NCBI GenBank assembly: GCA_030428615.1
Contig: JAUIDN010000012.1
Coordinates: 1 to 64,000, forward strand
Direction: 5' to 3'
Source: Alphaproteobacteria bacterium
GTDB taxonomy: Bacteria > Pseudomonadota > Alphaproteobacteria > Sphingomonadales > Emcibacteraceae
DNA length: 64,000 bases
Of this stretch, positions 1 through 64,000 are shown piece after piece. Under the pieces are notes generated by a model. The model was not told where the DNA came from, made no database searches, and saw only the letters and a list, made by a program, of their open reading frames with translations. The position numbers were made by a program, and so were the translations under genes. Each line of letters begins with the position of its first letter. Positions within the stretch are counted from its first letter, which is position 1.

Positions 1-5
1 AAGAC

Positions 6-23
6 GCTTGCAACATCGCAAGC
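6..23. repeat. Small inverted repeat at the left edge
   Basis: A 6-bp stem GCTTGC/GCAAGC with a 6-nt loop lies just beyond the stop of the methyltransferase fragment. There is no following T-run in either direction, so a terminator role is not supported. The 87 bp beyond that stop contain no open frame I can assign. Confidence 0.35.
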
Positions 24-87
24 TCGTCGCTTAATATCAACAACAATATGAGGTCAAAGTCTCCTTAGTGAAAAAGCTAATGGTGTC

Positions 88-630
88 TCAAATGTTTTGA
101 CGACGGACAGCACAAATAAAAAAATCATGGTATTTTTTTGGGTGATTTTTTAATACTTCTTCAATAGCTAATTTAAGTTTTATTAAGTCGAGAAATTGTT
201 TTTCAAAATACCAATATGTTAATCGTTCATTTGCAAAGTAGTATGAATGTCCTTCAGGTTCAATTTTTTCGTAGATTTCAGTCAGTTTGTTAAAAATAAT
301 AATTAGTTTGTTTTCTGAGTACTTGGCACTTTTCGCTCTCGCTATCATCGTGGCGACAGGGTTGATGTCACATCCCCAGAAATCTATATCTTCTCTCTTT
401 GCTTCGTAAGCCACAGTGCCACAACCGCAAAATACATCTGCTATAACTTTAGGGTTAATGCCTAACTTACTGATATGCTCAAGTGCTTTTTTTGTCAAAA
501 ATGCCGGAAACTTTGCTGGATAAGCATGTATGCTATGCATTTTTAATTCTTTTTCTGCCCCAACATTCCAAAACTCATCAATAGGAATTTGTTCAAAATC
601 CTTGATGAGTGTCTTTTCAACAAGATGCAA
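88..630 (-). pseudogene. Truncated DNA methyltransferase (N-terminal part)
   Basis: This 180-residue fragment resembles the N-terminal half of site-specific DNA methyltransferases. An AYPAKF segment near residue 36 resembles the (H)PYPAKF motif of one such group, and DVFCGCGT near residue 65 matches the SAM-binding motif I. CDINPVA follows as the acidic end of the second strand. The catalytic motif IV (D/N/S-PPY) is not present before the stop, and enzymes of this kind are usually about twice as long, so the protein is probably inactive. Composition is much more AT-rich than neighbouring genes, which suggests acquisition by transfer. No partner restriction gene is visible, but it could lie outside the window. 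A frameshift just before the stop is possible; the other frames of the remaining 87 bp gave no recognisable continuation. Confidence 0.55.
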
Positions 631-856
631 AATAACCCCCTAATGTTGATGCGCAAATTAAAAAAACTACTTAAAAGGGAAAGGATAGCTTTTTTTGTGA
701 ATCTGATCAATAGCTTGTTTGGATTTATTTTTCACGGTAAATCCGTATTGTAACATTATGCTGTAGGCGGTATTTTAATTTTCTGCACAATTTTATCTCT
801 TGAAAATGGATATCAATGGGGGCCGCGTAAATTGATCTCTAACCCCATCCCAATAT

Positions 857-1699
857 TTACATACCCATCAGGCTTCGTTGCTGATACCCGGCCGGGGCGG
901 CGAAGGTGGCGCTGTCGATATCCTGCTCGGTGATGGATGACAGCGTTGATTCCTCCGTTGCCTGTCCGTTTGAAAACTGCCGGTTCAGGACCGGGAAACC
1001 GCCAATTTCATTCATGTAATTAAACGGGTTATCGTCCATTTGCATCGGCGACATTTCCTTAAACTGGCCAAGGAAGCCTTTCATGAATTCTGACATCCCT
1101 TCGAAGGATTGTTTCATATTGTCGCTTGCGCCCAGTTCGGACCAGGTTGCGACGCAATATTCGCTTTCCTTCTGATTATTTTTATAGGCTTCGTAGTAGG
1201 TGCAGTCATAGCCGTTGATTGTTTCGCCGCGGCTTGTTTTTCTGATTTCCGTTTTTGGCGGCGCGGCCTGTTGCATTTGCGGCATTTGGGCCCCGCCCAT
1301 GCCCTGCATCCGTTGTTTCATCATTTGTTCAACCATGGCCCGCTGTTCGGGCGGGACCTGCGCAAGGGCCTGTTCCATTGCTTTTTCCATTTCATTTTTG
1401 ACCGTGGCGCCGGTCTGCTGATCAAACATCATGTATGATTTGTCACTATGGGAAATCACCATCATGTTCTGATCATTGCTGTTAAAGACCATTTCGCCGT
1501 CGTTGTTGCCATCCTTCATTTTCATGAGACCGTCAGAAAACAGAAACTGCATCACTTCGCCCTGCGCGTTGGGACTGTTGAGTTTTTTTGTGATGATTTC
1601 AACAATTTCCCCGGCCATTGATGAGCCGCAGGTGAGAAATAAAAATGTGACCGCGGATGTGATCAGACGCGCGAATTTGGTGATGATTTGAAATGTCAT
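857..1699 (-). CDS. Exported Met-rich protein, DUF4412-like
   Basis: This is a 280-residue protein with a clear signal peptide (hydrophobic AVTFLFLTCGSSMAG around residues 14-30). A region of short beta-type repeats follows, with content such as SDGLMKMKDG and NMMVISHSDKSYMMFD. This pattern resembles DUF4412-type proteins, which track small periplasmic or outer-membrane-associated factors of unknown function. A Met/Gln-rich linker (about residues 120-150) separates this from a C-terminal part with two cysteines (near NGYDCTYYEAY and SEYCVATW) that could form a disulfide. I chose the start at the ATG giving MTFQIITK, because the upstream in-frame start would add 16 residues before the signal peptide. 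Function is unknown. The gene stands alone, divergent from the NHL-repeat gene. Confidence 0.7.
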   Translation of the reverse strand: MTFQIITKFARLITSAVTFLFLTCGSSMAGEIVEIITKKLNSPNAQGEVMQFLFSDGLMKMKDGNNDGEMVFNSNDQNMMVISHSDKSYMMFDQQTGATVKNEMEKAMEQALAQVPPEQRAMVEQMMKQRMQGMGGAQMPQMQQAAPPKTEIRKTSRGETINGYDCTYYEAYKNNQKESEYCVATWSELGASDNMKQSFEGMSEFMKGFLGQFKEMSPMQMDDNPFNYMNEIGGFPVLNRQFSNGQATEESTLSSITEQDIDSATFAAPAGYQQRSLMGM

Positions 1700-1848
1700 T
1701 TTATGTTGCCCGTTTATTTTGTTTTTACCATAAATTAACCATAGCATAATTTCAGGAAAATGCCAGATTTAGCACCAATCCGCCGGCGATTGACATTGAC
1801 ATTTAGGCGGGGCCGCGTATCGTTAATAAAAAGATGGGAGATTAAAAA

Positions 1849-2886
1849 ATGATCAATTACAAAAAAATAACCAGACTGACACTGCTGGCCGGGGCGGCAG
1901 CCGTGATGATGAGCGAATTTTCGGCGGCGCAGGATGTGCCCTATGAAGAAGTGCCCGGGATTTGGGCGCCGCTTCCTGACGGGCGCAACTGGGGATCAAC
2001 CAGCACGGTTTATTACGGCGGTGACGGCACCATATGGGCGGCGGAACGTTGCGGCGGCAACACCAATTGTATGGATACACCGGACATTGACCCGGTGATG
2101 CAGTTAAGCAAGGACGGAAAAATCCTTAAAATGTTTGGCCGCGGCATGATGGTGTGGCCACATGGGATCCATGTTGATCATGAAGGCAACGTATGGATCG
2201 CCGATGGCCGCGGCGACGAGGAACGCGGTGTCGGCCATCAGGTTCATAAATTCAGCCCCGATGGGGAGCTTCTCATGTCACTGGGGCAGGCGGGCAAGGC
2301 CGGCAAGGGCCAGTATATATTCAATCAGCCTTGTGATGTTCTGGTGGCGCCAAACGGCGATATTTTTGTTGCCGACGGTCATTCGCCGCAGGGCAATAAC
2401 CGGGTTGTGAAATATAACAGCAAGGGTGAATATATCATGGAATTCGGTGGTGACGGGGCCGAATTTGGCGAAATGTATGAACCACACAGCCTGGCGATGG
2501 ATAGCCAGGGCCGTTTGTTCGTGGCTGACCGCTATAACGACCGGGTGCAGATTTTCACCCAGGACGGTGAATTCATCAATAGCTGGCGCCAGTTTGGCCG
2601 TCCAAGCGGGGTTTATATTGATAAAAATGATATTCTTTATGTCGCCGACAGTGAAAGCAATTCGGGCGGGACCCGCAACCCGGGCTGGGACCGCGGTATC
2701 CGCATCGGCAGCGCTAAGACCGGATGGGTTACGGCCTTTATCCCCGACCCGGACAAGGGTGTGGCGTTCAGCCGCGCCGAAGGGGTCACCGCCGATGATG
2801 AAGGCAATATTTACGGCGCGGAAGTGGAAGAAATGAACCTACGCAAATATGTGCCGCGCGGGACACTGCCCCGCCGCCGGAATTAA
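1849..2886 (+). CDS. Secreted NHL-repeat beta-propeller protein
   Basis: A 345-residue protein begins with a signal peptide (TLLAGAAAVMMSEFSAAQ). The rest consists of repeated NHL-type blades, each with the pattern G-hydrophobic-G-(N/D)-(I/V)-(W/F/Y)-V-A-D. Examples are GNVWIADGRGD, GDIFVADGHSP, GRLFVADRYNDRVQIF and DILYVADSESN. The layout fits a six-bladed propeller like that of peptidylamidoglycolate lyase-type and other exported NHL proteins. Residue-level evidence for lyase activity was not established, so an enzyme call would be a guess. The ATG is preceded by a good ribosome site (GGGAG). The gene is transcribed towards the GFA-family gene, with only 3 bp between their stop codons. Confidence 0.8.
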   Translation: MINYKKITRLTLLAGAAAVMMSEFSAAQDVPYEEVPGIWAPLPDGRNWGSTSTVYYGGDGTIWAAERCGGNTNCMDTPDIDPVMQLSKDGKILKMFGRGMMVWPHGIHVDHEGNVWIADGRGDEERGVGHQVHKFSPDGELLMSLGQAGKAGKGQYIFNQPCDVLVAPNGDIFVADGHSPQGNNRVVKYNSKGEYIMEFGGDGAEFGEMYEPHSLAMDSQGRLFVADRYNDRVQIFTQDGEFINSWRQFGRPSGVYIDKNDILYVADSESNSGGTRNPGWDRGIRIGSAKTGWVTAFIPDPDKGVAFSRAEGVTADDEGNIYGAEVEEMNLRKYVPRGTLPRRRN

Positions 2887-2889
2887 GGT

Positions 2890-3324
2890 TTATATTGAAT
2901 TTATAACGACGCGTCCGATCCAGTTTTTGGCGCGGCGGGCTAATCTGTCGCCCTTGTCTTCGGCACCGTAATTGTTGGTGACGGGGGTGCCGCTGAATTC
3001 ATAATCCGGCATGGTGCGGATGTTGAGCACGGCATGGGTGTTGCCGTCAATGTCACAAAGGGAGGCGACAAAAACGCCGCAGTTTTTACAGATAATAAAA
3101 TCCGCCGTTTTATGGCCGAAACGGTAACGATTGACCAGATCATTATCTTTAATGTTTAATTCAAGGCACCCGTCCGGATCGGAAATATATTTACCTTTGT
3201 GCCGCTGACAGAATGAACAGGAACATTCACGCGGCGGCAATTCATGCACCGGTTTATCGGACCGGAAGGTCAGGGTGATGTTTTCGCAGTGGCAGCTGCC
3301 GTTATAGGCGTGTTTATAGGTCAA
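2890..3324 (-). CDS. GFA/CENP-V family zinc protein
   Basis: This 144-residue protein has the cysteine layout of the GFA (glutathione-dependent formaldehyde-activating) fold. CHC occurs in GSCHCEN near residue 11, CSCSFC near residue 34, and CKNCGVF near residue 80. Family members bind structural and catalytic zinc; most are functionally uncharacterised, and the formaldehyde-glutathione reaction cannot be assumed. The start is a TTG preceded by AAGGGA at a suitable distance. An upstream ATG is out of frame and closes at once. No aldehyde dehydrogenase or formaldehyde pathway gene is adjacent. Confidence 0.8.
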   Translation of the reverse strand: MTYKHAYNGSCHCENITLTFRSDKPVHELPPRECSCSFCQRHKGKYISDPDGCLELNIKDNDLVNRYRFGHKTADFIICKNCGVFVASLCDIDGNTHAVLNIRTMPDYEFSGTPVTNNYGAEDKGDRLARRAKNWIGRVVINSI

Positions 3325-3392
3325 ATTTTGATCCCTTTGTTGATCATGGTGATTTCAGTGATATCGGGGTCCTGTGTCGCTGTCAATTCAAC

Positions 3393-3427
3393 AAAAAAAC
3401 CCGATGTCTAAAACACCGGGTTTTTTT
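3393..3427. terminator. Bidirectional Rho-independent terminator
   Basis: The stem AAAAAAACCCG/CGGGTTTTTTT encloses a 13-nt loop. It lies just downstream of the tRNA gene on the minus strand. The A-run/T-run symmetry would let it act in both directions. Confidence 0.75.
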
Positions 3428-3435
3428 GTAATGAA

Positions 3436-3512
3436 TGGCGCGCTTGGGAAGATTCGAACTCCCGACCCCTTGATTCGTAGTCAAGTACTCTATCCAGCTG
3501 AGCTACAAGCGC
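3436..3512 (-). tRNA. tRNA-Arg (anticodon ACG)
   Basis: Read on the minus strand, the sequence folds into a full cloverleaf. The acceptor stem is GCGCTTG/CAAGCGC, the D-loop has the usual AGCTCAGCTGGATAGAG, and the T-arm contains GTTCGAATC. The anticodon stem CTTGA/TCAAG carries the loop CTACGAA, giving anticodon ACG, which reads CGU/CGC/CGA after A-to-I editing by TadA. The 3' CCA is encoded. Confidence 0.97.
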
Positions 3513-3658
3513 TTAATATTCAAAATGTGAGAGGCAACCTACTCATATCGTGGTCTTAATGCAAGCCTCATTTGATAATTATAATAGTTTTTTTTCAATT
3601 ATGCGAGCTTTCGATGCTTGTTAAGAAAACTATCCTGGCCTAAACTTGTAAAAAAACA

Positions 3659-5923
3659 ATGCAAAAAAGGGTGTTTGCGGTGGTTGAAACAGAGAAAAAA
3701 TCCTTATTTCATAATGTGCTAAGAGGTGGATTGGCGATTTTGTCAATTGCGATGCTTATCGCGTGTTCATCAAGCAGTTCCGAAGACTGGCCGAAAATGG
3801 AAGCCGACAGTACCTGGGCGGAACTGGAACAGGCGCAGGCGGGCGCGGATATGCCCGCATCCGAGGAAGTCGGACAAAGCGAAAGCCGTCAGCCTGAGCT
3901 TCCGCCTTCCCCGTATCTGAATGGGGATATGCTACCGCTTGATATTCAGGTGGCGCTTGATGAAATTGACCGTGACCTGCCGCACAACGCACAAAGAATT
4001 GCGGCGGCGCTTGATGTTTATGAGGCAGCCGCCGCGGATGATAAGGCCATGCGCTGGCGCGGTGTTGAAATTGAAATTTCCCGCGTTAATGAGATATTGT
4101 CAGATTTAAGATCGATTGAACGGCAATTGATTGCGAACAGACAGGACGGCGCGGTACTGGTGCGAACACAGGCGCTGCTTGCGCGGGCGGGTGAGCTTAT
4201 CCCCGAACAGCCGCCGGAATTAAATCTTTCCTCTATGGCGCAAGCCACCGTAACGAGTGAGGCGGCGGAGGCACCGTTTGATAACCAGATGGTCGTCGCC
4301 GCAAACCCGTATGCAGCGCAGGCCGGGCTTGAAATTTTAAAACGAGGTGGCAGCGCCGTTGATGCGGCAATCGCCGTTGAGACTGTTTTAAGCCTTGCGG
4401 AGCCGCAATCATCGGGGATCGGTGGCGGTGGGTTTATGCTTCATTTTGATCCCGATAAGCCGATGTCAAACCAGCTTTCCTTTTATGATGGCCGTGAAGC
4501 GGCACCAATGGCGGCAACACCAGACCAGTTTAAATCAATTACTGATGTGCCGGGGTATGTGAAACTTGATGCCATATATGGTGGTCTGTCGGTTGGGGTG
4601 CCGGGGGTGCTTGCGATGCTGAAAATGGCCCATGAAAAACATGGTGTTCTGCCGTGGGCGGAGGTGTTCGAGCCAGCGATAAAACTTGCGGAAGAAGGGT
4701 TCGTTGTTTCACCAAGGCTTGAGCATTATATTACCATTGATACCAAACTGATGCTTGTGCCGGCGTCGCGTGCCTATTTTTATGATGAAAATGGTGAACC
4801 GCTTAAAGCGGGGCATCTTCTTAAAAACCCGAAACAGGCGGCGGTATTAAAACGGATTGCGAATGAGGGGATCTCGGCCTTTTACACCGGGGAAATTGCA
4901 AAAAAAATTGTGGATGCCATTCAAAATGCGCCGAACAATCCGGGACGGATGGAATTAAGCGATCTGGCGAATTATAGCGCGAAGGAGCGAGAGGTGCTTT
5001 GCGGGGCATACCGGGTCTATAAAGTCTGCTCGATACCGCCGCCCTCATCCGGCGGGACGACGATGATTGCGACGCTTGGTATGCTGGACCGTTTTGATAT
5101 TGAGGAAATGACCCCGCATTCGGCGGAGGCCTATAATATCATATTGGAGGCGGAGAGCCTCGCCTACGCGGATAGGAACCAATATACCGGGGATACGGAT
5201 TTTATCGATGTGCCCTATCACGGCATGATTGACCCGGATTACCTTGCGGAGCGCTCAAAAATGATTGTCCCCGGGCAGTCAATGGGAAAAGCCCCTTACG
5301 GAACACCGCCATCGGATATGGACCTTGCTTATGGTGAGGGGCTTGTGCTTGAAATTCCATCAACCACCCATTTCAGCATCACTGATAAATGGGGGCATGT
5401 GGTTTCGATGACAGCGACGGTTGAAAGCATGTTTGGCAGCCGGCTGATGGTGGAAGGGTTTATGCTCAATAACGAACTGACGGACTTTTCCCTGATCCCG
5501 GTTGGGGAAGATGGAAAATTGGTGGCAAACCGCGTGCAGGGCGGCAAAAGGCCGATGAGTTCGCAAACTCCGTCAATCGTTTTTGACGGGGACAATCGCC
5601 CGGTTCTCATTATCGGCTCCCCTGGCGGGTCAAGCATTATCAATTATGTGACGCAGACGATGATTAACGTTCTTGATTGGAATATGGATGTGCAGTCGGC
5701 AATCAGCGCGCCGCATGTTTTAAGCCGCAACGGTCCGGCACTTTTGGAAAGTGGAACCAATGCTGAGATACTTACTGAACCGCTGAAAGCGTTGGGTCAT
5801 GAGGTGCAGGCGGTGACATTGATGAGCGGCCTTCATGGCATCCGCATAAAGTATCCGGATGAAGCAGGCAGAACACTGGAAGGCGGTGCCGACCCCCGAC
5901 GGGAAGGTGCAGTGGCACAATAA
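3659..5923 (+). CDS. ggt: Gamma-glutamyltransferase, lipoprotein with N-terminal extension
   Basis: This enzyme cleaves and transfers the gamma-glutamyl group of glutathione and related peptides outside the cytoplasm. The family domain starts near residue 213 (AANPYAAQAGLEILKRGG) and ends with ADPRREG. The self-processing and catalytic threonine is T569 in STTHFSITD, and the SSGIGGGGF loop is present. The protein is 754 residues against about 580 for E. coli Ggt. The extra N-terminal part is a lipoprotein signal (SIAMLIAC) followed by an acidic linker and about 120 residues that look helical, which is unusual for the family. The gene is followed 12 bp later by a small cupin gene, probably co-transcribed. 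Confidence 0.92.
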   Translation: MQKRVFAVVETEKKSLFHNVLRGGLAILSIAMLIACSSSSSEDWPKMEADSTWAELEQAQAGADMPASEEVGQSESRQPELPPSPYLNGDMLPLDIQVALDEIDRDLPHNAQRIAAALDVYEAAAADDKAMRWRGVEIEISRVNEILSDLRSIERQLIANRQDGAVLVRTQALLARAGELIPEQPPELNLSSMAQATVTSEAAEAPFDNQMVVAANPYAAQAGLEILKRGGSAVDAAIAVETVLSLAEPQSSGIGGGGFMLHFDPDKPMSNQLSFYDGREAAPMAATPDQFKSITDVPGYVKLDAIYGGLSVGVPGVLAMLKMAHEKHGVLPWAEVFEPAIKLAEEGFVVSPRLEHYITIDTKLMLVPASRAYFYDENGEPLKAGHLLKNPKQAAVLKRIANEGISAFYTGEIAKKIVDAIQNAPNNPGRMELSDLANYSAKEREVLCGAYRVYKVCSIPPPSSGGTTMIATLGMLDRFDIEEMTPHSAEAYNIILEAESLAYADRNQYTGDTDFIDVPYHGMIDPDYLAERSKMIVPGQSMGKAPYGTPPSDMDLAYGEGLVLEIPSTTHFSITDKWGHVVSMTATVESMFGSRLMVEGFMLNNELTDFSLIPVGEDGKLVANRVQGGKRPMSSQTPSIVFDGDNRPVLIIGSPGGSSIINYVTQTMINVLDWNMDVQSAISAPHVLSRNGPALLESGTNAEILTEPLKALGHEVQAVTLMSGLHGIRIKYPDEAGRTLEGGADPRREGAVAQ

Positions 5924-5935
5924 GGAAAATAAAAA

Positions 5936-6334
5936 ATGACGGATATTAAAGCGGTGAATATTGAAGAAGAACTCAGCAGGTTAAAAATGCTTGAAGGGCG
6001 TACAGTTGATACGGCGGCGCAGGATGTTGAAGAGGCCTTTACAACGCTGGCACCGTTTGATACGGGGGGTGTTTTTGCCGGAAGTTTTGCTGGGGTTAGC
6101 CCATGGGAGCGTCACACGGCGGGCGATGAACTTGTTCATATCCTGAAGGGGGAAGCGGAACTGACGATCTTAACCGATAACGGGCCAACGGTATTGAATA
6201 TGACGGGTGGAATGGTAACGGTGGTTCCGAAAGGATTGTGGCACCGCTTTCAAGCGCCAAAGGGTGTCACCGTTCTGACGGCCACGCCGCAACCAACCGA
6301 TCATTCGGATGCGGACGATCCGAATGATCCTTAA
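5936..6334 (+). CDS. Small cupin-domain protein
   Basis: This 132-residue single-domain cupin has a first motif around ERHTAGDELVHILKGEAEL and a second around GGMVTVVPKGLWHRF. The metal-binding histidines and glutamate are recognisable but not a full textbook set (H-x3-DE-x3-H, later W-H). Cupins of this size often bind or isomerise small metabolites or act as ligand sensors; the substrate is unknown. It follows ggt closely, with AAGGAA before its ATG. Its last codons overlap by 4 bp the end of the convergent histidine kinase gene. Confidence 0.8.
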   Translation: MTDIKAVNIEEELSRLKMLEGRTVDTAAQDVEEAFTTLAPFDTGGVFAGSFAGVSPWERHTAGDELVHILKGEAELTILTDNGPTVLNMTGGMVTVVPKGLWHRFQAPKGVTVLTATPQPTDHSDADDPNDP

Positions 6335-7731
6335 TGATGAAGCGGTAAAACGATCCTGAAGGTGCTGCCTTTCGGGCTGCTGTCCACAAGGTCCAGTGTG
6401 CCGCCGTGGGCGGTTATAATTTCCTTCGAAATAGCCAGGCCCAGTCCCGTTCCGCCGCGGCTTCCGGTTTTGAAGGGCTGAAACAGATTTTCTTTTATTT
6501 TCTCGGGGATACCCAGCGCGTCATCGCTGATATCGATGGTGATATCATCGTCGCTTTGCGTACCTGTTATGGTAATATTCCCGCTTTCGCCGATGGCTTG
6601 AACCGCATTTCGGCATATATTCATGAGCACCCGGAAAATCTGATCGTTATCTGCGGTCAGTTTCTGGCCCTCCTTGATATTGTTATGCAGATGAATTTTA
6701 CTGTCATCCAATAACCCTAAGGAGGTCGAGACCTCATCCACCAGATTATGCAGATCAAAGGTGCGAAGGTTTAATTCTTCCGCCTGCGCGCCGCCATATT
6801 CAAGTGTGTGTTCGCAAAGCCTGATGGCCCTGTCGATGGCTTTGACGAATCTGGGGGCCAGCTGCTGGACAACCGGGTCGTCAATGGTGTTTAAATGGTC
6901 TGATACTAGCTGGGCGCTGGAAAGCATATTGCGTAGATCATGATTGATGTTGCTGATCGCACCACCAAGTTTGGCCAGATGGTTTTTCTGGTTCAGTGCC
7001 TTTCGGATATCTTCCTGCATGTGTGCGAGTTCATGCATGACGACACCGATTTCGTCGTCGCGGTCATCAGGTTTAAATTTTTTTGTCATATCTTCCGGAG
7101 CGCGGCGAAAGGCGATCATATTTTCGGTTATGTTTTGTATCGGCCGGACAAGAAGTTTGGATAAGTTATAGTAAAGGAGTGCTGCTACAAATAATGAAAT
7201 AACAATTGATAAGATGACAATATTCAGTGAATATTCAAGCATATCCGCGTATAGAAGTTGTTCGTCAAATACGATTGTGACGTCTCCGTTTCCTTCGCCA
7301 GTTGCGGGACCCGTTACCTCTATCAAATATTCGGTTTTGTTCATCTTAAAAAGAGTGCCAAAAGCATCTTTCACCGATTGAAGCCAGGAAATTTCCTTTA
7401 GATCAAACCGCTCTGCAACCTCATATTTGTTCACAATCATAAGCGCCTGCATGTCTTCTTCGCTTAATCTTCGGGTGATCGAATAATTCTCGGTGGATGT
7501 GAGAAGCTCGTCAGCAAGCATTCGGCTAACCATATAATCCGGTGCGGCCTCGACAACGAGGATCGCGATATCCGCTTCGGCCAGTTTTTGCTCCAACCAG
7601 GTATTTCTGAAATTGGCGATAGACGGCACATATATAACAATTTCCGCAACAAGTACGAAAAAGATCGTGAATAGGAGTAATCGTGCCGAAAGGCTTTCCT
7701 TGATTGATACTTTAGCTATGTTCCCCAGCAT
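6331..7731 (-). CDS. Membrane sensor histidine kinase (HAMP, HisKA, HATPase)
   Basis: This 466-residue protein has a TM segment at residues 15-35 and a periplasmic sensor of about 130 residues. A second TM around 170-190 (NIVILSIVISLFVAALLYYN), a HAMP linker and a kinase core follow. The H-box is NINHDLRNML, the N-box is NICRNAVQAIGESG, and the G-boxes are DDALGIPEK and GGTGLGLAIS. A phosphate donor or acceptor role towards a response regulator is expected, but none is encoded nearby. Its start lies 4 bp after the flavin oxidoreductase stop, so it is the last gene of a three-gene operon and may sense a membrane or redox state related to those proteins. Confidence 0.9.
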   Translation of the reverse strand: MLGNIAKVSIKESLSARLLLFTIFFVLVAEIVIYVPSIANFRNTWLEQKLAEADIAILVVEAAPDYMVSRMLADELLTSTENYSITRRLSEEDMQALMIVNKYEVAERFDLKEISWLQSVKDAFGTLFKMNKTEYLIEVTGPATGEGNGDVTIVFDEQLLYADMLEYSLNIVILSIVISLFVAALLYYNLSKLLVRPIQNITENMIAFRRAPEDMTKKFKPDDRDDEIGVVMHELAHMQEDIRKALNQKNHLAKLGGAISNINHDLRNMLSSAQLVSDHLNTIDDPVVQQLAPRFVKAIDRAIRLCEHTLEYGGAQAEELNLRTFDLHNLVDEVSTSLGLLDDSKIHLHNNIKEGQKLTADNDQIFRVLMNICRNAVQAIGESGNITITGTQSDDDITIDISDDALGIPEKIKENLFQPFKTGSRGGTGLGLAISKEIITAHGGTLDLVDSSPKGSTFRIVLPLHH

Positions 7732-7735
7732 TCCC

Positions 7736-9151
7736 TTATCCCAGAAATGATAATAATTTTACCATTTTTCTTGTTTTATCACTAAACAGTGATGCCGTGT
7801 AAAAACTTGATGCGGCCCTTTTGTTAATTTCACCCAATGTGGGGTAAGGGCTTATGACATTAGCCATTGCACCTATTTTTAGTCCCTCATTAATCGCCAG
7901 CGTCCATGGAGCCAGAAGCTCATCAGCGTCTTTCCCCACGATTGATGCGCCTAGAATATGGCCTTTCTTTGTCGTGACAACTTTGACAAGGCCGCCTTCT
8001 TCGCGCGTGGCCCTGGCGCGATCATTTTCCGCGTAAGACCATTTTAATGTTTTTATTGCGTCCCCGTGTTTTCCCCGCGCCTTTTGTTCTCGAAGCCCGA
8101 CACTTGCAAGTGCGGGTGATGTATATGTTGCGTGGGGGAGCGCTTTATAATCTGCTTTTGCCCAGAACATTCCAAAAACAATGCGTCGGATAATAATGCC
8201 GGCATCATATCCAGCCTTATGGGTGAAGCCTGCGCCACCGGTTACATCACCGATCGCATAAATGGCTTTATTGCTGGTGCGCAGGTTATCGCCGACGGTT
8301 ATGCCGGAACGCGTATAATTAACGCCCGCATTATCCAGTGCCAGGTTTTCGATATTTGGTTTTCTGCCCGTTGCAACAAGTAGGTGGCTGCCCGTGATTG
8401 TTTCATTTTCCAGCGCGACATTAATCTGATCGCCATCCTGATGGATATTTTTTATGCTTACTTTATCCTTTAATATAATGCCTTCATTCGAGAGATTTTT
8501 TAGAAGAACTTCAACCAGTTCCGGTTCGTCATTTTCCATAAAATCAAGGGCAATAACGGTTACTCTGGAACCAAGTCTTTTATGGGCCTGTGCCATTTCA
8601 AGCCCAATCGGGCCGCCGCCGATAATGATCAAATGGTCAGGTGCTTCTTTTAAGTTAAAAATTGTTTCGTTGGTAAGATATGAAACACTTTCCAGTCCGG
8701 GAATGGGGGGTATGCTGGCGGTTGAACCCGTTGCGATGACAAACCGCCGGGCTTTGATCACCTGCTTGCCTGCCTTTAGCGTTTTTTTGTCCTGAAAGGT
8801 TCCAAATTCCTGGACTACCTGAACACCGAGAGATTCAAACCGTTCAACGGAATCATGTGGCGCAATGCCAGCGATTACGTCATGGACGTGATTATGAACG
8901 GCATTAAAATCGATAGAAGGTTTGTGCGGCTCAATGCCGAAAGCGCCGGGTCGACGCATGTTTTCGGCAACATTTCCTGCCGCAATAAGTGCCTTTGATG
9001 GCACGCAGCCATAATTTAAGCAGTCTCCACCCATTTTTCCGCCTTCGACAAGAACGGTTTTCTTTCCAAGCTGGCTGGCGCCGGACGCAACGCTAAGCCC
9101 GCCGCTACCGCCACCAATAACGCAAATATCCGCTTCAATTACGTTCGTCAT
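7736..9151 (-). CDS. Pyridine nucleotide-disulfide oxidoreductase, mercuric-reductase-like
   Basis: A 471-residue flavoprotein of the class I disulfide oxidoreductase family. The FAD site is GGGSGG near residue 13, the redox-active pair is C44/C49 in GGDCLNYGCVPSK, the NAD(P) site is IIGGGPIGLEMAQ, and a second FAD motif is AIGDVTGGAGFTHKAG. In lipoamide or mercuric reductases a His-Glu pair near the C-terminus (HPTLSE) acts as acid-base. Here it reads YPTLGE, so the His is a Tyr and the classical reaction may not occur. It overlaps the upstream TVP38-family gene by 4 bp (ATGA). The pairing of these two families is recurrent in bacteria; the substrate is unknown. Confidence 0.88.
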   Translation of the reverse strand: MTNVIEADICVIGGGSGGLSVASGASQLGKKTVLVEGGKMGGDCLNYGCVPSKALIAAGNVAENMRRPGAFGIEPHKPSIDFNAVHNHVHDVIAGIAPHDSVERFESLGVQVVQEFGTFQDKKTLKAGKQVIKARRFVIATGSTASIPPIPGLESVSYLTNETIFNLKEAPDHLIIIGGGPIGLEMAQAHKRLGSRVTVIALDFMENDEPELVEVLLKNLSNEGIILKDKVSIKNIHQDGDQINVALENETITGSHLLVATGRKPNIENLALDNAGVNYTRSGITVGDNLRTSNKAIYAIGDVTGGAGFTHKAGYDAGIIIRRIVFGMFWAKADYKALPHATYTSPALASVGLREQKARGKHGDAIKTLKWSYAENDRARATREEGGLVKVVTTKKGHILGASIVGKDADELLAPWTLAINEGLKIGAMANVISPYPTLGEINKRAASSFYTASLFSDKTRKMVKLLSFLG

Positions 9152-9846
9152 AGCGCCTTCCTGGATTTAATTTTTTTATAAATGATCGGGATCAATGATA
9201 GCACACCAAGTGCCACGAGAGGTAATATGACCTGCGGAGATGTTAAAACGGAGAGATCAGGTGTTTTTCCCTGTTCAATGACATATCCGACGCCGCTCCC
9301 GATGCTCACATAAACGAATGTACCCGGAATAATACCCAGCAGGGTCGTGATAATATAAACACGCAGTTGGACGTTCAGAAAAGCCGGTGCAAGATTAACA
9401 ACAAAAAAAGGAAAGGCAGGAACCAGCCTTAAAAAGAGCATATAACTAACGGCATTTTCATTAAACCCGGCCTGCATTTTGGTAAGCCACGGGCCTGCCC
9501 GCCGCTTCAATGTATCCTGAAAAGCATATCTAGCTGCCAGAAAAATCATTGTTGCTCCAATCGTTGCCGCAATTACAACCAGAACTCCGGCTGTGACCGT
9601 GCCGAGAAGAGCACCATACAGTAATGATAAAATCGATGCTCCGGGAATGGAAAGGGCGACAGCGGCAATATAGGCAGTGGCAAATAATAGAATGCTTAAT
9701 AAATACTCGGCTTCAATATAGTTTTTAAGATCACCGTAATAGTTTCCAATAGTTTCGAACGACAGCAGCTTGTGAACGTCGAAATATATAGCGACACCAA
9801 GACCAGCCGCCATCAGTGCGATAGGAATGTATCTTTTTATATCCAT
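9148..9846 (-). CDS. TVP38/TMEM64 (VTT/DedA-like) membrane protein
   Basis: A 232-residue integral membrane protein with about five to six hydrophobic segments. The SNARE-associated/VTT domain signatures are PGASILSLLYGALLGT around residue 70 and the amphipathic LRLVPAFPFFVVNLAPA near residue 140, followed by GIIPGTFVYVSIGSG. Relatives are linked to lipid scrambling or ion transport across membranes, but the activity of this subfamily is not settled. It starts a probable operon with the oxidoreductase and histidine kinase. A perfect 18-bp palindrome lies about 50 bp upstream of its start. Confidence 0.88.
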   Translation of the reverse strand: MDIKRYIPIALMAAGLGVAIYFDVHKLLSFETIGNYYGDLKNYIEAEYLLSILLFATAYIAAVALSIPGASILSLLYGALLGTVTAGVLVVIAATIGATMIFLAARYAFQDTLKRRAGPWLTKMQAGFNENAVSYMLFLRLVPAFPFFVVNLAPAFLNVQLRVYIITTLLGIIPGTFVYVSIGSGVGYVIEQGKTPDLSVLTSPQVILPLVALGVLSLIPIIYKKIKSRKAL

Positions 9847-9894
9847 ATTGTTTCTTTTCCTTTACTGTCCCGCAGGTTAGCCAGTATTATCAGT

Positions 9895-9912
9895 TTACTT
9901 TAAATAAAGTAA
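9895..9912. promoter_or_regulatory. Perfect 18-bp palindrome upstream of TVP38 operon
   Basis: TTACTTTA and TAAAGTAA arms flank a central AA. The symmetry and location, 49 bp upstream of the TVP38-family start, suggest an operator for a dimeric regulator; which one is unknown. The rest of the 306 bp up to rpmH holds the rpmH promoter and leader and no gene that I can see. Confidence 0.4.
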
Positions 9913-10043
9913 TGGAACTATAGGAAAGAATTGAAATTATAGAAATAAAATCAGTTCACGGATGCGTGATGGTTCATTAGCTTTTCGTCGAACAGGCGTT
10001 ATTTTGGACCACGATTTTTATTTCATTTATAGCGCTTCTGGCA

Positions 10044-10072
10044 TTGACTTATAGTATTGGACCTATTATACA
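10044..10072 (+). promoter_or_regulatory. Probable rpmH promoter
   Basis: TTGACT is followed after 17 bp by TATACA, within an AT-rich stretch about 80 bp before the rpmH start. It resembles a vegetative sigma-70-type promoter. The -10 match is moderate. Confidence 0.5.
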
Positions 10073-10090
10073 CCCGTCTTCATGAACATC

Positions 10091-10108
10091 TCGGACGATG
10101 GAGTCCGA
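10091..10108 (+). promoter_or_regulatory. Hairpin in the rpmH leader
   Basis: Perfect 6-bp arms TCGGAC/GTCCGA enclose GATGGA, placed in the presumed 5' untranslated region of rpmH. It has no T-run, so it is not a standard terminator. It could stabilise the leader or bind a protein. Confidence 0.4.
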
Positions 10109-10152
10109 AAGAATATTAAATTTAGCGCCTAATTGGCAGTTGGAGAAGTCCA

Positions 10153-10287
10153 GTGAAACGTACATATCAACCAAGTGTTCTGGTTCGTAAACGCCGTCAC
10201 GGCTTCCGTTCGCGCTCTGCTACAGTTGGTGGAAGACGTGTTCTTGCTGCCCGCCGTGCGAAAGGACGTAAGCGCTTATCAGCATAA
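10153..10287 (+). CDS. rpmH: 50S ribosomal protein L34
   Basis: A 44-residue, very basic protein reading [18 protein letters not shown] and ending GRKRLSA, which matches L34 over its full length. The start is GTG, preceded by GGAG at a 7-bp spacing. It lies directly upstream of rnpA, the near-universal bacterial arrangement. Confidence 0.98.
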
Positions 10288-10320
10288 AATCTGGTAGGTG
10301 TTAATTCACGAATTTGAAAG

Positions 10321-10351
10321 CCGGTCCTTGAATAAAGAGACCGGTTTTTTT
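10321..10351 (+). terminator. Terminator/attenuator between rpmH and rnpA
   Basis: The stem CCGGTC/GACCGG with a 12-nt loop is followed by seven T residues, ending only 13 bp before the rnpA start. This is a textbook Rho-independent terminator. It would let most transcripts stop after rpmH, giving more L34 than RNase P protein. Confidence 0.8.
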
Positions 10352-10364
10352 ATGGAATATTTTA

Positions 10365-10748
10365 ATGGGACAACCATTTGAAAATAAAAAGGAAATTCTG
10401 TCCACTCTAAAAAAGAGGAGTGATTTTTTGCGTGTGGCAAAATCGCAAAAAAAATGGATTACACCGGCGCTGATCATACAGACATGCCCCAAGGAAGAGA
10501 AAAATATCCGGGTTGGATATACGGCAAGCAAAAAGGTGGGAAACGCGGTCCTCAGAAATAAAGCAAAGAGAAGAATGAGAGAATTGGTAAAGCAGGTTTT
10601 CACAAAATCCGGGCGTATCGGTTATGATTATGTATTGATTGCGAGGCCGGGAATTACGCAAGCGTCCTTTAAAGATTTGATTCGCGACTTGAAATGGTCA
10701 TTAAAGAGGTTACATGATGATAAGGTCAAAGGAGAACCAGCCAATTGA
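10365..10748 (+). CDS. rnpA: Ribonuclease P protein component
   Basis: A 127-residue basic protein that binds RNase P RNA and helps it cleave 5' leaders from tRNA precursors. The family signature [10 protein letters not shown] (the RNR motif) is near residue 66, preceded by [14 protein letters not shown] and followed by DYVLIARPG. Its RNA partner, rnpB, is also in this window near 36.7 kb. The stop overlaps the TTG start of yidD, suggesting coupled translation. Confidence 0.95.
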
Positions 10749-11047
10749 TTTTTTCTTCTCTTTATAAATATTTATGTGCGATTCTGTCTTATTTCTTGAA
10801 AGCGTTGATCACTGTCTATAAGTATGTCATTTCACCGCTACTTGGACCGAAATGCAGATATCTGCCCACATGTTCGTCATATGCCATGGAAGCGATCGAA
10901 AAACATGGCCCGTTTGAGGGTGGATGGCTGGCGGTGAAAAGAATTTTAAGATGTCATCCGTGGGGTGGCCGTGGATATGATCCGGTGCCGACCAAAGAGG
11001 GGCCAAAAGATTGTAATTGTAATGCTGGATTAAGCAGCGAAAATTAG
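10745..11047 (+). CDS. yidD: Membrane protein insertion efficiency factor YidD
   Basis: A 100-residue YidD protein with the conserved core [20 protein letters not shown], then [17 protein letters not shown]. It is thought to assist YidC in inserting inner-membrane proteins. The start is taken as a TTG overlapping the rnpA stop, because AAGGAG lies 10 bp upstream. This gives an N-terminal hydrophobic, amphipathic stretch slightly longer than usual; a start nearer to ALITVYKY is possible. Confidence 0.93.
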
Positions 11048-11057
11048 AGATGGTATA

Positions 11058-12797
11058 ATGGAAGAAAACCGTAATTTTATATTGGCGATCGTGCTGACCA
11101 TAGTCATCCTGTTTGGTTGGGAATATTTTTATGGTGCCCCTCAAAGGGAAGCCGAAGAACAGGCGCTTCCCGAGCAGGCAATGCCAAGCGAACAAGGTGA
11201 GGTTGCTGCGGGCGTGCCTGAAATGAACGCGGATGTTGGGGGGACAATTCCCGGCATGGCCGCGCCCGTTGTACGGGAATTTTCTGAAAGTCGCGAAAAT
11301 GTTGTTACGGCACGCAATAATGTCGTAATCGATAGTGCACGCATAAAAGGCACCATTAATTTAAAAGGGCTACGTTTTGATGATGTTTCCTTGAAAGATT
11401 ATCACCAAACTGTGGAAGAAAACTCGCCCATTGTGACTTTGCTTAACCCTTCTGAAGCAGCAAAGGCGTATTTTGCTGAATTTGGCTGGATTGGTGACGG
11501 TAAAAGACCTGACGCAAACTCCGTCTGGACAGCGGACAAGACAGTTTTGTCGGATAATGACAGTGTTACCTTTAGCTGGGATAATGGCGAGGGTTTAATC
11601 TTCAATCGTGAAATATCACTTGATAAAGATTATATGTTTACGGTGAAGCAACGGGTGCAGAATAATTCGGTCGAAAGCCTGGCGATGGCCACTTACGGGC
11701 GTATTTACCGGGAAGGCAGAAGCGATTCACCGCCACTCTTTATCCTGCATGAAGGGCCAATCCGGGTTGGTTCCGACGGGAAGGAAGAAATCTCATATAA
11801 AGACCTGGAAGACGACACCTATCCGGCCGACGAAGTAGAAGATGGGGGATGGGCAGGCATTACAGATAAAAACTGGCTTGTAGCGGTGATCCCAAATCAG
11901 GAAGAAGGTTTTACCACCAATGTGTCACGAACAGAACAAAATGGCGGTGAGCAGTTTCACGTAAATTTCGCCACCAACGGCGTGAATATTCCGCCCGGTG
12001 GAAATATTGAGAAAACGGCCCGTTTCTTCGCCGGTGCAAAGGAAGTAGGGCTTCTCGAGCATTATACCGAAGATGAAGGCATTAAAATGTTTGATTATGC
12101 CATTGATTGGGGTTGGTTTTATTTCATCACCAAGCCAATTTATTTTGGTCTTCATTTCTTCTATGGCATCGTTGGCAACTTCGGTATTGCGATACTTCTG
12201 CTGACGGTTGTTGTGAAGGCTATTTTGTTTCCGATGGCCAACAAACAGTATGAATCAATGGGTAAAATGAAAAAGCTTCAGCCAAAGATGCAGAAGCTAA
12301 AAGAAAAATATGGTGATGACCGGGCGCGCATGCAGCAGGAAACAATGAAACTATATCAGGAAGAAAAGGTAAACCCGCTTGCCAGTTGTTTGCCGATTTT
12401 TATTCAAATCCCCATATTCTTCTCACTTTATAAGGTTCTTTATGTCACTATTGACATGCGTCAGGCGCCTTTCTTCGGTTGGATTAAAGACCTTAGTGCG
12501 CCGGACCCGATGCTGGTGACGAACCTGTTTGGTTTGATCCCGTGGGAGCCGACAGGGTTCCTTGCAATTGGAATATTGCCTGTGTTTATGGGGGTCACCA
12601 TGTATTTCCAACAAAAACTAAACCCACCAATGCAGGATCCGGTACAGCAAAAAATATTTGCTTTTATGCCTATTATTTTCACATTCATCCTCGCAGGTTT
12701 TTCAGTGGGATTGGTTATATATTGGACTTGGAACAATATCCTGACGATCTGCCAACAATGGGTGATTATGCGCAGGGTTGCCGCGAAAGAGGCGTGA
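11058..12797 (+). CDS. yidC: Membrane protein insertase YidC
   Basis: A 579-residue Oxa1/YidC insertase. An N-terminal TM (FILAIVLTIVILFGWEYFYG) is followed by a linker, then a periplasmic beta-supersandwich domain of about 280 residues. Five C-terminal TM segments begin at GNFGIAILLLTVVVKAILFP. The conserved hydrophilic-groove position that is Arg in E. coli appears as Lys (TVVVKAILF). The cytoplasmic coiled hairpin KMKKLQPKMQKLKEKYGDD is present. It inserts membrane proteins alone or with SecYEG and sits in the standard rnpA-yidD-yidC-engB order. Confidence 0.96.
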   Translation: MEENRNFILAIVLTIVILFGWEYFYGAPQREAEEQALPEQAMPSEQGEVAAGVPEMNADVGGTIPGMAAPVVREFSESRENVVTARNNVVIDSARIKGTINLKGLRFDDVSLKDYHQTVEENSPIVTLLNPSEAAKAYFAEFGWIGDGKRPDANSVWTADKTVLSDNDSVTFSWDNGEGLIFNREISLDKDYMFTVKQRVQNNSVESLAMATYGRIYREGRSDSPPLFILHEGPIRVGSDGKEEISYKDLEDDTYPADEVEDGGWAGITDKNWLVAVIPNQEEGFTTNVSRTEQNGGEQFHVNFATNGVNIPPGGNIEKTARFFAGAKEVGLLEHYTEDEGIKMFDYAIDWGWFYFITKPIYFGLHFFYGIVGNFGIAILLLTVVVKAILFPMANKQYESMGKMKKLQPKMQKLKEKYGDDRARMQQETMKLYQEEKVNPLASCLPIFIQIPIFFSLYKVLYVTIDMRQAPFFGWIKDLSAPDPMLVTNLFGLIPWEPTGFLAIGILPVFMGVTMYFQQKLNPPMQDPVQQKIFAFMPIIFTFILAGFSVGLVIYWTWNNILTICQQWVIMRRVAAKEA

Positions 12798-12801
12798 TCC
12801 C

Positions 12802-13461
12802 GTGTCAGAGGAAGAAAAAACCGAAGAAGAGCAAAAAGCGTTCGTAGAACGCGGACGGGTTCTTTTTTGCGCGCCATGTGAATTTTTGCTTGGGGCGGCT
12901 TCGCTCTCACAACTTCCGCCACCGGATGCCACTGAAGTGGCATTTGCGGGCCGGTCCAATGTCGGAAAATCAAGTTTGCTTAATGCGCTTACGGGCAGAA
13001 ACGGGCTCGCTCGCACCTCAAACACACCAGGACGTACGCAGCAGCTTAATTTTTTCTTTCTTGGGGAACGACAGAAGCAGGGCTTATATGTGGTTGATCT
13101 TCCCGGTTATGGATATGCAAAGGTTTCAAAGAAGCTTGTTAAGGACTGGGTTAAATTAATGCGCGATTATTTGCGCGGTCGTCCGAATTTAAGGCGTGTA
13201 TTTGTTTTGGTTGATGGTCGTCATGGATTGAAAGAAAGTGATCGCGAGCTTATGTCCATGCTTGATGAGACAGCAGTTTCCTACCAGATTGTTCTTACAA
13301 AGTGTGATAAAGTGAAGCCATCTGATCAGCAGAAACTGATCAGTAATACGCAAAAAGCAATCGCAAAGAATGTTGCCGCCCATCCAAAAGTGTTGATCAC
13401 AAGCGCCGTTAAAGGATATGGTCTTGATGAACTTCGCGGTGTAATCGCAGATTTGGCATAG
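12802..13461 (+). CDS. engB: Ribosome biogenesis GTPase EngB (YsxC/YihA)
   Basis: This small GTPase is needed for large ribosomal subunit assembly. All G motifs are visible: GRSNVGKSS (G1), SNTPGRTQ (G2), DLPGYG (G3), TKCDK (G4) and TSAVKGYG (G5). I chose the GTG start (MSEEEKTEEEQ) 4 bp after the yidC stop because AAAGAGG lies 9 bp before it. A TTG 24 bp upstream would add eight basic residues and overlap yidC. The acidic N-terminal tail is typical for alphaproteobacterial versions. Confidence 0.94.
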   Translation: MSEEEKTEEEQKAFVERGRVLFCAPCEFLLGAASLSQLPPPDATEVAFAGRSNVGKSSLLNALTGRNGLARTSNTPGRTQQLNFFFLGERQKQGLYVVDLPGYGYAKVSKKLVKDWVKLMRDYLRGRPNLRRVFVLVDGRHGLKESDRELMSMLDETAVSYQIVLTKCDKVKPSDQQKLISNTQKAIAKNVAAHPKVLITSAVKGYGLDELRGVIADLA

Positions 13462-13470
13462 GAGCGGGCA

Positions 13471-14370
13471 ATGGCGGAAGATATCGATAAAGAAAGACTG
13501 CTCAGAAAAACGGGAACGCTTACCGAGGCGCTGCCCTTCATGCGTCGGCATGCCGGCAAAACATTTGTGATCAAATTTGGCGGTCATGCGATGGGGGATC
13601 AGAATCTCTCCGATAATTTCGCCCGCGATATCGTTTTGATGAAGCAGGTCGGTATGAACCCGATTGTTGTTCATGGCGGCGGGCCGCAAATCGGCAAAAT
13701 GCTGGAGCGGCTTAAAATTGAAAGCTCGTTTATTGATGGTCTGCGTGTCACTGACAGGGCAACGATCGAAGTGGTTGAAATGGTGCTTTCCGGCAACATA
13801 AATAAATCTATTGTTGCATCAATCAATAAGGTCGGTGGCAACGCGGTTGGGATATCCGGCAAGGATGGTAATCTTGTGACAACTGAACCGCTGCGTCGTT
13901 CGAAAAAGGACCCTAATTCGCAAATTGAACAATTTCTTGATTTGGGTTTTGTCGGCTATCCGCGCAACGTCAATGCGGATTTTCTGAGGATGTTTGAACG
14001 GTCTGATGTGATACCGGTTATCGCGCCCATCGGCATTGGCGAGGACGGAGAAACATATAATGTGAATGCGGACACTATGGCGGGGGCTATTGCCGGTGCG
14101 CTTGACGCGGAAAGATTATTTTTGCTTACCGATGTTGCGGGCGTTCTTGATAAGGATAAAAACCTGATCACCGAAATGAATGAGGATATGGCAGAGGCGC
14201 TTATTGATGACGGGACCATCATTGGCGGTATGATTCCGAAAATAGAAACCTGTATCAAAGCCATTCACGATAATGTGGGGGCCTCTGTCATTATTGACGG
14301 TCGGGTTGAACATGCATTATTGCTTGAGTTATTCACGGAACACGGTGCGGGTACACTTATTCAGAAATAA
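13471..14370 (+). CDS. argB: Acetylglutamate kinase
   Basis: This enzyme phosphorylates N-acetylglutamate in the second step of arginine synthesis. The 299-residue amino acid kinase fold shows the phosphate-binding KFGGHAMGD and [13 protein letters not shown], plus [14 protein letters not shown] and [10 protein letters not shown] near the C-terminus. The N-terminal helix (residues 1-25, up to the RRHAGK stretch) resembles the helix that permits hexamer formation and arginine feedback in some enzymes; this is an inference. It follows engB by 9 bp, as in many alphaproteobacteria, and ends against the convergent AstE-like gene. Confidence 0.96.
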
Positions 14371-14376
14371 GCAAAG

Positions 14377-15399
14377 CTACCTGTTGGCCCTGACCAGGTA
14401 AAACAGGCAATCTTTGCGGGCGATTTCGGGCCTTGGGGTTACCATAAAAAGTCTTAAGGTCTGTGCGGTGACGAGCTGGTTTTCGCGGATGGCAAAAAGT
14501 TCATCTTTTATATCCCGGCCCTGGTCATCAAAAGCCGTGAAATAATCAAGTCCTTCGGGGCCAACCCATCCGAGAACACAATTTTCCGGTGTAAGACCAA
14601 AATTATGTTTTTCAATATCTGATGCCAGTGTTACATCGCAATTGGCGAGGGATGCTTCACTGTAACCGATGGAAACATTTTCCTTTATTTCAAAGCGCAG
14701 TGGATGGGTGAATATATCGGGTTCTGGCTTATCGTCAATTTTGTACAGATCGTCGCAACGGGCGATAACGTTTACGGCGTTTAAGGCGGTCTGATCGGCG
14801 CTTAGATCATAGCTGCCACCACATTCCAGTGTGATGATCGGGCAGGCTACATCGACTTCCATCAAAGAGCCAAGCTTTAAGGCTGTGATGATCAGCCGGT
14901 TAGAAAAATTATAGGCTAGCGCCGCGTAATTGCTTTCTGTGCTGGGTGATATTGTGAAATCCGGTCCCGAGCCGGAGGTGTTATGGATATCGATCACAGC
15001 TTCCGGCTTCAAGGTTTGGATACGCTCAAGAATGGTTTTGGCCAGTTTTCCATTAGCGCTGTCGTAAGGCGGGCGGAAACAGCGGTTCATATCCGGCGCA
15101 CCGGCAAGATAACGATGTGAAAATTCTGGTTCTGTTAGCGCCGCTTCAACAGAGCAGATACTGATGCTGATATTGGTCAGGGGTATTGAGCGTTCGGGGT
15201 TTTTAAGCCAGTTAAACAACGCCTTGACCCCCGAAGGTTCGTTACCATGGAGCAAGGTCGAAATGACACGGGTACGGCTGCTGTCCCGTCCGGAAATATC
15301 AATCCATGCGGGGCCATTTAAATTGCATAGAAATTCTTTCACGCTGTGGCCGATACTATGCGCGGGCGGGTCTTTAATGATGTTGATTGCGCTGCGCAT
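14377..15399 (-). CDS. Succinylglutamate desuccinylase/aspartoacylase-family hydrolase
   Basis: A 340-residue zinc-dependent M14-like hydrolase. The HxxE zinc motif is seen in LLHGNEPSGVKA, followed by RCFRPPYDS and the third ligand in DIHNTSGSGPDF. Family members remove acyl groups from amino acids, such as N-acetylaspartate or N-succinylglutamate. No arginine succinyltransferase (ast) genes are nearby, so AstE function itself is unlikely. It overlaps by 1 bp the upstream GCS2-type ligase gene, so the two are translated together and probably act on a shared amide or peptide product. Confidence 0.8.
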   Translation of the reverse strand: MRSAINIIKDPPAHSIGHSVKEFLCNLNGPAWIDISGRDSSRTRVISTLLHGNEPSGVKALFNWLKNPERSIPLTNISISICSVEAALTEPEFSHRYLAGAPDMNRCFRPPYDSANGKLAKTILERIQTLKPEAVIDIHNTSGSGPDFTISPSTESNYAALAYNFSNRLIITALKLGSLMEVDVACPIITLECGGSYDLSADQTALNAVNVIARCDDLYKIDDKPEPDIFTHPLRFEIKENVSIGYSEASLANCDVTLASDIEKHNFGLTPENCVLGWVGPEGLDYFTAFDDQGRDIKDELFAIRENQLVTAQTLRLFMVTPRPEIARKDCLFYLVRANR

Positions 15400-16889
15400 C
15401 AGAGGGTGGTCTGCCAGTTTATCAATGATTTGCCGGATTTTTGCTGCTCAATATAGTTCAGGGTCATAGCGTGGCAACTTTCATTCGTATTTAATCCCTG
15501 TTGTTTGTATTTTTCCAGCATCATCAATTGCCAATTTGCACCGGTGAGGCGGGCGTTTAATCTGTTTTCGATATTTTCCCGGTACTTTTTGATTTCAGCG
15601 CCGTCAATTTCCAGTTTATTCAAACCTTCCTCCATAAGGGGTAGAAGCGATTTAATAATGTCGGTGATGGGATATTCCGTCGGCTGCATCTGTTTTGGGG
15701 TTGGCCATAAAATATTGGCGTCCAATCCGGACTGCGCAGCACGGTAAAAGTTATATTCGGCAAAACGGAATGGCATGGACGGGAGAATATCGGATATGTC
15801 ATCTCGCAGTCCCATAGTCAGTCCGATGAAGAAAGCTGCATTCGCCATCATATCGGGGATTGTCGGGCCGGAAGGCAGGGACCTGAGCTCAATGCGCAGG
15901 TGCCCTTCATTTTTTGCGGAATATACCGCCCGGTTCCACGGCCATGTCGTTCCCATATGAAGATTGAGTTCTTCGAGTTTCGGCAGACGGTTCTCGCCAA
16001 ACGCGTGGAAGGGGTCTTCCTCGCTGAGAAGTGGAATAATTGACGGATATAAAGCGACTGTTTCGGCGAATAGTTCCAGTGCGCTTCGGCGCACCCAGCC
16101 GTAGCCGAAAGAAATCCTTGATGGTTGACGCCAATCGACTTCGCCGCGATGGCGACTGTCAACGCTTTGCCTGAACAGAGCAATGCGGGTTTCCTGCCAG
16201 AGACGGTGTTCAAGAAACAGAGGTGAATTGGCGGCAAGTGCTATGGCGAGTGGCGTAACTAATTGTGCGCTGTTGAAGGTATCCGCAAATTTTTCCGGCT
16301 CCACGCGCATATGTACCTGAAAAGAAGTATTGGCCCCTTCCATTGTGACATTATCGCTTTCCAGTTTTAGGGGATCTTCACCGTTGATATTTACCTTGAA
16401 CGCATCGCCGCGTAAATTATGCAATTCTTTATCCAGCATATGATAACGACCCACGTCCGTCATATAATTTTCCTGAAAATTATCGATCTTCAATGTTGGC
16501 AGGATGCCGATTAGAACGGTTTGGGCGTTATATGCGGCGGCTGCCTTGTTGGTGTTGGCAAATCCTTTTTCCGCTTCCTGCTGCATTTTGGAAAACGGTG
16601 TGCCTTTGGCCGCAACGGGTGAAAGATTATGTTCCAGATTGAATTTGTTTATTTCGTGCTGGAAAAGCGGATCATTTAAATCTGATAATATCTGCGTGTT
16701 GAGAGGGGCGGCATCACCTTTGTTGGTAACAATGCAGCTTTCGAGTTCGGCACCCAATGTTATGGGTCCTTCGCCGAACCCCGGTTTTGATAAAGCGGTT
16801 TTCAGGGCGTCCAGACTATCATAAAGCCGTTCTGAAAATTTTTTGCGATCATCGTCCGTGTAGTCGAATACTTCAATATCGCGCCCCAT
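15399..16889 (-). CDS. Glutamate-cysteine ligase family 2 (GCS2/YbdK-like) protein
   Basis: A 496-residue carboxylate-amine ligase-type protein. Seen features are TLGAELESCIV near residue 40 (an E-x-E metal motif), a long central region with GANTSFQVHMRV, and SRHRGEVDWRQPSR and HLRIELRSLPSGPT further on. This is the layout of the GCS2 superfamily (COG2170), which makes gamma-glutamyl or related amide bonds using ATP; substrates vary and cysteine cannot be assumed. The start is the ATG with AAAGGA about 7 bp upstream; an in-frame TTG would add ten residues. It is the first gene of a two-gene unit with the AstE-like hydrolase. Confidence 0.78.
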   Translation of the reverse strand: MGRDIEVFDYTDDDRKKFSERLYDSLDALKTALSKPGFGEGPITLGAELESCIVTNKGDAAPLNTQILSDLNDPLFQHEINKFNLEHNLSPVAAKGTPFSKMQQEAEKGFANTNKAAAAYNAQTVLIGILPTLKIDNFQENYMTDVGRYHMLDKELHNLRGDAFKVNINGEDPLKLESDNVTMEGANTSFQVHMRVEPEKFADTFNSAQLVTPLAIALAANSPLFLEHRLWQETRIALFRQSVDSRHRGEVDWRQPSRISFGYGWVRRSALELFAETVALYPSIIPLLSEEDPFHAFGENRLPKLEELNLHMGTTWPWNRAVYSAKNEGHLRIELRSLPSGPTIPDMMANAAFFIGLTMGLRDDISDILPSMPFRFAEYNFYRAAQSGLDANILWPTPKQMQPTEYPITDIIKSLLPLMEEGLNKLEIDGAEIKKYRENIENRLNARLTGANWQLMMLEKYKQQGLNTNESCHAMTLNYIEQQKSGKSLINWQTTL

Positions 16890-17050
16890 GCTCTGTCCTT
16901 TATATTCCGAACTTGTCAAACAATATGAAACTCCGGTTTAAGATAGACTTGAACAAGCGTTAAAAACAAGACAATAAAAGAGAATTGTTTGTAAAACCGT
17001 GGATTAGAGCGCCCGTTGCGTAACTATATTAGCGGCTTAAAGAATTTACC

Positions 17051-17065
17051 TTAAACGTTGGTTAA
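17051..17065. promoter_or_regulatory. CtrA-type box upstream of BLUF gene
   Basis: A perfect TTAA-ACGTTGG-TTAA, the consensus spacing (N7) for the alphaproteobacterial cell-cycle regulator CtrA, lies about 80 bp before the BLUF start. The rest of the 256-bp gap between the GCS2-type gene and the BLUF gene is AT-rich and holds no gene that I can see. Confidence 0.55.
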
Positions 17066-17145
17066 GTTTATTCAATTATTATGAAAACCGGAATTTAATC
17101 GAACCTTTCTTAAGAATGAAAAGTCAAATGTAAAGTGTGAATTAA

Positions 17146-17580
17146 ATGATGAAAGCTTTGGGATATTATTCAAGTGCTTCCAAAGAGTTTGAAGAAAACG
17201 AATTGGAAGAAATTATTGAAACCTCTGCTCATAACAATAAGGTTTTGGACGTGACTGGCATGCTAATGTACGCAGATGGTTGCTTCTTTCAGATTATAGA
17301 AGGACCAGCCTGCGAATTAGACACACTATATGAAAAAATAAAGCATGATCATCGGCATAAAGGGATAATTACTGTAATAGACGAAGAGGTCGAGAACCGC
17401 AGCTTTCCTGATTGGTCGATGGGTGGTCTGCGACTTGACCCCGATATTCTTGACCAGAAAGAGGTTTTTGAGTTAACCCGTATGGCACTTGCAGATAAAT
17501 TACCGGATACGGCGCCGCAGAAAGTCAAAATTTTTATGAAATCGTTTTATAATGCCTCGGTGCGTGACATAGAAGTGTAG
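17146..17580 (+). CDS. Short BLUF-domain blue-light photoreceptor
   Basis: A 144-residue protein that is almost entirely one BLUF domain. The flavin-signalling residues are present with family spacing: Y7 (YYSSA), N31 (HNNKV) and Q49 (CFFQIIEGP). The typical VTGMLMY strand, a DHRHKG segment, and the WSMGGL strand carrying the Trp/Met switch residues are also present. Such proteins bind FAD and change hydrogen bonding in blue light. With no output domain, it must act by protein contact. A c-di-GMP-related partner is conceivable because a GGDEF gene lies 1.3 kb away, but there is no direct proof. Confidence 0.9.
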   Translation: MMKALGYYSSASKEFEENELEEIIETSAHNNKVLDVTGMLMYADGCFFQIIEGPACELDTLYEKIKHDHRHKGIITVIDEEVENRSFPDWSMGGLRLDPDILDQKEVFELTRMALADKLPDTAPQKVKIFMKSFYNASVRDIEV

Positions 17581-17599
17581 CGTTTAATCAGTAAACGCT
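17579..17599. terminator. Inverted repeat between convergent genes
   Basis: Perfect 8-bp arms AGCGTTTA/TAAACGCT with a 5-nt loop lie exactly where the BLUF and DUF2336 genes end head-on. There is no long T-run, so intrinsic termination is plausible but not textbook. Confidence 0.5.
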
Positions 17600-18854
17600 A
17601 TTCATAAAGCGCGATTTCATATTCCATCTGGTCCTGCGACATGGGGAAATCTACACCATTTTTTGCATTCACAAAATCATCCGGGGCAACAAAGGCAAGG
17701 TTACTTTGCATATTCAGAGCTGTGCGCATGGAAAGTCCGGCTTTCCATGTGAGGGCAACGATAAGCGCTCCCTTTTTCTTGCTGAGGATATTGCGTACAG
17801 ACTTATCGGGCAGGTTTGACATTATAATCAGGCACTGTGTGACCAATTCCCGTTGCTTGTTTTTTATCGCGTTTTGGATAAATTCATCGTCAACGACACC
17901 GCGCTCGAAAAGATCGGCCGCCTGTTCGGCAAGGGAACGTTCGTCATCACTTTCCGGGCCTTCGGCGCTTATTCTTTCTCTGACGCGAAGCAGCAGTTCC
18001 TCACCCTGGTCCGGTTCAAGATGGTTTAGGGTGATCATGCTGTCGACGAGGGAGGACGCTACGAAGGTGGCGATCCGTTTCATCGCCCGCATGGAAAGGT
18101 TTGGCCGTTTCGCAAGTGGTTCGTGCCATTCTTCAATATTCTGCGCCTGTGCTTCGTTGATAATATTGTCCAGGGTTTCTTCGCGAATTTGCGCATTTTG
18201 ATTAGCTAATAGATTGGACACTGCTGGTATTTCAAGGGATGATGCGATTGCATCGCAGATATCGCCGCTTAATTCGTCCCTTTTTGCAATGGCTTCCAGT
18301 GCGCCAGTAAGGGTGGTTGCCGCAATTATTTCCTTTAGGTCAGTGTCGCTTAAGAGTGGCGAATATTCAAGAATTGGCGCGCATACCGATAAAATTTCAT
18401 CATTCGCCAGTTTGCGTGCGATATGTTTTGGGATTGAATTGGATGATTTTAATTCTTCGGCCAGAATCTGTCTGACGGACGGCAATTGATCACTGGCGAG
18501 GATTTCAATCATTTCAAGCGCTTTGTCTCGTATCTGGGCGGTACCGTCTTCTGAAATATTGGGGAAGAAGCGCGCTATTTTACGGGCAAGTTCCTGTTTG
18601 ACTTCTTCGCATTCATCGTTGGACAGTATTTTGTCTGCCTGAATGGGGGTATTTGAATTGCTGGCAACTTTCTTACGAATTTCAGTATTTTCATCTTCTG
18701 CCAGGTAATAAAGAACTTCCTGCGGTGTGCTGTCCTGGCCAGCCAGGATCATTTTGTCGTTTGTTTTCTTGGCTTCAAGTGCGCTACGTGCTTCCTCATA
18801 GGACGACAACTGTTTCGCGCGATTATCTTTATTTTTAAAAATGTTCAATATCAT
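17598..18854 (-). CDS. DUF2336 domain-containing protein
   Basis: A 418-residue, mostly helical cytoplasmic protein with repeated helical pairs reminiscent of HEAT-like repeats. Examples are QEVLYYLAEDENTEIRKKVA, SVRQILAEELKSS and AQIREETLDNI. This matches the DUF2336 family, found widely in alphaproteobacteria, often near signalling genes; its biochemical role is unknown. No TM or signal peptide is seen. It is 21 bp downstream of the diguanylate cyclase gene on the same strand, so probably the same transcript. That suggests, but does not show, a link to c-di-GMP signalling. Confidence 0.82.
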   Translation of the reverse strand: MILNIFKNKDNRAKQLSSYEEARSALEAKKTNDKMILAGQDSTPQEVLYYLAEDENTEIRKKVASNSNTPIQADKILSNDECEEVKQELARKIARFFPNISEDGTAQIRDKALEMIEILASDQLPSVRQILAEELKSSNSIPKHIARKLANDEILSVCAPILEYSPLLSDTDLKEIIAATTLTGALEAIAKRDELSGDICDAIASSLEIPAVSNLLANQNAQIREETLDNIINEAQAQNIEEWHEPLAKRPNLSMRAMKRIATFVASSLVDSMITLNHLEPDQGEELLLRVRERISAEGPESDDERSLAEQAADLFERGVVDDEFIQNAIKNKQRELVTQCLIIMSNLPDKSVRNILSKKKGALIVALTWKAGLSMRTALNMQSNLAFVAPDDFVNAKNGVDFPMSQDQMEYEIALYE

Positions 18855-18875
18855 TGGTCTTATCCGGCCCTTTAT

Positions 18876-20654
18876 TTACTCAGTAACTTTAGCGCAATTT
18901 TCTTTCGTTTGGTTTAACACGACATGCGATTTGCCATTTCTTTTGACCTTGTAGAGCGCGTCATCCGCGAGTTCCATCAATTTTTCCAATGAATCGTTGC
19001 TGCTTGGAGCGCTCATTGCGATGCCGATTGACAAGGACAAAGGATTATTTCTGTCATCGGCCACTTCCTTTAGTTCATCATTACAGTCGAGAATTCTGTT
19101 TGCCTGGCTTAATGCGCTTTTTTCATCGACATTTTCCAGCCACACTGCAAATTCGTCACCACCAAGCCGACTGCAAAAATCTTCAGTACGGATATTTTTT
19201 TTCAGAATTTGTGCCAGTTTCTGCAAAACCCTGTCACCAACTGCGTGGCCGAAGCCGTCATTGATCTGTTTGAAATTATCAACGTCAATGTAAAGCAGGG
19301 CACAGGAATTTCTTTTTCTTTTCTTAATAAGAAGTCGCTTGTTTGCTTTCTCCACAAATGCACGACGATTGAACAGAGAGGTCAGTTCATCTGTGTTGGA
19401 AAGTTTTTCCAATTCTTCATAATTTTTTATCTGTTCCAGTGCGATACCCAGATGACTTACGATTCCAAGAAACAAGGCTTTTTCATCCTTGTTCCAGCTT
19501 TTGCGTTCATCATCCATTAAAACATATATGGCACCGTTTATTTCATTATGGTGCCTGGAGATTCCAATCAGAACAGTTTGATCATCTATTATTTCTTCAG
19601 AAAAAGAGGGGGGATTTTCGTCATTTGAATTTTCACAAATTGATACTGCCCGTTTGCTGACTTTGTCAAACAGGGAGATATCTGAAATTTCACCGCTGTG
19701 TGCTTTTAGTTCTGTGGCATAGGAATTTTTATCGGTTCTGTGTATCCGCGTGATATAGCAGCTTTTCGCGGTCACACCTTCAAGCGTGGCGTTTGCTGTT
19801 GTTGAAAGGATTTTTGACGGGTCGATTTCATCGCGAATAGTGGAAATTATTTTTCTAAGTACATGTTCACTTTTGCGAATGCGTCGAAGTGCGGATTCAC
19901 GTTCTTTCTTTTCCGTTATGTCGCGACATACTCCCCTTGCCCCCTGCCAGGTCGAATTATTATCAATGATCGGATTGGCCGAAACTTGAACACAGGCGAA
20001 TGACGCATCACTTCGCTCTAGCCAGATTTCAACATCATTTATCGCGTCAAGGGTATCAAATGGATTTAAACCGTCCTGTCCAAGGATCAGGTCCGCCGCC
20101 TTTTTGTCGTTAAGTTCGTATGCTGTGTATCCAAGGATACCGTTGGGGGAAACATATTTGAAACGTCCCTTGTTGTCGGTTTCCCAGGCGAAGTCGGTTG
20201 AACAGGCAACCAGATCTTTAAACATCTGGCGTGACTGCACGAGTGCCTTTGTCAGATGTTGCTCCACGGTAATGTCCTTACCGAATAAGAGCACTCGTGT
20301 TTTGTTTTCATTTTCTGATTTGATCGGGAAAGCGAATAAATCATAGTGGCGGCTGCCGGTTTCATCATCCAGTGTTATTTTCCGATTTTCCGGACAGTTA
20401 TTTGTCAGGCACCGAATGATAATTCCGTGAATGACCGGGTTTCTGTCCTGAAAGGCAGCTACAAGATTTTCGGCGTAGATATTTTTGTCAATTATGTTGA
20501 GCGACTCGTCTGCGATCAGGGCCGGACCGCAAAGATTTTCGATTAAATCACGATCTATTAAAATTTCTTCGCGGGAGCGGTCGGTATTTTTTTCTTTCTC
20601 TGCAGCGCCGGTGCGTTTGAGGATACTTGCAATATTACTGTCCATGGTGCCCAA
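18876..20654 (-). CDS. PAS-PAS-GAF-GGDEF diguanylate cyclase
   Basis: A 592-residue soluble sensor enzyme. Two PAS-like domains (about residues 30-130 and 140-255; the second ends with the PAC-type ARGVCRDITEKKER) precede a GAF-like domain (about 270-410). The C-terminal GGDEF domain has LSNTDELTSLFNRRAF and the active site RLGGDEFAVW. The active motif is intact, so synthesis of c-di-GMP is expected. The inhibitory I-site RxxD (RTED) lies five residues before GGDEF, predicting product inhibition. The ATG at residue 4 is an alternative start. It forms a likely unit with the DUF2336 gene. Confidence 0.93.
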   Translation of the reverse strand: MGTMDSNIASILKRTGAAEKEKNTDRSREEILIDRDLIENLCGPALIADESLNIIDKNIYAENLVAAFQDRNPVIHGIIIRCLTNNCPENRKITLDDETGSRHYDLFAFPIKSENENKTRVLLFGKDITVEQHLTKALVQSRQMFKDLVACSTDFAWETDNKGRFKYVSPNGILGYTAYELNDKKAADLILGQDGLNPFDTLDAINDVEIWLERSDASFACVQVSANPIIDNNSTWQGARGVCRDITEKKERESALRRIRKSEHVLRKIISTIRDEIDPSKILSTTANATLEGVTAKSCYITRIHRTDKNSYATELKAHSGEISDISLFDKVSKRAVSICENSNDENPPSFSEEIIDDQTVLIGISRHHNEINGAIYVLMDDERKSWNKDEKALFLGIVSHLGIALEQIKNYEELEKLSNTDELTSLFNRRAFVEKANKRLLIKKRKRNSCALLYIDVDNFKQINDGFGHAVGDRVLQKLAQILKKNIRTEDFCSRLGGDEFAVWLENVDEKSALSQANRILDCNDELKEVADDRNNPLSLSIGIAMSAPSSNDSLEKLMELADDALYKVKRNGKSHVVLNQTKENCAKVTE

Positions 20655-20756
20655 AATCGATAAAATTGTTACTAATACTTCATAAAATTCAATAGAAATT
20701 AATGTAGCTATTTTGTATTAACATTTAGTTTACGAAATGATGGCGGATGGCTCTAA

Positions 20757-21449
20757 ATGCTTAACAATGAAACGATGAATGAATTAAATCTTGAAGACAT
20801 AGACTATTGGATATTTGATTTGGATAATACGCTCTATCCATGTGAAGCCAATCTGTTCACACAGGTTGATCATAAAATGGGTCTTTTTATTCAGGATATG
20901 TTTGATGTGTCCTATGATGACGCAAAGAAGCGACAGAAAAATTTCTTCTTGAAACACGGCACAACGCTTAGAGGGTTGATGACCGAGCACGGGATCGAGC
21001 CATATGACTATCTCAAATTTGTACATGATATTGATTTTTCAGTATTAAATGTGGATGAGATACTTAATGATGCCATAGGAAAATTACCCGGTGAGAAATA
21101 TATCTATACCAATGCATCAACGGATTATGCGGGCAACGTTCTGGCTCATATCGGACTTGACGGATGTTTCAAGGATATATTTGATATTCATGATGCGGAC
21201 TTCCGGCCAAAACCTGATATGCGTAGCTATCATAAAATGATCGAAAAATTTGGCGTGAATCCGAAAAAATCAATTATGGTAGAAGATATCGCCGCAAACT
21301 TAAACCCGGCCGCAGAACTTGGTATGGCGACGGTCTGGGTGCGAACAGATACGCATTGGGGTGATAAGGGACATAATGGCGATAATATAGACCATGTTGC
21401 GGCTAATCTTTCGCAATGGTTGGAAAATATAACCCGGCATATTGAATAG
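20757..21449 (+). CDS. HAD-family pyrimidine 5'-nucleotidase
   Basis: A 230-residue HAD hydrolase. Motif I is WIFDLDNTLYP, motif II is YIYTNAS, and motif III/IV is RPKPDMRSYHKMIEKFG with MVEDIAANL. The DxDNTLYP form with an alpha-helical cap is that of SDT1-like pyrimidine 5'-nucleotidases, which dephosphorylate UMP or CMP. The gene precedes dapD, a common alphaproteobacterial neighbourhood. The ATG chosen has GGATGG upstream. A shorter start, six codons downstream, would also fit. Confidence 0.85.
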   Translation: MLNNETMNELNLEDIDYWIFDLDNTLYPCEANLFTQVDHKMGLFIQDMFDVSYDDAKKRQKNFFLKHGTTLRGLMTEHGIEPYDYLKFVHDIDFSVLNVDEILNDAIGKLPGEKYIYTNASTDYAGNVLAHIGLDGCFKDIFDIHDADFRPKPDMRSYHKMIEKFGVNPKKSIMVEDIAANLNPAAELGMATVWVRTDTHWGDKGHNGDNIDHVAANLSQWLENITRHIE

Positions 21450-21526
21450 CTTTCAGAATAGCTTGACAGTCGGTCCATTGCCGATATGTTCACCACGTAA
21501 TAATTAACTTGTAAAAGGAATGGATT

Positions 21527-22372
21527 ATGCCAGATACGTCTTTGGAAAATACCATTAATCAGGCATGGGAAAATAACGCCAGCCTTAACACCACAACACA
21601 GGGTGAAATAAGGGAAGCCGTAGACGAGGCCCTTAGCATGCTTGATTGCGGCAAGGCTCGTGTCGCGTCGAAAGAAAGTGGCAGTTGGGTCGTGCATCAG
21701 TGGCTAAAAAAAGCGGTACTGCTTTCATTTCGTCTGAATGGAATGAAAAAAATTGCCGGCGGCCCTGGCGATGATAGCGGGTGGTATGACAAGGTGCCAT
21801 CAAAATTTGAAGGTTGGGGACAGGAAGAATTTGATAAGGCCGGATTTCGTGCTGTACCAAGTGCCGTTGTCCGACATTCCGCATATATCGCCCCCAATGT
21901 CGTATTGATGCCGTCTTTTGTAAATCTTGGTGCCTTTGTAGATGAGGGTGCGATGATTGATACATGGGCGACCATCGGGTCCTGCGCGCAGATCGGAAAG
22001 AATGTTCATATTTCAGGCGGTGTCGGGATCGGGGGGGTATTGGAGCCGTTACAGGCGGGCCCCGTTATCATCGAAGACAATTGTTTTATCGGTGCCCGTT
22101 CCGAAGTCGCAGAAGGCGTTGTGGTTGAAGAAGGTGCCGTTTTAAGTATGGGTGTCTTTATCGGCGCATCTACCAAAATAATTGACCGGGAGACTGGCGA
22201 GATTTTTATTGGCCGCGTGCCAGCATACAGTGTTGTCGTTCCGGGCACGCTGCCGGGAAAACCGATGGCGGACGGGACAATAGGGCCGGGGTTATATGCG
22301 GCGGTTATTGTAAAGCGTGTTGATGAGCGAACCCGATCAAAAACGTCCATTAACGATCTTTTGAGAGATTAG
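21527..22372 (+). CDS. dapD: Tetrahydrodipicolinate N-succinyltransferase
   Basis: This enzyme transfers succinyl from succinyl-CoA to tetrahydrodipicolinate in the succinylase branch of lysine and meso-diaminopimelate synthesis. The 281-residue protein has an N-terminal helical part ([22 protein letters not shown]). A left-handed beta-helix of hexapeptide repeats follows, covering [40 protein letters not shown] and [21 protein letters not shown] strong AAAGGA site precedes the ATG. It ends 3 bp before the dapE start. Confidence 0.97.
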
Positions 22373-22375
22373 ATT

Positions 22376-23509
22376 GTGATTATTGATCCTGTCGAGCTGA
22401 CCAAAGAGCTTGTGCGCTGTCAGAGCGTAACGCCAAAAGATGCGGGGGCCCTAAACACATTGCAGGCGGTGCTTGAAAAAATAGGGTTTAAATGCACAAG
22501 GCTTCCCTTTAAAGAACGGGGCACGGCAGATGTTGACAACCTTTATGCCCGGTTGGGGGTAAATGGTCCTCACTTTTGCTACGCTGGCCACACAGATGTT
22601 GTCCCGCCGGGCGATACGTCCGACTGGGATTACCCACCGTTTGGCGCAGAAGTTGATGATGGCGTTCTTTATGGACGCGGTGCCAGTGATATGAAGGGCG
22701 GGATTGCGTCTTTTGTGGCGGCGGTTTCGGAAATCGGAGAATTTGACGGCACCATAAGTTTGCTCATAACAGGTGATGAGGAAGGCCCGGCCATAAATGG
22801 CACGGTCAAGATGCTGGAGTGGTTAAATGATAACGGGGATATTCCGGATATTTGCATTGTCGGGGAGCCGACGAATGTCAATGAAGTAGGTGATATGGCA
22901 AAAATTGGCCGCCGCGGAAGCATAACCGGGGAGCTTACGGTACACGGCGCACAGGGGCATGTGGCGTATCCGCATCTTGCCGATAACCCGATCCCGCGGC
23001 TGATTAAAATCCTTGATAAATTTACCAGGCTGGAGCTGGACAAGGGCAACGATTATTTTCAACCAAGTAATCTTGAGATAACAACCATTGATGTCGGCAA
23101 TCCGGCGTCAAATGTTATTCCGATGGACGCGTCGGCAAAATTTAACATTCGTTTTAATAATGAACATACACCGGACGGGTTGATCAACTGGATCACGGAT
23201 GTGTGTGAGGATGTTGCCGGTGATTATACGCTTGATGTGAATGTTTCGGGAGACGCGTTTCTGACGTCAAAGGGAGCGCTTAGTGACTTGATAACAGATG
23301 CTGTATATGCGGTTACCGGCAAAAATGTTGAACTGAGCACATCCGGCGGCACGTCGGACGCAAGATTTATAAAAAACTATTGTCCAGTGGCTGAATTTGG
23401 CCTTATTAATAAAACCATACACAAAGTGAATGAGTGTGTGGAAATTAATGATTTGTTGATCCTGCGCGATGTGTATTCTCATATGTTAAAGACATATTTT
23501 AAAAAATGA
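22376..23509 (+). CDS. dapE: Succinyl-diaminopimelate desuccinylase
   Basis: An M20-family dizinc hydrolase that releases succinate from N-succinyl-LL-diaminopimelate. It has 377 residues. The metal ligands are seen in YAGHTDVVPPGD and GRGASDMKGGIA, the catalytic glutamate in TGDEEGPAINGT, and a further ligand region in GEPTNVNEVG. A C-terminal STSGGTSDARF segment is also typical. The start is GTG, just 3 bp after dapD, so the two form an operon feeding the dcw-encoded MurE with diaminopimelate. Confidence 0.97.
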   Translation: MIIDPVELTKELVRCQSVTPKDAGALNTLQAVLEKIGFKCTRLPFKERGTADVDNLYARLGVNGPHFCYAGHTDVVPPGDTSDWDYPPFGAEVDDGVLYGRGASDMKGGIASFVAAVSEIGEFDGTISLLITGDEEGPAINGTVKMLEWLNDNGDIPDICIVGEPTNVNEVGDMAKIGRRGSITGELTVHGAQGHVAYPHLADNPIPRLIKILDKFTRLELDKGNDYFQPSNLEITTIDVGNPASNVIPMDASAKFNIRFNNEHTPDGLINWITDVCEDVAGDYTLDVNVSGDAFLTSKGALSDLITDAVYAVTGKNVELSTSGGTSDARFIKNYCPVAEFGLINKTIHKVNECVEINDLLILRDVYSHMLKTYFKK

Positions 23510-23518
23510 AGAAGCGTG

Positions 23519-24142
23519 ATGACCGACGATAATCAAATTTCCCTACCAACTTATATTCAACGTTCACTGCTTGGTGCCTGGAAGTTGGTGCAGGTTAACC
23601 CCAAAGCTATGGATTATCTGGATATTTCATCTGATGGGTTTTGGAAAAGCTTTTGGGCGATTGCCGTTATGATTCCGGTTTTTATATTAAAGGGTATCAA
23701 TGACTCCAAGTCGGGATTACCGCAGCCGATTGTGTCGGAAAGTTTATATGTTTTGACCGCTTTGCCGATGACGGCGTTGGTTATGTATTATTTTACACGG
23801 TTCATGAAGATCAGTGAGAATTATGTACCAATGGTTATTGCCTATAACTGGCTTAATGCACTCACCGTGAATATCATTATTATTGCAGGGTTGATTCTTA
23901 ATCTTATTGCGCCGGAGAGCCAGGTATCAGGCATTATCCAGCTAATGCTGGGATTTTATTTTGGTCTTTATGTGGTGTGGTTCATGTTTAAAACATCACT
24001 AGTGATAAGTGGAATGCTGGCTATAGGGGTGGTGATATTTGAAAATTTATTAAATTCGACCTATCAGGTCATTCTGATGAAGATACTTGACCCCGAAGCC
24101 TTCGACTTTATGTTTGCGGCCGTTAATAATCAACCTTCATAA
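23519..24142 (+). CDS. Multi-pass membrane protein of unknown function
   Basis: A 207-residue protein with about five predicted TM segments, for example FWAIAVMIPVFILKG, VLTALPMTALVMYYF and NALTVNIIIIAGLILNLI. Later segments include IIQLMLGFYFGLYVVWFMF and VISGMLAIGVVIFENLL. The pattern is loosely reminiscent of Yip1-type proteins, but no firm family assignment is possible. Of two adjacent starts, the ATG was preferred to the GTG directly before it. It follows dapE closely and its 3' end overlaps truA (opposite strand) by 20 bp. Confidence 0.7.
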   Translation: MTDDNQISLPTYIQRSLLGAWKLVQVNPKAMDYLDISSDGFWKSFWAIAVMIPVFILKGINDSKSGLPQPIVSESLYVLTALPMTALVMYYFTRFMKISENYVPMVIAYNWLNALTVNIIIIAGLILNLIAPESQVSGIIQLMLGFYFGLYVVWFMFKTSLVISGMLAIGVVIFENLLNSTYQVILMKILDPEAFDFMFAAVNNQPS

Positions 24143-24869
24143 AATAAAGCCCGTCCGGGGGCGCGTTATAGCCGAGCGCGTTTCTGTCCGTTGCTTCCAG
24201 AGCATTTTTCATATCCTGTTTGCCCCATTTTCCTTTTCCCACATAATAAAGGCAACCGACCATGGAGCGGACCTGATGATGCAGGTAGGATATGGCACTG
24301 GTATCAATGTAAATATTTTCCCCGTCACGGGAAACATCAAGTTTTTCCAACGTTTTCAAGGGCGATTTTGACTGGCACTGCACGCTTCTGAAGGTTGTGA
24401 AATCATGCTTGCCGATCAAAAGCTGTGCGGCATCATGCATGACGTTAACATCAAGAGGTTCTTTAATTTGCCAAGCTTTTCCACGCTGCAGGCTTAGTTT
24501 CGCACGCCTGTTGATGATGTGATAACGGTAATATCTTTTTTTGGCTGAAAACCGCGCGTGAAAATCGTTGTCCACTTTTTCAGCGTTTAATATGGATATG
24601 GGGGCCTTTTTCAAATGATAGTTAAGTGCATCCATCAGTTTAAAGGCTTCGATATCGCGCGGGATATCCACATGTGCGACCATCCCGAGTGCATGGACCC
24701 CGGCGTCAGTTCGCCCGGCGGCATGGAAGCGACATTCGGTCTGACAAAAACCGAAGGCGGCTTTTTCAAGTTCGGCCTGTATGCTTGGGGCATTTTCCTG
24801 TAACTGCCACCCGCGGTAGTCGGTGCCATCATATTCAATGGTAAGCTTAAATCGTTGCGGGCCGGTCAT
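24123..24869 (-). CDS. truA: tRNA pseudouridine(38-40) synthase
   Basis: A 248-residue TruA that makes pseudouridine at positions 38-40 of the tRNA anticodon arm. The catalytic aspartate lies in [35 protein letters not shown] is the N-terminal signature, and [14 protein letters not shown] the C-terminal one. Its start overlaps the fmt stop by 4 bp, part of a def-fmt-truA operon on the minus strand. Confidence 0.96.
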
Positions 24870-25774
24870 GAGAATTTTGCGCCCATCGCCACGTCAAAAC
24901 CATTCATAAGCGCCGCTATATCCATTGGTCCCTTTCCGGCGCGCTGTGCGATTTTGGCGGAGATGGCACCATCACCACAGGCAATAACCAGCGGCTCACC
25001 GATTTTCTCGCCTGCCGTGCCCGACTGATTTGTGATTTCAGCTTTTAATATCTTGAGGCGTTCCCCGTTCACTTCGCTCCATGCGCCCGGGAAGGGGGAC
25101 AGTCCGTGAATGTGGTTTTTCACGTCTGTTGCGGATTCTGACCAATCAATGTGTGCCTCGGCCTTATCGATTTTTTTGGCGTAGGTTACCCCTTCTTCCG
25201 GCTGTTTGATTGCTTTTCTATCCGGTAACGTTTCAAGGGCTTCGACGATCGCCTTTGCCCCAAGAATGCTTAATTTGTCATGCAAGGTTCCGGTTGTATC
25301 ATCAGCAGCAATGGGGATGCGCTTTTCAAGCAGAACCGGGCCGGTATCAAGCCCCGCTTCCATTTGCATGATGCTTATACCTGTTTCCTTATCCCCTGAC
25401 ATAACTGCACGGTGGATCGGGGCCGCCCCACGCCAACGCGGAAGGAGGGAGGCATGAATGTTCAGACAGCCATATTTGGGGGCATCAAGGATTGCCCGCG
25501 GCAGCAATAATCCGTATGCGACAACTACCGCTACATCAAGATTTAGTTCTTTAAAATCGTCGATATCTTTTTTGTCTTTAAAATTAAGGGGATTACGGAC
25601 CTTGAGGCCATTTTCCTCTGCAAAGGCGTGGACAGCGGAGGGGCGTTCCTTCTTTCCGCGTCCTGCACGGCTTGGGGGCTGGGAATAAACAGCGGCAATT
25701 TCATGGCCCGCGCTTAGAAGTGCGCGAAGTGCGCCAACCGAAAAATCAGGCGTTCCCATGAAAGCTATACGCAT
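24866..25774 (-). CDS. fmt: Methionyl-tRNA formyltransferase
   Basis: This enzyme formylates initiator Met-tRNA using 10-formyltetrahydrofolate. It has 302 residues. The N-terminal Rossmann domain begins [16 protein letters not shown], and the catalytic region [19 protein letters not shown] carries the Asn-His. A C-terminal OB-like domain lies around residues 205-300. It is 10 bp downstream of def, which removes the formyl group later, the usual pairing. Confidence 0.97.
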
Positions 25775-25784
25775 TGGTTATTCC

Positions 25785-26300
25785 CTATTTTTCGTTTTCT
25801 TTCACAAACTTTTTCACTTTACGGACATACATTCCGCGCTTGATTTTGGAAAGGTAGTCGATGAAGACAACACCGTTTAAATGGTCCATTTCATGCTGAA
25901 CGCATGTTGCCAGAAGTCCGTCTGCATGGATTTCTTTTTCCATGCCGTCATAATCAATAAATTTCACTTTGCATTCCGCGGGTCGTTCAATATCGGCATA
26001 TTGTTCGGGGATTGAAAGACAACCTTCGTTATAGATATTCATTTCTTCCGATGTCCAAGTGATCTCCGGGTTGATAAAATATTTCGGGTCCGGGTCTTCT
26101 CCTTCCGGTGCGATATCAATCACAAGGATACGTTTAAGCTGACCGACCTGTACCGCGGCAAGGCCAATACCGGGCGCCGCATACATGGTTTCAAGCATGT
26201 CATCCATGAATGCGCGTAATTTGTCATCAACCTTATCGACTGGCTTCGATACTTTTTTAAGCAGCGGGTCTGGAACTGTAACAATCGGTAAAATAGCCAT
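25785..26300 (-). CDS. def: Peptide deformylase
   Basis: A metalloenzyme of 171 residues that removes the N-formyl group from new proteins. All three motifs are intact: [17 protein letters not shown] (metal-binding Cys) and QHEMDHLNG (two metal-binding His plus catalytic Glu). It heads the def-fmt-truA operon and is divergent from rmuC, with promoters for both expected in the short gap. Confidence 0.97.
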
Positions 26301-26391
26301 AATTTTTTTATCTTATCCTTTTAATCTTACAAATGGTAGGTAATATGTGTTGAGTGTAACGTCAAGGTTTAAGCAGCAAAGGGAGCGCAGT

Positions 26392-27543
26392 TTGGCAGAT
26401 ATGGATCAAAATATGGTGATATTGTTCGGTTTGGGCGGCATTGCTGTTTTATTGCTTATTTTGATGGTGATGCTGTTTTTTCGTGGTCGAAATCAAAGTG
26501 ATGCGCAATCGCAATCTGCGGTATTTTACGAGGAACAGATCTATAAAATCATGCAAGCCAATGCGACCCTTGAAGGCCGTATTGCACAAATGAGCCAGGT
26601 CAATGCCCAGGCCCAGGAAGAAATGAAGCGGACAATGCATGAACGGCTTGATGCGGTGAGCAAACGGGTCGGTGAAAGCCTTGAGAAAACGGGTGAAAAA
26701 ACAGGTGAAAGCCTTGAAAAACTGAAAGAACGCCTCGCGGTTATTGATGAAGCGCAGAAAAATATTACTGATCTTTCAGGGCAAATGGTGGGGCTTCAGG
26801 ATATATTGTCAAATAAGCAGGCGCGGGGTGCCTTTGGGGAAATACAGCTTAATGATCTGGTTTCGTCGATCCTGCCGCCAAATGCCTATGAATTTCAGTC
26901 GCACATGGAAAATGGCCGCCGTGCGGATTGTCTGATAAAACTTCCAAATCCGCCGGGATCGATTGTTGTTGATGCGAAATTTCCGCTCGAAAGTTATCAC
27001 CTTCTTCATAATGCTGAAAATGAAACGGAATTTAAAAAGGCACAGTCACTTTTCAGGGCGGACATACTGAAACATGTAAAAGATATTGCCGAAAAATATA
27101 TTATTAACGGGGTTACGGCAGAATCGGCGTTGATGTTTCTGCCGTCAGAAGCGGTTTATGCTGAACTGCACAGCAGTTTTTCCGATGTGGTGGAAAAATC
27201 CTACCGGGCGAAAGTCTGGATTGTCAGCCCAACCACATTGATGGCGACGCTCAATACGGTTCGGGCGGTCCTTAAGGACGCGCGCATGAGGGAACAGGCC
27301 GGGATTATTCAAAAACATGTTACAACCCTGCTTGATGATGTTGAGCGGCTGGATGATCGCGTCGGGAGTTTACGAAAACATTTCAATCAGGCCGAAAAAG
27401 ACATTGATCTGATCACTACATCTTCGCGCAAAATAACGTCCAAAGTCGATAGCATTGAAAAAATTCAGATGGAAGAAGAGGACAGCGTAGAAGAGGCTAT
27501 AGAGCCAAAAGGGACACCACAAATCAAATTATTGGTGGATTAA
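26392..27543 (+). CDS. rmuC: DNA recombination protein RmuC
   Basis: A 383-residue protein with one N-terminal TM (MVILFGLGGIAVLLLILMVM), then a coiled coil of about 100 residues and the RmuC nuclease-like domain. Marks of that domain are GAFGEIQLNDLVSSILPP, RADCLIKLP, VVDAKFPLESY and MFLPSEAVYAEL. The family limits inversions at short repeats and resembles restriction-endonuclease folds. I chose a TTG start with AAAGGGAG at 7 bp. The ATG nine bases downstream or a GTG 45 bases upstream are alternatives; none changes the TM or domain. Confidence 0.9.
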   Translation: MADMDQNMVILFGLGGIAVLLLILMVMLFFRGRNQSDAQSQSAVFYEEQIYKIMQANATLEGRIAQMSQVNAQAQEEMKRTMHERLDAVSKRVGESLEKTGEKTGESLEKLKERLAVIDEAQKNITDLSGQMVGLQDILSNKQARGAFGEIQLNDLVSSILPPNAYEFQSHMENGRRADCLIKLPNPPGSIVVDAKFPLESYHLLHNAENETEFKKAQSLFRADILKHVKDIAEKYIINGVTAESALMFLPSEAVYAELHSSFSDVVEKSYRAKVWIVSPTTLMATLNTVRAVLKDARMREQAGIIQKHVTTLLDDVERLDDRVGSLRKHFNQAEKDIDLITTSSRKITSKVDSIEKIQMEEEDSVEEAIEPKGTPQIKLLVD

Positions 27544-27616
27544 GGTCTTGGCCATCATTTGGACACGCTCCTGATATAGCTTGACATCCATTATGTCTTT
27601 TGATTCTTTAGACGCT

Positions 27617-28222
27617 ATGAAAAGCAAACTGATCATAGCGGGCATTATTGTTGCGGTCGCGGGATGCGCGTCAACACCGCCAAAGAATGTCGCCAACAGC
27701 TGTTCAATTCTTGATGAAAAGGGTGGCTGGTATAAGGCGACAAAAAAGGTGCGTGAAAAATATGGAACACCCATTCATGTGCAACTGGCCATTATTCGTC
27801 AGGAAAGCGGATTTAAACATGATGCCAAGCCCGGTCGAAACTATCTTCTATGGGTAATCCCGTGGGGTCGGAAATCATCGGCCTATGGTTACGCACAGGT
27901 AAAGGACAGCACCTGGGACTGGTACAGGGAGCAAACGGGGAACCACGGGGCCGACCGTGACCGGTTTGATGACGCTGCCGATTTTGTCGGCTGGTACAGC
28001 AACATAAGCCAGCGTACATTGGGGATATCAAAATGGGATGCCTATAACCAGTATCTGGCTTATCATGAAGGACACGGCGGCTTTAAACGCCGCACGTATT
28101 TAAAGAAAAAATGGCTGATGGCGGTGGCTAAAAAAGTGGAAGGTTATGCTGCGCAATATGCCGCGCAGCTTCAGGCCTGCGAAGATGATCTGGACAGTGG
28201 CTTTTCACTCTGGCCGTTCTAG
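27617..28222 (+). CDS. Lipoprotein lytic transglycosylase-like (SLT fold)
   Basis: A 201-residue protein with a lipoprotein signal (KLIIAGIIVAVAGC) and an SLT-type domain. IIRQESGF carries the probable catalytic glutamate, AYGYAQVKDSTWDWY is a second motif, and YLAYHEGHGGF a third. Family members cut peptidoglycan glycan strands, so a role in wall turnover is likely, at the outer membrane or periplasm. The ATG immediately before the signal peptide was preferred; earlier TTG/ATG starts would add up to 12 residues with no signal-like character. Confidence 0.82.
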   Translation: MKSKLIIAGIIVAVAGCASTPPKNVANSCSILDEKGGWYKATKKVREKYGTPIHVQLAIIRQESGFKHDAKPGRNYLLWVIPWGRKSSAYGYAQVKDSTWDWYREQTGNHGADRDRFDDAADFVGWYSNISQRTLGISKWDAYNQYLAYHEGHGGFKRRTYLKKKWLMAVAKKVEGYAAQYAAQLQACEDDLDSGFSLWPF

Positions 28223-28326
28223 AAAATTATCTAATTAAAATTACGGCATAATTTGGCCTTAATTTTAAGTAAGACTATGATCGAGTCATAATCAACTTAG
28301 AAAAACCCATTTTATGTTGAAAATTC

Positions 28327-28361
28327 GGGCTGGTGCTAGTTTGCTGTACCAGCCCTTTTTT
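28327..28361. terminator. Rho-independent terminator between convergent genes
   Basis: An 8-bp stem GGGCTGGT/ACCAGCCC with a 13-nt loop is followed by six T residues in the plus direction. It ends transcription from the transglycosylase side just before the end of the facing amidohydrolase gene. The minus-strand side has no A/T run of similar length. Confidence 0.8.
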
Positions 28362-28363
28362 AT

Positions 28364-29710
28364 TTAATACCCTTCCGGCCAGGGGAAAATATCATCTGGA
28401 CGGGGGACGCTAATGTCAATTTGTGTACCGCGGGCCATGACGAATGTCGGGTTTAAAAGGGTTGCTATGTCCTCAAGCGGGTTGTTGCGTGCGGCGATTA
28501 TGTCGGCGTCTTTTCCCGCTTCGATGGTGCCGGTCACTTCGGTTAAATCCATTAGGTCGGCGGCGTTTACGGTCGCGGCTTGCAATACGGCGTTTTCCGG
28601 CATTCCGGCTTCTTTCATCAGCACCAGTTCATAAGCATTGGTACCATGATCATTGACACCGGCGTCTGTGCCGAATGCGATTTTTACACCCTTATCATAG
28701 GCCATTTTCAGGGCGTTTTTCATAATCGGGCCGACTTCAAGTGCTTTTTGCCGTACGGCAGGAATGAAGAAATTCGGTCGTTCCTTTGCGATCCGTTCAA
28801 CTGTGTGACCGGCGATGAGTGTCGGGACCAGATAGGCCCCGGTTTCCAGGAACAGTTCAGCCGTCCCTTCATCAAGGTAGGAACCATGTTCGATGGAATC
28901 GACACCAGCGCGCAGTGCGGCTTCAAGTCCGGCTTTGCCGTGGGCGTGTGCGGCGACCTTACGGCCCATGGCGTGTGCGGCTTGTACCAGTGCTATTTGC
29001 TCTTCGTCGGTAAATTGCTGATCGGTGCCGGTTGCGGTTTTGCTGAGCACGCCGCCGGTCGCAACATATTTGATGTGATCGGCGCCATATTTGATTTGTG
29101 TGCGTACCGCTTTACGGCATTCGGTTATGCCATCACAAACGCCTGAATGCGGGTGGGGAAATATATCGTCGCGAAAGCCGCCACCATCGCCGTGCCCCCC
29201 GGTTGGTGATATGGTTTGTCCGGCTGCTTTAATGCGGGGGCCCATGACAATATCCTGATTGATGGCGTCCCGAAGCGCGAAGATAGCGTTTCGGTCTGCG
29301 CCGACGTTTCGGATCGTTGTAAAGCCCGCCCGCAGAGTGCGCATGCCAAACTGTACGCCCATCAGGGTGCTGAGCTGTGATGACCGTGTGACGCGCACTT
29401 CACGGCCATTTGGTTCCTGCTGTCCTAAAATATGTGTATGGGTGTCAATAAGGCCGGGCATGACAAAGTGGTTTTTCAAATCAATTATCACCGCGTCATC
29501 GGCGCCATCGACGTCGGAGGCATTGATATATCCGTCGCGGACTTCAACGATCTGTTTGTTTTTGATGACTATGCTTTGCTGTGATTTGGCGTTTTCCCGC
29601 GCGTCGGCAAGCAGTGTTCCTGCGTGGATTATTTTCCAATTGTCTGCGGCGTGTGTTGCCAAAGTCGTTGCAATAATCATAACTGTCGCAAGCAGCGATC
29701 TTTTTATCAT
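28364..29710 (-). CDS. Exported metal-dependent amidohydrolase (prolidase/imidazolonepropionase-like)
   Basis: A 448-residue TIM-barrel amidohydrolase with a signal peptide (LATVMIIATTLATHAA). Metal sites are seen in DTHTHILG, the carboxylated-lysine region GADHIKYVATGGV, VAAHAHGKAG, SIEHGSYLD and the final aspartate in AFGTDAGVNDHG. The set resembles the Xaa-Pro/Xaa-Arg dipeptidase branch of the superfamily, but substrate is not readable from sequence. GGGAG precedes the ATG. It lies 49 bp downstream of the 5-oxoprolinase gene on the same strand. Confidence 0.85.
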   Translation of the reverse strand: MIKRSLLATVMIIATTLATHAADNWKIIHAGTLLADARENAKSQQSIVIKNKQIVEVRDGYINASDVDGADDAVIIDLKNHFVMPGLIDTHTHILGQQEPNGREVRVTRSSQLSTLMGVQFGMRTLRAGFTTIRNVGADRNAIFALRDAINQDIVMGPRIKAAGQTISPTGGHGDGGGFRDDIFPHPHSGVCDGITECRKAVRTQIKYGADHIKYVATGGVLSKTATGTDQQFTDEEQIALVQAAHAMGRKVAAHAHGKAGLEAALRAGVDSIEHGSYLDEGTAELFLETGAYLVPTLIAGHTVERIAKERPNFFIPAVRQKALEVGPIMKNALKMAYDKGVKIAFGTDAGVNDHGTNAYELVLMKEAGMPENAVLQAATVNAADLMDLTEVTGTIEAGKDADIIAARNNPLEDIATLLNPTFVMARGTQIDISVPRPDDIFPWPEGY

Positions 29711-29759
29711 TTCAGTCTCCCGATTTTGATTCCGTTTTTTAAAAGGTTATCCGATATTT

Positions 29760-32700
29760 TTATGATTTACCATAGCCCCCACCACCGGGTGTTTTGATAA
29801 TAAATATATCACCCTTTTTAACCTTTGTTTCTGCGGAACTTTCCAGTATTTCAATGTTGCCATCGGCGCGTTGAATCCAGTTTTCACCGCGTGAGGCATC
29901 TTCGCCGCCAGCCAGCCCCATTGGCGCGATCACCCTATTATTTGAAATTATCGCCGCCTGCATATCTTTTAAAAACTGAATGCGGCGCTCCACACCATTG
30001 CCACCGGAAAATTTTCCCCTGCCGCCGCTATTTTCGCGGATTTTGAATTCCTTGACCAATACGGGGTAGCGCCATTCAAGCACTTCGGGATCCGTCATGC
30101 GGCTGTTTGTCATATGGGTCTGAATGGCGCTGGCGCCGTTATTTTTACCTGTTGCGCCCATGCCGCCGGCAACGGTTTCATAATATTGGATTTCATCATC
30201 ACCGAATGTGAAGTTATTCATTGTACCCTGTGATGCGGCCATCGCCCCGAACGCCAGAAACAGGCAATTGACAATGGCCTGCGATGTTTCGACATTTCCG
30301 GCCACAACAGCAGACGGGTAGGACGGGTTTAAAAAGGATTTTTCAGGGACGATAATTTTGACCGGTGTCAGGCACCCCTGATTAAGGGGAATGTCATCAT
30401 CTACCAGACAGCGAAACACATAAAGCACTGCGGCATAACATATGGCGAGCGGGGCATTGAAATTGCTTTTAAGTTCCGGGCTTGTCCCGGTGAAATCAAT
30501 GGTTGCGCTGCGTGCGCGCTTGTCGATGGTTACCTTGCCACGAATATGCGCGCCGTTGTCAAGCGGGTAGTCAAATGTTGTGTCACTCAATTTATGAATA
30601 ACGCGTCTTACCGCTTCTTCGGCGTTATTCTGAACATGGGACATATAGGCGCTGACGGTGTCAGTGCCATATTGTTCTGTTATGCGGTTAAGTTCATGAA
30701 GTCCCTTATTATTTGCGGCGATTTGTCCTTTAAGGTCGGCAATATTCTGTTCGGGGTTTCGCGCGGGATAATCACCGGCTGTTAAGGCTCGAATAAGTTC
30801 CGTTTCTTTGAACGCTCCTTGTTCGACAAGCAAAAAGTCATCAAATAGAATGCCCTCTTCATCGATATTTCTTGACATGGGGGGCATTGATCCCGGTGAA
30901 ATACCGCCGATGTCGGCGTGATGGCCCCGTGTGGCAACATAATAAGATGGCTGGTCAGAATTTTTATCAAACCACGGTGATATGACGGTGATATCAGGCA
31001 GATGCGTTCCGCCATTATAAGGGTCATTCAACATATAAACGTCGCCCTTTTTCATGGTTCCCTGACGGTTTTCCATAATCGTTTTAATACTGCGTCCCAT
31101 GGAACCAAGATGCACCGGCATGTGCGGTGCGTTGGCGACGAGATTTCCTTCGATATCAAATAATGCGCAGGAGAAATCCAGCCGTTCTTTCATGTTGACT
31201 GAATGAGCAACATTTTCGAGCACAGCACCCATCTGCTCCGCAACGGACATGAAAAGGTTATTGAATATTTCAAGTTGAATGGGATCGACTTTGGTGCCGA
31301 TGGCATGTGTTCTGTCGAGCTCTTCTTCCCGTTCAAAAATAAGATTATTTTGCGGGTCAGTGCTGGCAACCCACCCCTGTTCCAGATAGTTAGTGCCGTG
31401 GTCTTCACGGATGATGGCGGGGCCGGTTAATTTTTTAATGCTTGAGTTAAGTTCATCGCGGTGGATTATGGTTGCCTGCTGCCATTTGCCGTTTCGGTAT
31501 AGTTTTTTCCTCTCGACCTTATGCTTCGATACCGACTTTTGCGGGGCTGGTTTTAAATCGGCGGCACCGCCAAATGCTTCGACGTGAATTTTTTCAACGA
31601 TGAGCGCTTTATCAGGCGAAATGAACCCGAACTGCTGCTGATGCAGACTTTCAAATTGTTCTTTTGCCTGTTGAACATTGTTTGCATCGACTTCAATGGT
31701 ACTGTCACTGCCACTATATTTAACATGCAGTTTTTCCAGAAACTGAATTTCTTCAACTTCCTGCGATTTTAATAACGCTTCGGTTTCCGACTTTAATGAT
31801 GCTACGGCCTGCTCGAATTCATGCTCATTTTCAGGATTGAGGGGTATTTCTATTGTTTGCTCTTTTATTGACCGCAAATCAGCAAGGCCCATACCATATG
31901 CGCTTAATACACCTGCGAAAGGATGAAGAAATATTCTTTTCATTCCCAGATGATCGGCAATTTTACATGCGTGTTGCCCACCGGCACCACCAAAACTTAC
32001 CAGTGTATAATTACGAACATCATATCCTTTTTCCGTGGATATTTTTTTTATGGCAGCAGCCATATTTTCGACGGCGATTTCCAGAAAGCCTTCGGCAATT
32101 TCTTCAATGCTATTTTTGCCTTTTATATTTTTTGCAAGCGACTTAAATTTTTCCTCGACGATATTTTTATCAAGAGGCAAGTCCGCATTTTTACCGAAGG
32201 TATCCGGAAAATATTCAGGACTTATAAAACCAAGTAATAAATTGCAGTCTGTTACCGTCAGGGGGCCACCGTTTCGATAGCTGGCTGGTCCCGGGTCGGC
32301 ACCGGCGCTTTCGGGGCCGACGCGAAAGCGGCTTCCGTCATATTGCACGATAGAGCCACCACCCGCGGCAACGGTGTGGACGTTCATCATCGGTGTGCGC
32401 ATGCGAACGCCAGCGACCACAGTTTCGTATTTGCGTTCAAATTCGCCGTTGAAATGGCTGACGTCAGTGGAGGTGCCACCCATGTCAAACCCGATTATTT
32501 TATCATACCCTGATAACGCCGCCGTTTTAACCGCACCGACGATGCCGCCAGCGGGGCCGGAAAGAATGGCGTCTTTGCCCTGAAAATATAGAGCGTCGGC
32601 CAACCCGCCGTTGGATTGCATAAAGTAAAGCCGGGTTCCCTCCAGATCATTTTGGATCTGGTCGATATACCGGCGTAAAATAGGGCTGAGGTAGGCATCA

Positions 32701-33329
32701 ACAACTGTCGTATCACCCCGACCTACGAGCTTCATCAGGGGGCTGACTTCGTGGCCGGTTGAAATTTGATTAAACCCTATTTCTGTGGCGAGTGCCGCCA
32801 GTTTTTTTTCATGACCCGGGTTTTTATACCCATGCATCGTAATGATTGCGATGGATGTGATGCCGCTGTGAAATGCCCTGATCATTTCTTTTTTTATGCT
32901 ATCAGTATCGAGTGGTGTCAACACGTCGCCCTGAGGGCCAATTCTTTCGTCAATTTCAATTACTTTTTCGTAAAGTTGTTCGGGCAGTATTACATTCAAA
33001 TCAAAAAGGTTGGGCCTTGTCTGATAACCGATTTTAAGCGCGTCCCGAAACCCTTTAGTGATCAGCAGTAAGGTACGCTCGCCCTTTCGTTCAAGAAGGG
33101 CGTTGGTCGCAACCGTTGTTCCCATCTTTACAGATTGTATCTGTTCGCTTTTAATTTTGTCATCTGCGTTGATACCCATAAGAATACGGATTGCCGCCAA
33201 TGCTGCATCATCATATCTGGCTTTATTCTCGGAAAGTAGTTTAAGCGATGTGATATCGCCAAGCGGGCTTTGGGCGACGACGTCGGTGAATGTACCCCCG
33301 CGATCTATCCAGAACTGCCACTTGTTCAT
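29760..33329 (-). CDS. 5-oxoprolinase, fused HyuA-HyuB type
   Basis: A 1189-residue ATP-dependent hydrolase that opens 5-oxoproline to glutamate. The N-terminal HyuA half begins [15 protein letters not shown] and holds the actin-like ATP site ([28 protein letters not shown]). The HyuB half starts near residue 670 and contains [20 protein letters not shown] and [18 protein letters not shown]. Both halves are joined in one chain as in eukaryotic and many proteobacterial 5-oxoprolinases. Hydantoinase activity cannot be excluded. In the same window lie ggt and a GCS2-type ligase, other potential gamma-glutamyl-cycle genes, though not adjacent. Confidence 0.93.
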
Positions 33330-33560
33330 TTGTTATAATCCCAATGCGTATTTTATTATGGTTAATAGGACGTGATACCATGATTATTCAGATAACAAAA
33401 TATCGAATATGTATGCGGTGGGTTAATTTATAAAGCATGTTATTTCCTATTCGTCGCGGATTTTGGTTGAACTGTCTATTTTTATGTGACTTGTTACGGA
33501 TAACATTTATGATGGTCTCTCAGGTTTAATATTTAATAGATTTTTTAAGGAATTATTTCG

Positions 33561-34283
33561 ATGTCCATATGGGGTACAATTTTGGGTGGTGCTGCGGGGT
33601 TTGCACTCGGTGGGCCAATTGGGGCTCTGCTCGGAGGTGCGGCGGCCCATTTTGCAGGAAAAGCATCGCGCGAGAAAATTGGAAATTCTGCGCAGGAGGC
33701 AATATTTGCGGCCGGCTTTATAGCCCTTTGTGCCAAGATGGCCAAGGCGGATGGTGTTGTCACCAGGGACGAGATTAATGTGTTTAAAAAATCGTTTCAT
33801 GTGCCGCCAAGCGAAGCAAAAAAGGTTGGCTGGTTTTTTGATATGGCCAAAAAGGAAGTTGACGGGTATGAAGCGTATGCCATGCAGTTATACCGCCAAT
33901 TTCGGGGACAACCCGCCGTACTGGAACAGGTCATTGATTTATTGTTCCACATCGCCATGGCAGATGGTGTAATGCATCCGGCAGAGATGAATTATCTTCA
34001 TGAAGTTGCGCGAATTTTCAGAATTTCTGAAGCGGAATTTTCGCGCATTCGTGAAGGGCATATGGGTCCGGATCAAAGTGATCCCTATACTGTTTTAGGC
34101 CTTAAACATGATGCTTCCGACAAAGAAGTCAGATCAGCGTACCGCAAGTTAATCAAAGAGCATCACCCCGATCTTCTGATGGCGCAGGGGGTGCCGGAGG
34201 AACTTATTGATGTTGCCAACGACAAGTTAGCGGCCATTAATGATGCTTATGATAAAATTGCTAAAATACGTGGCATCAATTAG
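33561..34283 (+). CDS. djlA: DjlA-like TerB/J-domain co-chaperone
   Basis: A 240-residue protein with a Gly-rich hydrophobic N-terminus (GTILGGAAGFALGGPIGALL), a central TerB-like helical domain (residues 50-160) and a C-terminal J domain. The J domain contains DPYTVLGLKHDASDKEVRSA and the HPD triad in KEHHPDLL. DjlA proteins are membrane-anchored DnaK partners involved in envelope stress. The N-terminal segment could be a weak membrane anchor. It is co-directional with the EamA transporter 15 bp downstream. Confidence 0.88.
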   Translation: MSIWGTILGGAAGFALGGPIGALLGGAAAHFAGKASREKIGNSAQEAIFAAGFIALCAKMAKADGVVTRDEINVFKKSFHVPPSEAKKVGWFFDMAKKEVDGYEAYAMQLYRQFRGQPAVLEQVIDLLFHIAMADGVMHPAEMNYLHEVARIFRISEAEFSRIREGHMGPDQSDPYTVLGLKHDASDKEVRSAYRKLIKEHHPDLLMAQGVPEELIDVANDKLAAINDAYDKIAKIRGIN

Positions 34284-34298
34284 AGGACGTCAATCATC

Positions 34299-35180
34299 AT
34301 GCCTCTCAGATACGTATTGTTTGGATTTTTTGTTTGCCTGATTTGGGGGGTGAATTTTGCCGTCATGAAAATTGGGTTGATGCAACTTGATCCTTATCTT
34401 TTTGGTCTCATACGGTTTTCAATTGTTTTGATAATTTTATTACCGTGGCTTCGTATAGTGCCAGGGGCGATGCTTAAACTGTTTTTGCTGGGTAATCTGA
34501 TCGGCGGATTTCAATTTGCCCTCGTGTTCCTTGGCATGGATTTAACAAATCATGTATCGGCAATGTCTGTTGTCGTGCAGATGAATATCCCTATTTCACT
34601 TTTGCTTGCGCATTTTTTCCTTGATGAAAGAATGAGTTATTGGCGGACCAGCGGCGTGATTGTATCTTTCATCGGTGTGATCATTATTACGTTGGAGCCG
34701 GAAATACTTGAGGAAGGGATTGTGGTAATCATAATATTGGCAGCAACAACCCTTTATTCAGTTGGTGTTATTTTGATGCGTAAAATCAAGTCAGTTCCGG
34801 TATTTCTGACACAGGCATGGATTTCTTTCTATAGTGTTCCAGCATTTATTATTATGACGCTTATTTTTGAAGAAAACCAGATTGAGCAGCTTAGAAATAT
34901 CGATCTCGTCGGCATATCAATGGTGCTTTATACATCCATTCTTTCAACAATCGTTGGATATGGGGGCATAAATTTTCTATTACGAAAATTCCCGGTGACC
35001 CTGATTTCACCCTTTATGGTCAGTGTGCCTGTTTTTGCTACGGTTTCGTCCGTCGTTTTCCTTGGGGAAACACTGTCTGCTAAATTCCTGATTGGAGCAA
35101 TGGTAACCTTAAGCGGATTGGGTATTATTCACTATCGTGACTGGCAATTAAAACGCAGAGCGAGGATTGCGCCGCTATGA
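34299..35180 (+). CDS. EamA/DMT-family transporter
   Basis: A 293-residue membrane protein with ten predicted TM helices in two EamA repeats. The first (LFGFFVCLIWGVNFAVMKIG) is a typical start of the drug/metabolite transporter family. The second repeat begins near IVVIIILAATTLYSVGVI. Substrate is unknown; amino-acid or metabolite export is typical of the family. GAGG precedes the start, and the stop overlaps the next gene's start by 4 bp, indicating an operon with the amidase. Confidence 0.85.
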   Translation: MPLRYVLFGFFVCLIWGVNFAVMKIGLMQLDPYLFGLIRFSIVLIILLPWLRIVPGAMLKLFLLGNLIGGFQFALVFLGMDLTNHVSAMSVVVQMNIPISLLLAHFFLDERMSYWRTSGVIVSFIGVIIITLEPEILEEGIVVIIILAATTLYSVGVILMRKIKSVPVFLTQAWISFYSVPAFIIMTLIFEENQIEQLRNIDLVGISMVLYTSILSTIVGYGGINFLLRKFPVTLISPFMVSVPVFATVSSVVFLGETLSAKFLIGAMVTLSGLGIIHYRDWQLKRRARIAPL

Positions 35181-35884
35181 TCAACCACCCATCGCCAAAT
35201 TTCGATGCGAGAAAGGATGGACGGATAAAATATCTTATCCTTCATTATACGGGCATGGCGACAGGGCAAGAGGCACTGGACAGGCTATGTGATGCAGAAG
35301 CTGCGGTAAGTGCTCATTATCTTATTGAAGAGGACGGCAGGGTTTTTTCCCTTGTTGATGAGGAAATGCGGGCATGGCATGCGGGCGTTTCCAAATGGGA
35401 GGATGACGTTGACATTAATGATTTGTCTGTTGGTATAGAAATTGTCAATACGGGGCATCCCTATCCGGGATATGAAAGCGTATATAAGCCATTCACAGAA
35501 AAGCAAATGCAGGCGTTAATACCGTTGGCACAATCGATTGTGAAAAGACACGAGATCAAGGCATGTCATGTGGTTGGCCACAGCGATGTTGCATGGCGGC
35601 GAAAAATTGATCCGGGAGAACTGTTCGATTGGAAACGGTTGTCGGAAGAGGGGGTGGGACTATGGCCGAGGAAGCAAACATCCACTGGTGACGAAGAAGT
35701 AAATCTAGATATATTTATGAATAGATTGTCGCAATACGGCTATGATACCGAAGGATGGAAAGAAGATGCGACGCAGTTGATTTCCGCTTTTCAGCGTCAT
35801 TTTCGACCACAGGATTTTAGCGGAAAGCCTGATGCTGAAACCTTTTTTATTTTAGAAGATCTACTGAAGCAAAAAGCTAATTGA
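35177..35884 (+). CDS. N-acetylmuramoyl-L-alanine amidase (amidase_2, AmiD/AmpD-like)
   Basis: A 235-residue zinc amidase that removes the stem peptide from muramic acid. The first ligand region is LILHYTGM, the loop AWHAGVSKWED follows, then VGIEIVNTG, and the ligand-plus-catalytic segment VVGHSDVAWRRKIDPG. A C-terminal peptidoglycan-binding-like domain runs from about residue 170. No signal peptide is evident, so a cytoplasmic AmpD-like recycling role is possible; AmiD proper is an outer-membrane lipoprotein. It ends overlapping the convergent lipoprotein gene by 8 bp. Confidence 0.9.
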   Translation: MINHPSPNFDARKDGRIKYLILHYTGMATGQEALDRLCDAEAAVSAHYLIEEDGRVFSLVDEEMRAWHAGVSKWEDDVDINDLSVGIEIVNTGHPYPGYESVYKPFTEKQMQALIPLAQSIVKRHEIKACHVVGHSDVAWRRKIDPGELFDWKRLSEEGVGLWPRKQTSTGDEEVNLDIFMNRLSQYGYDTEGWKEDATQLISAFQRHFRPQDFSGKPDAETFFILEDLLKQKAN

Positions 35885-36086
35885 TAACGGGCTTAAGATC
35901 GTTGGCCGTATGACGAGAGTTTGCTTTATCCGGCACCAGACCTTCCGGTAGCGGATCAATTAGATCACCCGTATTGGGGCCGGCAGGACCAACTTTGATT
36001 AAAGCGGCCTGTTCTCCACAGGCCGATAATGAAACAACGGTTAATATTGCTATAATAATTTTTAATAGCGGGGTTTTTCTATTCAT
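35877..36086 (-). CDS. Small lipoprotein of unknown function
   Basis: A 69-residue product with a clean lipoprotein signal (LLKIIIAILTVVSLSAC), leaving a 47-residue mature peptide with a charged tail. Small lipoproteins of similar size exist in many proteobacteria (for example LptM-like), but there is too little conserved sequence to claim homology. It is convergent with the amidase gene and divergent from the first PilZ gene. Confidence 0.65.
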   Translation of the reverse strand: MNRKTPLLKIIIAILTVVSLSACGEQAALIKVGPAGPNTGDLIDPLPEGLVPDKANSRHTANDLKPVIN

Positions 36087-36250
36087 TTACGTATCTTTGT
36101 CCGATGTTCAAAATTTGTCTCAATTTGCCCGAGAACTTGGCCAAATGCCAGAAAAAAAACAACTATTATTGATATTTTGGTAACTTTATTAATTTATGAT
36201 GATTTTGTTTGGGATTTAGGTCAGACCAATTGGTGTGGATAGAGCTTAAT

Positions 36251-36607
36251 ATGGAATCGAAGAAAAAAGCTGTTAAAAGAACCAAGGCCGCGAATAAAAA
36301 TAACGTTCGCCGAGAGATCCAGTTGCTGCGGTCGCATAAGAGGCGCACGGTTGTCTGGCCAGCTGTTCTTATCGTCAATGAGTTTGAATTTAAATGTACT
36401 CTATATGATATTTCCCTAGGGGGAGTGCGAATTAAACTTGATTTACCACTCGCTACGGGTGCGCAGGTTAAAATCAAAATCAAAAACCTAGATTTTATTG
36501 ATGCATTGGTGTCATGGCATGCGGAAGCTTTTGTTGGTCTAAGATTTACTGATGATGTTGAGGTTGTCAAAGGTATTTTGGGTGACCATGCCCACAATCT
36601 GGATTAG
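36251..36607 (+). CDS. Single-domain PilZ c-di-GMP receptor (1 of 3)
   Basis: A 118-residue protein, basic at the N-terminus, with a PilZ domain. Both c-di-GMP motifs are present: RxxxR as RSHKR, followed by RTVVWPA, and DxSxxG as DISLGGVRIK. It therefore should bind the second messenger. There is no output domain, as in adaptor-type PilZ proteins. The ATG giving MESKKKAV was chosen; an upstream TTG would add 14 residues with no strong ribosome site. It lies just upstream of the RNase P RNA gene. Confidence 0.85.
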   Translation: MESKKKAVKRTKAANKNNVRREIQLLRSHKRRTVVWPAVLIVNEFEFKCTLYDISLGGVRIKLDLPLATGAQVKIKIKNLDFIDALVSWHAEAFVGLRFTDDVEVVKGILGDHAHNLD

Positions 36608-36659
36608 ATAAAACAAATAGAATTCTTGCATTTTTTCAATCAATTGAGTTAGTTTGCAG

Positions 36660-37042
<383 letters not shown>

Positions 37043-37206
37043 ACTCTTTTTCAAGTTTCATTTGGCGTTGCTGCAAATGTGCGGTTTTTTCCCTGGGGTA
37101 AAATGACCCTGATGACAGCAACAGTGTGGAGGCTGTACTAAAATAAACCTTTTATTAACCAGGTCATATTATTCTGTTAACTTCTAGGTATATTTTTGAG
37201 GTTAAC

Positions 37207-37524
37207 ATGACCATTCGAGAAGTGAAAAATATATTAAAATCAATGCGCAAGCATAATCGACGTGCGGTCGTTCTGCCAGCGGAGATTGATGTTGACGGAA
37301 AACATATACGGTGTACGGCGTACGATGTTTCTCTTGGTGGCGTGCGTCTTAAGGTTGATATGCATATCGACGATGGTGCTCAGGTCATTGTAAAAATCAA
37401 AGATAAGCTGGATCAGGTCGCTAAGGTTGTTTGGTCAGCAGAAGGGTTTGTCGGATTAAATTTCAGATCGGCTCCCGGGGTGGTTAAGGCAAGTCTTGGA
37501 GGATTGGCCGCTCATCTGAACTAA
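37207..37524 (+). CDS. Single-domain PilZ c-di-GMP receptor (2 of 3)
   Basis: A 105-residue PilZ protein. RxxxR is RKHNR near residue 15, followed by RAVVLPAEI, and DxSxxG is DVSLGGVRLKVD. The sequence closely resembles the PilZ gene before rnpB, suggesting duplication. GAGG precedes the ATG. No other domain or membrane segment is seen, and the partner protein is unknown. Confidence 0.87.
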   Translation: MTIREVKNILKSMRKHNRRAVVLPAEIDVDGKHIRCTAYDVSLGGVRLKVDMHIDDGAQVIVKIKDKLDQVAKVVWSAEGFVGLNFRSAPGVVKASLGGLAAHLN

Positions 37525-37601
37525 CTTCCACCAATCTTGGGACACAGATGGTTTCTGTTGGGAATTGCTGTTTATAAACATCAAGGAAAGAAAACCGGGA
37601 C

Positions 37602-37913
37602 ATGATCATAAAACTAAACAAGGGATTCCAGAAGAGACGCAGTAATCGTCAGAATGTTCTTATCAAGTCGAAAATCGATGTTGGGAGTTATTTTTTTGAT
37701 GCTATTGCGTATGATATTTCATTAAGAGGCGCAAAAATTAAATTAAATCTGCCGCTTGAACGAGGTTCAGATTTCCTCATTACGCTAAAAGATCAAAAAC
37801 AAATTCCATCCAGGGTCACCTGGGCCAAGAATGGTTTCATGGGGCTTGAGTTTTCTTATCCGCCGGAAAAAGTGAAGAAAATATTTGGTAGCCTTGGCGA
37901 CAGGTTGGATTAA
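37602..37913 (+). CDS. Single-domain PilZ c-di-GMP receptor (3 of 3)
   Basis: A 103-residue PilZ protein with RxxxR as RRSNR near residue 13 and DxSxxG as DISLRGAKIKLN. It is the more divergent of the three: no LPA/WPA follows the arginines. AAGGAAAG lies upstream of the ATG. It is followed by the 356-bp regulatory gap before mraZ. Confidence 0.85.
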   Translation: MIIKLNKGFQKRRSNRQNVLIKSKIDVGSYFFDAIAYDISLRGAKIKLNLPLERGSDFLITLKDQKQIPSRVTWAKNGFMGLEFSYPPEKVKKIFGSLGDRLD

Positions 37914-38125
37914 ATTCTCCGGCCATTTTTGTTTTTCATCTTCCGAGTCTCTATTTTTCCTGATTCCTGGTGAAATTTTTCGTTAAATTTTGATATTTTG
38001 ACGGTGGTGCCCATCAAAACCCATTTATATGTGTTTTTGTTGGTATGGGCACGGCTGTTCTGTAAATTTTTAAATCTTTCATAACATACTGATAAATAGT
38101 GCAAAATATACGTCATGTATGTAAA

Positions 38126-38140
38126 TTAACAGATTGTTAA
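38126..38140. promoter_or_regulatory. CtrA-type box in the mraZ promoter region
   Basis: A perfect TTAA-CAGATTG-TTAA, matching the alphaproteobacterial CtrA consensus, is followed 12-18 bp later by the AT-rich TTATATT that could be a -10 element. GANTC sites lie nearby at 37945, 37962 and 38159. The 356-bp gap upstream of mraZ otherwise contains no gene that I can see. Confidence 0.6.
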
Positions 38141-38160
38141 CTCCATTTAAATTATATTGA

Positions 38161-38200
38161 ATCCCATTGACGGGCATAATATCCCATGATATTCCATTTA
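38161..38200 (-). promoter_or_regulatory. Four 10-bp-phased MraZ-box-like half-sites
   Basis: Four consecutive 10-bp blocks share CAT at the same phase; two read ATCCCAT, one ATTCCAT and one is degenerate. On the minus strand this is TGGGA-like units spaced by 5 bp, the arrangement of MraZ operators (TGGGN repeats with 5-bp spacers) described in E. coli. It sits 70-110 bp before mraZ, consistent with autoregulation. Confidence 0.55.
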
Positions 38201-38269
38201 TAGAATGAAACGGGTTAAATCCCTCGTCATACAAGTGATTGATTGATCAATAATTTTTGAAAGACAAAA

Positions 38270-38746
38270 ATGCCGTTATTTATGTCTAAATATACCAATA
38301 AGGTGGATCGGAAAGGGCGGGTCTCAGTTCCAGCTCAATTTCGTGCGGCGTTACCGGCAGGTTTCCAAAAATCAATCGTGATGTATCAAGCGGTTAATCA
38401 GGAGGCAATAGAGTGTTGTGATTTGCTGCATATCGAAAAAGTTAATGACAGCCTGGAAGGGTTTGATCCCTTGTCCGACGAGCAGCATGAGTTTAGCCTG
38501 GCGCTGATGTCCGGATTGGTTGAGCTGACTTTTGATGGTAATGGGCGGATTATCATACCGCAGGAATTAATGGAATATGCTGGAATTACGGAATATGCAA
38601 CATTTGCAGGTAAAGGCAAAACATTCCAGATATGGGAACCGGAAGCATTCCAACATGAACTCAATAAAGCACGCGACAAGGTAAAAGAAAAAAGGGCGAT
38701 GCTGCGTTTTCGCCAAAATAATGAAAACGGAGGTAAAGGTGACTGA
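38270..38746 (+). CDS. mraZ: Transcriptional regulator MraZ
   Basis: A 158-residue protein of two SpoVT/AbrB-type half domains. The first carries NKVDRKGRVSVPAQFR and the second FDGNGRIIIPQELMEYAGI. MraZ forms ring oligomers that bind repeats upstream of its own operon and repress the dcw cluster. The ATG is 4 codons ahead of a second Met. It is the first gene of the cluster and overlaps rsmH. Confidence 0.95.
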   Translation: MPLFMSKYTNKVDRKGRVSVPAQFRAALPAGFQKSIVMYQAVNQEAIECCDLLHIEKVNDSLEGFDPLSDEQHEFSLALMSGLVELTFDGNGRIIIPQELMEYAGITEYATFAGKGKTFQIWEPEAFQHELNKARDKVKEKRAMLRFRQNNENGGKGD

Positions 38747-39746
38747 CCACATTTCTTCCGAAAGAAGCATTGTTTCCGGAGAAAAGCATTTCCCGGTCAT
38801 GCTCAACGAGGTTCTTGAAGCGTTATCTCCAAAGGAAAGTGGCGAATATGCGGACGGGACGTTTGGTGACGGTGGTTACAGCCGCGCTCTTCTTGAGAAA
38901 AACGTATCGGCTGTCTGGGCAATTGATCGTGATCCGCATGTGGCGGAGAAAGCGGCGGCCCTTGAGGCGGAATTTCCTGGAAAATTCAAGCTATTGCAGG
39001 GGTGCTTTTCTGATATGGAAAGGCTGCTTAAGGAATGCGGGCAGGAATATGTTGATGGGATTGTTTTTGATATAGGTGTTTCATCCATGCAGCTTGATGA
39101 GGCGGGACGCGGGTTTTCATTTATGCAGGATGGTCCGCTTGATATGCGTATGAGCGGTGAGGGGCGCACAGCAGCGGACATTGTAAATGAAATGGACGAA
39201 GAGGAACTCGCCAACATCATTTATCGGTATGGTGAGGAAAGAGCGTCCCGACGTGTTGCCAAAGCAATCGTTAAGGCGCGGGAAGATAAAAACTTCACCC
39301 GTACTCTGGAGCTATCCAGGGTAGTGGAAAAAGCGGTCGGCGGCCCGAAATATAAGAAGGGCAAGCGGCAAATTCATGGCGCAACCAGGACCTTTCAAGC
39401 ACTTCGAATTTATGTAAATGATGAGCTCGGCGAGTTACGGCGTGGACTGGAAGCTGCGGAAAAAATACTGGTGCCAGGGGGAAGATTGTGTGTTGTTACC
39501 TTTCATTCACTGGAAGATCGGATCGTAAAGGAATTCTTTAAAGTCAGAAGCGGTGATACGTCGCGCGGGTCGCGCCACAGGCCAGCACAGGATGACAATT
39601 ATCCAAAGCCAACATTTAATATGCTCTTCCGTGGTGGAAAAAAAGCTTCCCGCGAAGAGATTGATATGAATAGCCGTTCACGTTCCGCGAAGTTAAGAGC
39701 GGCCATTCGAACAGATGCACCCGCATGGGCAGGGGAGTTAATGTGA
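38739..39746 (+). CDS. rsmH: 16S rRNA m4C1402 methyltransferase RsmH
   Basis: A 335-residue SAM-dependent methyltransferase (MraW). Early motifs are FPVMLNEVLEAL and YADGTFGDGGYSRALL, with the SAM site; later ones are VSSMQLDEAGRGFSFM, GPLDMRM and GRLCVVTFHSLEDRIVK. It methylates N4 of C1402 in 16S rRNA. I chose a GTG start with GGAGG 5 bp upstream, overlapping mraZ by 8 bp. An ATG six codons earlier is possible but has no ribosome site. Confidence 0.94.
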   Translation: MTDHISSERSIVSGEKHFPVMLNEVLEALSPKESGEYADGTFGDGGYSRALLEKNVSAVWAIDRDPHVAEKAAALEAEFPGKFKLLQGCFSDMERLLKECGQEYVDGIVFDIGVSSMQLDEAGRGFSFMQDGPLDMRMSGEGRTAADIVNEMDEEELANIIYRYGEERASRRVAKAIVKAREDKNFTRTLELSRVVEKAVGGPKYKKGKRQIHGATRTFQALRIYVNDELGELRRGLEAAEKILVPGGRLCVVTFHSLEDRIVKEFFKVRSGDTSRGSRHRPAQDDNYPKPTFNMLFRGGKKASREEIDMNSRSRSAKLRAAIRTDAPAWAGELM

Positions 39747-40255
39747 TGATTAAGATATTTGCAGTATTTGCAATTCTGACTGTGATGATTTCAACGGCAT
39801 CGGTTTACAACCTTAAACAGGCGACAGAGGACCTTGAAGAAAAAAAACGTGATATCGCAGAAGAAATTTTGAATGACCGTGAGGCAATTAAGGTTTTACG
39901 AGCAGAAATGGCCTACCTTTCACGGCCAGAGCGTCTTGAAAGGTTAAGCAGGCGTCATCTGGCGTTGAATGCCACACAAACAGAGCAGCTGGAAACAGAT
40001 ATTTCGGTGCTTTCGGTGCGTGATAATGTGCAGATGGCAAGTTTGCCGATAGATAATTTTCAGTTACTGCTACCGCGACAAAAACCGGACCCTAGAGCGA
40101 TTGTCAGGGTTAACCAGACCAGGTCAAACAAAAATGTAAGTGTCGTTGCAAAGGCAGAGATTGAGCAAAAACAACAGGGGTTGAAAACTGAGCAGGAAGT
40201 GAAACAGGAGCCATTGAGTCTGTATGAACGCATATTGGCTAAAATAGGTAATTAA
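39746..40255 (+). CDS. ftsL: Cell division protein FtsL
   Basis: A 169-residue bitopic protein with one N-terminal TM (IFAVFAILTVMISTASVYNL) and a periplasmic coiled coil. The coil includes LRAEMAYLSRPERLERLSRRH, which matches the FtsL/FtsB partner region. The ATG overlaps the rsmH stop by one base (TGATG) and has GGGGAG upstream. Primary sequence of FtsL is poorly conserved; the position after rsmH and before ftsI supports the call. Confidence 0.88.
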   Translation: MIKIFAVFAILTVMISTASVYNLKQATEDLEEKKRDIAEEILNDREAIKVLRAEMAYLSRPERLERLSRRHLALNATQTEQLETDISVLSVRDNVQMASLPIDNFQLLLPRQKPDPRAIVRVNQTRSNKNVSVVAKAEIEQKQQGLKTEQEVKQEPLSLYERILAKIGN

Positions 40256-40271
40256 AACAGGGAAAGAAAAC

Positions 40272-41993
40272 GTGAAGCCAATCGACTTGCGAATGGAGGG
40301 TACAAGGCAAGGTGCAATAGAGACCGCCCGTAACCGGATTATTGTTGTTATGGCATTATTCACGCTGGGCTTTTTTAGTTTGGTGGTGAAATTAATTTCG
40401 GTTGGCGTGTTTCAGGCAAACGGAACCACGTATTATCAAACCGCTTCTAGTTCGCAGTCTGCTCTCATGGCCAGAGCGGATATTGTTGATCGTAACGGTG
40501 TCATATTGGCGACCAATCTTAAAACACCTTCCTTGGCGATTTCAAAAGTCGATATGAGGGCGTCTGCAGAAGAGCTGGCGCAAGAAGTATCTGAAGTATT
40601 GCCTGAAATGGAATATGAAGATGTCTTGGCGATTATGAATGCTAAAGGTAATCACCGATGGATAAAAAGAAAACTCACCCCTAAACAGGAATATGACATT
40701 CGCAAGATCGGCGATCCCGGATTGGTGACGTCGGATTCCGAAAAAAGAATATATCCCCATGGGCGTCTTGCTGCCCATATCCTGGGCGCAGTTGATATAG
40801 ATAACAACCCAAAGCTTGGCGTAGAAGCATATTTTGACGAGCAATTATCGGATCCTGCGAAATCCGAAGAACCGCTGATGCTTTCAATTGATATCCGATT
40901 GCAGCATATCCTTAACCAGGAACTTACATCATATATGGATAAGTTTTTAGCCAAGGGTGCGGCCGGTCTGGTTCTTGATGTAAGAACGGGTGAGGTGCTT
41001 GCTTTATCCTCTCTTCCTGATTTTGATCCCAATGATCTGAATGGACCAAAAAACCTGAGCGAAATGAACAAGGTACTTCAGGGGGTCTATGAGCTTGGTT
41101 CCGGATTTAAAACATTTACCATTGCATCGGGTTTGGAAAATAAGGTGGTAGACCTGTCTGATGGCTACGATGCAACAAAACCGGTTGTGGTGGGTGGATT
41201 TACCATTCGTGACGATCATCCAAAGGAACGTTGGTTAAACATTCCAGAGATTTTTGCCTATTCATCCAATATCGGAACTTTGAAACTTGCGCAGGATATC
41301 GGTGTGGAAAGGCAAAAAGAGTTTTTCGATAAATTAGGTCTATTCGGAAAATCGGATATTGAAGTTTATGAAAAAAGTGGTCCTCTTTTGCCAAGACAAT
41401 GGGGACCAACAGAGCTTGCCACGACGGCTTATGGGCACGGCATAGCCGTTACGCCACTCCATTTGGCAACTGGAATTGCAGCAATGGTAAATGGCGGACG
41501 CCTTATTCCTGCCACCTTGCTAAGGAAAAATGTCTCCGAATTTACGGGTGTCACCCGAATTTCTTCCGATGATGAGAGTAGCGCTCATTCTCAGGTTATT
41601 TCACAGGAAACAAGTGGGATTATGAGAAACCTTCTCCATCTTGCGGTGGAAGTGGGCACCGGAAAAAATGCGAAAGTGGATGGCTATTTGATTGGTGGTA
41701 AGACAGGTACTGCAGAAAAAGTGATAAAAGGCGGCGGATACAGCCATAAAGCCGTTATTTCATCCTTTATTTCTGTTTTTCCGATAAATGACCCAAAATA
41801 TCTTGTGTTTGCGATGCTTGATGAGCCCCAAGGTATCAAAGAGACATTCAATCTCAGGACAGCGGGGATGACAGCCGCACCGATGGTTGGGGATATTATA
41901 CGCCGTATCGGCCCACTAATGGGCGTTTCAACAACCAAAAAAGATGAAATTGAGTATGAGGACCTGATTTTAGTGTCCGGACATGAAAGATGA
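40272..41993 (+). CDS. ftsI: Septal peptidoglycan transpeptidase FtsI (PBP3)
   Basis: A 573-residue class B penicillin-binding protein. TM residues 22-45 (VMALFTLGFFSLVVKLISV), a pedestal domain with RADIVDRNGVILATNL, and the transpeptidase domain. The catalytic SxxK is S277 in LGSGFKTF, SxN is in YSSNIGTL, and KTG is in IGGKTGTAEK. It cross-links septal wall in the FtsQLB-FtsWI complex. The start is GTG. Its stop overlaps the murE start by 4 bp. Confidence 0.95.
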   Translation: MKPIDLRMEGTRQGAIETARNRIIVVMALFTLGFFSLVVKLISVGVFQANGTTYYQTASSSQSALMARADIVDRNGVILATNLKTPSLAISKVDMRASAEELAQEVSEVLPEMEYEDVLAIMNAKGNHRWIKRKLTPKQEYDIRKIGDPGLVTSDSEKRIYPHGRLAAHILGAVDIDNNPKLGVEAYFDEQLSDPAKSEEPLMLSIDIRLQHILNQELTSYMDKFLAKGAAGLVLDVRTGEVLALSSLPDFDPNDLNGPKNLSEMNKVLQGVYELGSGFKTFTIASGLENKVVDLSDGYDATKPVVVGGFTIRDDHPKERWLNIPEIFAYSSNIGTLKLAQDIGVERQKEFFDKLGLFGKSDIEVYEKSGPLLPRQWGPTELATTAYGHGIAVTPLHLATGIAAMVNGGRLIPATLLRKNVSEFTGVTRISSDDESSAHSQVISQETSGIMRNLLHLAVEVGTGKNAKVDGYLIGGKTGTAEKVIKGGGYSHKAVISSFISVFPINDPKYLVFAMLDEPQGIKETFNLRTAGMTAAPMVGDIIRRIGPLMGVSTTKKDEIEYEDLILVSGHER

Positions 41994-43456
41994 AGCTAAG
42001 CGCATTAATAGAGAGCGACGTATCGTTACCGGATCTGGATATCCGGGGAATTACGGCCGATAGTCGGAGTGTGGAGCCGGGGTATCTTTTTGTCGCGCTT
42101 CCGGGATTAAATTTTAACGGCGCGGACTTTATTGGTGATGCGGTAAGCGCAGGTGCGTCAGCAATCGTTTGTGTGCCGGAGGCAAAGTCGGAAGAGTATG
42201 ATGTTGTATGGATATTGGAAGAATTTCCAAGTCATGTGTTTCCTCATATTCTGTCACGGTTTTTTAAAATGCAACCTTCCAATATTGCAGCGGTAACCGG
42301 CACGAACGGCAAGACATCAGTTGCGTTCTTTACCCAGCAGATCTGGAAGCAGATGGGCCTAAAATCGGCTTCTGTCGGAACATTGGGAATTCAGGGTGAC
42401 GGATATCAGAAATATACCGGTCTGACGACACCTGATCCGGTGGTTATCCACAAGGCGCTCAGCGAGCTTTGTGACTTGGGTATAGATCATGTGGTTTTTG
42501 AGGCCTCAAGCCACGGACTTGACCAGAGGCGACTTGACGGGGTTGATATTTCGGCGGCGGCGTTCACAAATTTAACCCATGACCATCTGGATTACCATAA
42601 AACGCAGAGCGAATATTTCAACGCCAAGAAACGTCTTTTTACGGAATTACTTAAGCCGTCCGGGACAGCAGTCCTGAATATTGACAGCCCAATGGTGCGC
42701 CAAATTGAAAAATTATGTGAGGAACGGGGCCATAACATAATAACGGTCGGACGTGATGATGGTGACATCCGGCTTCTTGATCAACGCACCTCGTCGTCAG
42801 GTCAGGATATAACCGTAAGCTACCAGTCAAATATTTATGATGTGTCATTACCGCTTGTAGGTCATTTCCAGGCAACAAACGCATTGATGGCGGTGGGGTT
42901 GGTAATCGGATGTGGCGGCGATGCGGATAGCGCATTTCGCGCCTTATCTTATCTTAGGCCCGTCCGTGGCCGCATGGAACAAGCCGGACGTCATCCGAAA
43001 GGGGGACGCGTATATGTGGATTATGCGCACACGCCAGATGCATTGGAAACTGTATTGCGGGCTCTTAAACCCCATGTTCGTGGAAAGCTTTCTGTTGTTT
43101 TTGGATGCGGCGGTGACAGAGATAAGACCAAACGGAAAATTATGGGGCAGATTGCTGAAGCAGTGGCGGACAGAATTTATGTCACCGACGATAATCCACG
43201 GTCGGAAAACCCCGCAGATATACGCCGGGAAATTTTGAAGGGGTGCCCCGGTGCAACGGATGCAGGTGACCGCGCGAGTGCCATTGAAATGGCGGTGTCG
43301 GAAATGGCGGCAGGGGATGTATTGCTGGTGGCGGGTAAAGGTCACGAGCAAGGCCAGACGATAGGCGATGAAGTGTTGGATTTTGACGATGTTTCTGTTG
43401 TTCGGTCCGCGATCGCCGCGGTAGAGCACAATGAAGTAAGAATATCGGCTAGTTAG
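41990..43456 (+). CDS. murE: UDP-MurNAc-tripeptide synthetase MurE (meso-DAP adding)
   Basis: A 488-residue Mur ligase that adds diaminopimelate to UDP-MurNAc-L-Ala-D-Glu. The ATP site is VTGTNGKTSVAFF. The DAP-recognition motif DNPR is seen in TDDNPRSENPADIRREI, which argues for meso-DAP rather than lysine and fits dapD/dapE in this window. The C-terminal domain has VYVDYAHTPDALE and VFGCGGDRDK. Confidence 0.96.
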   Translation: MKLSALIESDVSLPDLDIRGITADSRSVEPGYLFVALPGLNFNGADFIGDAVSAGASAIVCVPEAKSEEYDVVWILEEFPSHVFPHILSRFFKMQPSNIAAVTGTNGKTSVAFFTQQIWKQMGLKSASVGTLGIQGDGYQKYTGLTTPDPVVIHKALSELCDLGIDHVVFEASSHGLDQRRLDGVDISAAAFTNLTHDHLDYHKTQSEYFNAKKRLFTELLKPSGTAVLNIDSPMVRQIEKLCEERGHNIITVGRDDGDIRLLDQRTSSSGQDITVSYQSNIYDVSLPLVGHFQATNALMAVGLVIGCGGDADSAFRALSYLRPVRGRMEQAGRHPKGGRVYVDYAHTPDALETVLRALKPHVRGKLSVVFGCGGDRDKTKRKIMGQIAEAVADRIYVTDDNPRSENPADIRREILKGCPGATDAGDRASAIEMAVSEMAAGDVLLVAGKGHEQGQTIGDEVLDFDDVSVVRSAIAAVEHNEVRISAS

Positions 43457-43470
43457 AGAGGATGTGAAAA

Positions 43471-44913
43471 ATGAGTTTGTTACCTTTATGGACATCGCAG
43501 GAATTAACCAAGATATTTGGTGTGAAGTGCGCCGCGAACTGGAATTCTTACGGTGTTTCCATTGACAGCAGGACTATTGAAAAAGGTGATTTGTTTTTTG
43601 CACTTTCTGGCCCAAACTTTGATGGACATGGTTATGTGAAGACCGCATTCGACAGTGGAGCTGCGGGTGCGGTGGTAAATAAAAAGATCGATGGGGTGCC
43701 GGAAGATAGATTGATCATTGTTGATGATGTCATGGCGGCGCTCGTCAGTCTTGGTAAAGCGGGGCGTCACCGTGTTGATGTGCCAATTGTTGCCGTTACG
43801 GGAAGTGTCGGAAAAACAGGTACAAAAGAAGCCCTGAAGGCAGCGCTTTCAAGGAACAAAAAAACCCATGCCAGTATACTTAGCTATAATAATGATGTGG
43901 GAGTTCCATTGTCACTTGCACGGATGCCATATGATACCGAGGTTGGTATCTTTGAAATGGGTATGAACCATGCGGGCGAACTTAAAGAGCTTGTGAAACT
44001 AGTGCGGCCCGATGTGTCGATTATTACGACTGTAGAGCTTGCGCACAGTGAATTTTTTGAAAATATTGAGCAGATCGCCGATGCGAAAGCAGAAATATTT
44101 ACAGCGATGAATAATGGTGGAACAGCTGTTCTAAACCGTGATAACCCCCATTTTTCCAGATTGAAAAAACGTGCGGAAGAAGCGGGTGTTGAAAGAATTA
44201 TTTCCTTCGGAAAAGATGAACAGGCAGATGTGCGGGTACAAAGATATTTTTTTCATGATACCTGTAGCTGTATTATCGCAGATGTTATGGGGAAAATTAT
44301 GACCTATAAGGTCGGGATGCTTGGTGATCACTGGGTGATGAATTCATTGGCGGTACTGGCTACTGTTGACGCGATAGGTGCGGATTTGGGGTTATCCGGT
44401 CTTGGTCTTGCGGAGCTTCAGCCGCTGGAGGGGCGCGGGAGGCGTGAGCGTATTTATTTGGATATTGCAACGGATGAATCGTTTCTTCTCATCGATGAAA
44501 GTTATAATGCAAATCCGGCAAGCATGAAGGCCGCCATAGAAACATTGGGACACTGCGAAAGTGTCGATACGGGGCGTAAAGTGGTTGTTCTGAGCGATAT
44601 GGGTGAGCTGGGTGAACAGGCAGATCAATTACATTGTGAGCTGGGAGCTGTTCTGGACGGCGCGGATGTCGATGTTGTCTTCGCGGTTGGGAAGCACATG
44701 AAACATCTTGCTGATCTTATTGTTCATCAATACCCGACCATAAGAATGAATTATTTTAATGAAAAGGCGGCTCTGGAACGGGCATTACTGCATGATATCC
44801 ATGACGGCGATGTCATTATGATCAAAGGATCAAATGCGGGAGGACTGTCATCCGTAGTGAAAAAATTGCAATCTCTTGACCGTAATCTTGATAAGCAGGT
44901 TGCAAATAATTAA
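43471..44913 (+). CDS. murF: UDP-MurNAc-pentapeptide synthetase MurF
   Basis: A 480-residue Mur ligase that adds D-Ala-D-Ala, the product of the neighbouring Ddl, to the tripeptide. N-terminal [22 protein letters not shown] site [27 protein letters not shown] and [13 protein letters not shown] are standard family marks. It begins 14 bp after murE with AGAGGATG upstream. Confidence 0.96.
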
Positions 44914-44936
44914 CACGAAAAAAGGTACACTATAGA

Positions 44937-46025
44937 ATGCTCTATCATCTTCTAATTTCGCTCAGCGATGAATACACTTTTTTAAATGTGTTTAGTTATC
45001 TGACGTTCAGAACGGGCATTTCTTTATTTACCGCTTTTGTGATCAGCTTTCTACTGGGCCCAAGGGTCATATTTATGCTCAAGTCAAAGCAGAAAAAAGG
45101 TCAGCCAATTCGTGATGATGGCCCGGAAAATCATGTGCTTACCAAACAGGGAACCCCGACAATGGGCGGGTTTCTTATCTTGTTGGGACTGAGTTCAAGC
45201 ACGCTGCTTTGGGCGGACTTGACCAATCAGTATGTATGGGCGTGTTTGCTGGTAACCACCGGGTTTGGTTTTATCGGGTTTCTTGATGATTACGCTAAAA
45301 TTACCAGATCAAGTTCCGCCGGTGTTTCGGGTAAGGTGAAGCTTCTTCTGGAACTTATTATTTCATTTGGGGCTGTCTGGATTATTATGGAAACGGCGGA
45401 TCCGGATATTGGTGATAAGCTTGCGCTTCCCTTTTTCAAAGATGTGATGGTTGACTTAGGCTGGTTCATGATGCCGTTTGCGATATTTGTGCTGATTGGT
45501 GCATCAAACAGTGTAAATCTGACGGATGGTCTTGATGGTCTTGCAATTATGCCGGTCATTATTGCGTCCGGTACCTTTGCGATCATTGCCTATGTGGTTG
45601 GAAATACGGTTTACTCAGATTATCTGAATTTGACCTATGTTGAGGGGACGGGTGAACTGTCTGTTTTTATGGCGGCGATTATTGGTGCTGGTCTTGGATT
45701 TTTGTGGTTTAATGCGCCGCCGGCTATGATCTTTATGGGGGATACCGGCAGTCTTTCATTGGGTGGCGCTTTAGGTGCGGTTAGTGTGATCACTAAACAT
45801 GAAATTGTCCTTGCCATTGTTGGTGGATTATTTGTTCTGGAGACGGTATCCGTAATTGTGCAGGTTGTATCCTTCAAACTGACTGGCAAACGCGTTTTTA
45901 GAATGGCGCCTATCCACCATCATTATGAAAAGAAGGGCTGGGCAGAGCCAACAATCGTGATCCGTTTTTGGATTATTGCGGTGCTGCTTGGGTTAATCGG
46001 TCTTGCAACTTTGAAATTGAGGTAA
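44937..46025 (+). CDS. mraY: Phospho-MurNAc-pentapeptide translocase MraY
   Basis: A 362-residue polytopic membrane enzyme that links UDP-MurNAc-pentapeptide to undecaprenyl phosphate, giving lipid I. About ten TM helices. Signature loops are [37 protein letters not shown] and [12 protein letters not shown], and the C-terminal [14 protein letters not shown]. Directly followed by ftsW after 8 bp; the murD gene normally found here is absent. Confidence 0.97.
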
Positions 46026-46033
46026 TTCAGAAG

Positions 46034-47182
46034 ATGGGTACTTTTTCACGGACAGATAACAGTATTTTAAGCACATGGTGGTGGACTGTGGATCGCTGGC
46101 TGCTGATGTCGATTGCCCTGCTCATTACCATCGGGATCGTATTGGTCTTTGGCGCGAGCCCCGCGGTTGCAGAACGGATCGGTTTATCCAGTTTTCATTT
46201 TGTTGAGCGGCAGATCGTCTTCCTTATCCTTTCGGTAGGGGCAATGTTTGCGGTGTCATTAATGTCACCCGTTATGGTTAGGCGGTTCGGGGTTATTTTA
46301 TTTGTCGTTTGTCTGCTTTTATTGGGTGCAACTTTAGTTGCGGGCGCGGAAGCCAAAGGCGCACGTCGCTGGATCCAGATAGGATCATTTACCCTGCAGG
46401 CATCGGAATTTTTAAAGCCTGCATTTATCATTTTTACCGCCTGGATGTTTTCTGAAAGTCAGAGAAACCCGAAATTTCCCGGATGGAAAATTTCATTTGT
46501 GACTTTTGGAATCGTTGTAGCCTTGTTGATCAGTCAGCCGGATCTGGGACAGACGATACTGGTGGCCGTGGTTTGGGGTATTCAATTGTTCATGGCCGGT
46601 TTGGCGTGGTTCTGGGTTGGTGCCTTAATCGCGCTTGCTTTCTTTGGATTATTGGTTGCGTATTTTACGTTGCCGCATGTGGAAAAGCGGGTTGATAATT
46701 TTTTCTTTCCAAGCCCAGGCGGCAACTATCAGGTCGATCTGTCACTCAATGCCTTTAAAAATGGCGGTATATTGGGTCAGGGTCCGGGAGAAGGCGTGGT
46801 CAAAAAATATCTGCCGGACGCGCACTCGGACTATATTTTCGCGGTCGCGGGGGAAGAGTTCGGCGCCGTCATCTGTTTGCTGATCATACTTATATTTGCC
46901 GTTATCGTAATCAGAGGGTTTGTTAATCTGCTGAAAGAGCAGGATATGTTTACTGTCCTTGCGGTAGCAGGGCTTCTTATTCAGTTTGGCACGCAGGCGT
47001 TTATTAATCTTGCGGTGAATTTATCTATACTTCCGTCCAAGGGAATGACGTTGCCGTTTATCAGCTACGGCGGATCTTCGATGTTGTCATTAGCGGTAGG
47101 TATGGGAATGATCCTTTCTCTTACCAGACGGTACAGCCATTATCAACCCGGGCAGACAGCCCTTACCTGGGGGCGCGGATGA
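46034..47182 (+). CDS. ftsW: Septal lipid II glycosyltransferase FtsW
   Basis: A 382-residue SEDS-family protein with about ten TM helices. Marks are KGARRWIQIGSFTLQASEFL, the loop HSDYIFAVAGEEFGA and GMTLPFISYGGSSM. It polymerises glycan strands at the septum with FtsI. The ATG giving MGTFSRTD is used; an earlier in-frame ATG lies inside mraY and has no support. Its stop overlaps the murG start by 4 bp. Confidence 0.96.
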   Translation: MGTFSRTDNSILSTWWWTVDRWLLMSIALLITIGIVLVFGASPAVAERIGLSSFHFVERQIVFLILSVGAMFAVSLMSPVMVRRFGVILFVVCLLLLGATLVAGAEAKGARRWIQIGSFTLQASEFLKPAFIIFTAWMFSESQRNPKFPGWKISFVTFGIVVALLISQPDLGQTILVAVVWGIQLFMAGLAWFWVGALIALAFFGLLVAYFTLPHVEKRVDNFFFPSPGGNYQVDLSLNAFKNGGILGQGPGEGVVKKYLPDAHSDYIFAVAGEEFGAVICLLIILIFAVIVIRGFVNLLKEQDMFTVLAVAGLLIQFGTQAFINLAVNLSILPSKGMTLPFISYGGSSMLSLAVGMGMILSLTRRYSHYQPGQTALTWGRG

Positions 47183-48372
47183 TCAGAAGAAGAACAAGTC
47201 ATATTGTTCTGGCGGCAGGCGGTACAGGCGGTCATATGTTTCCGGCACTTTCCTTAATGGAAGAGCTTCTTGAACGCGGTCACCGGGTTACGCTTGTTAC
47301 CGACAAACGCGGCCTTAAATACCGGAAAATGTTTGAAGGCGTTAAGATCTATCAAGTGGATAGCGCGTCGTTTGCAGGGAAGGGAATATTGGGCAAAATA
47401 TTTTCCGTTCCCAAAATAATCGGCGGCATATTTGAGGCACGATCCCTTCTGAAAATGATCAAAGCTGGTGCAGTGATCGGGTTCGGCGGATATCCGTCTT
47501 TTCCAACGATCCGTGCGGCGATATCTCTTGGGATACCAACCTGCCTTCACGAACAAAATGCCGTGCTTGGCAAAGTAAACCGGTATCTTGCCAAGTCGGT
47601 GGATGCCGTGGCGCTTTCATTTGAAGAAACAAAAAAAGTAAATTGGCATGGTAATAAATTTACAGCAGTAACCGGTAATCCGGTCCGCGGGGAAATTGTG
47701 GAAATCGGGGATCTTTATTATCCGACATTGGGTGATGATAGAATTTTCAGAATACTTGTTATTGGTGGTAGTCAGGGAGCAAAAATTTTCAGTGAGGTTG
47801 TCCCGCAAGCTATTTCCACCTTGCCGCGCGCCTCTCAGAGGCGGTTGCAGATAACACAACAATGCCGCGAGGAAGATATAGATGCTGTACGCGAATTATA
47901 TGCCGATACCAAGATAGCGGTGGAGCTTACAACATTCATTGACGATTTGCCGGGATGTCTGAGATGGGCGCATCTGGTGGTTGGACGGGCCGGTGCCTCA
48001 ACAATTGCGGAACTTACGACCGCGGGAAGACCGGGTATACTTGTTCCGTACCCCTTTGCGACGGATGATCACCAAACTGAAAACGCCAGGGAGCTGGTAG
48101 CGTGCGGCGGCGGGTGGTTATACAAAGACAAGGAATTTAATGCCAAGACGCTAGCAAAAGTACTTCAACGGATGGCGAGACATCCGAATGAGGTCTGGGC
48201 TGCCGCAGAAGAAGCAAGGAAAATTGGGAAACCATATGCGGCAAAAGATCTTGCCGATATTGTGGAGAGGCTTGCACTCGTGAAAGGTGACAGGACGATC
48301 ATTAAAATTAATAAAATTTCTCAAGAAAAAGAGGAAGAGATAAAAAGCGAAGGACTGCGTGCCGAAAGATGA
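47179..48372 (+). CDS. murG: Lipid II synthase MurG
   Basis: A 397-residue GT-B glycosyltransferase that adds GlcNAc to lipid I. N-terminal G-loop [13 protein letters not shown], acceptor site [26 protein letters not shown] and, in the C-domain, GGSQGAKIF and [13 protein letters not shown]. It carries a charged tail of about 30 residues after the usual end near LADIVERL, longer than the E. coli protein (355). Overlaps murC by 4 bp. Confidence 0.96.
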
Positions 48373-49802
48373 CACAGGAAATACTATCAAATAACATCGG
48401 CCACCCGGTTAATATTGGCACACTGCATTTTGTCGGTATTGGTGGTATCGGCATGAGCGGTATTGCCGAGGTCATGCATAATTTTGGCTATAAAATACAG
48501 GGTAGCGACATTTCAGAAAATGCCAATGTTGAGCGGCTTCGCAAGCTTGGGATTAAGGTGTTTGTTGGCCAAAAGGCGGAAAACCTTGAAGGAGCATGGG
48601 CGATTGTTGTTTCAACAGCGATTAAACCGGATAATGCAGAAGTTGTGGCCGCGAGAAGGTTGAAAATGCCGTTGATCAGGCGGTCCGAAATGCTCGCAGA
48701 ACTTATGCGCCTGAAATGGTGTGTTTCTGTGGCCGGAACCCACGGTAAAACAACAACCACGACGATGGTTTCGGCAGTGCTCGAGAAAGCAAATTATGAT
48801 CCCACCGTGATAAATGGGGGCATCATCAATGCTTACGGTACGAATGCCCGACTTGGTGCGGGGGATTGGATGGTGGTGGAGGCCGATGAAAGCGACGGTA
48901 CCTTTATCAAAATTCCGTCAACGGTTGCCATAGTGACCAACATTGATCCTGAGCATCTTGATTTTTACGGTGATTTTGAAAATGCTAAGGAGGCTTTTAA
49001 GACCTTCATTGAAAATGTGCCTTTTTATGGGTTTGCAGTGATGTGCATTGATCATCCTGAAGTCCAGGCACTGATCGGAAAAATCATTGACCGGAAGATT
49101 ATTACTTATGGATTTAGCCCGCAGGCGGAAGTGCGGGGAACTAATGTATCTTTCAGTAAGGGGTCAGCAAAATTTGATGTCGTGTTCAGTGGGCGGCAGG
49201 ACAGTGAAGTTGTCATACTTAAAGATATAGAAATGCCGATGCCGGGTCGTCACAATATTTCAAATGCGTTGGCGGCTATTGCAGTGTCCTATGAACTGGG
49301 TATCCCCGACGATGTTATCAGAAGCACATTTTCAGAATTTTCCGGCGTTAAAAGAAGATTTACATTGGTCGATAAGGTTGACGGTATAACCATTGTTGAC
49401 GATTACGCCCATCATCCGGTTGAAATTGCATCGGTCCTGAGCGCGGCACGGGAAGCCTATGACGGTCGGGTCATAGCGGTGATGCAGCCGCATAGATATA
49501 CGCGCCTTCAAAGTTTATTCAATGAATTCTGCACCTGTTTCAATGACGCAGATATCGTTGTTGTTGCCCCCGTATTTGAAGCGGGTGAGAAGCCAATTGA
49601 AGGGGCTGATCAGGAAGCATTGGTAAACGGGTTACGAAGTTCCGGCCACCGTGGTGTCATAAAAATTGATGGCCCCAATGAAATTCCCGCGATCATTGCT
49701 GATATTGCGGAAAATGAAGATCTTGTAATTTACCTTGGTGCAGGAAGTGTCAGCCAGTGGGCATATGATCTGCCGGATGCGTTAAGGAAGGAAAAAAGCT
49801 GA
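48369..49802 (+). CDS. murC: UDP-MurNAc-L-alanine ligase MurC
   Basis: A 477-residue Mur ligase that starts the stem peptide. Features are the Rossmann [17 protein letters not shown] site [23 protein letters not shown], and the C-domain [11 protein letters not shown] with VMQPHRYTR. Its last base is the first base of murB (TGATG), indicating translational coupling. Confidence 0.97.
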
Positions 49803-50719
49803 TGTCTTCTTTAGCGCGTCAAATTTCAATCAAGGACATTTTGCCGAACGCTCGTGGCAAGATTGAATTAGACGCGCCATTGTCCCGTTTGACATGGTTC
49901 AGGACAGGTGGGAATGCTGAAGTTCTTTTTACGCCAGAAGATGAAGAGGATTTATGTGGTTTTTTACGGACCCTACCCAAAGACGTGCCGGTGTTGCCGC
50001 TTGGCGTCGGATCAAACCTGCTGATCCGCGATGGCGGTATAGACGGCGTTGTTATCCGTTTTGGTAAAAAATTTGCCGAGATTTCAGTGGATGGCGACCT
50101 GTTGACCGCCGGGGCGGGGGCAACGGACATTTCAGTTGCGCATGCAGCACTTGATGCTGAACTCGCGGGTTTTGAATTTCTACGTGGCGTTCCGGGGACC
50201 ATCGGTGGGGCATTGAAAATGAATGCAGGCGCATATGGGGCTGAGGTTGAAGATATCTTTCAAAGTGCCCGGGCCGTTGACCGTTCCGGTGGGGTTCATA
50301 CTTTAACCCTTGAAGAAATGGATTTTTCCTATCGTCATGTCGGGGTGCCCGACGATTATATTTTTATCAGCGGCACATTTGAGGGAACGCGGGACAGTAA
50401 AGAAAAAATAAAGAAGCGAATGGACGACATTGCTGAAGCACGTGAGGAAAGTCAGCCGCTTCGAACGCGAACGGGCGGCAGTACGTTTAAAAACCCGGAT
50501 GATCTATCGGCATGGAAGCTTATTGATGGCGCAGGATGTCGCGGCTTAAAGGTTGGCGGGGCCCGTGTATCAGAGAAACACTGCAACTTTCTCATTAACG
50601 AAGGTGAGGCAACAGCGAGCGATATTGAGGAGCTTGGTGAAGAAGTCCGCCGCCGGGTGATGAATAATTCAGGCGTTAAGCTTGAGTGGGAAATAAAGCG
50701 AATAGGGAAGCGGATATGA
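49802..50719 (+). CDS. murB: UDP-N-acetylenolpyruvoylglucosamine reductase MurB
   Basis: A 305-residue FAD enzyme that reduces the enolpyruvyl group to give UDP-MurNAc. Marks are TWFRTGGNAEVLF, LGVGSNLLIRDGG, GVPGTIGGALKMNAGAYG, the catalytic serine in GGSTFKNP, and AGCRGLKVGGARVSEKHCNF. It is a type I-like MurB, and overlaps ddl by 4 bp (ATGA). Confidence 0.97.
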   Translation: MSSLARQISIKDILPNARGKIELDAPLSRLTWFRTGGNAEVLFTPEDEEDLCGFLRTLPKDVPVLPLGVGSNLLIRDGGIDGVVIRFGKKFAEISVDGDLLTAGAGATDISVAHAALDAELAGFEFLRGVPGTIGGALKMNAGAYGAEVEDIFQSARAVDRSGGVHTLTLEEMDFSYRHVGVPDDYIFISGTFEGTRDSKEKIKKRMDDIAEAREESQPLRTRTGGSTFKNPDDLSAWKLIDGAGCRGLKVGGARVSEKHCNFLINEGEATASDIEELGEEVRRRVMNNSGVKLEWEIKRIGKRI

Positions 50720-51621
50720 ATAAATATAACCATGTCTGCGTCCTTAAAGGGGGATGGTCAAACGAACGTGAGGTGTCACTCGTGAGTGGTGCGGCCATCG
50801 CGGAAGGTTTAAGAGAAGCGGGGTATGATGTCACGGAGATTGATGTCGACCGCAATATTGGATCGGTGCTAAATGAAATGAAACCGGATGCGGTTTTTAA
50901 TGGTTTGCACGGCACCTGGGGTGAGGATGGCTGTCTTCAGGGTTTGTTGGAAATAATGGATATACCCTATACGCATTCCGGCGTTAAGGCATCTTCGCTT
51001 GCGATGGATAAGGTGCTTTCCAAAAAACTTTTTGCATCCATTGGTATTCCCTGCGCCCCGGACAGGATTGTATCCGTCCAAGAGCTTTTTGAGCGGGAAC
51101 CAATGGAGCGGCCATTTGTTGTTAAACCTTATAATGATGGATCAAGTGTAGGGGTCGTGATTATTAATGAGGAGGACTCATTTTTAAGAGATGATGAAGG
51201 GCCATGGCATGCGACCGGTGATTTGATGGTGGAAAAATATATTCCAGGTCGTGAGCTTACAGTTTCGGTAATGGGTGATAAGGCGTTATGTGTCACGGAA
51301 TTAAAGCCAAAAGCCGGTTTTTATGATTATAAGGCAAAATATCAGGATGGAATGACCGATCATATAATACCTGCGGATCTGACGGGCGCGCAAAATGAAG
51401 CACTGATGAATATGGCGATTGAAGCTCATAATATATTGGGCTGCCGCGGTGTTAGCCGGTCGGATTTCAGGATGGATGGCAACGATATCTATATTCTGGA
51501 AACCAATACCCAGCCGGGCATGACGCCACTTTCGCTTGTCCCTGAGCAGGCAAAGTATTTGGGGATGAGTTTTTCTGAACTTGTTCATTGGATGATGGAG
51601 GATGCATCATGCGGGCGATAA
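50716..51621 (+). CDS. ddl: D-alanine-D-alanine ligase
   Basis: A 301-residue ATP-grasp enzyme that makes D-Ala-D-Ala for MurF. Features are LKGGWSNEREVSLVSG, NGLHGTWGEDGCLQG, VKPYNDGSSVGV and the metal-binding end YILETNTQPGMTPLSL. The start is the ATG overlapping the murB stop. It overlaps ftsQ by 13 bp. Confidence 0.97.
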   Translation: MNKYNHVCVLKGGWSNEREVSLVSGAAIAEGLREAGYDVTEIDVDRNIGSVLNEMKPDAVFNGLHGTWGEDGCLQGLLEIMDIPYTHSGVKASSLAMDKVLSKKLFASIGIPCAPDRIVSVQELFEREPMERPFVVKPYNDGSSVGVVIINEEDSFLRDDEGPWHATGDLMVEKYIPGRELTVSVMGDKALCVTELKPKAGFYDYKAKYQDGMTDHIIPADLTGAQNEALMNMAIEAHNILGCRGVSRSDFRMDGNDIYILETNTQPGMTPLSLVPEQAKYLGMSFSELVHWMMEDASCGR

Positions 51622-52493
51622 TGGGTAATATGCGGGAAAAGAAAGGCACCATGAAACGCGGCGAGAAAGAAGCAATAAGCTTGCGCCGTCGTCGGATTAT
51701 GAAGACCGTAATCAGTGTGGCGTCGGTGACAACGGTTTGTGTGGCCATAATAAGTTCAATCTATTTGTGGCGAAGTGGTAGCGTGGCCACGTGGGTAAAT
51801 ACGTCCGAAACAAAAATTGAGCAGACCCTGGTCGATGCCGGTCTGGTCGTGGAAAATATAGAAGTTGTTGGCGAAGAATTTGTGCGCAAGGCGGATATTC
51901 TGCGGGCAGCGAACATCGAATATGGTAATGCACTTCTTTCGTTGGATATAAATGAAATTATTACGCGATTAGAGCAGCTGGCTTGGATAAAAAACGCAAC
52001 TGTCAGGCGTGATTTTTCAGGGGATGTGACAATAACTGTCGTTGAGCATCACCCCGCAGCCATCTGGCAAGTTGAAAATAAGCTATGGATTGTTTCCGAT
52101 GAAGGCGTCCAGATTACGGATCAGAAACTGGAATATTTTGCAGATCTTCCAATGATCAGTGGCTTTGGTGCAGAAAAGCAATTGGAAGAATTAATTGGTG
52201 CTGTATCCGTAAATCAGTCCCTCTTTGAACGCGTGGAAACAGCGACGTGGGTCGGCGGTCGAAGATGGGATCTAATCCTTAAGAATGGCATCAAAATTAT
52301 GATGCCGGAAAAGAACTTAGTGCAAGCGTGGCAAAATTTATCAGAGCTTGAGCAAAGTGAACAGCTTCTGGCGCGTAATGTTCTGGCTATTGATTTTAGA
52401 GTGAAGGATAAAACGGTTGTGCGATTAACTCCTGAGGAAGCGGAGCGCAGACGACTGCTTGCGAAAACCAGTGGTAAGGGTGAAGAAATATAA
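51609..52493 (+). CDS. ftsQ: Cell division protein FtsQ
   Basis: A 294-residue bitopic protein. A basic cytoplasmic tail (SLRRRRIMK) precedes a TM (VISVASVTTVCVAIISSIYL), then a POTRA domain (VENIEVVGEEFVRKADILRA to TVVEHHPAAIW) and the FtsQ beta domain. It links FtsL/FtsB to the divisome. The ATG with GGAGG at 7 bp was chosen. Its end overlaps ftsA by 1 bp. Confidence 0.93.
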   Translation: MRAIMGNMREKKGTMKRGEKEAISLRRRRIMKTVISVASVTTVCVAIISSIYLWRSGSVATWVNTSETKIEQTLVDAGLVVENIEVVGEEFVRKADILRAANIEYGNALLSLDINEIITRLEQLAWIKNATVRRDFSGDVTITVVEHHPAAIWQVENKLWIVSDEGVQITDQKLEYFADLPMISGFGAEKQLEELIGAVSVNQSLFERVETATWVGGRRWDLILKNGIKIMMPEKNLVQAWQNLSELEQSEQLLARNVLAIDFRVKDKTVVRLTPEEAERRRLLAKTSGKGEEI

Positions 52494-53728
52494 TGCGCGA
52501 AAGAACCATTGCCATTCTTGATGTTGGCAGCAGCAAAATTTGTTGCTTTATTGCGGAAGTAGGCGGCGATTCAGACAGACCAAGGGTGATCGGAATTGGA
52601 CATCGTGAATCCAGAGGATTAAATCTGGGCGCAGTTGTTGACATGGAAGAAACCGAGAATGCAATCAGAACGGCGGTTGATGCGGCAGAAAAAATGGCGG
52701 GTGGCGATCCCATTGAAAATGTAACGGTCAATATTTCAGCAGGCGAGCCGAAATCAACCCAACTTTGTGTGGAAGTGGAAGTTGCCGGTCATGAAATAAG
52801 TGATGATGATATCGAAAGAGTTCTGGATCTTGGTCGGCATCATGTCAATGATCAGGAAAGGTTTGTTATTCATTCCCGACCGACAAGCTTTAGTATAGAT
52901 GGCGTCGCTGGCGTGAGGGACCCTAAGGGCATGTTCGGTGAAAAACTGGGCGTGGAAATGCACGTAACATCGGCATCCATAAGCCCCTTGCGGAATTTAC
53001 AGACCTGCATCAACAGATGTCATTTAAATATGATCGGTGTTGTGTTTTCGCCTTATGCATCAGGTTTATCAACGTTAGTGGCGGATGAGCTGGAGCTTGG
53101 CAGTATTTGCATTGATATGGGCGGCGGCGTTACCAGTATTGCAGCGTTCAAGGATAATGAATTTATTTATGGCGATATAGTGCCGTATGGCGGCCATCAT
53201 GTTACGCGTGATATTGCACAGGGGTTATCGACCCCTATAAATGCAGCAGAAAGGCTTAAGACATTGTTCGGTAGTTGCCTGTCTGGTGTCTCAACTGTAA
53301 GAAATCAGATTGATGTTACGCAGATCGGTGATAATGGCCAGGAAAGTGTCACAACGATCCCGAGACGTATGCTTACGTCAATTATTGAGCCCCGCGTTGA
53401 GGAAATATTCGAAATTGTACGGGATAAAATCAGAGAAGCCGGGCTTGAGAATACGGCGGGGCGCAGACTGATAATAACCGGTGGTGCCAGCCAGCTTGGC
53501 GGCGTTGAAGAACTCGCGAAAAAAGTTTTCAAATCCCATGTAAGGTTGGGGCGTCCTCTTAATGTTGATGGATTGGCGGATACCACAGCTGGCGCAGGGT
53601 TTGCGACTGGTGCGGGGCTTCTTTTATACGATGCGCAACGGCCGGAAGAACTTCATTTTATGGAGCAAAAAAAGCCGGCAACAGGATTTATCGAAAGCAT
53701 TACCAACTGGTTTAAGGAGAACTTTTAG
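52493..53728 (+). CDS. ftsA: Cell division protein FtsA
   Basis: A 411-residue actin-like protein that tethers FtsZ filaments to the membrane. N-terminal AILDVGSSKICCFIAEVGG (phosphate-1), SICIDMGGGVTSIAAF (phosphate-2), and IITGGASQLGGVEELA (adenosine region) are clear. The C-terminal GFIESITNWFKENF is the amphipathic membrane-targeting helix. It is followed by a 193-bp gap holding the ftsZ promoter. Confidence 0.96.
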   Translation: MRERTIAILDVGSSKICCFIAEVGGDSDRPRVIGIGHRESRGLNLGAVVDMEETENAIRTAVDAAEKMAGGDPIENVTVNISAGEPKSTQLCVEVEVAGHEISDDDIERVLDLGRHHVNDQERFVIHSRPTSFSIDGVAGVRDPKGMFGEKLGVEMHVTSASISPLRNLQTCINRCHLNMIGVVFSPYASGLSTLVADELELGSICIDMGGGVTSIAAFKDNEFIYGDIVPYGGHHVTRDIAQGLSTPINAAERLKTLFGSCLSGVSTVRNQIDVTQIGDNGQESVTTIPRRMLTSIIEPRVEEIFEIVRDKIREAGLENTAGRRLIITGGASQLGGVEELAKKVFKSHVRLGRPLNVDGLADTTAGAGFATGAGLLLYDAQRPEELHFMEQKKPATGFIESITNWFKENF

Positions 53729-53784
53729 TAGATATTGCCCGCACAGATTGAAATATAAGTAAGTTTTGCGGGAGAAACAGGCCG

Positions 53785-53818
53785 AAACGACTCGGATAGG
53801 AAAAAAAACGACTCGGAT
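53785..53818 (+). repeat. Direct repeat of a 13-mer with GANTC cores upstream of ftsZ
   Basis: AAACGACTCGGAT occurs twice, at 53785-53797 and 53806-53818, 21 bp apart (two helical turns). Each contains a GACTC, a possible CcrM methylation site. The placement between ftsA and the ftsZ promoter suggests a regulator-binding pair; the factor is unknown. Confidence 0.7.
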
Positions 53819-53848
53819 TCATTTTTTTAAAGACAGCGCGAATCACTT

Positions 53849-53876
53849 GCTATAAAGTATGTTAACTGTTTGTTAA
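53849..53876 (+). promoter_or_regulatory. ftsZ promoter with CtrA-type box
   Basis: GCTATAAA at 53849-53856 fits the Caulobacter-type housekeeping -10 (GCTANAWC). The -35 is weak. A perfect TTAA-CTGTTTG-TTAA box at 53862-53876 would overlap the start of transcription, a position expected to repress. Further GANTC sites lie at 53816, 53840 and 53885. Confidence 0.6.
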
Positions 53877-53921
53877 AGAAGACTGAATCCTGATTTAACA
53901 ATAGATTGTTGGGAGGTAAAG

Positions 53922-55535
53922 ATGACAATTGAATTTACATCACCGGAATTAACCGAACTTACACCAAAAATTACTGTCTTTGGTGTTGGCGGTGCTGGTG
54001 GTAATGCCGTGAATAATATGGTGGCAGCCGCGCTCAAGGGTGTTGATTTCGTTTGTGCGAATACGGATGCGCAAGCGTTAAGCCATTCGCAGGCGGAACA
54101 GAAGATTCAACTGGGTGCTGAGTTGACACAAGGTCTTGGTGCCGGCGCCCGCCCGGAAGTGGGACGCGCAGCAGCAGAAGAAACAATGGATCTGATTGTT
54201 GAGCATCTTGAAGGTTGTCATATGGCTTTTATTACCGCTGGCATGGGTGGTGGCACCGGAACGGGTGCGGCGCCGATGATTGCCAAAATGGCGCGCGAGA
54301 AAGGCATCCTGACGGTTGGTGTTGTAACAAAGCCATTTCAATTTGAAGGTGGTCGACGTATGAAGCTTGCCGAAGAAGGCATCACTGAGCTTTCAAAGTA
54401 TGTTGATACGCTGATTATCATACCGAACCAAAATCTGTTTAGAATTGCCAATGAGCGCACAACTTTTGCTGATGCATTTGCCATGGCGGATGAAGTGCTG
54501 CATTCAGGTGTCCGCGGTATTACCGATCTGATGATGCTTCCGGGGCTTGTTAACCTTGATTTCGCTGATGTCCGTACGGTCATGAGCGAAATGGGTAAGG
54601 CGATGATGGGCACGGGCGAAGCTGAAGGGGATAATCGGGCTCTTGAAGCGGCGGAGGCTGCGATTTCAAATCCTTTGCTGGATGAGGTGTCCATGAAAGG
54701 CGCGCAAGGTGTTCTTATAAATATTACCGGTGGGATGGATCTGACGCTATTTGAAGTAGACGAAGCAGCCAACCGCATTCGTAGTGAAGTAGATCCGGAG
54801 GCCAATATTCTGGTGGGGTCCGCGCTTGATTCAAGTCTTGATGGTAAAATGCGTGTCTCCGTTGTTGCAACAGGTATAGAGGTCGGGTCGTCATCGGCAG
54901 ATGATATTCCGCAAAAAACATATAGTCAGTCCGGCGAGGCCGATACAGATGCTGGTGAAAGCAAGGAAAGTGGTTCGGATGTAAAGTCGGAAACGAATGA
55001 AGAACCGCTTGATCTTGTCGATGAAGTGCAGGAAGAAACCGAAGTGCTGCTTAATCAGTTGGACGACAATATCAGAGACAAGAAAGAAGAAGCCAGTGTT
55101 GAAGAAGAAAATATTGCGGAGGACCGTGATGCTCCCTTTGTTGCACCAGAGCCGATGATACCGGAGCAGGAAATCGAGCCACTTATACGTGAACAAGACA
55201 TGATATCTGATCCTTATGCGGAGGCAGATCTTGCGAATAGCGAGCCACGTGAAAAGCCACGCCAAAAACTTGGTTTATTTCAAAACCTTCTCGGCGGGAA
55301 AAAGGAACCAATGGTTCATAAGGAACCGGTTCTGCGTCAGGGAGATATGCTTGGACCGGAAGTTTTAAAGACGGAGCGGGAAACTGATGCGGTTGAAGAG
55401 AAGCCGGCGGTTGTGGCTGAAAAGGAAAATATTGCAGAGCCAGCACCAATCGTAGTCGATGAGCCGGTCAGCGCAAAGGATGGAGAAGATGATCATCTCG
55501 AAATTCCCGCCTTTTTGCGACGGCAGGCCAATTAG
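53922..55535 (+). CDS. ftsZ: Cell division GTPase FtsZ
   Basis: A 537-residue tubulin homologue that forms the division ring. The GTPase domain has [14 protein letters not shown], the tubulin signature [13 protein letters not shown] near residue 106, and the T7 loop region [11 protein letters not shown]. After about residue 320 an unusually long acidic linker (about 180 residues, rich in E and D) leads to the conserved tail peptide [10 protein letters not shown], the FtsA-binding site of alphaproteobacterial FtsZ. E. coli FtsZ has 383 residues. A strong GGGAGG precedes the ATG. Confidence 0.97.
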
Positions 55536-55554
55536 AATAAATTGAATATCAAAT

Positions 55555-55585
55555 AAAAAAGGCGGCTTTACCAGCCGCCTTTTTT
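55555..55585. terminator. Bidirectional terminator after ftsZ
   Basis: A 7-bp stem GGCGGCT/AGCCGCC with a 5-nt loop is flanked by an A-run on one side and a T-run on the other. It ends the dcw cluster and can also stop transcription from the convergent hppD gene. Confidence 0.9.
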
Positions 55586-55612
55586 GTATTGGTACATATA
55601 GAGAAGTGATTT

Positions 55613-56665
55613 TTAGATAATGCCTCTTCTTATCTGATCAAGTTCGATGGATTCAAATAATGCTTTGAAATTTCCTTCTCCAAAACCATTATTACCCTTT
55701 CGCTGTATAATTTCGAAGAAGATCGGGCCAATGACCGTATCGGTAAAAATTTGAAGAAGAATGCCGTCTTCTTTACCACCGTCAATCAGAATTCGGCGTT
55801 TTCTCAATTCTTCAATATTTTCTTCATGCTCATCAATTCGGTCATCAATCAGATCATAGTATGTATCTATTGTATCCTGCAGCGGCACGTCGCGGGATTT
55901 TAATACATCGACCGTTTTGTAGATATCATTGGTATAAAGCGCAATATGCTGGATACCTTCGCCACGATATTCATTCAGATATTCAACGATTTGTGATTGG
56001 TTATCCTTGGATTCGTTAAGAGGGATATGAATCTTTCCACATGGGCTTGTCATTGCTTTACTCGTCAGACCTGTCTTCTGTCCATCGATATCAAAGAATT
56101 TAAGCTCCTTGAAATTAAAAATACGTTCATAAAAATCGGCCCAATAGCCCATGCGGCCCGTGTATACATTATGTGTGAGATGATCGATAAATTCGAAACC
56201 GGTATCGGCTATGTCGGTTATGTTGTCATTGTCAACGGGTACGAAATCTACATCGTAAATGCTGTTTTCACCATAGCGGTCAACAAGGTAAAGTCTGCTG
56301 CCGCCGATGCCTTCAATGGCCGGTATATAAAGCTCCATCGGGGCGATTTCCTGCGCTACGGGGTTTGCGCCCTGGGCGATGGCATGATCATATGCCTCTT
56401 TTGAGTTTCTTACACGGAATGCCATTGCGCAGATGCTGGGCCCATGCGCAAAAGCATAGCGCTGTGCAAAGCTGTTTGGTTCAGCGTTGATAAGAAAATT
56501 AACACCGCCCGCCTTATGCAGGGTTACATTCTTTGACCGATGTTTGGCGATCATTTTAAAACCAAGCTGTGCGAATAGTTTTCTTAAAAGTTCGGGCTCT
56601 GGTGATGCGTACTCCACAAATTCGAAGCCATCAACACCCATCGGGTTTTCAAATAAATCTGCCAT
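55613..56665 (-). CDS. hppD: 4-hydroxyphenylpyruvate dioxygenase
   Basis: A 350-residue iron dioxygenase that converts 4-hydroxyphenylpyruvate to homogentisate in tyrosine breakdown. Iron ligands are seen in FIDHLTHNVYT, IQHIALYTNDIY and FFEIIQRKG (Glu). The start MADLFENP follows GAGGAAAAA; an in-frame start 13 codons earlier is less supported. No other homogentisate-pathway gene is nearby. It is divergent from an Lrp-type regulator. Confidence 0.95.
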   Translation of the reverse strand: MADLFENPMGVDGFEFVEYASPEPELLRKLFAQLGFKMIAKHRSKNVTLHKAGGVNFLINAEPNSFAQRYAFAHGPSICAMAFRVRNSKEAYDHAIAQGANPVAQEIAPMELYIPAIEGIGGSRLYLVDRYGENSIYDVDFVPVDNDNITDIADTGFEFIDHLTHNVYTGRMGYWADFYERIFNFKELKFFDIDGQKTGLTSKAMTSPCGKIHIPLNESKDNQSQIVEYLNEYRGEGIQHIALYTNDIYKTVDVLKSRDVPLQDTIDTYYDLIDDRIDEHEENIEELRKRRILIDGGKEDGILLQIFTDTVIGPIFFEIIQRKGNNGFGEGNFKALFESIELDQIRRGII

Positions 56666-56762
56666 TTTTTCCTCATATCCAAATGAATTATATAATATTG
56701 GCAAATATAAACCAATTATAGTGAAATATTGTTTTTATATTCGTATGTTTTCGTTTATTATT

Positions 56763-56775
56763 GAAATATAATTTC
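56763..56775. promoter_or_regulatory. Inverted repeat in the hppD/Lrp divergent region
   Basis: GAAAT-ATA-ATTTC, in a very AT-rich 130-bp gap between the two divergent genes. The size and AT-richness are in keeping with Lrp/AsnC operators, which are variable, so the assignment is tentative. Confidence 0.35.
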
Positions 56776-56795
56776 GATATAATGGATAATATGAT

Positions 56796-57275
56796 ATGTC
56801 AATTTCATTAGATTCTTCTGATATCAAGATTCTGAATTTAATTCAGAAGAATGCCACCTACACAAATCAGGAGATAGCAGATTTGACGGGTGTATCTGCG
56901 ACATCGGTCTGGCGACGGATTAAAAACCTGGAAGATGTCGGTGTTATAAAAGGAACCGTGGCGCTACTGGACCGAAAGAAAACGAACCTTAATGTATGCG
57001 CGATGATACACGTCAGACTTAATCGACATGGGGAAGATACCCGCATAGAGTTTGAAAATTTCATTGAGCAGAGACCCGAAGTGACAGAGTGTTATGCCAT
57101 ACTCGGAAGCCATGATTACTCGCTCACTGTTGTTGTACCGGATGTCGAAAAGTTTGAAAAATTTCTTGCGGGCCATTTGCTCAATCACCCGATGATATCA
57201 GAGTCGACATCTTATTTCACATTAAGGCAGGTAAAGTATTCAACGGCACTCCCGCTTGATCTTGGGCGGAATTAG
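56796..57275 (+). CDS. Lrp/AsnC-family transcriptional regulator
   Basis: A 159-residue regulator. The N-terminal winged helix-turn-helix is seen in TNQEIADLTGVSATSVWRRI with KNLEDVGVIKG; the C-terminal RAM ligand-binding domain follows (VTECYAILGSHDYSLTVVV). Divergent placement next to hppD suggests it controls tyrosine degradation, with an amino acid as ligand; this is inferred only from location. Its stop overlaps the end of the convergent znuA gene by 4 bp. Confidence 0.92.
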   Translation: MSISLDSSDIKILNLIQKNATYTNQEIADLTGVSATSVWRRIKNLEDVGVIKGTVALLDRKKTNLNVCAMIHVRLNRHGEDTRIEFENFIEQRPEVTECYAILGSHDYSLTVVVPDVEKFEKFLAGHLLNHPMISESTSYFTLRQVKYSTALPLDLGRN

Positions 57276-58231
57276 TTGGCGCCGAACATAAAGGCTTCTT
57301 CTTTTTCCTGGCAGTCGAGAATGCTTTGTGTGATTTCAAACATAAGCTGAAAATAGCTTTCGGGTCCCGGCTCAAGATATTGTCCCAAATGATCGACCAC
57401 GCCATATCCCGCTGTTGTATCGCCCATAACGGCCATGGCGATGCGCGGATGTGTCCCCGGTATAGCAAGGACACAGGTAACATTTTTTTCTGCAGCAATT
57501 TGCTTCAGAGCAGCCAGATGCTTGACACTTGGTGTTTCATCAGATTTAAGCTGGATGGCGCCAAAGCTTCTCAGCGCGAATGCTTTTTCATAATATTGGA
57601 ATGCATCATGATAAACGATCATTGCACTGTCGCGCAGTGGGCGTAACAGTTCGCGAATAAGTTCTTCCTGTTCATACAGCTCTTTAATAAGGAGGTTGGC
57701 ATTTTTCACATATGTAACAGTATTCGCAGGGTCAAGGTCTGATAATGTTTCTTCAATGATACTGACAATGCGCCTTGTATTCGAAGGATCCAGCCAAATG
57801 TGAAGATCCATATCGCTATGTTTATGCTCTTCATCCATCTCACCTTCGGAGAACCAAATTTTACTTGTTCTATAGGGGTACAGTATAATCCCCTCCTGCT
57901 CCGCGAATGCAATGGCATTTAATGTGGGGCTATCCGCCCTTGAGGTTGATCTTAAGAAGGTCTCAAATTTGGGCGAGATATAGAACAACACATCTGCATT
58001 TGCGACCTTTCTGAAGTCCGATGGCTTCATTCTGAAAATGTGCGGCGTGACGCCACCTTGAACTAAAAGTTGTGGCTTGCCTGTATCGCCCATCACACGC
58101 GATACCAGGGAGTGAATGGGTTTGATACTGGTTACCACATTTAATTCCTTAGAAGTGGCCGAACTAGTGGTCACCAAAACGAGGCTAAGCAATAAAAATA
58201 CAAATGATTTGCAACAACTAATTTTCATCAT
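57272..58231 (-). CDS. znuA: Zinc ABC transporter substrate-binding protein ZnuA
   Basis: A 319-residue periplasmic binding protein with a signal peptide (FVFLLLSLVLVTTSSATS). Zinc-ligand regions are TPHIFRMKPSD, MDLHIWLDPSN and YHDAFQYYEKAF. A short His-rich loop (EEHKHSD) is present, less extended than in E. coli ZnuA. The expected ZnuB and ZnuC genes are not adjacent, so they must be elsewhere. A Zur-box-like palindrome lies 26 bp upstream. Confidence 0.9.
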   Translation of the reverse strand: MMKISCCKSFVFLLLSLVLVTTSSATSKELNVVTSIKPIHSLVSRVMGDTGKPQLLVQGGVTPHIFRMKPSDFRKVANADVLFYISPKFETFLRSTSRADSPTLNAIAFAEQEGIILYPYRTSKIWFSEGEMDEEHKHSDMDLHIWLDPSNTRRIVSIIEETLSDLDPANTVTYVKNANLLIKELYEQEELIRELLRPLRDSAMIVYHDAFQYYEKAFALRSFGAIQLKSDETPSVKHLAALKQIAAEKNVTCVLAIPGTHPRIAMAVMGDTTAGYGVVDHLGQYLEPGPESYFQLMFEITQSILDCQEKEEAFMFGAN

Positions 58232-58256
58232 TTCAACTTACAAAATTTTTTACAAT

Positions 58257-58273
58257 ATGTTACTGTATAACAT
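58257..58273. promoter_or_regulatory. Zur-box-like palindrome upstream of znuA
   Basis: ATGTTACTGTATAACAT has ATGTTA/TAACAT arms around five bases. It closely fits the Zur operator pattern TGTTATANTATAACA, with two mismatches. The location upstream of znuA predicts repression by Zur when zinc is plentiful. The rest of the 212-bp gap to bamD has no gene that I can see. Confidence 0.65.
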
Positions 58274-58443
58274 TATTATACATAAGGCAATCTTTGAAAT
58301 ATAAAAGGTCAACGTTCTATGGGAAACCTTTTTCACAAAATATTGTGTTTTTTATATGTCTTTTTTTAAAATGCCATGGTGATTTTTTCCTGAAGCGTGG
58401 TATATAATTGAGCAACTGATTAAATTCAATAATGGAAAATTGA

Positions 58444-59232
58444 ATGAATATGAATTTATCTTACAATATTGCGAGCCGCGCACTTCGACCGGTAAAAGCG
58501 ACTTTCCTGCTGTTATCATTTCTTCTACTGACGGCCTGTGGTTCTGAAAAACTCGCCTATCGCGATCTGCCTGTTGACCAGCTATATATTGAGGCGCAGA
58601 AGTTTATTGATCGTGGAGAGTATAGAATTGCAGCAGTTGCGTTTGATGAAGTAGAAAGACAACACCCTTATTCGGTGTGGGCGAGGCGGGCCCAATTGAT
58701 GTCTGCTTACTCATTTTATATGGCGAATGAATATGAGGGCGCCATATTGGCAGCGGATCGTTTCTTGCAATTACATCCCGCTAATAAGAACGCGCCCTAT
58801 GCTCGTTATCTCTTGGCGCTATGCTATTACGAGCAAATTGCCGATGTGAGAAGAGATCAAAATAATACCGAAGAAGCGCTCAGATTGTTCCAGCAGGTTG
58901 TACGTTTGCATCCTGATACAGATTATGCGAAAGATGCGCGCGTAAAGATCGAACTTACGTTAGATCACTTGGCGGGTAAAGAAATGGAGATTGGCCGTTT
59001 TTATCAGACAACGGGTGAGCTGTTTGCAGCCATTGGCCGGTTTAACAATGTGATCCAGAAATATGAAATGAGCAGCCATACACCGGAAGCATTACTTAGA
59101 ATAACAGAAGCATATCTAGCCCTTGGTATTGTTTCGGAAGCGCGAAAATCAGCAGCCGTGCTTGCACTTAATTTCCCCGAAAGCGAATGGAACAGATATA
59201 GCGAAGAACTCTTGCGCGAACATGGAAGTTAA
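58444..59232 (+). CDS. bamD: Outer membrane assembly factor BamD
   Basis: A 262-residue lipoprotein of the BAM complex. The lipobox is LLTACGSE, followed by tetratricopeptide repeats: LYIEAQKFIDRGEYRIAAVA, RRAQLMSAYSFYMANEYEGA and YARYLLALCYYEQIADVRRD. It helps BamA insert beta-barrel proteins. The neighbours recN and ligA are standard; lpxC, often next to it, is missing. Confidence 0.94.
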   Translation: MNMNLSYNIASRALRPVKATFLLLSFLLLTACGSEKLAYRDLPVDQLYIEAQKFIDRGEYRIAAVAFDEVERQHPYSVWARRAQLMSAYSFYMANEYEGAILAADRFLQLHPANKNAPYARYLLALCYYEQIADVRRDQNNTEEALRLFQQVVRLHPDTDYAKDARVKIELTLDHLAGKEMEIGRFYQTTGELFAAIGRFNNVIQKYEMSSHTPEALLRITEAYLALGIVSEARKSAAVLALNFPESEWNRYSEELLREHGS

Positions 59233-59247
59233 GGGATAATTTTTTTA

Positions 59248-60918
59248 ATGATTGTTTCGCTTGCGATCAGGGATATTGTTCTAATAGACCGCCTTCAAAT
59301 GGATTTTGAAGACGGTCTATGTGTTTTAAGTGGCGAAACCGGGGCGGGAAAGTCGATTTTACTATCTGGTATTGGACTTGCAATTGGTGCACGCGGAGGA
59401 CGTGAATTAATTCGGCAAGGAAAAGATCAAGGTAGTGTGAGCGTCGAGATGCAATTGGATGCAGATCATAGGGTGTGGCAGATACTTGATGAGCAAGGCA
59501 TAGATTATGAGCCAAGCCAGATTATAATACGCAGGGTTATATCCAGTGACGGGCGCAGCAGGGCTTTTATCAATGATCAGTCGGTGAGTGTTTCACTGCT
59601 GCGTACGATCGGAGAATGCCTGATTGAAATTCATGGTCAACACGATGAAAGAGGCTTGCTTAATCCGTCAGGTCATCGTGAATTGCTTGATGAGTTTGGT
59701 GGTTACGAGCAGGCAGTTGGTGAAGTGCGGGAAAATTTTGAAAAGTTATCGAATTTGAAGAGTGAGCTGCAGGCTGAGAAGCATAAACTCGCATTGGCGA
59801 AAGAAGATGAAGATTATATCCGTTATAATCTGGAAGAATTGGAACAACTTAATCCGGAGATTGGAGAAGAAGAGGAGCTTTCCAAAGAACGTACCCGGAT
59901 GATGCAGGGAGAAACCCTTTCGGAGGGATTGACAGAACTTTTAAATAAATTGTTGAATGATAAAGGGGTAGATACGATTTTGCGAGCAACGCTTAGAAGA
60001 ATAGAACGAATGTCGGCACAGGCGCCCGGATTACTGGATGGGATATCGGAAACGCTAGACAGAGCAGCAAATGAAACCGCAGATGCCATTTCGGAATTGG
60101 AGAGTTTGATTAGAGATATGGAATTTAATCCTCATGATCTGGAAAACACGGAGGAACGTCTTTTTGCGATCCGTGCTGCCGCTCGCAAACACAGTTGTTC
60201 AGCAGACGCGCTTGTATCAATTAAGAACGAATTTGAAGAAAAATTGAATGCGTTAACTTTCAGTGATGAAGAAGTTAAACGTTTGGAAAAAGATGTGGAG
60301 AATGCACGAGTAACGTTTGAAGCATCTGTACGGAGACTGACAGGAGAACGCGAGAAAGCCGCAGATACACTTGACCATCAGGTCAATGAGGAACTGCCGG
60401 CATTAAAGATGGAAAAGGCAGAATTTAAAACCTTTTTCGAACCGATGGAACCGGAAAGTTGGAATGCTGGTGGTGGAGAACGGGTGGATTTCAGGGTATC
60501 TACCAATCCTGGCGCGCCATTTGGCGGGCTGATAAAAATTGCTTCAGGTGGCGAGCTCTCAAGGTTTATACTGGCGCTTAAGGTTGTTCTCGCGCGTAAG
60601 ACAAGTGTGGCAACTTTAATCTTTGATGAAATTGACCAAGGAGTTGGCGGTGCTGTTGCAAATGCGGTCGGGGAACGGCTTGCGGAACTGGCTAACAAAG
60701 CGCAAATTCTTGTTATTACCCATTCACCGCAGGTAGCGGCGAGAGGGAACAGTCATTGGCTTATCAATAAAAGTATAAAAGAGAAGGGTGAAATGGTGAC
60801 AACCGCGGTCGTTCAACTTGGTAAAGAAAGTCGCCGTGAAGAAATCGCCAGAATGCTTGCAGGTGCCGAAGTGACCAACGAAGCGCGCGCGGCAGCAGAT
60901 AACCTGTTGCAGGGGTAA
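59248..60918 (+). CDS. recN: DNA repair protein RecN
   Basis: A 556-residue SMC-like ATPase for double-strand break repair. Walker A is GETGAGKSILLSGIG at residue 29, followed by a Q-region IHGQHDERGL and coiled coils from about 150 to 370. The signature is ASGGELSRFILALK and Walker B is TLIFDEIDQGVGG. It is 15 bp downstream of bamD and likely co-transcribed. Confidence 0.96.
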   Translation: MIVSLAIRDIVLIDRLQMDFEDGLCVLSGETGAGKSILLSGIGLAIGARGGRELIRQGKDQGSVSVEMQLDADHRVWQILDEQGIDYEPSQIIIRRVISSDGRSRAFINDQSVSVSLLRTIGECLIEIHGQHDERGLLNPSGHRELLDEFGGYEQAVGEVRENFEKLSNLKSELQAEKHKLALAKEDEDYIRYNLEELEQLNPEIGEEEELSKERTRMMQGETLSEGLTELLNKLLNDKGVDTILRATLRRIERMSAQAPGLLDGISETLDRAANETADAISELESLIRDMEFNPHDLENTEERLFAIRAAARKHSCSADALVSIKNEFEEKLNALTFSDEEVKRLEKDVENARVTFEASVRRLTGEREKAADTLDHQVNEELPALKMEKAEFKTFFEPMEPESWNAGGGERVDFRVSTNPGAPFGGLIKIASGGELSRFILALKVVLARKTSVATLIFDEIDQGVGGAVANAVGERLAELANKAQILVITHSPQVAARGNSHWLINKSIKEKGEMVTTAVVQLGKESRREEIARMLAGAEVTNEARAAADNLLQG

Positions 60919-60939
60919 TCATGTCGATGGAAACGTTGA

Positions 60940-63027
<2,088 letters not shown>

Positions 63028-63161
63028 ATATGCATTTATTGCATGGCTGGTTGGCTAAAATGCCGTCTACTCATTCCAAATAAGAATGGATATATCCTAA
63101 GAGCAGGAGATGAAAAACATCTTCAATGAATTTAATTCAGCAGATTTTTTAGGATAGATCA

Positions 63162-63422
63162 ATGATAAGAATGTTTAACACATATAGCTTCATGGACCTG
63201 TTGAAGGATTATAATTATGTTCCTGAAGCAGAAAAAACTGAAGTGGAATTTCCAGAGAATGTAACCGCGCTTGTTGCCTCTTTTATGGATATGATTAAGA
63301 GCAGAACAACAGATTACGATTTTATGGACCTTCTTGGTGATAGCGGTTATGTCCCTGTCAATGATAACTGGGTGAAAGTGCTTTCAAACGATAACAACGA
63401 TGGCGAAAAAGTCGCGTCATAA
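63162..63422 (+). CDS. Small protein with duplicated FMDLL motif, unknown function
   Basis: An 86-residue acidic protein. The motif YxFMDLLxDxxYVP occurs at residues 8-21 and 52-65, a 44-residue period, with a weaker copy (FMDMI) around residue 41. No TM, signal peptide or cysteine is seen. An AGGAT lies a few bases before the ATG. I cannot place it in a known family. It lies between ligA and the convergent prmA. Confidence 0.65.
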   Translation: MIRMFNTYSFMDLLKDYNYVPEAEKTEVEFPENVTALVASFMDMIKSRTTDYDFMDLLGDSGYVPVNDNWVKVLSNDNNDGEKVAS

Positions 63423-63468
63423 GATATCATGTAGTTGTGGCGGCGATGATTTGCTGCCACAATTTAAT

Positions 63469-64000
63469 TTATTTTTTCCTCAGTAGCAATGTTTGCCATT
63501 CATTTATTGGAAACATTTTTGCAAGTTCAAGCCCTCCCGCCGTATATACATCCAATATTTCATCTGCCTGTATTTTTAATAGACCGGACAGAATGACAAA
63601 GCAGCCTACATTCAGGTTTTTAATAATATCATGGGCCAGAATTTTCAGAGGTTTCGCAAGAATATTAGCAACAATCAGATCATATGGTTCAGATAGAGTC
63701 ATTCTTTCATCATCAAAACCATCACACGTGATGATGGCCACGCCGTGTCTATCATCGTCATAATCTATTTTTTCAACATTGTTTGCGGAGAGATTGTCGT
63801 TCGCTGTTTGCGTGGCGATCGGGTCAATGTCACTGGCAATGATTTTTGAATCCCATAATTTTGCCATTGCAATTGAAAGTATGCCGCTTCCACAACCAAG
63901 ATCAAGCGCGGTTCGGGGCCGTATCTTCTCAGACAGGTCATTCAAGGCCATTAAACATCCCATTGTTGTTTCGTGGCTCCCTGTACCGAAAGCCTGGCCG
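63469..64000 (-). CDS. prmA: Ribosomal protein L11 methyltransferase PrmA (partial)
   Basis: The C-terminal 177 codons of PrmA; the gene continues beyond the right edge of the window. The SAM site is LDLGCGSGILSIAMAKL, followed by the DIDPIATQTANDN motif and VANILAKPL. The codons running off the end read GQAFGTGSHETT, which matches the family's conserved AFGTGxHxTT. An internal ATG at 63963 would give a shorter protein but is not the true start. It trimethylates L11 residues. Confidence 0.93.
   Translation of the reverse strand, partial: GQAFGTGSHETTMGCLMALNDLSEKIRPRTALDLGCGSGILSIAMAKLWDSKIIASDIDPIATQTANDNLSANNVEKIDYDDDRHGVAIITCDGFDDERMTLSEPYDLIVANILAKPLKILAHDIIKNLNVGCFVILSGLLKIQADEILDVYTAGGLELAKMFPINEWQTLLLRKK

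Follow-up and report, generated by a model that had tools for sequence, protein, structure and literature searches.

The locus upstream of ftsZ raises the question of whether this division gene is coupled to the cell cycle and through which regulators. A sequence-only reading of the same DNA had noted five GANTC sites and a CtrA-type box in the ftsZ promoter and proposed that the gene is controlled both by CtrA and by methylation. We studied the gap between ftsA and ftsZ, 193 bp at positions 53729–53921 of the window (the whole 64-kb stretch of DNA analyzed), and found this two-layer proposal partly supported. The dense and conserved GANTC array at ftsZ, judged from its sequence, probably ties division to DNA replication.

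Layout of the ftsZ promoter

All five GANTC sites of the sequence-only reading (53789, 53810, 53816, 53840, and 53885) lie within the gap, and its perfect TTAA-N7-TTAA is present at 53862–53876. The features of the locus, in order, are as follows:

52493–53728, plus strand: ftsA, the gene upstream of the gap (Pfam PF14450 and PF02491)
53785–53797, minus strand: upstream box 1, AAACGACTCGGAT on the plus strand; CGAGTCG on the minus strand fits YGAKTCG, with GANTC at 53789
53806–53818, minus strand: upstream box 2, identical to box 1 and 21 bp from it, with GANTC at 53810
53816–53820, strand not assigned: inner GATTC, found in part of the genus only (6 of 25 aligned family members)
53830–53835, plus strand: probable -35 hexamer AAGACA, its role assigned by position; AGACAG is invariant in the 25 aligned members
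53839–53845, minus strand: spacer site CGAATCA; TGATTCG on the minus strand fits YGAKTCG, with GANTC at 53840
53853–53858, plus strand: probable -10 hexamer TAAAGT after a 17-bp spacer; most aligned sequences read TAAATT, TAAAGT, or TAGAGT here
53851–53856: alternative -10 hexamer TATAAA after a 15-bp spacer
53862–53876, plus strand: TTAA-N7-TTAA, a CtrA-type box and candidate site over the predicted start
53885–53889, strand not assigned: GAATC in the predicted 5' untranslated region, present in 24 of the 25 aligned members
53911–53916, plus strand: GGGAGG, probable ribosome-binding site of ftsZ
53922–55535, plus strand: ftsZ (Pfam PF00091, 175 bits; PF12327, 133 bits)

The two copies of AAACGACTCGGAT form a perfect 13-bp direct repeat, spaced 21 bp, that holds two of the five GANTC sites. 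The block before ftsZ consists of two AAACGACTCGG boxes 21 bp apart, followed by AAGACA, by a spacer GAATC at 53840 between the putative hexamers AAGACA and TAAAGT, and by TTAA half-sites that cover the probable start. The sequence-only reading had placed the CtrA-type box directly downstream of a GCTATAAA -10 element. GCTATAAA is indeed found at 53849–53856, upstream of TTAA-N7-TTAA, but the family alignment favors TAAAGT at 53853–53858 as the -10, with AAGACA at 53830–53835 as its partner and 17 bp between them. The ftsZ transcript is predicted to start near 53865, a position overlapped by the box at 53862–53876.

Scarcity and clustering of GANTC

The genome comprises 3.39 Mb in 41 contigs, of which 1.264 Mb (37%) was examined for GANTC. 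We counted 59 sites in the window, 427 in 464 kb, and 1,174 in the 1.264 Mb, or 0.93 per kb, and the earlier expectation of roughly one site per 256 bp has to be replaced by one per approximately 1,080 bp. In the window, each of seven further patterns built like GANTC was more common than GANTC itself, with counts from 79 (CTNAG) to 317 (TGNCA), and GANTC is described as under-represented in Alphaproteobacteria in the accessible part of PMC3973325. Since the site is scarce, the cluster at ftsZ is not only dense, as had been claimed, but rarer than had been supposed. Its five sites span 101 bp, and five or more GANTC in 105 bp have a Poisson probability of 6e-8 per position, corresponding to ~0.2 start positions per genome. 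When sites within 60 bp of each other were joined across the 1.264 Mb, we obtained 1,009 isolated sites, 62 pairs, and 8 triples; there was no group of four, and the larger groups were one of five (ftsZ) and two of six (ccrM and ftsB), so that within this 37% of the genome, groups of at least four were restricted to ftsZ, ftsB, and ccrM. The stretches with ftsZ and ccrM had been put into the sample knowingly, while the ftsB array surfaced blind. On the Poisson estimate and the grouping counts in the 1.264 Mb, we reject a chance origin of the ftsZ cluster.

The TTAA-N7-TTAA pattern by itself is not rare, with 3 occurrences in the window and 50 in the 1.264 Mb. A -35-like hexamer followed within 1–6 nt by GANTC near an open frame was found 8 times in the 1.264 Mb, and ftsB (2), ccrM, and ftsZ make up four of these matches; one other is inside an apparent tRNA gene. 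Elsewhere in this genome, three GANTC lie at the 5' end of a gene reading like metK (L239:17225–17313, contig C32).

Conservation of the block in the family and beyond

We found ftsZ in 56 of the 60 genomes searched, this genome counted, and aligned its upstream regions from 25 family members including this one; the remaining one of 26 (L097), with 4 bp of upstream sequence, was left out. Read 5' to 3', the alignment contains AAACGACTCGG, an A-tract, AAACGACTCGG again, a T-tract, AAGACA or TAGACA, GCGCGAATCAC, a TAAATT- or TAAAGT-like -10, TTAA half-sites, GAATC, and a ribosome-binding site. The starts of boxes 1 and 2 are 21 bp apart in all 25 members. Of the 25, 23 retain the GANTC of box 1, 24 that of box 2, all 25 that of the spacer, and 24 the downstream one; the exceptions in the boxes are G002 and G028 (box 1) and G001 (box 2). 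The site at 53816, with 6 of 25, is the sole one of the five without wide conservation in the family. Both upstream boxes fit YGAKTCG in 20 and the spacer site in 22 of the 25 members; in this genome, all three fit.

We derived a sequence model of the block from 22 of the 25 aligned upstream regions, and it matched once per genome in 28 of the 32 family genomes. These are all 28 in which ftsZ was found, and the four genomes with no match (G011, G023, G027, and G029) are those for which the search for ftsZ also came up empty. Genomes G003, G004, G007, G020, G021, and G022, six of the 28, are independent of the model; the block of G003 is on a different contig from ftsZ, so their adjacency is not established there. 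Under stricter filters, at which weak matches are lost, the model gave no matches in 264 other genomes of the order, and among 385 genomes of the class it matched this genome and two others, the latter with E ~6e-4; we took these two weak matches as chance, and the open frames around them showed no ftsZ by eye. The block was likewise not seen in the 19 ftsZ upstream regions read from the same order outside the family, nor in four more; a twentieth region read with the 19, that of G020, belongs to the family. Sister families of the order are without the block, so ftsZ control in general does not depend on it. Some other Alphaproteobacteria have clusters of GANTC too, with five sites within 300 nt upstream of ftsZ in three named members of the class (L056, L073, and L076), and clustering has thus probably arisen more than once. 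Genome G041 (L260), from a different family of the order, lacks the block but has seven GANTC within a stretch of ~100 bp ahead of ftsZ, a possibly convergent case. In a quick tree of FtsZ, the family fell with modest support on the side of Sphingomonadales and Kordiimonas.

Regulators encoded in the genome

The genome encodes ctrA, gcrA, and ccrM, the three regulators invoked for the promoter. The single gcrA copy scores 142 bits, and its product aligns to Caulobacter GcrA (5yiu) over both domains, the DNA-binding domain included; gcrA was present in all 32 family genomes. The single ccrM copy has PF01555 and a RAMA domain, and its best PDB match is CcrM (6pbd, E 2.5e-148), while it scores 603 bits against the CcrM equivalog model NF050803, under the cut-off of 830. 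We found ccrM in 25 of the 32 family genomes, one of these a fragment. One ctrA copy scores above the NCBIfam cut-off (413.8 vs. 350 bits).

Related arrays upstream of ccrM and ftsB

Of the three copies of the 9-mer AACGACTCG in the genome, two are at ftsZ and the third lies 120 bp upstream of ccrM. The reversed control occurs 25 times, but as the control is not depleted in GANTC, the low count partly reflects the scarcity of that site, and the telling point is the location of the copies more than their number. A search of the 32 family genomes for AACGACTCG gave a match in at least 30. We compared the 70 loci around the matches, some of them duplicates of one place, by their flanking proteins, and the recurrent groups were ccrM/rnhB (9), ftsZ (7), and two others (8 and 5).

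Six GANTC lie upstream of ccrM in this genome (L299:5625–5746, contig C8). Across 24 usable upstream stretches of 330 bp each (143 bp in L209), at least four GANTC were found in 24 of 24, and in 23 of 24 a TTGACN hexamer preceded GANTC by one or two bases. The YGAKTCG element on the ccrM side is located within the 3' end of the rnhB coding sequence, and there we compared 23 of the 24 loci, leaving out L209, the contig of which starts at this place. The element CCGAGTCGTTTT is found in 16 of the 23 rnhB ends. The 19 rnhB codons before the HRKSF motif are under strong synonymous constraint, and GGATATGGT within them is invariant in 23 of 23; the normalized synonymous codon entropy was 0.19 over 14 columns, compared with 0.72 over 52 upstream columns in the same 23 genomes (permutation p ~1e-5, with relatedness ignored). 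Mere coding conservation of rnhB (GPSRFH) was judged insufficient to explain the site, since synonymous change is suppressed, and this suppression makes a signal at the nucleotide level likely.

The ftsB array has six GANTC in 141 bp upstream of the gene (L235:11338–11478, contig C21; PF04977). In the 26 of 32 family genomes where ftsB was found, its promoter has GANTC at approximately -14 in 26 and at approximately -25 in 24; the latter site comes four bases after a TTGACN hexamer, the same offset as at ftsZ. The array is dense mainly in this genus, with 2–6 GANTC in 150 nt in 12 genomes versus 1–4 in the 14 others. We found no literature joining GANTC, CcrM, and ftsB, or CcrM and divIC, within a search that most subscription papers lay outside.

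A probable GcrA/CcrM-type promoter and the competing explanations

The published systems are compared here as described in the accessible parts of the papers cited. The extended motif for GcrA activation in Caulobacter is TGATTCG/YGAKTCG/YGAKTCK (PMC7987155, citing earlier work); CGACTCG of the upstream boxes and CGAATCA of the spacer read CGAGTCG and TGATTCG on the minus strand, and both fit YGAKTCG. In Brevundimonas, GcrA showed no extended-motif preference apart from slightly favoring a C in front of GANTC (PMC7987155). Among Caulobacter cell-cycle promoters, those that have GANTC in the -35/-10 spacer become active at 40–60 minutes (PMC4287350), and methylation activates Caulobacter ftsZ directly (PMC3973325). 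GcrA binding is methylation dependent; on hemimethylated ctrA P1, the footprint covers the -35 and the GANTC next to it (PMC3667746). In the sequence features tested, namely the genes present, a GANTC in the spacer, and the YGAKTCG context, the ftsZ promoter looks like one dependent on GcrA and CcrM. We consider it likely that it is a sigma-70 promoter activated by GcrA on CcrM-methylated GANTC, with a CtrA-type operator over its start.

Such a promoter would resemble that of Caulobacter ftsZ in being activated by GcrA/CcrM and probably repressed by CtrA, with helically phased upstream boxes in addition. Like the C. crescentus ftsZ promoter, which is CcrM activated and CtrA regulated (PMC3973325, PMC2217572), it has a promoter GANTC and a TTAA-N7-TTAA nearby. 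Eight of nine Caulobacterales ftsZ upstream regions combine CGACTCA or CGACTCG with a neighboring -10-like stretch and TTAA half-sites, and in two Caulobacter records other than C. crescentus itself (L080 and L082), CGACTCA is followed by the -10-like GATTAT and then the box. The GANTC in these two records adjoins the -10, whereas the spacer site here adjoins the putative -35; they have one GANTC within 200 bp of the start, whereas this promoter has two extra boxes 21 bp apart upstream and a further site downstream. GcrA-dependent sigma-70 promoters such as mipZ and ctrA P1 likewise combine GANTC in the -35/-10 region with a YGAKTCG context and an encoded methylase and cofactor, but differ in lacking conserved phased upstream copies, mipZ having two juxtaposed GANTC (PMC3667746). 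The Caulobacter ccrM promoter also contains GANTC and is most probably methylation regulated (PMC3973325); unlike that promoter, known here by description, the family has at least four GANTC at all 24 ccrM loci and a YGAKTCG element inside the upstream rnhB.

The upstream boxes are open to a different explanation. Their conserved stretch reaches past GANTC into an A-tract and ACGACTCGG, AACGACTCG is found in this genome solely at ftsZ and upstream of ccrM, and the sites lie outside the -35/-10 position of methylation-activated promoters described in the accessible part of PMC4287350. A different activator could thus bind the AAACGACTCGG boxes at a site merely containing GANTC, while GcrA uses the spacer site only, or nothing. 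We regard this as unlikely: the boxes fit YGAKTCG, and members with a different middle letter (G001, G008, and G012 in box 1; G016 in both boxes) nevertheless retain the GANTC frame there. A strong promoter of the usual kind, with an AT-rich upstream element and incidental GANTC sites, would agree with the A- and T-tracts flanking the boxes and with the invariant AGACAG. GANTC is, however, scarce elsewhere, four of the sites are in register in 23–25 of the 25 members, and ccrM and ftsB also have GANTC clusters, with one site just after a -35-like hexamer, and this explanation appears highly improbable. We give equally little credence to a methylation-protected switch, in which a bound protein competes with CcrM and some GANTC stay unmethylated; persistently unmethylated GANTC are described for Caulobacter and Brevundimonas (PMC7987155, accessible part), but no hint specific to the ftsZ locus was seen.

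Under the preferred reading of a GcrA-activated promoter, CcrM would methylate the ftsZ GANTC sites and GcrA on RNA polymerase would contact the methylated spacer site at 53840. The upstream boxes at 53785 and 53806, on one helix face and two turns apart, may further recruit or stabilize GcrA. Replication would leave the sites hemimethylated and alter ftsZ output, a trigger borrowed from Caulobacter, and CtrA, where present, would occlude the start outside the division window. As ccrM and ftsB have comparable arrays, one methylation cue would govern the methylase, a late divisome protein, and the Z-ring protein alike. More tentatively, and with the balance of probability against it, the three genes could form a lineage-specific module wired by GcrA-type box arrays: the ftsZ boxes, two turns apart, would act in an enhancer-like manner, several methyl marks being read at once to give a sharper, replication-counted trigger, ccrM would close the loop, and CtrA would be dispensable in some members.

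The two extra boxes at fixed helical phase, their conservation throughout the family, and the arrays common to ftsZ, ftsB, and ccrM look new. They would extend the Caulobacter logic, in which methylation drives ftsZ, to a distant family, where it would be the best-conserved feature of the promoter, and would add ftsB to it. Helically phased upstream boxes are not among the arrangements described in the accessible parts of the papers cited.

Variation in the proposed CtrA layer

At the aligned position before ftsZ, TTAA-N7-TTAA is perfect in 9, has one mismatch in 12, and has two or more mismatches in 4 of the 25 members. Some perfect copy is present within the last 110 nt before ftsZ in 11 of the 25, as G015 and G031 have theirs one register upstream of the aligned position; GTAA/TTAC variants of the half-sites are common in genus g3. 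At E ≤ 1e-80, ctrA was found in 22 of the 32 family genomes and not in the other 10, although a fragmented or diverged ctrA would escape this threshold. Six of the ten (G001, G002, G003, G005, G007, and G010) belong to the same genus and are 92–99% complete, and all six keep gcrA; the box is perfect in G001, G003 (L336), G005, and G010 and has one mismatch in G002 and G007.

The variable box and the six near-complete congeners in which ctrA was not found make the GcrA/CcrM part of the model firmer than the CtrA part. Of the cell-cycle control originally proposed for ftsZ, the GANTC half fares well on gene content and site density, with the regulators present, GANTC scarce in the genome, and four of the five sites kept family-wide. 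CtrA repression is plausible in this genome, where the box overlaps the predicted start in the position of a repressor, but is weaker as a rule for the family. If some members have truly lost ctrA yet keep GcrA/CcrM and the arrays, they would provide a natural separation of the two control layers. In this genome, ctrA itself was seen by eye to sit between cheR-like and fliI-like genes (L002), and three GANTC lie ~265–365 bp upstream of it (L002:2430–2535), with an AT-rich stretch containing TTAA half-sites in between.
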